From the NCBI GenBank assembly GCA_900299305.1, contig OMJJ01000156.1, positions 1 to 34,543 of the forward strand: 34,543 nucleotides of DNA. The letters run 5' to 3'. Below the pieces are notes generated by a model, which searched no databases, had not been told where the DNA came from, and worked only from the letters and a program-made list of their open reading frames with translations. Made by a program: the position numbers and the translations under genes. Position 1 is the stretch's first letter, and each line of letters begins with the position of its first letter. Below are positions 1-34,543 of this stretch, piece by piece. This DNA is from a bacterium (GTDB lineage: Bacteria; Armatimonadota; Chthonomonadetes; Chthonomonadales; Chthonomonadaceae).

Positions 1-26
1 ATAACGAATATACCTCTCTACTCTCT

Positions 27-50
27 CTTTCCCCCAAAATTGGGGGAAAG
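27..50. repeat. Short perfect inverted repeat, possible dispersed hairpin
   Basis: A CTTTCCCCCA arm and its exact complement are separated by four bases. No T-run follows on either strand, so it does not read as an intrinsic terminator. A very similar C/T-rich hairpin lies at 14074-14096. The nearby 18-base stretch 81-98 (GCGTAACATGAGTTATGA) also matches the end of the larger repeat at 14236-14253 in 16 of 18 bases. The stretch 1-111 therefore looks like the edge of an intergenic repeat cluster, not a gene. Confidence 0.5.
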
Positions 51-111
51 ATGTCCTGCAAGGACAGAATGAGGGCGAGTGCGTAACATGAGTTATGAGA
101 ACTCCCCATAC

Positions 112-147
112 AAAAAAACAGAGCCGCCTCAATTTGAGGCGGCTCTG
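112..147 (-). terminator. Intrinsic terminator of glnA
   Basis: A perfect 12-base-pair stem (119-130 with 136-147, arm CAGAGCCGCCTC) closes a five-base loop. Read on the minus strand it is followed directly by a T-rich tract (112-118). It lies 20 bases beyond the glnA stop codon, so it ends that transcript. It is the clearest Rho-independent terminator in the window. Confidence 0.93.
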
Positions 148-167
148 TACTGTTTCTACTTCTCTGT

Positions 168-1583
168 TTAGATGTCGTAGTAGAGGGCGAACTCGTAGGG
201 GTGCGGACGTAGCGCAACCGCTTTAAACTCGTTGACTCTCTTGTACTCGATGTAGGTGTCGATGAGGTCTTTGGAGAACACGCCACCCTTGAGCAGATAC
301 TCGTAGTCTGCTTCGAGAGCGTTTAGGCTCTCTTCGAGGCTACCGGGGGTCTGCTGGATGTGTGCTTTCTCTTCTGCTTCCATCTCGTAGAGGTCTTTGT
401 CGATGGGGTCTGGGGGCAGGATTTTGTTCTCGATACCGTCCATACCCGCCATGAGCATCGCCGCAAACGCGAGGTAGGGGTTTGCAGAGGGGTCTGGCGC
501 ACGGAACTCTACACGCTTGGCTTTGGGAGACTTGCTCACCATCGGGATACGAATACAGGCGGAGCGGTTTCGTGCCGAGTAGATGAGGTTGATAGGAGCC
601 TCGTAGCCGGGAACTAGGCGGCGGTAGGAGTTGGTGGAGGGGGCGCAGAACGCAAGTAGCGAAGCCGCGTGCTTTAGAAGTCCACCGATATAGTAAATCG
701 CCATTTCGGAGAGTTGGGCATAGCCTTTCTCATCGTAGAAGAGGGGCTTGCCGTCTTTCCAGAGGGACTGGTGGCAGTGCATACCGGAGCCGTTGTCTTG
801 GAAGAGGGGCTTGGGCATGAACGTAACGGTGTAGCCGTTCTGAAGGGCGGTGTTCTTGACGATATACTTGTACTTCTGTACTTTGTCTGCCATGGTGACG
901 AGGGTATCGAACTTCATGTCGATTTCGCACTGTCCGCCAGTTCCTACCTCGTGGTGATGCATCTCGATGTCGATACCGCAGTCGATGAGGTTGAGGGTCA
1001 TGGCAGTACGGAGGTCTTGTAGGCTATCGTTCGGGGGAACGGGGTAGTAGCCGCGCTTGAGGGGGATTTTGTAACCGAGGTTCGGCTTTTCGTCGCGCCC
1101 AGTGTTCCATGCGCCCTCTTCGCTATCCAGGTGATAGTAGCCTTCATTTGTACCTTGTCCGTAGCGTACATCGTTGAAGACGTAGAACTCGGCTTCGGGT
1201 CCGAAGAAGATAGTATCCGCAAGTCCGGTGCTTTTCACATACGCTTCGGCGTTTTTGGCAATCTGGCGGGGGTCGCGGTTGTATCGTTCGCGGGTGATGG
1301 GGTCTTCAATATCGCAGGTGATATTGATGGTGGTCACTTCGGTGAAGGGGTCTACATAAGCGGTATCCGGGTCGGGAATGAGAAGCATATCGCTCTCATT
1401 GATGGCTTTGAAACCGCGAATGGAAGAGCCGTCAAATGCCAATCCATCTACGAAGGTATCTTCGCTAAAGTGGTTTACAGGAATCGAAAAGTGCTGTGCC
1501 TGTCCGAACAGGTCAGTGAAGCGAATATCCATGATACGCGCTTCCGATTCCTTTATGAAATCTATTACGTCCTTGGGCGTCAT
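168..1583 (-). CDS. glnA: Glutamine synthetase, type I (GSI-beta-like)
   Basis: Makes glutamine from glutamate, ammonia and ATP in the cytoplasm; the family forms dodecamers. The 471-aa protein has the family landmarks in order: the N-terminal beta-grasp region with the DGSSIRGF signature, [10 protein letters not shown] (metal-binding Glu), the HHHEVG region, [10 protein letters not shown] (ATP/metal site) and the [16 protein letters not shown] substrate region. A KDLYEM segment corresponds to the adenylylation-tyrosine loop of the beta subtype, so control by adenylylation is possible. The frame stays open to 1697, but the start at 1583 (MTPKDV) fits the family N-terminus and follows an AGAGGAG ribosome site; the upstream 38 residues look non-coding. 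The porin gene lies 181 bases upstream on the same strand. An intrinsic terminator follows. With the nitrate operon it supplies a nitrogen-assimilation theme. Confidence 0.97.
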
Positions 1584-1700
1584 AATACGCTCATCTCCTC
1601 TAAGTTTTAGAAATCGTTTCTTAGGGAGAGCGGGGTGCGCGTCGTGCGCCTCCTGCTCTCCTCTAAAAGGGTTCCCACGACTGCCTTGGGTGGGCAAGTG

Positions 1701-1734
1701 CAGGGTATAGAGTGGATTCTACCCTATATCCCTG
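1701..1734. promoter_or_regulatory. Imperfect inverted repeat upstream of glnA
   Basis: CAGGGTATAG and CTATATCCCTG form an inverted repeat with one extra base in the right arm and 13 bases between arms. It lies between the porin stop and the glnA start. It has no T-run, so it may be an operator or a leader hairpin rather than a terminator. I could not assign it to a known regulator, and no clear sigma-70 or sigma-54 promoter is visible beside it. Confidence 0.3.
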
Positions 1735-1764
1735 CGACAATAGACCTTTGTTCGCGAAATACGC

Positions 1765-3138
1765 TTAGAACTTGTAGACTTGCCCTAGCGTGATGGTATC
1801 TTGGTCGCTGACATTGCCGGAAGCAGAGCCGAAGAGGGCTTGGTTCGCGCTGTCGTGCCGCCACTCTAGGCGAGAGACAAGGTTCTTTTTGGTGTACTCT
1901 AGGGTAAGGGTGTAGCTCTTGAGGTTGCTGTAGCCCAATCCCAAACGAGGTGCGAAGCCGCCCGTTCCCGGTAGGTCTTCAAACTGCTCGATACGTGCCG
2001 CCCATGCAAAACTGGGAGTCACTTGGTAGCGGGCAATACCGGTCATGCCTACCCAGTTACCAGAGACTTTCCCTACATTCTGGATGCTACCCGCCGCACC
2101 GCCATAGGTAAACCAACCCACGAGTTTGAGTTTGTCGGTGGGGGTAAGGATGGCTTGCCAGTCGAACAGGTTGAGGGTAACACCGCCGGCTCCTGCGGTG
2201 GGTACGCCTGCCCCAAACGCTCCGGTTCCTTCCGCGCCGCCCATCCAGCCGAGAATGTTGGTAAACTTGGTTCCGGCTTTGTAGGTTAGTTGTGCGTAGA
2301 TAGATTTGGCGTTGTTGTCGTCAGCGATGTTGTTCCACCCATTTACGATACCTGCTTGTAGCGACCACTTTCCGTTAAGGGTGGTGGTTCCACGAACTCC
2401 CGCATGGTAGAGGGGTACACCGAGTGCGAAGTTGAACGAACGGGAGTAGTTGTCGTTGCTACTGCTTTCGATAACTTCGTATCCGAAGGGGGTTGCGAAG
2501 ATACCTCCGTCGATAGCCCAGTCCTTACCCAAAAACTTGTGGTTTCCGGAGAGGAAGAGCTGTTGAACAGCCGACCAGTTGGTGGTTCCGCCGGGTTCGG
2601 TGGCGTGTACCAAGCGGGCGGTGTCGCCGATGGTAAGGGTTGCGGTAAGCCCTAACCCCAAGCCTTTACCGGGTGCACGGGTGATGTTCAGTTCGCCAAG
2701 CGAGAAGCCGGGCTGTCGGTCTTTGATGTCGAAAGCACGTCCTACGTTGTCGATATTGATGGTATCGCCGCTAGGGGTGGTAAAGACAGAGTGTCCGGGT
2801 GCTTTGGTGTTTACGCCGTAGTACCAGTCTGCCAAGCCCGTGATGGTAAGTTCGCCGGGTTTGGGACCTGCGGGTTCCTCTTTTTTCTCTTCTGGCGCAA
2901 GTGCGGCAAGAGAGGCGAGACGTAGTTGGCGGCTTTTTTCGGCGAGTGCCTCAAAAGCGAACAGGTTTTTGCGAGGGGCGGGCATCTCTGCCAGTTTGGT
3001 AGTAACTTGCTCCGACTTATCCGTTTTTACGGGTGCTTCTTGTGCATTGGCGGCGGCAGTAGAGACAAGCCCCGCACAAGCAACGGCGAAGGAGAGGGCG
3101 GAATAACGGTTTTTCGCAAGTGAAGAGTATCGATTCAC
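1765..3138 (-). CDS. Outer-membrane beta-barrel porin, BBP2 (OmpL-like) type
   Basis: A 457-aa predicted outer-membrane channel. Residues 1-32 form a signal peptide (basic start, hydrophobic core, cleavage likely after ANA). An Ala/Lys/Glu-rich linker runs to about residue 92. A barrel region follows with alternating hydrophobic strands and a terminal Tyr-Lys-Phe, the aromatic C-terminus recognised by outer-membrane assembly machinery. Motifs such as ITGLADWYYG near the barrel start and the order of strands match my memory of BBP2-family porins, which are near 400-480 aa. The GTG start is set by a strong AAGGAGG site nine bases upstream. The substrate is unknown. Its position upstream of glnA on the same strand would suit a nitrogenous solute, but that is inference only. 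Confidence 0.8.
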   Translation of the reverse strand: MNRYSSLAKNRYSALSFAVACAGLVSTAAANAQEAPVKTDKSEQVTTKLAEMPAPRKNLFAFEALAEKSRQLRLASLAALAPEEKKEEPAGPKPGELTITGLADWYYGVNTKAPGHSVFTTPSGDTINIDNVGRAFDIKDRQPGFSLGELNITRAPGKGLGLGLTATLTIGDTARLVHATEPGGTTNWSAVQQLFLSGNHKFLGKDWAIDGGIFATPFGYEVIESSSNDNYSRSFNFALGVPLYHAGVRGTTTLNGKWSLQAGIVNGWNNIADDNNAKSIYAQLTYKAGTKFTNILGWMGGAEGTGAFGAGVPTAGAGGVTLNLFDWQAILTPTDKLKLVGWFTYGGAAGSIQNVGKVSGNWVGMTGIARYQVTPSFAWAARIEQFEDLPGTGGFAPRLGLGYSNLKSYTLTLEYTKKNLVSRLEWRHDSANQALFGSASGNVSDQDTITLGQVYKF

Positions 3139-3601
3139 GTTGAGGTTCCTCCTTAGTGGATTAGGCTATAGTAATAGCACGGTTGGTTTTATGGTGAGAA
3201 AACAGATGGTACGCCTCTGCGTACTTTTCTAACTCAAACGGACATCTCTACTCTGTAGCATTTTACAGGAGTTTTGACTTGAGCCAAGAAAAATAGCAAA
3301 CGCAGAAAAACGAAATCGTTTCGAGGGTAAAACAGGGGATTCTAGCAACAACAACGTCGCGTGGCACTATGCGGCTGAGTGCAACTGTCCTTGCCACATC
3401 GCAAGAAACAGAGATAGCATCCATCTAAAAATGGTTAGTTATTTATGAGTATAGCAGGATAACGAAGGGCTTGTCAACTTTTCGGTGCTTGGCGATAATA
3501 ATTTGTTAAATTTTTGCGGTAGTGGGTCGTTTCTGCTTCCCAAGCACAACGATATGCCACAATAGGACAGAAACTTACCCCCCTGCTACAAAGGAGCCTT
3601 T
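3139..3601. other. Divergent intergenic region between porin and sbcD
   Basis: This 463-base AT-richer stretch separates the divergent porin and sbcD genes. It holds the sbcD promoter at 3471-3499 and must hold the porin promoter and leader, although I see no convincing -35/-10 pair on the minus strand. No small reading frame with a good ribosome site, tRNA or clear hairpin was found. Confidence 0.6.
3471..3499 (+). promoter_or_regulatory. Sigma-70-type promoter for sbcDC
   Basis: TTGTCA (3471-3476) and GATAAT (3494-3499) are separated by exactly 17 bases, each one mismatch from consensus. Transcription would begin near 3506, giving a leader of about 95 bases before the sbcD start, which has an AAGGAG ribosome site. 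Confidence 0.75.
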
Positions 3602-4852
3602 ATGACGCGAGAGATTCGAGTGATGCACTTCGCCGATACGCATTTCGGCGTAGAACTTTATGGGCGGCTAGACCCTGATACGGGTTTGAACACACGCCTG
3701 AAGGACTTCAAGCAGTCGCTCACCAGTGCGATAGATACGGCGTTGGAACGGGGTATCGACCTCGCGGTATTTGCGGGGGATGCCTACAAAAACCGTGACC
3801 CACGTCAAACCGACCAGCGCGAATTCGCCGACTGTATCCGCCGCCTTACCACTCAGAATATCCCCGTTGTTATGCTGATAGGAAACCACGATATGCCTGC
3901 CATTCGAGGGCGTGCCAATGCTATAGAGATATACCGTACTTTGGGGGTAACAGGGGTACAGGTTATCTCGCGCCCCGAAATGCTAATGGTAGATACAGCG
4001 GCGGGTAAAGTACGTATTGTGGGCATCCCCTATCTTATGAAGGGTTTTTCGGTGGCACGAGAGGAGTTTTTGGGGAAGTCGTTAGAGGAGTCTCGCCTGA
4101 TGATAGAGCAGAAGTACTCTGAAAGTATAGGAGGCTTTGCGCGTCAGATACGAGAGGCAAACGACGACATACCAACGATTCTTTTGGGACACTTTTGGGT
4201 AAACGGGGCGACACTCTCGCACTGGCAAGCGGGTTACTTTAGTAGAGACGAGGCGCAGGTCTCTCTCTCTGACCTCACCGATACCGCCTTCGACTATGTG
4301 GCTTTGGGGCATATCCATAAACACCAAGACCTCTCGAAGCACCATCAGCCTCACGTAGTCTATTCGGGTAGCCCTGACAGAATCGACTTTGGAGAGAAGG
4401 ACGAGGACAAAGGCTTTGTCTACCTGACGTTACGAAAAGGGGGCGCAGAGTACGAGTTTGTGCGCGTTCCCCAAAGCAGACCGCTTCTTGAGATTGATGT
4501 GGATGCGGACTGCGACGAGCCTACCGAGAAGATTGTCGCCACGATAAAACGGCACTCACTACGAAATGCGATTGTCAAACTAAGTTACCGCATTGGGGCG
4601 GATAGGGCGAGCCTTGTACGAGAGCGGGAGTTAAAAGAGGCTCTTGCCCCTGCGTTTATGATTGTCTCGATTCAACGGCGGGTACAGCGTGAGGGTACTC
4701 TGCGAAGCCGCGAATTTACAGAGGGCAAATCGCCGCGTGAGAACCTCTCCCTATTTATAGATAAGAACGCAACTTGGCAACCCCATAAACAGAAACTGCT
4801 AGAGATGGCAGAACCCCTTTTTAGCGAACTAGCGGAGGAGATAGCAGAGTGA
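3602..4852 (+). CDS. sbcD: DNA double-strand-break nuclease subunit SbcD (Mre11 family)
   Basis: The metallophosphoesterase nuclease half of the SbcCD complex, which opens hairpins and trims blocked DNA ends in the cytoplasm. The 416-aa protein carries the phosphoesterase motifs in order: HFADTHFG (D12, H14), AGDAYKNRDP (D60), IGNHD (N95-D97), a GHF motif and LGHIHKH near residue 240, which together bind two Mn ions. After about residue 290 comes the capping region and a C-terminal segment that should bind the SbcC coiled coils. The start is supported by AAGGAG seven bases upstream. It overlaps sbcC by four bases (GTGA), so the two are translationally coupled. Length and motif order are ordinary for the family. 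Confidence 0.94.
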   Translation: MTREIRVMHFADTHFGVELYGRLDPDTGLNTRLKDFKQSLTSAIDTALERGIDLAVFAGDAYKNRDPRQTDQREFADCIRRLTTQNIPVVMLIGNHDMPAIRGRANAIEIYRTLGVTGVQVISRPEMLMVDTAAGKVRIVGIPYLMKGFSVAREEFLGKSLEESRLMIEQKYSESIGGFARQIREANDDIPTILLGHFWVNGATLSHWQAGYFSRDEAQVSLSDLTDTAFDYVALGHIHKHQDLSKHHQPHVVYSGSPDRIDFGEKDEDKGFVYLTLRKGGAEYEFVRVPQSRPLLEIDVDADCDEPTEKIVATIKRHSLRNAIVKLSYRIGADRASLVRERELKEALAPAFMIVSIQRRVQREGTLRSREFTEGKSPRENLSLFIDKNATWQPHKQKLLEMAEPLFSELAEEIAE

Positions 4853-7416
4853 TTCCCCTCAAACTAACCCTTAGAAACTTTATGAGTTATGGCGATGAAC
4901 CGACGGTACTCCCCTTTGAGGGGCTTCATGTCGCCTGCCTGTCGGGGGATAACGGCAACGGTAAGTCGGCTATCCTAGACGCGATGACGTGGGTGCTTTG
5001 GGGGCAGACCCGCATGGGCGCAACGGGTAGCGACGAACTGATTCGCTTGGGCGCAGAGGAGATGGAGGTGCGCTTCGAGTTTGAACTGAATACCGAACGG
5101 TATCGGGTGATTCGCAAACGAAAACGCGGCAAAACCGCCGGCGACTGGCAACTGACCCAAAAGAACAGCAAAGGCGACTATGTTCCCGTCGGTGGGGCTG
5201 GTAGCCGCGAAACGGGTAGGCAAATCGTAAAACTGCTGAGTATGGAGCATGAGACCTTTATCAACTCGGCGTATCTTCAGCAGGGACGTGCCGATACCTT
5301 TACGCGCCACAAGGCAAACGACAGAAAACGGATACTAGGGGAGATTTTGGGGCTGGAGCAGTACGACTTTCTGGAAACCAAAGCAAAAGAGCGTATGAAT
5401 CGGGCGAAAGCACTTGCCGAAGAGGTAAGTGTGGAGATACGGATGCTGACGGGGCAAGTGGGTCGATTGGAAGAGTATCAAGAGCAAGCAACACTGGCAG
5501 ACGAACGGGTTGCCGAGTATGAGCCTAAAATCGCGGCACAAGCGAAAGTCGTCTCGGAGTATACCCAGCAGGTGGGAGGGCTTGCCCTGCTAGAGCGAGA
5601 GCAGGATAATGCAAAGGAAGATAGGGATAGACTCTCCTCTGCTCTAGCAAAGCAGAACGGCGAGCGCAGAGCACTGCGCGAGCATCTGGACGCTATGGAG
5701 CGGCTTCGCGCCCAACGGAGTGCGATTACCACCGACTACGAACAGGTTCAACACCTCAAGCGAGAGTTTGCTGACCTCGCCCCCAAAGTACAACGCTACT
5801 ACCAAGTAGAGAACGAACACACTAGGGTAGTCGGAGAGATAGCCAAACTGAAAGTGGAGACCCAAGGGCAGATTCGCCTCCTAGAGAGTCAACTCAAGAG
5901 TGTAGAGAAAAGACAGGCTGAACTCAAAGAGGTGGAGGCTGAGGCGGAGCAACTAGAGAACGCCTTGCGGGAAGAGCCTACTACTCTCGTCCAGTGGGCG
6001 AAAGCACAGGAGAGCCTGAAGTCAGTAGACGAGGCGTTTACCCAACTCAAAACCCGAAACGCACAACTACTAAACGAAAAGAAGGAACAGGAGGAGGCAC
6101 TAGAGGTACTAAACCAGACCCGCGCCGAGTGTCCGGTGTGCGGTAGCGATTTACGAGACGAAAAGCGCGAACGAGTTATCGCACGTCAGCAAGAGAAGTA
6201 CCAACAGTTGCTAGGGCAGATAGCCCAACTAAAACAGGAAGGTATCGACCTAAAACCTCAGAAAACACAGGCAGAGACGCTGTTTCAAGACCTTACCCGC
6301 AAAAAAGAGGGGCTTGCCAAGCAGAGAACCCAACTCGAAGGATGCACCGAGCGTATCCACCGCCTGAAAGCAGAGGGGGCAGACAGCACTCCGATTTTGG
6401 GGGAACTACAGCCGCTACGCCAGTCGTTACAAACCGGAAGGTTTGCGGCGGCGAAGACGATACGCCAACAGACCTTAGAGAAGGAACTCACCCCATTAGA
6501 GGCGGCGAAAGCCCGCTCGGAGGAGGTAGAGACCCAGATAAAACGACGCCAAACCGATGTGGAAGAGCGTTACCGTAAACTACTCCAAACCGACGAGACA
6601 TTTGATAAGACCGTAGCAGAAGGTAACACGCTGAATCAACGCATTGCTGAAACCACCCAACTGCTAGAGGTGGCAGAGCAACGCTACCAAGAGTACGCCC
6701 TAGGACTACAACAAGCCAACGAGATACGCCGCCAACTGCACCTAGAAGAGAACCAACTGACCGTACTGCAAGGGCAACTGCAACGGGCAAAAGCGGATTT
6801 AAGCACCTACCAGAGCTATATTCAGCAGGTAGAGGCGGCGCGAAAGGAGCTGGAACAGAAGGAGAAAGTGTACTCGCGGCATAGCCAAGACCAGAAGCAC
6901 TACAACGCGCTTGCGGGGGCGTTTGGGCGAAAAGGGATTCAGACGATGATTATCGAGAACATCCTACCCGAAATCGAGGACGACGCAAACGAACTGCTAG
7001 GACGCATGACAGACGGGGCACTAAAAATCACGCTCACCACCACGCGGGAACGGAAATCGGGAAGCGGGGGAGCCATCGAAACCCTCGATATTCTGGTTAG
7101 CGACAGCATGGGTACACGCCCCTACGAACTGTTTAGCGGAGGAGAGGGCTTCCGTGTGAACTTCGCGCTTCGCTTGGCTCTCTCGCGGCTACTAGCACGA
7201 CGCTCTGGGGCAAAACTAGAGACGCTTATCATGGACGAGGGCTTCGGGTCGCAGGATGGCAAGGGGCGAGAGCGCATTATCGAGGTGATAGAGGCGGTGA
7301 AGTCGGACTTCAACACGATACTGGTTATCACCCACTTCGAGGAGTTGAAAGATGCGTTTTCGCAACGCATAGAGATAGTGAAAGACGCAAACGGCTCTCG
7401 TATCCACCTCATGTAG
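4849..7416 (+). CDS. sbcC: DNA double-strand-break repair ATPase SbcC (Rad50 family)
   Basis: The ATP-driven SMC-like partner of SbcD. The 855-aa protein has the N-terminal ATPase half with Walker A GDNGNGKS (33-40), a Q-loop region near YLQQGRADTF, and two long coiled-coil arms rich in Glu, Gln and Lys (about 190-420 and 435-690). At the apex is a zinc hook, CPVC at 428-431, where two molecules join. The C-terminal ATPase half has the ABC signature LFSGGEG (761-767) and Walker B ending in DE (796-797). It begins with GTG overlapping the sbcD stop. It is shorter than the roughly 1,000-aa E. coli protein, meaning shorter arms, but all catalytic parts are present. No intrinsic terminator is evident before the repeat at 7429. 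Confidence 0.95.
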   Translation: MIPLKLTLRNFMSYGDEPTVLPFEGLHVACLSGDNGNGKSAILDAMTWVLWGQTRMGATGSDELIRLGAEEMEVRFEFELNTERYRVIRKRKRGKTAGDWQLTQKNSKGDYVPVGGAGSRETGRQIVKLLSMEHETFINSAYLQQGRADTFTRHKANDRKRILGEILGLEQYDFLETKAKERMNRAKALAEEVSVEIRMLTGQVGRLEEYQEQATLADERVAEYEPKIAAQAKVVSEYTQQVGGLALLEREQDNAKEDRDRLSSALAKQNGERRALREHLDAMERLRAQRSAITTDYEQVQHLKREFADLAPKVQRYYQVENEHTRVVGEIAKLKVETQGQIRLLESQLKSVEKRQAELKEVEAEAEQLENALREEPTTLVQWAKAQESLKSVDEAFTQLKTRNAQLLNEKKEQEEALEVLNQTRAECPVCGSDLRDEKRERVIARQQEKYQQLLGQIAQLKQEGIDLKPQKTQAETLFQDLTRKKEGLAKQRTQLEGCTERIHRLKAEGADSTPILGELQPLRQSLQTGRFAAAKTIRQQTLEKELTPLEAAKARSEEVETQIKRRQTDVEERYRKLLQTDETFDKTVAEGNTLNQRIAETTQLLEVAEQRYQEYALGLQQANEIRRQLHLEENQLTVLQGQLQRAKADLSTYQSYIQQVEAARKELEQKEKVYSRHSQDQKHYNALAGAFGRKGIQTMIIENILPEIEDDANELLGRMTDGALKITLTTTRERKSGSGGAIETLDILVSDSMGTRPYELFSGGEGFRVNFALRLALSRLLARRSGAKLETLIMDEGFGSQDGKGRERIIEVIEAVKSDFNTILVITHFEELKDAFSQRIEIVKDANGSRIHLM

Positions 7417-7428
7417 TTACTGGTAACT

Positions 7429-7560
7429 GATGTTACGCAGAGTTGGAAAGGTGTACTTGACTGGAAGGGGGTTCACCCCCTCTAAATCTCCCCCTTAAAA
7501 ACAGGGGAAGACTTGCAATGCACTCTTTACCTGTTCAGTTTTGAGAGGTAGAAAGCCTTC
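7429..7560 (-). repeat. Intergenic repeat, copy A (inverted relative to copy B)
   Basis: About 130 bases that match the reverse complement of 14115-14245 at an estimated 85-90 percent by eye, with small indels around the poly-G/poly-C centre. Shared blocks include ACTTGACTGGAAGG, CTAAATCTCCCCCTTAAAAA, ACTTGCAATGCACT and TTTTGAGAGGTAGAAAGCCT. It contains a small AGGGGG...CCCCCT hairpin and starts at a GTAAC-TGAT-GTTAC palindrome (7423-7436). It fills most of the gap between sbcC and the end of the nitrate operon. No reading frame is visible in it. It may be a small nonautonomous mobile or REP-like element. Confidence 0.8.
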
Positions 7561-7575
7561 TGCGAATACTTTCTC

Positions 7576-9747
7576 CTAACCTTCTGCCTTAAAAACCCGG
7601 CAGGCACACGCTTTGTACTCTGGAATTTTAGACACAGGGTCTAGGGCACGAATGGTAAGCAGGTTCGCCGACTTCTCGTTCGCCCAGTGGTAGGGTATGA
7701 AAACAGTATCCTCCCGAATGGTGGCTACAACGTTTGCGGGTAGTGTCACCTTCCCGCGCCGTGTCTCTACTGTAACCTGATCTTTGTGTTGAATACCAAG
7801 CCGCTTTGCAAGAGAGGGATGTATTTCGCAGAGCGGCTCCGGATACTGGTCTACTAGCCCCCCTATGCGGCGGGTTTGGGTTCCGCTAAGGTACTGACTC
7901 ACCACGCGCCCCGTAGTAAGCACTATCGGGTACTCGGCATCTGGGACTTCGGCAGGTGGCTTCCACTCTACCGCGTTGAAGTGCGCCTTTTTGTCGGGCG
8001 TATAGAACTTTTTATCCTCATACAGTCGGGGTGTACCAGTATGCTCTAAAGTGGGGCAGGGCCAGAAGACCCCCTGTTGTCTCTCTATTTTATCGTAAGT
8101 CACCCCATAGTAGTCCGCAGTCCCCCCTTTAGAAGCGACCCGCAACTCGTTGAAAATATCTTCCACGCACCGATACGGAAAATAGGAACCCCTTCCCAAT
8201 CGTTCGGCTATCTGAAGCAGTATCTCCCAATCGACTCGTGCCTGACCGGGTGGGTTCACTGCTTTGCGTAGGCGGATAATGCGCCCCTCTGCACTGGTAG
8301 CAGTTCCCTCGTCCTCCTCATGCAGAGACCCCGGAAGGATAATATCCGCATGGCGAGCAGTTTCACTCATAAAGAAGTCGATAACGGTATAGTGTTCCAC
8401 CCGATTGAACGCCTCTTTGGTAAAAGTTGCATCGGGTAGTGAGACCACTGGGTTGAAGCAGAGAGAGAGCAGACCTTTAATCTCCCCAGAGTGCATCGCC
8501 TCAATAATCTCCTCTGCGGTAAGCCCTTTGTGGGGCATCTCCTCTTCCGCGATTTTCCAAACCTCCGCAATGTACTTACGATGATCGGGGTTCTCTATAT
8601 CGCGGTTGCCGGGCAGTTGGTCGCACTTGTGTCCGTGTTCACGCCCTCCTTGCCCGTTTCCCTGCCCTGTAATGGTTCCGTACCCGCATCCCGGTCTCCC
8701 CAAACGCCCTGTAGCAAGCACAAGGTTGATACACGAAAGGACGTTCTCCACCCCTTGTGTATGGTGTTCTATGCCCCGCGCATGAAGTAGAAAACTCGTC
8801 TTGGCACGCCCCCACAACTCTGCCGCCCGAACAATCAGGGTGGGGTCTACACCAGACATCTCTCCCGCAACCTCTGGGGTGTACTTTGCCACCGCCTCCT
8901 TCACCGCTTCAAAACCGGAGGTGTAGTTTTCAATAAAGTCGGTATCTATCCAACCGCGCTCAATAACGACATGAAGTATTCCGTTCATCAGTGCCGTATC
9001 ACCGCCGGGGCGCACCGGTAGATGGATGTCCGCCGTCCTTGCTAATGGCGTAACACGCGGGTCTACCATAATCAGTTTCGCGCCTCTATCCCGCGCTCTC
9101 CAGATGTAGTCGGTAGTTATGGGCGCACACTCGGCGACATTTGCCCCTGTCACCAGTATCACGTCGGCAAGTGGAATGTCTTCCCATGAGTTTGCGGCTC
9201 TATCCAGCCCGAAGGCTTTCTTGTTACCTGCCCCAGCAGAGACCATGCAGAGCCTGCCATTATAGTCGAGGTTTTTAGTTTGGAGAGCCACCCGCGCAAA
9301 CTTACCCACCAGATACGACTTTTCGTTGGAGAGCGAGACTCCAGATAGCATCGCAAAGGCATCTCGCCCGTACTGCTTCTGTATCCGCTTTATCTCAGAA
9401 ACGGTACTATCTAGTGCCTCCTCCCAACCAATAGAGACAAACCCTCTGTCTGTCCGCTTGAGGGGGTTAAGCAGGCGGTCAGGGTGTTCGTTCTGCATAT
9501 ACCGCTTTACCCCTTTAGGGCAGAGTTTACCGCGATTGAAGGGAAACTCCTCACGGGGTTCAAAACCTATCACACGATTATTTTTTACTTTAAGGTTGAT
9601 ACCGCACTGCTGTCCGCAAAAACAGCAGTGTGTCGCTACCAACGCATCCGGCTCCTCTTGATGTTGCCAACCTCCCGGCGGTGTATAGTGTGCGTGCGGA
9701 CCGTACTGCCGAATCAGTTCGTCTAGGGGAAGCGGTAGTTTTGCCAT
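7576..9747 (-). CDS. Molybdopterin nitrate reductase catalytic subunit, NasC/NarB type
   Basis: Predicted to reduce nitrate to nitrite at a bis-MGD molybdenum centre. The 723-aa protein has an N-terminal [4Fe-4S] site C41-x2-C44-x3-C48-x27-C76, a molybdopterin oxidoreductase core, and C167 in [11 protein letters not shown] as the likely Mo ligand, in the pattern of assimilatory and periplasmic nitrate reductases. A C-terminal MGD-binding domain follows ([17 protein letters not shown] region). There is no twin-arginine signal, so it should be cytoplasmic. It also lacks the extra C-terminal [2Fe-2S] domain of proteobacterial NasA; its length matches ferredoxin-dependent NarB. It is the last gene of the operon, 15 bases after the cytochrome b gene. 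A formate dehydrogenase-like role is the main alternative, but the adjacent NarK and the Cys context argue for nitrate. Confidence 0.85.
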
Positions 9748-9762
9748 GTCTCTTCTCTCTTC

Positions 9763-10806
9763 CTAAAGGTAGCCATGTCCGCCAATGGCTTCGCGTTGAT
9801 TGATTGCCATAAGTTTACGACGACACGCAGGGCAGATGTCTTGGTAGTGGGTTCCATCCTCAAACTCAGGCTCCATGTCTAACTCCTTGAGGACGACCTT
9901 CAAATCCTCTACGTGCAGTTTAGAGGCGTAGGGTTGCTGACACCGCACACAGACCGCCTGTTCGGTTTCACGCCCCTCTTGCTTGTAGAACTGAACCCCC
10001 AAATTTGCCGGACGTTGGAAGATATGAAAGAACTTTCCAAACGGCAAGTAGATGAGCGTAACAATAACGCTAAAGGCGTGAAGCAGAGCAAGAAAACTAT
10101 AGGAGTGCCCCTGTAGCCAGAGCGCACTTACTGTCAACATCAGCCCCGTAACACAGACGCTAAAGAGCATAATAAGAGGCAGAAAATCCATCCCGAACGT
10201 CTGCACACTCATCGCCCCTCTATCTGACATACGGCGTTTCATGGCGATTGCCATACCAATAATGATAGCCACCGCGCAGAAATCTAAAATATGAAACGTA
10301 ACCCATCCCACCCAAGAGTACGCCGGAAACCGCCCTGCAGCAGTCCCAAACACCATTGCGACATAGTACTCCTGATTCTGTGGGTCTGCCTCGAAGTGTA
10401 CCCAGCCAAACACCAGCGGGAATGTGACCGCAACCGCAAGAATACATCCCCAAGACATCAGAAAGTGCGCTAACCAACGCAGAGGGTCACGGTTACTAAT
10501 GAACTTCTGTAGCCCTATATTCTGCACCAAAAGGCGTAGCAAATGCAGACAGTTGGCGGGGAGGCGCGAGGGGCGCATAAACAGTTGCCAACCGCGCCGC
10601 CAGTACATAGCCGTCGGCGGTTTTTGAAGCCATACCGAGTAGCGGTATACAATACCAAAGGTAGCAAAGACAGTTGCAGAGGTGTAGGCGATAAGGGCAG
10701 GGTCGAAGTGTTTTAGTTTCCCCGACCCCAAATAGATTGCCACCACCAGCAGTAGCGTTGCCGCCACGCCGTTTCGCGTCCCCTTTTTGTCCAGTTGTGA
10801 TAGCAT
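9763..10806 (-). CDS. NarI/HdrE-like cytochrome b membrane subunit with four-Cys tail
   Basis: A predicted quinol-oxidising membrane subunit that would pass electrons to the Fe-S and molybdenum subunits. The 347-aa protein has about six hydrophobic segments (roughly 13-27, 36-58, 113-134, 166-188, 207-230, 238-257). H114, H172, H243 and H261 lie in or beside helices and are candidate heme b ligands; the segment LLHAFSVIVTLIYLPFGKFF closely resembles the last helices of NarI. After residue 280 a soluble tail carries C286-x2-C289 and C325-x2-C328, a spacing suggesting a zinc ribbon or rubredoxin-like site; this tail is not part of ordinary NarI. It lies 11 bases after narK with an AGGGGG ribosome site. 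The heme assignment is inferred from helix position only. Confidence 0.7.
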   Translation of the reverse strand: MLSQLDKKGTRNGVAATLLLVVAIYLGSGKLKHFDPALIAYTSATVFATFGIVYRYSVWLQKPPTAMYWRRGWQLFMRPSRLPANCLHLLRLLVQNIGLQKFISNRDPLRWLAHFLMSWGCILAVAVTFPLVFGWVHFEADPQNQEYYVAMVFGTAAGRFPAYSWVGWVTFHILDFCAVAIIIGMAIAMKRRMSDRGAMSVQTFGMDFLPLIMLFSVCVTGLMLTVSALWLQGHSYSFLALLHAFSVIVTLIYLPFGKFFHIFQRPANLGVQFYKQEGRETEQAVCVRCQQPYASKLHVEDLKVVLKELDMEPEFEDGTHYQDICPACRRKLMAINQREAIGGHGYL

Positions 10807-10817
10807 CCCTCTGCCCC

Positions 10818-12002
10818 CTAAGCCTCTGCGAGTTGCGCCTTACCACCCGTTTTAGGGCGAATAAGGACGGTGTAGTTTAGAATCAAGCAGAGGATACAGA
10901 ACACTGCGAGTAACACAAACCCTAGCACATAACTACCCGTTTGGGTCTTTATAACGCCCAGCAGTAGCGGCGGGAAAAAGCCGCCGAGTCCTCCCATAGC
11001 CCCCACTAGCCCCGTAACGGTTCCGGTATCTTTATGGAAGTGCTGGGGAACCAACTTAAACACGGCTCCGTTACCCAACCCGATAGATGCCGCAACCCCC
11101 AACGCACCAATGGTAAAGGGAACGATAGAGGAAAACGTCATTCCCAACGCAAGGATACCTGCGGTTAGGAAAATTATTTTGAGTACGTTCGCCCCTCCCC
11201 ATTTGTCGCTAAAGTATCCCCCTAACGGGCGCATAATCGTTGCGACTAGGACAAAGCCAGCAACCCGTAACCCCGCATCCTCTTTGGTAAAGTGAAATAT
11301 CTCTTGTAGTAGCTTGGGTAATCCTATACTAAGCGCAACGAACCCGCCAAACGTCACAAAGTAGAACAGCGATAGTAGCCATGCCAGTGGTTGCGTGCCT
11401 AATACCTTTATCATCTCGCCAAAACTCTTGGGCTGTGCCTGTACGGGCGCGTTTCGAGCCAGTAGCAGAAACAGAATACCATAGACAAGAGCCACTATCG
11501 CAAAGACCTTATAGGTCATCTGCCAGCCCCCTAGCACTCCAGAGAGATAGGGGATACCGAATAGAGCGAGGCTCTGCCCGATGTTTCCTGCTCCGTAGAT
11601 TCCGAGTGCCAGCCCCTGCTGTTGCGGGGGAAACCACTTGGAGGTAAAGGCAACCCCCACCGAGAATGAGGTTCCTGCCATCCCCAAAAACAGTGCCCAA
11701 AAGAGCAACTGCTCGTAAGAGGTAGCAAGGCTCAACATCCACGCGGGGAACGCAATAAAGAGGAGTAGCACTCCAAACACAACCCTACCGCCCAGCCTAT
11801 CTGCCAACATTCCCATAGGTAGCCGAATAATAGAGCCGAGCAGTACCGGCGTAGCAATCAATGCCCAAACCTGCCACTCCGTAAGGTGCAGTGTGGTCTG
11901 GAACGTTTTTGCCATCGGGGAGATCATTCCCCACACCGCAAACGAGATAGCAAAAGCCAGTGTGGAGAGTGTAAGAGCGGTTTTAGAAGCGGAGTTATTC
12001 AT
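10818..12002 (-). CDS. narK: Nitrate/nitrite transporter, NNP family of the MFS
   Basis: Imports nitrate and/or exports nitrite across the inner membrane. The 394-aa protein has about 12 transmembrane segments. Family features visible are the RLPMGMLADRLGGR loop after helix 2 (MFS motif A, with a helix Arg expected to contact nitrate), a Gly-rich segment GIYGAGNIG, the second conserved Arg in IMRPLGGYFSDKWGG, and a late glycine-rich nitrate signature GAMGGLGGFFPP. It overlaps the upstream 82-aa gene by four bases and is followed closely by the cytochrome b gene, so transport and reduction are co-expressed. Whether it is a nitrate/proton symporter or a nitrate/nitrite antiporter cannot be told from the sequence. 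Confidence 0.9.
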   Translation of the reverse strand: MNNSASKTALTLSTLAFAISFAVWGMISPMAKTFQTTLHLTEWQVWALIATPVLLGSIIRLPMGMLADRLGGRVVFGVLLLFIAFPAWMLSLATSYEQLLFWALFLGMAGTSFSVGVAFTSKWFPPQQQGLALGIYGAGNIGQSLALFGIPYLSGVLGGWQMTYKVFAIVALVYGILFLLLARNAPVQAQPKSFGEMIKVLGTQPLAWLLSLFYFVTFGGFVALSIGLPKLLQEIFHFTKEDAGLRVAGFVLVATIMRPLGGYFSDKWGGANVLKIIFLTAGILALGMTFSSIVPFTIGALGVAASIGLGNGAVFKLVPQHFHKDTGTVTGLVGAMGGLGGFFPPLLLGVIKTQTGSYVLGFVLLAVFCILCLILNYTVLIRPKTGGKAQLAEA

Positions 12003-12247
12003 CGTTTTCCCTCTTTTCTATCGAGGTGGTTCACATAGCGCAAAAGGCGTAGGTTGACAAGAAAACAGGCGAGCGAGGCGAGAGTAGTAGGTATCGCTAA
12101 AGCAGACTTCCCTCCCATAAACTCCTCTAGGGCAACGGTTAGTAGCCAGAGTTGGATAAGGAAGATGGGTAGCATCATCACCATAATCGTGCTAACCCCT
12201 TGAGTGCGTTGCTCCCACTCTGCCTGTTCTGGGGAAGGCTTTCTCAT
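11999..12247 (-). CDS. Small two-helix membrane protein of the nitrate operon
   Basis: An 82-aa protein of unknown function. A charged, Glu/Gln-rich N-terminus (about 1-18) is followed by two hydrophobic helices (about 19-41 and 49-68) and a basic C-terminal tail. It overlaps the Rieske gene upstream and narK downstream by four bases each, which makes it a genuine coupled gene rather than chance coding. No cysteines near a cofactor motif or obvious heme histidine pair are present. A likely role is membrane anchoring or assembly of the Rieske/Fe-S subunits, which is inferred from position alone. Confidence 0.72.
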   Translation of the reverse strand: MRKPSPEQAEWEQRTQGVSTIMVMMLPIFLIQLWLLTVALEEFMGGKSALAIPTTLASLACFLVNLRLLRYVNHLDRKEGKR

Positions 12248-12738
12248 GTCTCATCGGCTCCTATAGCAAAAACCTTACCCTCTTCTACTTTTAGGTGAAT
12301 TTTGGGTAGCGGGCGTGGTGGAGGTCCACTAAGTACCGCCCCTGTTTTTGCATCGAATGCCCCGTTGTGACAGGGACACTCTAGGCGGTCAGTGTTCTTT
12401 GCATAGTGAACAGGGCAACTGAGGTGGGTACACCGCTGTTTATACGCTACAAACTCGCCGTTTGTAAGGCGGATAAGCAGAGCGGGGTCATCCTCTGTAG
12501 GATAACGAAACAGTTTCACCTGCCCCTCTCCCAACTCGTCTACCAGTGCAACTTCCTTAGTAGTCTTGGGGGCTTGCTCCTCCTGATACTTACGCGCAAC
12601 AAAGTAGCTGTTTCCTACTACCGTCGCCCCCGATACCAGCACCAGAAACCGCGAAAAGTCGCGGCGCGTCACATAGGTATCACGGCTCCACAGAGTAGGG
12701 AAGTCCTCTCGCCATTTAGGAGTAGAGCCTTCTTTCAT
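12244..12738 (-). CDS. Membrane-anchored Rieske [2Fe-2S] protein
   Basis: A 164-aa electron-transfer subunit. An N-terminal TRRDFSRF motif (24-31) followed by a hydrophobic stretch (32-48) resembles the Tat-dependent anchors of Rieske proteins in bc complexes, which would put the cluster outside the cytoplasm. The Rieske domain has ligands C103, H105, C121 and H124 and the paired cysteines C108 and C123 that form the stabilising disulfide. The second box reads CPCHNGAF, without the Ser and Tyr of CPCHGSxY that raise the potential in bc1-type proteins, so a lower midpoint potential is expected. It overlaps both neighbouring genes by four bases. It may link quinol oxidation to the operon's other redox subunits. 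Confidence 0.88.
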
Positions 12739-13331
12739 ACGCTAACCTCCTCACGTTTTATAGAGACAACATCTTTCAGGCGGACATCTATGCGTACCTC
12801 TTTGGGCGCAGATTCCGGCAAAACCATGTAGACGTTGGTAGTAACTGTCTGCCTCCCGAATCGCCACTGATTCACAGGTTTCCCTCTTCGCCTCGCCTTC
12901 CACTCCTCTAAGGTTCCGAAGTAGAGTGCCTCAGAAGGACAGACCGTGGCGCACATCGGACGCTTTCCTACGGAAGTACGGTCGTAGCACATATCGCACT
13001 TTATCATCTGGTCGGCATCGGAGAGGTATTTAGGTACACCAAATGGACAGGCAAGCACACAGTTTTGGCAACCGATACAGCGGGGTTTGAGCGAGGTGTG
13101 TACAATGCCATCGGGGTTCTGCTTAATCGCATCGGCAGGGCACACTTGAGCGCACGTCGGGTTTTCGCAGTGCATACAGACTTGTGGGGTTGTTTGGATA
13201 GTACTTTCTCGGTGGATATACTCAAGGTGAATCATCGAGGTACCCCTATGCGTTCCGCACTCGCTACAGGCTTGCACACACGCTTGGCAACCAATACAGC
13301 GTGCAGGGTCTATGATGAATACGTTCTCCAT
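12735..13331 (-). CDS. Four-cluster [4Fe-4S] ferredoxin-like subunit (NrfC/DmsB/HybA type)
   Basis: An electron-wiring subunit of 198 aa with 16 cysteines in four groups: [37 protein letters not shown] and CDMCY...CATVCP, the layout of the Fe-S beta subunits of molybdoenzymes such as DmsB and NrfC. There is no signal peptide, so it would sit with the catalytic subunit on the cytoplasmic side. The frame is open to 13397, but MENVFIID at 13331 matches the usual short lead to the first cluster and lies about 30 bases below the predicted transcription start; the longer version would begin in the -35 region. It is the first gene of the operon and overlaps the Rieske gene by four bases. Confidence 0.9.
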
Positions 13332-13355
13332 AATCAAATCCCATTTCTGTATAAA

Positions 13356-13377
13356 TATATCTTGATATACTATATCA
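13356..13377. promoter_or_regulatory. Candidate operator: three alternating TATATC half-sites
   Basis: The half-site occurs as TATATC (13356-13361), GATATA (13364-13369) and TATATC (13371-13376). This creates two overlapping palindromes, including the perfect 15-base TGATATACTATATCA at 13363-13377. The block overlaps the -10 and predicted start of the nitrate operon promoter, so a bound protein would block transcription. It does not have FNR/CRP spacing. The regulator is not identifiable. Confidence 0.6.
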
Positions 13378-13397
13378 TAACAAAGTAACCCCGTCAA
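13369..13397 (-). promoter_or_regulatory. Sigma-70-type promoter of the nitrate operon
   Basis: On the minus strand TTGACG (13392-13397) and TATAGT (13369-13374) are separated by exactly 17 bases. Transcription would start near 13362, about 30 bases before the Fe-S gene. It lies between the lipoprotein gene and the operon, so the operon can be transcribed separately from the lipoprotein. Confidence 0.75.
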
Positions 13398-13437
13398 GTA
13401 CCAAAACAGGGAATTTTCATGCTAAAACAGCAAGAAG

Positions 13438-13905
13438 TTATAGAACCTGGAAGTCGGAAACCTGTAGAGACTCTTCATCATCTGCTAGATTGGGGTGAGG
13501 GTCTAGGTCTACTTGTATGGGGTAGCCTTGTGTAGTGTGGTAGGTTGTGGCGTTCACGTTGCCATGAATGTCTAGGGTATTTTGTATCGCGGTAAATATC
13601 TTGTCGATGGTGTTGTAAGAGGCAAAAGCAGTCCCATCTACTGTGCCTCCCCCTACTTTAGTGATAGAGGTCGTGGTATCGCCATGCACTTCAATCACTA
13701 CAGGAGTGAGCACATCGGGAGAGCAGAAGCAACCACGTTGTAAGGTAAACCGGTAAGAGTGTATGCCCTTACTGCTCCACAACTCCTTGCTACGGGTCAG
13801 TTCGGACTGTGGTAGCGAAGTAATGCTCTCACTTCCACTCCCACACCCCAAGCTCAGTACTACCGCCACTCCAAGCATGGCTTTTAGAGTTGAAAAACGA
13901 TGCAT
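13438..13905 (-). CDS. Predicted lipoprotein, DUF6174-like
   Basis: A 155-aa secreted protein with a signal peptide ending at a probable lipidated C21 (VLSLGC; the -3 Ser is less usual than Leu). The mature part contains a Trp, a SYRF segment, a CFC motif, and a C-terminal HTTQGYPIQVDLD segment followed by an acidic DDEE patch; this order matches my memory of DUF6174 proteins, whose role is unknown. AAAGGA about 10 bases upstream supports the start. It lies upstream of and parallel to the nitrate operon, but a separate promoter between them suggests independent expression, so a link to nitrate is unproven. Confidence 0.7.
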   Translation of the reverse strand: MHRFSTLKAMLGVAVVLSLGCGSGSESITSLPQSELTRSKELWSSKGIHSYRFTLQRGCFCSPDVLTPVVIEVHGDTTTSITKVGGGTVDGTAFASYNTIDKIFTAIQNTLDIHGNVNATTYHTTQGYPIQVDLDPHPNLADDEESLQVSDFQVL

Positions 13906-14073
13906 CTATAGTTATCCTTTTTTATGAACTCACCTTACGCAAAAAGGTATCCGATGCACTCCGATCCAACCTTATCCCATACGAAGTTGAGAGAGGTATG
14001 ATAAGTAGGTTAGTATTGCAATAGTGAGTGAGGTAGTCGCTCGTAGTAAGGCTTTAACCCACCCCTTTCCAAC

Positions 14074-14096
14074 CTTTCCCCTTCGCAAGGGGAAAG
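14074..14096. repeat. Short perfect inverted repeat beside repeat copy B
   Basis: A ten-base arm, CTTTCCCCTT, and its exact complement flank a three-base loop. The design mirrors the hairpin at 27-50. No T-run follows on either strand, so it is more likely part of the intergenic repeat cluster than a terminator. Confidence 0.5.
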
Positions 14097-14114
14097 ACCA
14101 ATGCACTGCTGACA

Positions 14115-14253
14115 AAAGGCTTTCTACCTCTCAAAAGCGAGCAGGTAAGAAGTGCATTGCAAGTCTCCCCTTGTTTTTAAGGGGGAGATTTAGAGGGGGT
14201 TAAAACCTTCCAGTCAAGTATACTTTTCCAACTCTGCGTAACATCCGTTATGA
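14115..14253 (+). repeat. Intergenic repeat, copy B (inverted relative to copy A)
   Basis: This is the inverted counterpart of 7429-7560; reading the reverse complement gives the same blocks in the same order. Its right end, GCGTAACATCCGTTATGA (14236-14253), also matches 81-98 near the window start, pointing to a third related element. Inside is an imperfect hairpin of CTCCCCTT with AAGGGGGAG. No coding potential is visible. Together the two copies bracket the lipoprotein and the whole nitrate operon. Confidence 0.8.
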
Positions 14254-14288
14254 ATAGGTTTTCATGTTATCAGGTACGCTTCACCCTG

Positions 14289-15146
14289 TCAATTCTGCAC
14301 AATGGGTACCTCGGTCTTCTGGCGATTTTCCCATGTACAGAGATGGGTGAGTCCTTTGCTCAGGGCTATCTCTGCGGCGGTAGCGTACTGATAGCCCAAC
14401 TTGGCAGGTTCGTGTCCGTCGGAACCGATAGAGAGAAGCCTTCCGCCCTCTGCGGTATAGATTTCTACGCTCTCAGCGGTAGGATAGGTTAGCCCTACAT
14501 GATGTAGTCCCGCCGTATTGATTTCGAGAGGGATTCCCCGCGCTATCATCGCACGAAACAGGCTTTTTAGTTCTTTTTGGTAGTGTAGCGCAGAGTACAT
14601 CCCATACGCGCCTATTCCCCTCCGATTTGCGTACTCCAGATGTCCCAAAATATCTATCAAGCCGCTCTCTACCGAGTCTTGTACGGCGCAAAAGTAGTCG
14701 CGGTACGCCTGTTCTGCGGTGCGGTTTTCGGTGTAAGAAGATGTCATTACCATACTGTTATCCACATAGTGAACGCTACCAATCACAAAATCGAAGGGGT
14801 GCGTATCCAGATAGTTCGCGATTTTGTCCTCGAACCAGTGCTGATAGTCCACCTCTACCCCTGCCCGTATCTTGAGTACTCCCGCGAACTCAGTACGTGC
14901 TGCCTCTATCTCGGTTAGGTACGCCTCGTAGTCGAAGTAGTCTACTACCGGGTCTTTGGGGTCGAAATCCTTATGTTCTGAAAATCCGATTTCGTCTAAC
15001 CCAATCTCTACTGCGCGTCGGCACTGCTCTTGTATAGAGGCAAGCCCATCGTGAGAACGAAACGAGTGTACTTGGTAGTCTATCGCGTAGTATCCGTCAA
15101 TCAAAGCTGGAACTCCTATAGTGGTGTTAGCCTCTAAATTCGACAT
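14289..15146 (-). CDS. PHP-domain phosphoesterase, histidinol-phosphatase-like
   Basis: A 285-aa member of the PHP metal-dependent phosphoesterases, closest in layout to HisK/HisJ histidinol-phosphatases. Motifs in order are DYQVHS (23-28), GFSEHKD, AGVEVDY, GSVHYVD, ILGHLEY and GSDGHEP, covering the expected trinuclear metal site. The first motif normally has His-x-His; here position 25 is Gln (CAA), so one metal ligand appears lost, and activity may be altered. No other his genes are adjacent, so the histidine assignment is tentative; a different phosphate monoester could be the substrate. The start has a poor ribosome site, and a divergent gene begins 65 bases upstream. Confidence 0.75.
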   Translation of the reverse strand: MSNLEANTTIGVPALIDGYYAIDYQVHSFRSHDGLASIQEQCRRAVEIGLDEIGFSEHKDFDPKDPVVDYFDYEAYLTEIEAARTEFAGVLKIRAGVEVDYQHWFEDKIANYLDTHPFDFVIGSVHYVDNSMVMTSSYTENRTAEQAYRDYFCAVQDSVESGLIDILGHLEYANRRGIGAYGMYSALHYQKELKSLFRAMIARGIPLEINTAGLHHVGLTYPTAESVEIYTAEGGRLLSIGSDGHEPAKLGYQYATAAEIALSKGLTHLCTWENRQKTEVPIVQN

Positions 15147-15211
15147 AAGAGGGGCTTATCCATTCTGAAACGGTATCTCAAAATGAAAAGAGGCAAAGCA
15201 ATCGTTTTCGG

Positions 15212-15823
15212 ATGTGGTACACTAACACCAACTCTTTTTGGGAAGAAGGTAAGAGAGCATTGGAGAGTGCGCCTTTAATTGTAATAGGGCAACGCAAAGA
15301 GGGGGTTCCGCTCCATGTGGTGCATGAGGCACTACAAGAGGCGGGCTTTCCTGCGACGTTTGGGCTACAACTGGCAGGAGATGCTCCTGTCGAGGCGTTG
15401 TTATCGCCTGATTGGGAGACCGCATTCCTGCGCTGGCAAAAACCGGAACTCCACGAAGTTATTTTGTTACAAAGATGGGTTTTAGGGAGCGAATCGGAAG
15501 CCGAAGATACTCTGAAACTCGTATCTAAAGAGGCGCAAAAACTTCCTATGAGCGGAGGCAAACTGCTTATAGATACCGTGCTAGAGAGTGCCGCCACCCT
15601 CTACACCCTAGACACGCTTCCTGCCCTGCTCGCCGATGAAGACCACCCCGCATGGGGCGCAATGGACATCGTTCTGCGTACCCTTGCCGATTGGGGAGAA
15701 GGAATCATCTATGCAGAGGGTGAAGGATTCTACGATTCGGACGGTGAGCCGATGATTTTAGATGTCGATTTGACCTACGATTGGGGAACAGATGCCGAAG
15801 AGGAAGACGACGACGAGGCATAA
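15212..15823 (+). CDS. Unrecognised acidic protein
   Basis: A 203-aa cytoplasmic-looking protein that I do not recognise. It has no signal peptide or membrane segment. It is rich in Leu, Ala, Glu and Trp, with an amphipathic alternating pattern through the middle, and ends in a strongly acidic tail (EEEDDDEA). The ribosome site is weak, so the exact start is uncertain. It lies 45 bases upstream of sucD on the same strand and may share its transcript. It covers the stretch without competing reading frames of better quality and keeps the codon style of its neighbours, which supports it being a real gene. Confidence 0.65.
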   Translation: MWYTNTNSFWEEGKRALESAPLIVIGQRKEGVPLHVVHEALQEAGFPATFGLQLAGDAPVEALLSPDWETAFLRWQKPELHEVILLQRWVLGSESEAEDTLKLVSKEAQKLPMSGGKLLIDTVLESAATLYTLDTLPALLADEDHPAWGAMDIVLRTLADWGEGIIYAEGEGFYDSDGEPMILDVDLTYDWGTDAEEEDDDEA

Positions 15824-15868
15824 GTTTCCCTTTATACATAACCTACTTGGGATGGAGCCAATATACCA

Positions 15869-16762
15869 ATGAGTGTTTTGATTGATGAGAGTACCCGTGT
15901 GGTCGTGCAAGGGATTACAGGGCGTGACGGCGGTTTCCACACTGGACAGATGCTAGAGTACGGTACAAAAGTCGTTGCGGGGGTAACACCCGGACGCGGT
16001 GGGCAGGTAGCGCAGGGCGTACCCGTCTACAACAGTATGAAAGAGGCGGTTGCGGCAACAGGGGCAAACACCTCGTGCATCTTTGTACCCGCTCGCCTAA
16101 ACGCCGCCGACGCGATTGTAGAGGCGGTCTATGCCGGTATTAAACTGGTAGTCTGTATCACCGAAAATGTTCCCAATATGGACATGATTCGCGTGAATGC
16201 GATTGTGGACAGCCATCCCGGAACCCGTCTTGTGGGTCCTAACTGCCCCGGTCTTATCAGCCCCGGAAAGTGCAAAATCGGAATTATTCCCGGCAGTATC
16301 TTTCAACCCGGCTCGGTGGGGCTAGTTTCACGTAGCGGAACCCTTACCTACGAGATTGCCGACGAACTGACCCGCGCTGGCTTTGGTCAGACAACGGCGG
16401 TGGGTATCGGCGGCGACCCCATGATTGGAACCACCTTTAAGGACGTTCTCCCTCTCTTCCAAGACGACCCCGATACGGAAGTGATTGTGATGGTAGGCGA
16501 AATTGGCGGGAGCGACGAGGAAGAGGGCGCAGAGGTCATTAAGAACTCTGTTACCAAGCCCGTAGTTGGGTTTATCGGTGGGCGCACGGCACCTCCCGGC
16601 AAACGCATGGGACACGCGGGAGCCATTATCTCTGGTAAAACCGGAACCCCGCAAGGCAAGGTCGCGGCACTAGAGGCGGCAGGTGTTCCTGTAGCCGATA
16701 CCCCCCACGATGTGGTGGCACTGGTACAAGCCGCCTACGCCAAACTGCGCGGCAACCACTAA
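15869..16762 (+). CDS. sucD: Succinyl-CoA synthetase alpha subunit
   Basis: Catalyses the phospho-histidine step converting succinyl-CoA to succinate with ATP or GTP formation in the citric acid cycle. The 297-aa protein has the N-terminal CoA-binding Rossmann domain ([14 protein letters not shown], 14-27), the GPNCPGLI segment (123-130), E211 in GEIGG and the phosphorylated H249 in KRMGHAGAI. Length is normal. The partner sucC, usually directly upstream, is absent from the whole window, so the beta subunit must be encoded elsewhere. A GGAG site lies 11 bases before the ATG. Genes for a nucleotidyltransferase and a binding protein follow at about 25-base gaps. Confidence 0.95.
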
Positions 16763-16787
16763 TATAACAAGCGAAAGCGAAACGCCA

Positions 16788-17852
16788 ATGAAGGGGCTTA
16801 TCCTTAGCGGGGGGCGCGGCACTCGTCTGCGCCCTATCACCTATACCAGTGCCAAGCAACTGGTTCCCGTCGCCAACAAACCCATTCTGTTCTTTGGAAT
16901 CGAATGGATGCGCGAAGCGGGGATTACCGATATTGGGATTATTGTAGGAGACACCCACGCAGAAATCAAAAAGGCTTGCGGCGACGGCTCACGTTGGGGG
17001 GTGAAAATCACCTACATCCACCAAACCGAACCGCTAGGGCTGGCACACGCCGTAGGAACCGCCCAAGAGTACCTTCAAGATTCGCCGTTTGTGGTCTATT
17101 TGGGGGATAACCTTGTCAAAGACGGTATCTCTACTCTCGTAAAAGAGTTTGAAAATGACCGCCCAAACGCGCAGATACTGCTGGCACACGTCAAAAATCC
17201 GCAAGAGTTTGGGGTCGCAGAACTAGAAGGCGATAGGATAGTGCGCCTTGTAGAGAAGCCCAAAGAGCCAAAAAGCGACCTTGCCCTCGTAGGAGTCTAT
17301 ATGTTCGATAGCACCGTATGGGAGGCAATCGCGTCGCTCAAACCCTCTGCACGAGGCGAGTACGAAATCACCGACGCGATACAGTACCTCGTTACTACAG
17401 GCTACAATGTGCGTTCTCATATTGTACAAGGCTGGTGGAAAGATACGGGGCGGCTAGAGGACTTGCTAGAGGCAAATCGCCTTCTCCTAGAGACCCAAGA
17501 GCGTTCTCTAAACGGGGAGATGGACGATGCCTCGAACGCGCAGGGTCGGGTACAGATTGGCAAAGGGACGAAGGTAGTTCGTAGCCAGATACGAGGTCCC
17601 GTCGTTATCGGAGAGAACTGCCTTATCGAAGATGCCTACATTGGGCCCTTTACCAGTATTCAGGACGGCGCACAGGTGGTTGGTAGCGAGGTGGAGCATA
17701 GTATTCTTTTGGAGAATAGCAAGGTGCTTCATATCGGAGGGCGGATGGAAGATAGTCTGCTCGGTAAAGATGTAGAGGTGCGCCGTGATGACCGCAAACC
17801 TCGCGCCTATCGTTTTATGCTAGGTGATAATTCACAGGTGAATGTAATCTAA
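16788..17852 (+). CDS. Glucose-1-phosphate thymidylyltransferase, long form (or related sugar nucleotidyltransferase)
   Basis: Predicted to make dTDP-glucose, or a similar NDP-sugar, from sugar-1-phosphate. The 354-aa protein starts with the nucleotide-binding LSGGRGTRLRPIT loop (about residues 5-17), followed by YTSAKQLVPVANKP, a GDNL metal motif and a VEKP sugar-binding motif. After about residue 240 comes a left-handed beta-helix of hexapeptide-like repeats (IGKGTKV, IRGPVVIGENC, IGPFTSI), which distinguishes this long RmlA/StrD group from short RfbA. The frame extends 5' to 16710 inside sucD, but the start at 16788 fits the family exactly. No rmlB, C or D is nearby, so the sugar pathway cannot be named from context. 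Confidence 0.88.
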   Translation: MKGLILSGGRGTRLRPITYTSAKQLVPVANKPILFFGIEWMREAGITDIGIIVGDTHAEIKKACGDGSRWGVKITYIHQTEPLGLAHAVGTAQEYLQDSPFVVYLGDNLVKDGISTLVKEFENDRPNAQILLAHVKNPQEFGVAELEGDRIVRLVEKPKEPKSDLALVGVYMFDSTVWEAIASLKPSARGEYEITDAIQYLVTTGYNVRSHIVQGWWKDTGRLEDLLEANRLLLETQERSLNGEMDDASNAQGRVQIGKGTKVVRSQIRGPVVIGENCLIEDAYIGPFTSIQDGAQVVGSEVEHSILLENSKVLHIGGRMEDSLLGKDVEVRRDDRKPRAYRFMLGDNSQVNVI

Positions 17853-17873
17853 ATTTGCAAAGGACAACGCGCC

Positions 17874-18959
17874 ATGAAACGCCTTACTGCGTCTCTGTTT
17901 TTGGTTCCGCTACTCTTGTCTGCCTCGTGCCAAAAGGAGGCAGGCACTCCTGCCCCCCCTGCTACCGGTGAAAAGCCCTCCGCTACCACCTCTGCCGCCC
18001 CCAAAATCAAAATCGGCTATGTGCTACACGTACTCAACGATTTTACACAGGTAATCAAGCGTGGAGCCGAAGACGCGGGTAGAGAGTTGGGAGTAGATGT
18101 CGAGGTAGTGGGTCCCTCTTCCCCTGAAGCGACAGAGGCTATCGGAATGTTTGAGAGCATGATTCAAAAGAAGAAAGATGCGCTCATTGTGGTTCCTATG
18201 CCCGGTGATGTGTGGGTAAAGCCCATCAAAGAGGCTACCGATGCAAAGATACCCGTCGCTACCGCCAATATGACCAGTGAGCAGTCTACCTCCGAGTCGT
18301 GGTTTGGGCAAGACGAGTATCAGAGCGGGGTGATTCTTGCTTCTGAGATACGCAAAAGCCTAGAGGCAGAGGGCAAGAAGAGCGGCAAAATTCTTGCAGG
18401 TATCTGTGCGCCTAGTGTAGCCGTGCTACAAGAGCGGTACAAAGGCGTGAAAAAAGGGCTGGAAGGCTCGGCGTATCAGATAACTGACGCGAAAGACGTA
18501 GGGGTAGAGAACACCGCAAACTACTCTGCATGGGAGAACCAAGCAACCGCAAACCCCGATATAGTGGCGGCGGTAGGCTTGTGTTCGATGGATATTCCCA
18601 ACCTCGCCAAGTTGAAAACCCGCTCCCAAGCAAAATGGCTCATTGGCGGCTACGATTTGAACCCAGAGACCCTCGAAGCGGTTAAGTCGGGCAATACCCA
18701 AGTGACACTGGGGCAACACCCCTACCTACAAGGCTACCTGCCAGTACTCGCCCTCGTGCGCCATCTAAAAGACCAGAAGCCGCTACCAAAGGGTTGGGTG
18801 AACGTGGGTACAGAGATTGTCACCAAAGCGAATGTAGACCAAATCCAACCTCGTGAGACCAACCACGAGCAGGAGACCAAATGGTACTCCGACCACATCA
18901 AGAAAAACTTTGGAGATTTGGGCGCACTCGCAAAGCCCCTTCCCAAACTGCACCCGTAA
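17874..18959 (+). CDS. Sugar-type substrate-binding lipoprotein (periplasmic-binding-protein 4 family)
   Basis: A 361-aa lipoprotein that likely captures a sugar or related small ligand outside the inner membrane. The signal peptide ends at lipobox LSASC (C19), followed by a Pro/Ala/Thr linker to about residue 44. The mature domain starts with KIGYVLHVLNDF and has the two-lobed RbsB-like pattern, including DALIVVPMPGDVWVKPIKEA and GGYDLNPETLEAVKSG. No ABC permease or ATPase gene is adjacent. A response regulator starts 20 bases downstream, so it could feed a transporter encoded elsewhere or act as a sensor for the two-component pair. The start has AAGGA nine bases upstream. Confidence 0.85.
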   Translation: MKRLTASLFLVPLLLSASCQKEAGTPAPPATGEKPSATTSAAPKIKIGYVLHVLNDFTQVIKRGAEDAGRELGVDVEVVGPSSPEATEAIGMFESMIQKKKDALIVVPMPGDVWVKPIKEATDAKIPVATANMTSEQSTSESWFGQDEYQSGVILASEIRKSLEAEGKKSGKILAGICAPSVAVLQERYKGVKKGLEGSAYQITDAKDVGVENTANYSAWENQATANPDIVAAVGLCSMDIPNLAKLKTRSQAKWLIGGYDLNPETLEAVKSGNTQVTLGQHPYLQGYLPVLALVRHLKDQKPLPKGWVNVGTEIVTKANVDQIQPRETNHEQETKWYSDHIKKNFGDLGALAKPLPKLHP

Positions 18960-18979
18960 CACAAGAGAGGTAAGACCCC

Positions 18980-19660
18980 ATGCGCGTACTCGTAGTAGAA
19001 GATGAAGAGAAGGTGGCTAGCTTTGTACGAAAAGGGCTAGAGCAGTCCTCCTATACCGTCGATGTTGCCTATAATGGAGAGACGGGGCTAGAGTACGCGC
19101 TTACCAACGACTACGGCATGATAGTTATGGACGTGATGTTGCCGGGACGGGACGGTCTTTCGGTGGTACGAGAGTTACGCGCCAAAGGCTCCACCGTTCC
19201 GGTACTCGCTCTTACCGCACGGGGAGGGCTGGAAGACAGAATTCAAGGGCTAGATAGCGGTTGCGATGACTATCTCCCCAAGCCCTTCGCCTTTGACGAG
19301 CTTTTGGCTCGTATCCGCGCCCTCGTGCGCCGCCAAGCCGGTAGCACAAAAATCACTCAGCTCGAATTTGCCGACCTGAAAATAGACCCCATCGCCCGCA
19401 GAGTAACACGCGGCAACCGCGTCATCGAGCTTACCAACAAAGAGTATGCCCTCCTAGAGACCCTGCTACGCCATCCGGGGCAGGTGTTCACCCGTACTGC
19501 CTTGCTAGAGAATATCTGGGGCTACGACTTCGATGCTGAGAGCAACGTCCTAGAGGTCTATATGAACTTCCTACGCAAGAAGGTAGACAAAGGGGAGGAG
19601 AGTAAACTCCTGCATACCGTGCGCGGCGTAGGATATGTACTGCGTGAGGAGCGGGAGTGA
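18980..19660 (+). CDS. OmpR/PhoB-family response regulator
   Basis: A 226-aa DNA-binding regulator. The receiver domain (about 1-115) has the acidic pocket E7-D8, phospho-acceptor D51 in VMDVMLPG, Thr in ALTAR and Lys in LPKPF. A winged-helix output domain (about 128-222) contains LTNKEYALLETLLRHPGQVFTR and ends VRGVGYVLR. The sequence style is of the CusR/CopR/TctD kind, but the signal cannot be read from it. The kinase gene begins with the first base after the stop codon, so the pair is coupled. Targets are unknown; the PSD1 gene just downstream is one candidate. Confidence 0.94.
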   Translation: MRVLVVEDEEKVASFVRKGLEQSSYTVDVAYNGETGLEYALTNDYGMIVMDVMLPGRDGLSVVRELRAKGSTVPVLALTARGGLEDRIQGLDSGCDDYLPKPFAFDELLARIRALVRRQAGSTKITQLEFADLKIDPIARRVTRGNRVIELTNKEYALLETLLRHPGQVFTRTALLENIWGYDFDAESNVLEVYMNFLRKKVDKGEESKLLHTVRGVGYVLREERE

Positions 19661-21142
19661 GTGGAGCCTTCTGCTTCTGTTCCGCGCTTACCGTTTCTGC
19701 GTAGCTTAAGAGCGCAACTCGCTCTCTGGTACGGGGGAATTCTCGCCTTTACTCTGCTACTACTCTCTGGGTTTACCCTGCTTTTGTTGCGGCAGTACCT
19801 CACCTCCCGCGCCGATGCCGCCCTCGAACTCCACGCCACCGATACCGCCCGTACTATCGCCGCTACCCTCTACCGCTACAACACCGAAAACCCAGGTCGC
19901 CCTCCCTCACCCGATATAGAGAAGTCGTTTATAGATAACAACGACCTACAGTCTTGGGGGCGTTATGTGCAGATAATCAACCCCTACGGCAACCCTGTAG
20001 CCCGTTCGGATGCGCTAAAAACGATACCCCTTCCCCGCTTGGACGAGGCACTACAAGATGGGCTAAATACCAAGACCCGCTTCGATACCGTGCGGAAACT
20101 AGGGGAGTATCCGGTACGAATCGTTACGGTTCCAGTGGTTATGGGGCGAGCCGTTCCCTATTTGGTGCAGGTAGGGGCATCGGTAGAGGGGGTAGATACC
20201 GCTCTCACCCGCGCCGCCAACCTGCTTCTGATTCTGACCCCGTCTGTCTTCCTGATTGCGCTACTCGGCGGCGGCACACTGGTGGGACGTGCGCTTAAAC
20301 CTGTGGATGATATGACTCAAGCCGCCCTGACCATAGAGAGCCGCCGCCTTGATGTTCGTATTGTGCCGCCCCGTACCGACAACGAAATCAGCCGCCTTGC
20401 CTCTGCCCTCAACGAGATGATTGCCCGCCTCGATACCAGTTTCCGACAAATAGAACGCTTCTCCGCCGATGCTTCCCACGAACTCAAGACCCCGCTAACT
20501 ACCATTCGAGGAGAGGCGGAGGTGGCACTCATGGGTACAAAAACCCCCGAAGAGTATAAGCAGACCCTACAAAGCATTATCGAAGAGACTGAACGCCTCT
20601 CTGCGATTGTAACAAACCTGCTCTTGCTCGCCCGTGCCGACGCGAATCAGGTGAAACTGCGCCAAGAAGAGGTGGCTTTAGACGAGATAGCCATGAGCGC
20701 GTATGAGGGAGTGGAGCCACTGGCACGGCGCAAACATATCACCCTCAATATAGCCGAAATGGACGAGACCCCACTGCGCGGCGACTCGCTTTGGCTACAG
20801 CAACTCGCCGCCAACCTCCTCCAAAACGCGGTCAACTACACCCCCGAAGGGGGAAGTGTTACGCTTTCGGTACGGCGGGAAGAGAGCGAGAAGGGGGTAT
20901 TTGCCGTTCTTGCCGTGCAGGACACGGGACAAGGTATCCCCCAAGAGCATCTCGCGCATATCTTTGACCGTTTTTATCGGGTAGACACGGGTAGAAGCAG
21001 AGAGCAAGGGGGAAGCGGCTTAGGGCTAAATATCGTGCGTTGGATTGCCGAGTCGCATGGTGGTACGATAGCGGTAATAAGCCAAGTGGGAAAAGGCTCT
21101 ACCTTTACGGTACATCTACCCATCCAAGAAGAACAGGCATAG
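19661..21142 (+). CDS. Membrane sensor histidine kinase
   Basis: A 493-aa partner of the response regulator just upstream. Two membrane helices (about 26-46 and 186-208) enclose an extracytoplasmic sensor of about 140 residues. This is followed by HAMP (209-262), the HisKA domain with H273 in SADASHELKTP, and the ATPase domain with N box NLLQNAVNYTPEGG, G1 DTGQGIP, F box FDRFYR and G2 GGSGLGLNIV. All catalytic boxes are intact. The GTG start abuts the regulator's TGA and has a GAGGAG ribosome site. The overall form resembles CusS-like kinases, but the sensor lacks an obvious metal-binding His/Met cluster. Confidence 0.94.
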   Translation: MEPSASVPRLPFLRSLRAQLALWYGGILAFTLLLLSGFTLLLLRQYLTSRADAALELHATDTARTIAATLYRYNTENPGRPPSPDIEKSFIDNNDLQSWGRYVQIINPYGNPVARSDALKTIPLPRLDEALQDGLNTKTRFDTVRKLGEYPVRIVTVPVVMGRAVPYLVQVGASVEGVDTALTRAANLLLILTPSVFLIALLGGGTLVGRALKPVDDMTQAALTIESRRLDVRIVPPRTDNEISRLASALNEMIARLDTSFRQIERFSADASHELKTPLTTIRGEAEVALMGTKTPEEYKQTLQSIIEETERLSAIVTNLLLLARADANQVKLRQEEVALDEIAMSAYEGVEPLARRKHITLNIAEMDETPLRGDSLWLQQLAANLLQNAVNYTPEGGSVTLSVRREESEKGVFAVLAVQDTGQGIPQEHLAHIFDRFYRVDTGRSREQGGSGLGLNIVRWIAESHGGTIAVISQVGKGSTFTVHLPIQEEQA

Positions 21143-21227
21143 CGGCAGGAAAAAGTGCTTATCTTGGTGAAATAGAAGGTAGTTTACTAACGGTATTCCT
21201 AACCGCGTTGTTGTGAGGAAAATAGTG

Positions 21228-24200
21228 ATGATGGATACTCTCAAGCCTAGCCTCTGCGCTCTTCTTAGCCTTTTTGTGATACAAGCAGGGGGTGCTACCC
21301 CGCGAAAAGCAGGGACGGTTCCGCCCTCAAAGGTGATGTTTAACCGCGATATTCGCCCCGTTCTCTCGGATAACTGTTTTGCTTGCCACGGTCCCGACAA
21401 AAACAAGCGGCAAGCGAATCTGCGCATTGATATGCCAAACCGTATTATTGGTACAGGAAAGCCCTCCGAAAACGAACTCCTTCGCCGTATCAACCTGCCT
21501 GAAGGCACAGCAGGAAAGATGCCCCCTGCCTCCTTCCATAAAAAGTTGACCCCCGCTCAAAAGCAACTGCTTGTGAGGTGGATACAAGAGGGCGGAAAGT
21601 ATCAGAAACACTGGGCTTATGAGCCGCCGGTGAAAGCCGTTGTGCCTGCGGGGAAAAACGGTATCGACTTTCTTGTCCAACAACACCTGACGGCACGGGG
21701 CTTGCAATCCTCTCCTATCGCAGATAAGCGCACACTGATACGGCGGCTCTCGTTTGACCTGCTTGGACTGCCTCCTACCCCAAATGAGGTTGCCGCGTTT
21801 GTAAAAGATGTCTCTCCCTCTGCCTACCCTAAGCTACTAGATAGGCTTCTATCCAACCCACACTATGGCGAAAGAATGGCTCAGAGCTGGCTGGATGTGG
21901 TGCGTTTTGCCGATACCATAGGGTACCACAGTGACACCCCCCGCAATATATGGCCCTATCGTGATTGGGTGATAAATGCGTTCAACCAAAACAAACCCTT
22001 CGACAGGTTTACGCGAGAGCAGATTGCGGGCGACCTTCTCCCCAATTCCAACCAAGAGAGCCTTGTAGGTTCTGCGTACAACCGCCTTCTGCTTACCACC
22101 GAGGAGGGAGGAGCACAGGCAAAAGACTACGAAGCGCGATATATGACAGACCGTGTGCGAGCCATTGGAACCGTGTGGCTGGGGCAAACGACAGGCTGTT
22201 CCCAGTGCCACGACCATAAGTTCGACCCGCTTACTACACGCGACTTCTACTCGCTAGGTGCCTACTTTGCCGATATAGAGGAGGCAATTATAGGCGCACG
22301 TGAACCCGGTATGAGGGTAATGAACAAGGAGCAGGAGAAAGAGTTAGCACGCCTAAAGGCACGTACTGCCGATTTACAAAAACAGTTGGACAACTCCCCC
22401 CAAGAACTGGCATCTGCACGATTACGTTGGGAAGAGAGTATTCGTGCGATGGCAAAAGACCGTGCAAAGTGGAAGTACTTGCATCCGACAATGGTAGTGG
22501 CACAAAATGGCACTCTGTTAAAAGTCGATGCAGGAGGAACTATCTTAGCAACAGGGGCGAACCCAGACACGAACGTCTATACCGTCAATGTTCGTGCTGA
22601 GGGGCGAGTTGCAGGTTTGCGGATAGACGCACTTCCCGACTCCTCTCTACCCGCAAATGGTCCGGGCAGAGCATCGAACGGTAACTTTGCGCTAACGGAG
22701 GTACAGGCAGAGATAATCAAACCGGGGGCGACACCGCGCACGGTTCTCTTCGCTTCCGCAACCGCCTCTTATGAGCAGGTACTGGTAGCAGAGGGCAATC
22801 CTTATCGGCTTTGGAATGCCGATTCGACGATTGATGGGGATGTCTTGGGGGAAAACTTGGGATGGGCAATCCTACCCGAAACGGGTAAACCACACTTCCT
22901 AGTGCTTACTCCTATGGAAGAGATAACTCTCTCTGGTGACGAAACTCTGCGGATTGTTCTCAAACAGAAGCTTGGGACACAGCATACATTAGGAAAGTTC
23001 CGCATTGCAACCACAGAAGACCCTTCTGCTATTCACTCCCTTGCCCCACAGTGGAAGATACTGAAACCGAGCAGTGTGGAGGCACTCGGTGGTACGCAGC
23101 TAACCATTGAGGCAGACCGCTCAGTGATGGCAAGCGGACCGAACCCAGAGGTCAATACCTACACCTGCACCCTAGAAGGTGCTGGCGACTGGTCTGCCCT
23201 TAAAATTGATGCGCTACCCGATCCAAGGCTTCCTAATAAAGGACCGGGACGGGCACCCAATGGTAATTTTGTAATCACAGAAGTGGTTGCTCAGGTTGTA
23301 AAACCAAACACGCCTCCACGCTCTGTAAACTTCAATGCCGCCTATGCCACCTACGAACAACTCATTGTGACGGCAGGCAATCCGTATAACCTTTGGAGTG
23401 CCGCCTCTGCCATCGACAACGATGTAAAAGGGTCACAGTGGGGGTGGGCAGTTCTACCTGAAGTGGGACGACCGCAATCGCTCCTACTCGTTCCTACCAA
23501 CAAACTCATTCTGTCTGGAGATGAGAAATTGCAGGTCACTATCCGACAGAACTTAGGATTGAATCACACTCTCGGTAAATTGCGTATCTCTGCAACAAAC
23601 GATATGAAGGCGGTCTATGCTGTTGCCCCTCGTTGGATTTCGTTGAAGCCGGGAGCCGTCGCCGCATTAGATGGAACCGAACTCAAGGCGATGCCAGACG
23701 ATTCGGTCATCGCAAGCGGCTCTAATCCGGATAAAAACACCTATACTATCACTGTCTCTCCAAACAGCCCCCTTCATGCGCTGAAAATAGAGGCAATGGC
23801 AGACCCCTCCCTTCCCGGTAAAGGACCAGGACGTGCCCCTAACGGCAACTTCGTTATTACGGAAGTGATAGTGCAGTCGGTAAGACCGGGAGGTGAACCA
23901 CGTCCGCTAAAGATAGCCTTTGCCAAAGCATCATTTGAGCAGTCCATCGTTACCGAAGGAAACCCCTATGGACTTTGGAGTGCCTACTCTGCTATTGATG
24001 GCGACATAAAAGGGGCACAGTGGGGGTGGGCAGTTCTACCCGAAGTGGGTAGGTCGCACTTCCTCTTACTAAACTTGAAGGAGCCGTACACCCCTGAAAA
24101 GGGCGAGCAACTTCAAGTCATTCTGAAACAGAACCTTGGAGTCCAACACACACTTGGAAAGTTCCGCCTCTCCTACACTGCCGATATGCCTCCAGTGTCC

Positions 24201-25460
24201 ATTGCATCCATCAAACCGCCGGATGACATTCAGGATGCCGTTATCATTCCCGCGGATAGGCGCACACAAGAACAAGCAAAAAAAATCGAAGACTACTTCA
24301 AAGACACGGCACCGGAACTTGTCGAATTAAGGGCGCAACTGGCAGTAGCCCGAAAAGCAGTAACGGACTATGAAGGAGCATTACCTCTCTGTCTGGTAAC
24401 GGTTCGGAACGCGAAACCGCGCACAGTACGAGTGCTTCCTCGGGGTAACTTCCTTGATGAAAGCGGCGCAACAGTGCTACCTGCTACCCCTGCCTACCTC
24501 CCCGGTCAAACGGGAGGGAGTCGGCTAGACTTAGCAAACTGGCTCGTTAGCCGCCAAAACCCGCTTACAGCACGCACCATTATGAACCGCCTTTGGAAAC
24601 AGTTCTTTGGAATGGGACTAAGTAAAATTCTGGAAGACCTTGGTGCACAAGGGGAGCCACCCTCCAACCCAGAACTGCTAGACTGGTTGGCTTGCGAGTT
24701 TATGGACAGCGGTTGGGATATTAAGCACATGGTGCGATTGATAGTGAGTAGCGATACCTATAAACAGGTCTCTACCGCAAGCCGAGCATTGCTAGCACGA
24801 GACCCCTATAATAGAGAGATTGCGCGGCAAAGCCGTTTCCGCTTGGATGCAGAGATGGTACGTGATAACGCGCTTGCTATATCTGGCTTACTTAGTTTGA
24901 AGATAGGGGGCCCTAGCGTCAAGCCCTACCAGCCAGACAGATACTGGGAGAACTTAAACTTCCCCGTGCGTGACTATGTTCCCGATATGGGTGAGAACCA
25001 GCATCGGCGCGGACTCTATACATGGTGGCAACGTAGCTTCTTGCACCCCTCCATGCTTGCCTTCGATGCTCCCAGCCGTGAAGAGTGCGCCGCAGAACGT
25101 ACTCGCTCTAACATTCCACAGCAGGCACTCGTTCTGCTCAACGACCCAACCTACATAGAAGCCTGCCATGCCTTTGGTTATCGTATCCTCACACAAGCGA
25201 CAGGAACCCCCAAACAGAGAGTTGCATGGGCTTGGCAACAGGCACTCCAGAGGAACCCGACCCCTGCCGAGTTGAATGCACTGCTGAACGTCTATGATAA
25301 GCAACACGCTATCTATAAGGCAGAACCAAAATCAGCCGAAGCGTTTCTGGGTATAGGGGATACCAAACCTTTGGATAAGAACGACCCTATAGAACTCGCG
25401 GCGTGGTCTCATGTGGCGCGTGTTCTGCTCAATCTACACGAGACTATCGTACGCCCGTAA
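21228..25460 (+). CDS. PSCyt1-PSCyt2-PSD1 cytochrome-like surface protein with triplicated insert
   Basis: A 1,410-aa exported protein of the planctomycete-type cytochrome family. A signal-like N-terminus is followed by PSCyt1 with heme motif C50-FA-C53-H54, PSCyt2 (DUF1549, about 140-350) with a second CxxCH at 324-328, a short Lys/Glu-rich linker, three tandem domains (415-608, 609-802, 803-996), a second charged linker and PSD1 (DUF1553, about 1090-1350). The frame begins 15 bases earlier with GTG; the ATG at 21228 has GAGGAA at proper spacing. Members are usually paired with a DUF1501 protein, as here (32-base gap). Function is unknown; a role in polysaccharide breakdown with redox chemistry has been proposed for such pairs. 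It is longer than usual because of the triplication. Confidence 0.88.
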   Translation: MMDTLKPSLCALLSLFVIQAGGATPRKAGTVPPSKVMFNRDIRPVLSDNCFACHGPDKNKRQANLRIDMPNRIIGTGKPSENELLRRINLPEGTAGKMPPASFHKKLTPAQKQLLVRWIQEGGKYQKHWAYEPPVKAVVPAGKNGIDFLVQQHLTARGLQSSPIADKRTLIRRLSFDLLGLPPTPNEVAAFVKDVSPSAYPKLLDRLLSNPHYGERMAQSWLDVVRFADTIGYHSDTPRNIWPYRDWVINAFNQNKPFDRFTREQIAGDLLPNSNQESLVGSAYNRLLLTTEEGGAQAKDYEARYMTDRVRAIGTVWLGQTTGCSQCHDHKFDPLTTRDFYSLGAYFADIEEAIIGAREPGMRVMNKEQEKELARLKARTADLQKQLDNSPQELASARLRWEESIRAMAKDRAKWKYLHPTMVVAQNGTLLKVDAGGTILATGANPDTNVYTVNVRAEGRVAGLRIDALPDSSLPANGPGRASNGNFALTEVQAEIIKPGATPRTVLFASATASYEQVLVAEGNPYRLWNADSTIDGDVLGENLGWAILPETGKPHFLVLTPMEEITLSGDETLRIVLKQKLGTQHTLGKFRIATTEDPSAIHSLAPQWKILKPSSVEALGGTQLTIEADRSVMASGPNPEVNTYTCTLEGAGDWSALKIDALPDPRLPNKGPGRAPNGNFVITEVVAQVVKPNTPPRSVNFNAAYATYEQLIVTAGNPYNLWSAASAIDNDVKGSQWGWAVLPEVGRPQSLLLVPTNKLILSGDEKLQVTIRQNLGLNHTLGKLRISATNDMKAVYAVAPRWISLKPGAVAALDGTELKAMPDDSVIASGSNPDKNTYTITVSPNSPLHALKIEAMADPSLPGKGPGRAPNGNFVITEVIVQSVRPGGEPRPLKIAFAKASFEQSIVTEGNPYGLWSAYSAIDGDIKGAQWGWAVLPEVGRSHFLLLNLKEPYTPEKGEQLQVILKQNLGVQHTLGKFRLSYTADMPPVSIASIKPPDDIQDAVIIPADRRTQEQAKKIEDYFKDTAPELVELRAQLAVARKAVTDYEGALPLCLVTVRNAKPRTVRVLPRGNFLDESGATVLPATPAYLPGQTGGSRLDLANWLVSRQNPLTARTIMNRLWKQFFGMGLSKILEDLGAQGEPPSNPELLDWLACEFMDSGWDIKHMVRLIVSSDTYKQVSTASRALLARDPYNREIARQSRFRLDAEMVRDNALAISGLLSLKIGGPSVKPYQPDRYWENLNFPVRDYVPDMGENQHRRGLYTWWQRSFLHPSMLAFDAPSREECAAERTRSNIPQQALVLLNDPTYIEACHAFGYRILTQATGTPKQRVAWAWQQALQRNPTPAELNALLNVYDKQHAIYKAEPKSAEAFLGIGDTKPLDKNDPIELAAWSHVARVLLNLHETIVRP
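22470..24215 (+). repeat. Three tandem 582-base in-frame repeats
   Basis: The repeat units begin at the Trp codons at 22470, 23052 and 23634, exactly 582 bases (194 codons) apart. Each encodes, in order, a W-x2-L-x-P start, a G-x-NP-x2-N-x-YT strand, a DALPD-x2-LP-x2-GPGRA-x-NGNF block, E-x-GNPY-x-LW, a GWAVLPE-x-G segment and a closing QNLG-x2-HTLGK-x-R. Units 2 and 3 are closest; both contain the same DNA run CACAGTGGGGGTGGGCAGTT. The conserved blocks look like a beta-sandwich carbohydrate-binding fold, but this is inference. Confidence 0.92.
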
Positions 25461-25491
25461 CCGACCTTGCCAAGTATCAGAGGAACCGACA

Positions 25492-26904
25492 ATGATGAAG
25501 TCTTTAGAACTAGAACAGTGTCTTGCACAACAAGCAACCCGTAGAGCCTTTTTGGGACGTGCCGCGCAAGGGGTAGGAGTTTTGGCACTCACATCGCTTG
25601 AGCACTCGCTACAGGCGCAAGAGGCTCGCACACTCCCACAGAAAGCAAAGCGAGTTATCTGGCTGACGATGGCAGGAGGTCCTTCTCACCTAGAGACGTT
25701 CGACCCAAAGCCAAAACTTGCCGAGATGCACGGCAAACCGATGCCCGAAAGCCTCACAAAAGGACAACAGATAGCCCAGCTACAGGGACAGAAGCTGTTC
25801 TGTTTTGCACCCCAACATCCCTTTGCTCGCTTCGGCAAAAACCAGATAGAGATTTGCGCTCTATTCCCAAACCTCGGCTCTGTTATAGACGAAATCTGCT
25901 TTATCCGCTCTATGACAACTGATGCTATCAACCACGACCCTGCCCATATGTTTATGAACACAGGATCTCAGATTGCAGGGCGACCCAGTATGGGGGCATG
26001 GGTTACTTACGGTTTGGGTAGTATGGCAAAAGACCTACCGGGCTTCGTGGTGCTTACTTCACTTGGACAGGGAGGACAAAACCAACCTATTGCCGCACGT
26101 CAATGGAGTAGTGGGTTTCTGCCAAGCAAGTATCAAGGGGTGCAACTGCGTGGAAAAGGCGACCCCGTTCTCTATTTGGCGAACCCCAAAGGTGTATCTC
26201 GCACTCAGCAAGAGGTAGATATACAGACCATTAACGCATTGAACCGCCAATATAACACCGTTGCCGACGACCCGGAAATCGCAACTCGCATTGCCCAGTA
26301 TGAGTTGGCGTTTCAAATGCAAGCCAGTGTCCCCGCCCTCATGGACATCTCTCAAGAGAAGCCAGAGACCCTAGAACTCTATGGCTGTCGCCCAGGTGAC
26401 GGCTCTTTCGCCTCCAACTGCCTACTCGCCCGAAGGTTGGCAGAGAAGGGAGTGCGCTTTATCCAACTCTATCATAAAGACTGGGATCATCACGGCGACA
26501 TCAAAGAGGGTATCCGCCTAAAAGCCCTAGAGATAGATAGAGCGTGTATGGCACTCATTACCGACCTTAAACAGCGTGGTATGTTAGACGATACTCTCAT
26601 TGTTTGGGCAGGTGAGTTTAGCCGTACCCCCATGTCACAAGGCGGAAGTGGGCGCGACCACCACAATAAAGCCATGACCGTTTGGCTTGCGGGGGCAGGG
26701 GTTCGGGGCGGAATGGTACACGGCTCTAGCGACGAACTGGGCTATGCCGCCGTAGAAAACGTCACCACCGTACACGACCTCCACGCGACCATGCTTCACC
26801 AGTTAGGGATTCGCCACGACTCTTTTACCTACAAGTTTCAGGGGCTAGATGCACGACTGAGCGGCGTAGAGCCTTCACAGGTGATAAAAGACATTTTGGT
26901 CTGA
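25492..26904 (+). CDS. DUF1501 family protein with Tat signal
   Basis: A 470-aa exported protein of the sulfatase/phosphatase-like DUF1501 family. The N-terminus has a twin-arginine motif ATRRAFLGRAAQ (15-26) with a hydrophobic stretch, so it is folded before export. Family landmarks are MAGGPSHLETFDPKP, the HDPAHMFMNTG region, LYHKDWDHHGDI and, near the C-terminus, GEFSRTPMSQGGSGRDHHNKA. His and Asp residues in these blocks probably bind metal. The frame is open from 25411, overlapping the PSD1 gene, but ATG 25492 follows GAGGAA and starts just before the Tat motif. It is partner to the PSD1 protein and ends at a hairpin. The enzymatic activity is not established. Confidence 0.9.
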   Translation: MMKSLELEQCLAQQATRRAFLGRAAQGVGVLALTSLEHSLQAQEARTLPQKAKRVIWLTMAGGPSHLETFDPKPKLAEMHGKPMPESLTKGQQIAQLQGQKLFCFAPQHPFARFGKNQIEICALFPNLGSVIDEICFIRSMTTDAINHDPAHMFMNTGSQIAGRPSMGAWVTYGLGSMAKDLPGFVVLTSLGQGGQNQPIAARQWSSGFLPSKYQGVQLRGKGDPVLYLANPKGVSRTQQEVDIQTINALNRQYNTVADDPEIATRIAQYELAFQMQASVPALMDISQEKPETLELYGCRPGDGSFASNCLLARRLAEKGVRFIQLYHKDWDHHGDIKEGIRLKALEIDRACMALITDLKQRGMLDDTLIVWAGEFSRTPMSQGGSGRDHHNKAMTVWLAGAGVRGGMVHGSSDELGYAAVENVTTVHDLHATMLHQLGIRHDSFTYKFQGLDARLSGVEPSQVIKDILV

Positions 26905-26917
26905 TATTTTCGCGTTC

Positions 26918-26944
26918 CCCCTTCCTTCTTATAGAAGGAAGGGG
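26918..26944 (+). terminator. Hairpin after the PSD1-DUF1501 pair
   Basis: A perfect 12-base-pair stem (CCCCTTCCTTCT and complement) closes a three-base loop, 13 bases after the DUF1501 stop. Only a short TTCT follows, so it is a weak intrinsic terminator by sequence, although the stem is strong and the position is right. Confidence 0.6.
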
Positions 26945-26992
26945 TTCTCACAAAAAATTAAGCAGTAAAGGCTACTGTTTTTCTACTATCCG

Positions 26993-27001
26993 TGATATAA
27001 T
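26993..27001 (+). promoter_or_regulatory. Extended -10 promoter for the HTH-TPR gene
   Basis: TGATATAAT contains a consensus TATAAT with the upstream TG of extended -10 promoters. No good -35 lies at 16-18 bases, which extended -10 elements can tolerate. The leader to the start codon would be about 85 bases, including a long C-rich run near 27036-27055. Confidence 0.6.
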
Positions 27002-27091
27002 AGAAGAGTTATAACTTTTCGCAAGCCAGCATTGTCCCCCCACCCCCCTTCCCCCTTGGCTCGCGCACCTTAGCAAAAGAGTGCGACAGTG

Positions 27092-28870
27092 ATGGATTTC
27101 AGTACACGACAAGGCAGACGCGAACAGGGCGTTCGGATTCAGCAGGCGGTAGAACGTGCCAACCTCTCTATAGAGGAGTTGGCGAACTGTATCGGCTGTT
27201 CCCGTGCGCTCATCTATCAGTACCTCTCCGGTAGCACCCTCGCCCAACCCGATAGGCTTCAACTTATCGCACGAGAGTGTGGGGTTCCGCTTACCTATTT
27301 CTATGCCGAAGAGTCCTCCCAAACCGAAGCCGCTCCTTCTCCTACCACGACTCCCCAAGAGACTCGGCAACGCCTTACCGAGAATCTCCGCTTGCTACAG
27401 GAGTTGGCTGATGCACAGGAGACCCCTCCCGACTACCGCGCTCTTGCGGCGACTTGTGAGCGTGTCCTTGCGCTTGCCTCCCAACTCAACGACAAGACCA
27501 CCCAAGCACAAGCCCAAAAACGACTAGGGAATGCCCGCCTCCGTATGGCAGATTTCCCCCGCGCTACCGAAGCCCTTCAACGCGCTCTTACTTATGCCCA
27601 AGAGAACAGCGACCAGAACGGTGAGGCAGGGGCGCGGCAGAGTTTGGGGAACGCGCTACTGGCAATGGGGCGTATTTCGGAGGCACGAGAGCAGTTTAAC
27701 CACATCGCAAGCGGTACGGTGTTTAGCGGACGTTGGCAGGGAACCCTTTCACTCGGCTGTATCCACGAGATGCAGGGCGAATATGCCAAAGCGATGGCGC
27801 GTTTTGATGAAGCCGCCACGATACTGGAAGAGGGAGCCGCCTCTGGCATAGCAGATGTAGGAACAGTCGCCTCTGCCATGCTCTACGTCAATACGAACCG
27901 CCGAAACGTCTATATGGACGGCGGCGACTTTTTGGCGGCAAGAGCATTGGCAGAGCAGGGTTTGGAGGCGGCGGAAGCGATAGGAAACGCTGACCAGCAC
28001 CTCGAAGCCCGTTTCGACTTGGGGTGGTGCGACTTCTATACGGGTAGGTGGCGTTCTGCCTATAAGGGCCTTACCCATACCCTTCAACTAGCGCGATTCT
28101 TGGGAGACCAAGGGCGTGAAACGATAACCCGCGCATGGCTTGGCATTCTGCTTGCCTCCGCAGGAGACCACGAAACCGCTCTGGCACAGGGCAAAGAGGC
28201 TCTCTCTATGGCTCTGGCGCGGGGGGATCGCCGGGCGGAACTCTATGCCCAACTCGCTCTTGCCGACACCTATATCGCAACCACGAACCGGGAGAGCGAG
28301 GCGCGTTATCATACAAATCAAGCCCTTGCGGTGACGGTGGCTCTGCGCTATGAGCGGGGAGAGGTGGAGTGTCGCCTGCGCCTTGCCCACCTCAGCGCAC
28401 AGAGCGGCGATATTATGGAACTACGCGATGCCGCCTCACGCTCTTTGGTACTCGCAGAGCGGTTGGGGGCGCGGCACTTAGAGGCTTTTGCCCACTACTG
28501 GCTGGCGGAGACGTGGCAACGCGAAGCCGATTTGCCCCAAGCACAACAGGAGGCAGAAAAAGCGTTAGTAATGGCGGAGGAGATGGGGCTACCAGAAGTG
28601 CAGTGGAGGGCGCGTACCCTACTCGCACAGATAGCAGAAGACACTAACCTAAAAGAACAACATCTGAGGGCGGCTATCACCTCTCTGGAATCGCTAAGAG
28701 CCGAACTGCGCGAAGCCAACCTCCCCGATACCCTCCTTGAAAATGCAGACTGCCTTGCGGTCTATATCCGTCTCGTAGATGTACTAAAAACGAGTGGGCA
28801 GGAGAGCCTTGTGGAACCCTTTATAGAGCAGACGGGCTGGCTTCCCCTGAACGCCCACGCTTCTCACTAA
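27092..28870 (+). CDS. XRE-type helix-turn-helix protein with TPR array
   Basis: A 592-aa protein. Residues about 15-65 form an XRE-like helix-turn-helix (IEELANCIGCSRALIYQYLSG with the following LQLIARECGVPLTYFY). A Pro/Thr-rich hinge (about 70-95) leads to a long array of tetratricopeptide-type helices from about 100 to 570, recognisable by repeated A-x-RLGN, ALQRAL and GEAGARQSLGNAL patterns. The combination suggests a regulator whose TPR part binds a protein or peptide ligand, as in Rap/PlcR-like or MalT-like systems, but there is no peptide gene next to it. GTG one codon earlier is an alternative start; the ribosome site is weak for both. A lipoprotein gene follows after 26 bases. Confidence 0.8.
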   Translation: MDFSTRQGRREQGVRIQQAVERANLSIEELANCIGCSRALIYQYLSGSTLAQPDRLQLIARECGVPLTYFYAEESSQTEAAPSPTTTPQETRQRLTENLRLLQELADAQETPPDYRALAATCERVLALASQLNDKTTQAQAQKRLGNARLRMADFPRATEALQRALTYAQENSDQNGEAGARQSLGNALLAMGRISEAREQFNHIASGTVFSGRWQGTLSLGCIHEMQGEYAKAMARFDEAATILEEGAASGIADVGTVASAMLYVNTNRRNVYMDGGDFLAARALAEQGLEAAEAIGNADQHLEARFDLGWCDFYTGRWRSAYKGLTHTLQLARFLGDQGRETITRAWLGILLASAGDHETALAQGKEALSMALARGDRRAELYAQLALADTYIATTNRESEARYHTNQALAVTVALRYERGEVECRLRLAHLSAQSGDIMELRDAASRSLVLAERLGARHLEAFAHYWLAETWQREADLPQAQQEAEKALVMAEEMGLPEVQWRARTLLAQIAEDTNLKEQHLRAAITSLESLRAELREANLPDTLLENADCLAVYIRLVDVLKTSGQESLVEPFIEQTGWLPLNAHASH

Positions 28871-28896
28871 AGAACTTGTATTAGAAAAACCCCTCT

Positions 28897-29646
28897 ATGC
28901 AGAATCGCGTACCCACAACCCTATACGGAACACGTTTTCGCCTCTCCTTGTTGCTGGTAGGGCTGATTTGCCTTCTGTCTGGCTGTGGGATAGGGAACTC
29001 CTTCACGGGTGGGGGCGTACCTATCGGGAAGGCGGTCATTAAGGGACAAGTGGTGAGCGCGACCATGCCCAACTCCCCCATTCCCAACGCGAACGTTATC
29101 GTCAGTGTGAGTACCAATACCCGCGTAGGCGAGACCCTCAACGCAACCGCAGATAGTCAGGGCAGGTTCAACTTCCCCAACATACCGGTAGATACCGCGC
29201 CAACCAGTATCCGTGTAGCGGTGATTCCTCCCTCCGGTGACTTCGTACCGCAACAGGTGTTTTTCAAACTGGATAAAGACAAAACCGCGAACCTTATCAT
29301 GTCGCTTGTCCCGCCAACAGTAGATGTCTCCTCTGCCGCCAACGTAGCCCTCTCGTCAGATGGTACGCTTTTCTCTACCTCCTTAACGGGGAAAATCAAC
29401 GCGCAGGTACTAGACAGTCAAGGAAACCCGCTCAAGGTGTCGCCCTCTCTGCTCTTTATCGGCGACTTCCACAGCGTTCAGGCAGACGGCAGTTTCACCT
29501 CGAACTCCGAAGGGGTGGGTACGGTACAGGCGTTCTGGTACAACAACCTACAGACCTCTAGCACCCTAAGTATTCAGAGTGATGGTGTTACGTCGCCCCC
29601 ACCTCCCCCTGCTACCTCCAGCGGCAAGGCGACACGAAAACCGTAG
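28897..29646 (+). CDS. Predicted lipoprotein with carboxypeptidase-regulatory-like domain
   Basis: A 249-aa envelope protein. The signal peptide ends at an ideal lipobox LSGC (C30). A Gly-rich spacer is followed by a beta-sandwich resembling carboxypeptidase-regulatory domains (about 48-130: IKGQVVSATMPNSPIPNANV, then DSQGRFNFPNIP). A second beta-rich part follows (about 140-225, LDSQGNPLKVSP). The protein ends in a Pro-rich then basic tail. Such domains usually serve adhesion or scaffolding outside the cell. It is close enough to the HTH-TPR gene to share its transcript; a functional link is unproven. Confidence 0.75.
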   Translation: MQNRVPTTLYGTRFRLSLLLVGLICLLSGCGIGNSFTGGGVPIGKAVIKGQVVSATMPNSPIPNANVIVSVSTNTRVGETLNATADSQGRFNFPNIPVDTAPTSIRVAVIPPSGDFVPQQVFFKLDKDKTANLIMSLVPPTVDVSSAANVALSSDGTLFSTSLTGKINAQVLDSQGNPLKVSPSLLFIGDFHSVQADGSFTSNSEGVGTVQAFWYNNLQTSSTLSIQSDGVTSPPPPPATSSGKATRKP

Positions 29647-29681
29647 AGAGACTAGACAAGTAGACTCCAATAAGTTCTCTC

Positions 29682-30842
29682 TCAACGTACCCCGGCAGGC
29701 AGGTTCACAGGGACGATATACACCACTTCCTTCGTGTAGTAACTCACCGCTTTACCGCTAGGTAGCCACGACACCGCCCATGTTTTCAGCAAATCAAAAT
29801 GCTTACTATCGTCTACACTGGTGTCGTATTCGGTTACTTTTTGGAAGTTTGTTCCCTCTGAGCTACAAACCCATAGGGAGACCTTAATGTCTGGGGCGCG
29901 GACGGAATCCTGGTATGGTTTTCCATGTTCATCATACGCCGTTCGGGTGGTACCACCTATCCCACCGAGGGCACTATCAGGGATAGGACTCAGTAGCCAC
30001 AGTATAGATTTTTTGTCGGGTGAGTACCGAATTGCGAAGATATTCAGGTTCTCTGGGATGGTACAGCGAAACCTCTTTTGATGCGCCTCTCCGCCTTGAA
30101 AAGTGTAGGTCTCTACCTCAACCGCCCCCTTGCGTGTGTTGTATATATCCCCCTCATTCACAAAAATCAGCGCATCGGAGTTTTCCAGCGCATAACTGCT
30201 CCATGGTCTTTTAATTCTAATGGTGCGCGTACATTTTCCAGTAGCAAACGAGTACATATCACAAAAGTAGTCGTTCCCTGTCTCTTCAGTACGGTATGCA
30301 AACACCCATCCTTTCCCATCCTTTTGCCAAATACGGCGGCTACTGCTCATATATCCCCCAACATGAGGGTTCTCTCGCAACACACTCCTCTTGCCAATCT
30401 CACCGTTGGAGAGGGTTGCTAATACCATTTCAACCTCTTCTGGATAAGCGTCCTTAGAGGAAAGCGTGTCGGGAACGGCAGGGGGGCGACCTGCATTTTT
30501 TACACGCTCATAAAACAGGTGGCTACGGTCAGGAGAAAGAGAGTAGTAGGAATTACTGAGTAAATCCCCTTTGAGGTCGGTGGTTTTTAAGGTCTGAAAA
30601 TCGTAGATGGCAAATCGGGTTTCCGACTTCCCCTCTCCTAAATACTCCGACTTCGTGTACAAAAGCCTCGAATCATCCAGCCAACAGCTCGAAAGGGTGG
30701 TCATTGGATTCGGTGTAAAAGTGTTCCCTAGAATGAGACGCGCTTCGGTGTGTGCCTTGTGCCCCAAATAACTCGTCGCGACATAGATAGCAAGGGCGCA
30801 TATTAGCCCCCAATTCAACGCCTTCCTAATAGCAATAGACAT
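29682..30842 (-). CDS. Membrane-anchored beta-propeller-like protein of unknown function
   Basis: A 386-aa protein with an N-terminal membrane anchor or uncleaved signal (about 9-26). The rest has repeated four-strand patterns such as SCWLDDSRLLYTKSEY, YYSLSPDRSHLFYERV and FAIRYSPDKKSILWLLSP, spaced 60-80 residues apart, which recall TolB/WD40-like propeller blades. No catalytic motif is visible. It is convergent with the lipoprotein gene on its 3' side (35-base gap). I recognise the fold type, not the family; scaffold or binding roles are possible. Confidence 0.6.
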   Translation of the reverse strand: MSIAIRKALNWGLICALAIYVATSYLGHKAHTEARLILGNTFTPNPMTTLSSCWLDDSRLLYTKSEYLGEGKSETRFAIYDFQTLKTTDLKGDLLSNSYYSLSPDRSHLFYERVKNAGRPPAVPDTLSSKDAYPEEVEMVLATLSNGEIGKRSVLRENPHVGGYMSSSRRIWQKDGKGWVFAYRTEETGNDYFCDMYSFATGKCTRTIRIKRPWSSYALENSDALIFVNEGDIYNTRKGAVEVETYTFQGGEAHQKRFRCTIPENLNIFAIRYSPDKKSILWLLSPIPDSALGGIGGTTRTAYDEHGKPYQDSVRAPDIKVSLWVCSSEGTNFQKVTEYDTSVDDSKHFDLLKTWAVSWLPSGKAVSYYTKEVVYIVPVNLPAGVR

Positions 30843-31006
30843 TCTCCACCTCTCTATCGCTGGAGTATCAAAACCCCATCGTTCAAATCGTTGGCATGGA
30901 GGTTGTGTTTTCTTGTCCCCATTTGGGAAGCAATACTACTCTATTTTGAGTATTACAGAAGAGGAAGATTGAATCCTGCTTGGCTTGGAGATAAGTCGCT
31001 GTAAGT

Positions 31007-32161
31007 TCAGGAGGTAGGGGTAAGCACCTTCTGATAGACTTTCAGGGTCTCTTTTGCGATATGGTGATAGGAATGGGTTTCAGCGTAGGCGAGAGCGGCA
31101 CGGTGGAGTCTATCGCGTTGAATGGGGTTGGTAATGAGGGCAGGTACCGCTTGCGCTATGCCTTCCGCAGAGAGTTCGGGGAGGAGAGAGAGGCAGCCTT
31201 TAATCTCTCCCTCTATCTGTATGTGGGGGGCGATAGGAGAGGCGAGAATGGGCAACCCATACGCCATAAGCAGAGCCAACGACCCCGACCCCGACGACTC
31301 GGTGTAGGGCACAAGGGCGATGTCGGTGACGGACATAATGGCGGGTATCTGTTCTTGGGGAAGGTAGTCCAGAAAGCGAACCCGATTTTCCAGTTGTAAC
31401 TGCGCTACCAGTCGGCGAAGGCTAGGCACGTAGTCGGTATGGTCGTCGGGATGCTGACCTCCTGCAAAGAGCAGTACCACCTCTTCGGGCAGGGTTTTCA
31501 TCGCTTCTATGGCGAAAGTGTGTCCCTTTTTGTTGGAGAGAAAGCCAAAGAGCGTAAGTACTTTACGCCCCTCTAAGCCCATCTCACGGCGCACGGCATC
31601 GGGGCTTGGCAGAGGTTGCGGGGTGGGAATAGCGTGCAGAAGAACGCTTATCTTTTCGGGGCGTACCCCTATGCGCTCAAGGCTTGTCCTGTCCTGCTCG
31701 GTATGTACAATGAGATGGTGTATGGCGGGGTTCAGAAAGTTGGAACGGTTCACCGACTGAAGCAGTAGACGGTGCGGCAAGGAGTGGTGCGACTTTGGGA
31801 GGGCTATTTCGTGAACGGTGACAACGGCGGGGATGCGTAGAGCGGAGAGAAAGTCGGGAGTATGGTTTTTGTGTGGTGCTACCCCCCCAAAGAAGAAGTA
31901 CTGAAACTGAATGTGTGCGAGGTTCGCCCCCACCCCGTTCATCTGTGCGCCCAACGCCCTAAAACGCTGCTTGTCGGCGTGGTAGTGTTCGAGGGCGGAG
32001 AGGGTTCCCACGCGCACCACATCTTCGGGTGCTTCCACTATACGAATAGATTCGATTTCGGGGAGCCTCTCTAGTTCGTCGTACAGATAGCGGGAGTAGT
32101 CGCTTACCCCACAGCGTACCGCCGAGCGTGTAAAGACAGAGAGGTTAATCCCGTTGCTCAT
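31007..32161 (-). CDS. Glycosyltransferase, GT4 family
   Basis: A 384-aa GT-B fold glycosyltransferase that would transfer a sugar from an NDP-sugar donor. The N-terminal acceptor domain begins SVFTRSAVRCGVSDYSRYL. The C-terminal donor domain starts near residue 200 (LTLFGFLSNKKGHTFAIEA) and includes LDYLPQEQIPAIMSVTDIALVPYTESSGSGSLA. In the usual E-x7-E motif the first Glu is present but the second position is occupied by a small residue, so the donor site is somewhat divergent. The start codon overlaps the PfkB kinase stop (ATGA), coupling the two. The acceptor is unknown. Confidence 0.85.
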   Translation of the reverse strand: MSNGINLSVFTRSAVRCGVSDYSRYLYDELERLPEIESIRIVEAPEDVVRVGTLSALEHYHADKQRFRALGAQMNGVGANLAHIQFQYFFFGGVAPHKNHTPDFLSALRIPAVVTVHEIALPKSHHSLPHRLLLQSVNRSNFLNPAIHHLIVHTEQDRTSLERIGVRPEKISVLLHAIPTPQPLPSPDAVRREMGLEGRKVLTLFGFLSNKKGHTFAIEAMKTLPEEVVLLFAGGQHPDDHTDYVPSLRRLVAQLQLENRVRFLDYLPQEQIPAIMSVTDIALVPYTESSGSGSLALLMAYGLPILASPIAPHIQIEGEIKGCLSLLPELSAEGIAQAVPALITNPIQRDRLHRAALAYAETHSYHHIAKETLKVYQKVLTPTS

Positions 32162-33102
32162 CGCCGCGCCACGCTCTCCATAATACGGAGGGTCTCCTCA
32201 AAACTACGAATACCTGTGTTCGCACCGAGTGCCTGTACACAACAAGAGCCTACCGCTACCGCAAAACGGGAACACTGCTCCAAATCCCAACCGTGTACCA
32301 AGCCCGTTAGGAACCCCGCGACAAACGAGTCTCCTGCACCAAGCGCGTCTATGGCGTTCACTTTGAGGGCGGGTATCGAGAAACTGTCACCCGTTGCGGT
32401 ACGCACATAGCACCCTTTATCACCGAGTTTTAGCCCTACGACCTTTACCCCCGCATCTATAAGAAAGCGAGCGATTTCTGTGGGGTCTTCTTCTCCGCTT
32501 GCGAGCTGTTTTGCCTCCTCGTAACTTGGCAGAAAGTAGTCGGTATAGGCGAGGGCAGTCCCCATCGTCTGCATCCAGCCGCCTCGTGCATCCCACACGG
32601 TATCGAGAGAGGTGATTACCCCTGCCGCTTGCGCCTGTTTTAGCAGTTCGGCGGTGGGTTCTCCATCGAATTGGGGCATGAGAAAGGTTCCTGCGACATG
32701 AACGATTTTGCTCTTGTGAATGAGGCTTGTGTCTATGTCCTCTAACCGAAAGGTTGCGTTTGCGCCGGGGTAGTGCAGAAAACTGCGCTCTCCGCTACTA
32801 TCTACAAACACCATCGTGGCGGAGGTTGCGGCATCTTTGTCCCATGCTACCCCGCCTATCTCTATACCGTACTTCTGAAAACGCCCTACCACAAAGTCGC
32901 CAAAGCCGTCGTTGCCCACTTTGCCAATAATCGCGGTATCTACTCCGAGTATGGCGAGACCTATACCTGTATTGGCGGCACACCCTCCGCTATGGAGTTC
33001 AATACGCTCCACTAAGCCGAGTTTACCGCGCTCTGGTAGGCTCTCAATGGGTTTACCCACCACATCCGCAGTCAAAATTCCCACACAGGTTACTTCTGCC
33101 AT
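32158..33102 (-). CDS. PfkB-family (ribokinase-like) carbohydrate kinase
   Basis: A 314-aa kinase predicted to phosphorylate a sugar or nucleoside with ATP. It has an N-terminal substrate region (GGCAANTGIGLAILG, about 39-53), the GKVGNDGFGD motif, a central FLPSYEEAKQL segment and the C-terminal PfkB signature DALGAGDSFVAGFLTG, in which the second Asp is the catalytic base and GAGD forms the anion hole. AGGAGA lies 11 bases upstream of the ATG. It lies 30 bases after a membrane protein gene and overlaps the glycosyltransferase by four bases. Substrate cannot be assigned. Confidence 0.92.
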   Translation of the reverse strand: MAEVTCVGILTADVVGKPIESLPERGKLGLVERIELHSGGCAANTGIGLAILGVDTAIIGKVGNDGFGDFVVGRFQKYGIEIGGVAWDKDAATSATMVFVDSSGERSFLHYPGANATFRLEDIDTSLIHKSKIVHVAGTFLMPQFDGEPTAELLKQAQAAGVITSLDTVWDARGGWMQTMGTALAYTDYFLPSYEEAKQLASGEEDPTEIARFLIDAGVKVVGLKLGDKGCYVRTATGDSFSIPALKVNAIDALGAGDSFVAGFLTGLVHGWDLEQCSRFAVAVGSCCVQALGANTGIRSFEETLRIMESVARR

Positions 33103-33132
33103 GTTGTAGGTGTTCTCCTAAAGTGTGCGCTG

Positions 33133-33957
33133 TTACTCTATACGAAATTCGCTATCGGGGACAACGGGTAGGCTAATGGGCGCGGGTATCACTTCATACT
33201 TTATCAGCAGTTCGCGGGTGCTAATCGTGGTGATAAACGCTATCATTCCCGCCCATACGGAGATAAAGAGAACCCCAGTTACTCCCATGAGTAGCGTAAG
33301 AAGCAGTACTCCCAGTAGGCATGCTAAGGTATAAGCAGGGCTACCCAAAGCAAGATAAAAAGAGCGGCGCACCACTGCGAACGCCCCACGCTTTGCTTGC
33401 TTACCCTGTTCTGGCTCATCTAGTAGCCCTGTCTCTTGTGCAATGAGTAGCGGATACTGATAGAGAAGCATCATCCCCCAAAAGAGAAGCACATAGAGGC
33501 AGAGCAGTGCCGCCATCATCCCCGCCATCGTCTTCCACGTGCTATAGAAGAAGAGGTTCATCTGTAGGGCGAGAAGTACGAGGGTCTGGAGGAATCCTAA
33601 GCGTGTGGCTACACCGTAAAACCGCCGAAACGCCTTCGTTACATCCCCTAACGACACCTCTTCAAAACGCACCGCCTCATGCGCTACAAACACAATCCCC
33701 GCATAGAGTGCCGGTAGCACCAGCGTAATCACTCCTGCCCCCAGTAGGTTGCCCCAAACGGCGGGTATATGCCGAAACAGTTTCTGCCAACCCACCAGCA
33801 GGAACATGAGGGCTATCGACCACATCAGGCTCATGGCGAGTACTAAGCCTAGTTTGTCCCAGGTAGCACGTATCCCCTGCCCCAATGCCCATAGGGGGCG
33901 GAGGCGGTAAGGCGCAGAGTTATTGGAGGTTGTAGCGAGGTTGGGGTCGGTAGTCAT
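33133..33957 (-). CDS. Integral membrane protein, weakly YesL/DUF624-like
   Basis: A 274-aa protein with about six transmembrane segments (near 39-60, 70-95, 120-142, 147-170, 210-232 and 235-255). It begins with a polar 25-residue lead and the segment LRPLWALGQGIRATWDKLG, which recalls DUF624/YesL proteins that often accompany carbohydrate-use genes; I rate that link as weak. The frame is open to 34086, but MTTDPN at 33957 gives a sensible N-terminus and leaves 128 bases for divergent promoters. It is the first gene of a likely operon with the PfkB kinase and GT4 glycosyltransferase. Confidence 0.65.
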   Translation of the reverse strand: MTTDPNLATTSNNSAPYRLRPLWALGQGIRATWDKLGLVLAMSLMWSIALMFLLVGWQKLFRHIPAVWGNLLGAGVITLVLPALYAGIVFVAHEAVRFEEVSLGDVTKAFRRFYGVATRLGFLQTLVLLALQMNLFFYSTWKTMAGMMAALLCLYVLLFWGMMLLYQYPLLIAQETGLLDEPEQGKQAKRGAFAVVRRSFYLALGSPAYTLACLLGVLLLTLLMGVTGVLFISVWAGMIAFITTISTRELLIKYEVIPAPISLPVVPDSEFRIE

Positions 33958-34085
33958 TACGGTGTCATCCAGTTCTCGCTCAGTTCGTGATGGGTGGCAC
34001 AAAATCCTTCTTAGAGTACAGGAAAAGGAGGAAGGTTCCGCGAATAGGATAGGTACTTTCAGCCCACTTTTGAGGTACAAACCCA

Positions 34086-34543
34086 ATGTTCACCCTAAAT
34101 GTTTGGAACGGAACCCCGCCGGGAGACTACGGCAAAATCGAAGCAGAGCATTTTCGAGAGCCAGCCCCCGACGACCCAAAGCACATTCGTTGGCTTACCA
34201 GCGTTACCAAACCCACCATAAGCGTCTCTCTGCCTCCCAAAGAGCGTAACACGGGAGCAGCCATGCTCGTCTGTCCGGGCGGGGGTTATTGGGAACTGGC
34301 TTGGAACTTAGAGGGTGAGGAGGTGGTTGCATGGCTGAACTCGATAGGGGTGGCGGCTATCCTACTCAAGTATCGGGTTCCGCGCCGTCCGGGACAGCCC
34401 ACTACTCAACCCGCCCCCTTGCCTCTACTAGATGCACAACGGGCAATGAGCCTCGTAAGAAGCCACGCAACAGAGTGGCACATCGACCCAAAGCGTATCG
34501 GGATGGTAGGGTTTTCGGCGGGGGCACACCTCGTAAGCGCAAC
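34086..34543 (+). CDS. Alpha/beta hydrolase, acetyl-esterase-like (partial, runs off the window)
   Basis: The first 152 codons of an alpha/beta hydrolase; the frame is open to the last base. After an N-terminal lead, the segment AAMLVCPGGGYWELAWN holds the oxyanion-hole GGG motif, and IDPKRIGMVGFSAGAHLVS near the right edge is the nucleophile elbow with Ser in GFSAGAH. This matches the BD-FAE/Axe-like esterases that deacetylate xylan or act on small esters. The Asp and His of the triad lie beyond the window. The start is fixed by an in-frame TGA 12 bases upstream. It is divergent from the membrane protein gene. Confidence 0.85.
   Translation, partial: MFTLNVWNGTPPGDYGKIEAEHFREPAPDDPKHIRWLTSVTKPTISVSLPPKERNTGAAMLVCPGGGYWELAWNLEGEEVVAWLNSIGVAAILLKYRVPRRPGQPTTQPAPLPLLDAQRAMSLVRSHATEWHIDPKRIGMVGFSAGAHLVSA

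Follow-up and report, generated by a model that had tools for sequence, protein, structure and literature searches.

The window, i.e., the whole 34,543-nucleotide stretch of DNA analysed here, contains six genes at positions 7576–13331, all on the minus strand and with overlaps or short gaps throughout. From the upstream end, these genes encode an Fe–S electron-transfer subunit (12735–13331; 198 aa from ATG), a Rieske [2Fe–2S] protein (12244–12738; 164 aa), a small membrane protein of the DUF6755 family (11999–12247; 82 aa), a NarK-type nitrate/nitrite transporter of the MFS (10818–12002), a membrane cytochrome b subunit (9763–10806; 347 aa), and a catalytic Mo-bisPGD subunit of the NasC type (7576–9747; 723 aa). 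The first four genes successively overlap by 4 bp, and gaps of 11 and 15 bp precede the genes of cytochrome b and the catalytic subunit, respectively; a preliminary description of this DNA had proposed a six-gene operon, and the genes, strand, positions, and tight spacing are all borne out. Indeed, the operon is far beyond chance, because related genomes have the cassette again and 80 loci from further species carry it, too. Within the operon of the window, we recognised nothing resembling the chaperone NarJ. The leader region (13345–13380, minus strand) has a 15-bp palindrome, TGATATAGTATATCA, as a candidate site for a regulator, but as a conserved regulator site it was dismissed, since it was not seen upstream of two loci of the same genus.

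Among the NCBIfam models, the molybdoenzyme was best matched by NasC (NF047855) with 840 bits, which is below the equivalog cut-off of 1100 bits, and no NarG model was among the family matches displayed. The model of the formate dehydrogenase alpha subunit (TIGR01591) gave 625 bits on the same protein, and formate dehydrogenases were its nearest solved structures by sequence, raising another function, namely that of a formate dehydrogenase or of an enzyme for a different oxyanion. In the tree of the catalytic subunits, nonetheless, which was built without NarG (seen just as a short PDB match to the catalytic subunit), 32 cassette rows formed one clade with an SH-aLRT of 100, and this clade was sister to the nirB-linked NasC (support of the fork, 97), with formate dehydrogenases and Nap branching elsewhere; the grouping with formate dehydrogenases that would have spoken against the preliminary description was thus not seen. 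Also, while the formate dehydrogenase references have Cys/Sec-His at the active-site position, the cassette enzymes have Cys-Met, with the motif RLCMVSA in 91 of the 92 enzymes read and RLCMVSS in the remaining one. The formate dehydrogenase reading was ruled out by the tree position and this motif, which agree in supporting the NasC-type subunit of the preliminary description; given NarK and the denitrification genes nearby as well, we regard any such other function as scarcely credible. Nap was ruled out, too, because the catalytic subunit has no twin-arginine signal, as first described, and none of the Nap partner genes (NapB/C/GH) is in the operon of the window. The cassette enzymes compared further carry an N-terminal extension of ~35 residues that canonical NasC does not have.

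The Fe–S subunit belongs to Pfam PF13247, is matched by the DMSO_dmsB and FDH-beta models, and resembles DmsB, FdnH, and NrfC, with 1kqf_B and 2vpw_B as PDB matches; no signal peptide was seen on the protein of the window. Seventeen Cys residues are conserved across ~86 homologues, and 16 of them, all but C25, fit the four [4Fe–4S] clusters that had been ascribed to this protein. The Rieske protein (PF00355) contains the CTHLSC...CPCH motif and finds Rieske proteins in PDB; its motifs are of the bc1/b6f type, and it also resembles AioB. At its N terminus is a membrane anchor with a twin-arginine motif, and RRx[FLM] was found in 72 of the 86 homologues extracted, some of the other 14 being ORFs in a wrong frame. 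The Rieske protein is probably on the side of the membrane opposite the catalytic subunit. The 82-aa protein, described earlier as having two helices, indeed shows two hydrophobic stretches in its hydropathy and can now be assigned to a named but uncharacterised family, DUF6755 (PF20540, E = 2e-19); its gene adjoins that of Rieske in most loci, and we consider it a putative accessory subunit.

The cytochrome b of the window had no match in Pfam, and its best match in NCBIfam was to QmoC, in the C-terminal half of that model (E = 2e-9) and over half of the protein. An AlphaFold2 model (pLDDT 89.8) has six transmembrane helices; in a Foldseek search with it, nothing was hit with E below 0.001, and EtfD was the only sensible, albeit weak, match (probability 1.00, E = 0.011, TM 0.40). 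A search of PDB with the sequence profile also gave no convincing match. Therefore, of the “NarI/HdrE-like” cytochrome b in the preliminary description, the membrane protein stands, while the likeness comes solely from weak profile and fold matches. His114, His243, and His261 are invariant, and the fourth, His172, is conserved in 55 of 66 proteins and replaced by Asn in 11, so that a second heme would not be universal. Judged by the charge pattern, each of the two His pairs lies in a different half of the membrane and the basic loops are inside, and a CxxC...CPxC domain is fused at the C terminus. A two-heme layout of this membrane protein is plausible.

Given a Rieske protein with bc1/b6f-type motifs and a conserved twin-arginine anchor, together with a membrane cytochrome b that is constant in the cassette, a Q-cycle like that of bc1 might be considered, in which quinol would pass one electron to the outside Rieske protein and from there to a cytochrome c, while its second electron would reach the nitrate reductase on the inner side by way of the hemes. 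Some cassettes indeed have an inserted c-type-cytochrome-like gene with CxxCH, but a conserved cytochrome c partner is absent. The cytochrome b, furthermore, is not PetB-like, giving no match to the bc1-type profile, and some members do not have the second heme ligand; nitrate is also an acceptor strong enough to make bifurcation unnecessary. We thus consider a Q-cycle unlikely.

When the same neighbourhood was sought in other genomes, a core of five genes (cytochrome b, the NasC-type molybdoenzyme, the four-[4Fe–4S] protein, Rieske, and DUF6755) was found to span at least ten phyla of bacteria, Deinococcus plasmids included, and to take either of two gene orders; in Sorangium cellulosum So ceGT47, it is on a chromosome sequenced to completion. 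Carriers that can be cultured include Deinococcus sp. NW-56, Edaphobacter aggregans, and Lacipirellula limnantheis as well as S. cellulosum. The cytochrome b gene is followed by the NasC gene in all of the 80 loci, and pairwise distances correlate with r of 0.84–0.94 among the four main subunits and of 0.53–0.62 with NarK. These results support a fixed five-gene cassette that would evolve as a unit. An apparently orphan cytochrome b in one family (f14, tentatively Fimbriimonas-like) was rejected as such, since one genome (G054) has Fe–S, Rieske, and NasC genes nearby and another (G126) has Fe–S and Rieske genes. With the same gene set in at least ten phyla, the predicted enzyme may be a widespread type of nitrate reductase that has been overlooked.

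The transporter of the window matches TIGR00886 with 230 bits, under the cut-off of 312. Beside the cassette, NarK is found at 38 of 79 loci and an anion channel of the SLAC1/TDT type at 23, but the two are never together (0/79; Fisher, 4e-9), and they have been switched 7–12 times along the tree. As alternatives beside the cassette, NarK and SLAC1 support nitrate import to an active site that would be cytoplasmic; the swap also suggests a bacterial channel for nitrate or nitrite related to the plant SLAC1 family. Neither this swap nor the breadth of the cassette was part of the preliminary description, in which the Rieske protein was left unexplained. The conserved twin-arginine motif of the AioB-like Rieske protein could alternatively take the whole Fe–S/Mo complex to the periplasm, as AioB for AioA. 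Such export is, however, highly unlikely, because a periplasmic enzyme would not need the NarK or SLAC1 beside 61 of the 79 loci and because the basic loops of cytochrome b are placed inside.

In the neighbourhood survey, RIC (20 loci), Crp (10), Rrf2 (9), qNor (4), NosZ (4), and NrfA (2) were found near the cassette, whereas nirA, nirB, and nirD were near none of the loci; canonical NasC references, in contrast, adjoin nirB or nirD. With neighbours for NO repair, NO reduction, and Crp/Rrf2 regulation as well as NosZ, and never nirB or nirA, the family looks respiratory, and a respiratory or redox-balancing role is most likely. Alternatively, a membrane-linked reductase might be assimilatory, with quinol replacing ferredoxin or NADH and the nitrite passing through NirA to become a nitrogen source. 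In favour of this role, assimilatory NasC is the sister group of the catalytic subunit, and a NirA-type siroheme reductase is encoded on another contig of the own genome; it is under the cut-offs for both nitrite and sulfite reductases, the nitrite model being the nearest. That genome has NrfA as well and no match for NirK and qNor, while the two genomes of the same genus (G001 and G003) have NirA with no match for NrfA, NirK, or qNor, so that NrfA was dropped as a constant partner. G001 also has a PII-like gene 2 kb downstream of the cassette, and glnA is in the window (168–1590), beyond sbcCD; a link of glnA to the operon was ruled out, as it is 6 kb distant and none was found near related cassettes. 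Nonetheless, NirA without NrfA, NirK, or qNor in the two genomes, with glnA 6 kb off, makes assimilation possible in the genus of the window. On the other side, NirA is also in family members without the cassette and may hence be a sulfite reductase, and RIC is directly upstream of the cassette in other family members. Assimilation thus appears the less probable role, though one to be taken seriously; among respiration, redox balancing, and assimilation, all offered in the preliminary description, the mainly respiratory and denitrifying neighbours favour the former two for the family.

We therefore favour, with reasonable but not high confidence, the prediction that the operon encodes a membrane-anchored nitrate reductase facing the cytoplasm; complex formation, the quinol donor, heme assignment, topology, direction, and activity are inferred from sequence. 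Quinol would be oxidised at cytochrome b close to the periplasmic heme (His172/His243), and the electrons would cross the membrane to the cytoplasmic heme (His114/His261) and pass via the four clusters of the Fe–S subunit and the single [4Fe–4S] cluster of the catalytic subunit to the Cys-ligated Mo-bisPGD, where nitrate would be reduced to nitrite. NarK, or a SLAC1-type channel elsewhere, would swap nitrate and nitrite with the outside, and Rieske and DUF6755 would be integral parts, probably on the quinol-oxidising side. The nitrite might go onward to NrfA, to denitrification enzymes, or to export, with a possible assimilatory contribution via NirA in the organism of the window. The chances seem to us even that the cassette represents an unrecognised class, namely quinol-linked cytoplasmic respiratory nitrate reductases of the NasC branch with Rieske and interchangeable NarK/SLAC1, which would occur in at least ten phyla and be liable to miscounting as assimilatory (nasC/narB). 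In marker-gene studies of soil, aquifers, and wastewater, narG and napA are counted as respiratory but nasC and narB as assimilatory; a respiratory cassette would mean that the nitrogen role of many Acidobacteriota, Planctomycetota, Chloroflexota, and Armatimonadota has perhaps been misassigned.

Compared with assimilatory NasC/NasA/NarB, the cassette shares a catalytic subunit from the sister clade, which is predicted to be cytoplasmic and has a single N-terminal cluster, and the NarK partner, but differs in the dedicated Fe–S, cytochrome b, Rieske, and DUF6755 subunits, the N-terminal extension, and the lack of a nirB/nirA neighbour. In a phylogeny of 2020 (PMC7331816), no member of the NasC clade has canonical four-cluster or membrane-anchor subunits, and we found no description of a NasC-clade enzyme with such partners in the literature; our reading, if true, would contradict that statement on the NasC/Nap/Fdh branch. 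The complex iron–sulfur molybdoenzymes (DmsABC, FdnGHI, and PsrABC) likewise combine, in a gene cluster, a Mo subunit, a four-cluster Fe–S subunit, and a membrane quinol subunit, but the Mo subunit of the window is from the NasC branch, and Rieske and DUF6755 are extra. QmoC, EtfD, and HdrE are weakly matched in profile and fold by the membrane subunit, which, unlike them, has no Hdr-type Fe–S domain but the fused CxxC...CPxC domain and a molybdoenzyme partner. In NarGH of haloarchaea and Methanoperedens, quinol is the proposed donor, and Rieske and cytochrome b are clustered (haloarchaea), but the enzyme is NarG-type and outside the membrane with a bc1-like cytochrome b (PMC4683180), whereas that of the window is NasC-type with no signal peptide and its cytochrome b is remotely QmoC/EtfD-like. 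E. coli NarGHI is similar in its cytoplasm-facing Mo enzyme, multi-cluster Fe–S subunit, membrane cytochrome b, and NarK alongside, and presumably in the use of quinol; the catalytic subunit of the window is, however, not NarG but NasC-type with a Cys ligand motif, its cytochrome b is remotely NarI-like with the C-terminal CxxC domain, and Rieske and DUF6755 are additional. The proposal of a NarGHI analogue made from different parts is thus supported in part but incomplete, because the Tat-type Rieske protein, probably opposite the catalytic subunit, falls outside so plain a scheme. If our reading is true, membrane nitrate reductases would have arisen by a second route as well.

The six genes of the preliminary description were confirmed on the minus strand of the window at 7576-13331, where three of the junctions are 4-bp overlaps and the other two are gaps, one of 11 bp and one of 15 bp. 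Profile searches placed the four-cluster Fe–S protein (FeS) in PF13247, the Rieske protein in PF00355, the small protein next to it in PF20540 (DUF6755), and the NarK-type MFS carrier in TIGR00886 with a score below the model cut-off. The membrane cytochrome b (CytB) had no match in Pfam, and its best profile was QmoC (C-terminal half, E 2e-9). Just 5' of the operon lies a 15-bp palindrome, TGATATAGTATATCA (13345-13380), which was missing at the two same-genus loci checked. Beyond an sbcCD pair, the window also contains glnA (168-1697) and a BBP2-type porin gene (1765-3138); no glnA was found near related cassettes, and a PII-like gene is near the cassette in one genome of the same genus (L022:10985-11323).

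When CytB was used as the query, 24 of 61 related genomes were matched, 18 of them strongly, and the same cassette surrounded the matches wherever the flanking DNA was long enough. A scan of species-representative genomes then gave 393 confirmed relatives, of which 80 were retained for analysis; many are from metagenome-assembled genomes, and isolates and complete replicons are also included. As proposed in the preliminary description, the neighborhood was thereby searched for elsewhere, and it recurs in ten phyla: Armatimonadota, Acidobacteriota, Planctomycetota, Chloroflexota, Cyanobacteriota/Melainabacteria, Myxococcota, Verrucomicrobiota, Vulcanimicrobiota (Eremiobacterota), Actinomycetota, and Deinococcota, the last with plasmid-borne cassettes. 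A NasC-type gene follows CytB in 80/80 loci, and the Fe–S and Rieske genes were found at all loci on sufficiently long contigs. The genes are ordered either as in the window (FeS-Rieske-DUF6755-NarK-CytB-NasC) or, at the majority of the other loci, as CytB-NasC-FeS-Rieske-DUF6755, and both orders occur in one Armatimonadota genome (G018). Deinococcus sp. NW-56 has the second order, and its public annotation gives generic part names, with CytB labeled "MFS transporter." In a tentatively Fimbriimonas-like family (L132/L037 of genome G054, L134, and L135), the cassette is less compact. About 10 kb separate CytB from FeS-Rieske-NasC in G054, and next to CytB there are two NarK genes along with moa/mob genes and a gene for a Crp regulator. 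In another genome (G042), a different, second molybdoenzyme and Fe–S pair adjoins the cassette (L032:15817-18312 and 18316 onward). Also, in several phyla a protein of 444-469 aa with no Pfam match is inserted within the cassette or close to it (L025:4649-6058 and L073:14097-15431, with matches in L109 and L112); the L025 copy has a CxxCH motif, and the protein is possibly a c-type cytochrome serving as an electron partner.

The preliminary description had regarded the catalytic subunit as NasC-like and devoid of a Tat signal, and both points stood. It scored highest with the assimilatory NasC model (840 bits against an equivalog cut-off of 1100 bits), with 625 bits for the formate dehydrogenase alpha subunit, and neither this protein nor FeS carries a signal. 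In a tree with labeled plasmid sequences as references, NarG being left out, 32 cassette enzymes grouped in a single clade with an SH-aLRT of 100. Its sister group (fork 97) comprised the NasC sequences from Paenibacillus, actinobacteria, and Deinococcus grandis, and NapA lay apart; a grouping with formate dehydrogenases, raised earlier as one outcome that would speak against the proposed hybrid nitrate reductase, was not seen, the four references falling outside the clade. The deep placement is tentative because of the quick tree method and the long branches of several references. The active-site motif NGRLCMVSA was read in 91 of 92 cassette enzymes (NGRLCMVSS in the other), whereas the formate dehydrogenase references have Cys-His or Sec-His there. 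A further feature common to the cassette enzymes compared is an N-terminal stretch of ~35 extra residues (consensus ...YGPH...PPGGW...), which canonical NasC lacks and which is a candidate docking element for the Fe–S subunit. Elsewhere in the window's own genome, a second molybdopterin oxidoreductase with an in-frame TGA (L046, 8390-9661) is possibly a selenocysteine formate dehydrogenase.

The AlphaFold2 model of CytB (66 sequences) had a pLDDT of 89.8, and EtfD was the sole sensible match among solved structures (probability 1.00, E 0.011, TM 0.40). His114, His243, and His261 are invariant in the 66 sequences, and His172 is present in 55 and replaced by Asn in the remaining 11, mostly from Acidobacteriota. 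Since the loop 62-107 is basic (net charge +7.8) and hence assigned to the cytoplasmic side, His114/His261 would lie in the cytoplasmic half and His172/His243 in the periplasmic half, a predicted layout corresponding to the two-heme arrangement of NarI. The His243-His261 spacing, 18 residues, is the same as that of His187/His205 in NarI. A C-terminal CxxC...CPxC pair (residues 286-328; about 9823-9951 in the window) is also invariant in the 66 sequences and resembles a zinc ribbon or rubredoxin-like site. In CytB of G054, Asn takes the place of His172 and the C-terminal Cys pairs are missing.

FeS has 17 conserved Cys residues, 16 of which accommodate four [4Fe-4S] clusters, with C25 being additional; its closest solved relatives are FdnH and the NrfC-like subunit 2vpw. 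The Rieske protein carries the CTHLSC/CPCH motifs as in bc1/b6f proteins, and its RR[DE]F anchor, present in 72 of 86 extracted sequences (part of the remainder being wrong-frame ORFs), would imply insertion via Tat with the cluster outside. Pairwise distances of NasC, CytB, FeS, and Rieske correlate at 0.84-0.94 (71 loci), values reached by 0 of 500 permutations, and at 0.53-0.62 with NarK; this shows co-inheritance of the four subunits, not contact.

NarK was found at 38 of 79 loci and a SLAC1-family anion channel (PF03595) at 23, never both (Fisher 4e-9). Mapped onto the NasC tree, this label undergoes 7-12 switches, so that the pattern is not a single ancient split. The SLAC1/TDT-family channel (e.g., L064:14832-15938 and L098:14915-15964 and, in addition to the 23 loci, L027:7558-8664 of genome G010), which at L027 occupies the exact slot of NarK between DUF6755 and CytB, is a candidate bacterial nitrate/nitrite channel. 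That NarK has repeatedly been exchanged for an anion transporter unrelated to it suggests a need for nitrate/nitrite to cross the membrane and, therefore, a cytoplasmic active site.

Among the neighbors at 79 loci were RIC iron–sulfur repair proteins (20), Crp (10), Rrf2 (9), NnrS-like proteins (7), NO reductase (4), NosZ (4), and NrfA (2); NirA was found at none of the 79. In several relatives from the same family and order as the window, RIC immediately precedes the operon or lies a short distance upstream of it. The canonical NasC genes used as references from the plasmid collection adjoin nirB or nirD, whereas neither gene was found among the cassette loci. Taken together, these neighbors favor respiration or redox balancing. 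Assimilation is nonetheless a real rival in the window's genus, because two same-genus genomes have only NirA; the window's genome itself has NrfA with a ResB-like partner, NirA, and RIC, with no match to NirK or qNor.

The cassette is a real, widespread variant of the complex iron–sulfur molybdoenzyme plan with a NasC-type core, and the enzyme likely reduces nitrate and is plausibly coupled to quinol. NasC/NasA has been taken as exclusively assimilatory (PMC10100899), and no NasC-type quinol-linked enzyme was found described in the open-licence literature; the variant is apparently undescribed so far, albeit provisionally. The closest functional parallel is the haloarchaeal Nar with Rieske/cytochrome b (discussed in PMC4683180), which is, however, NarG-based and active outside the membrane, while the cassette enzyme is of the NasC type.
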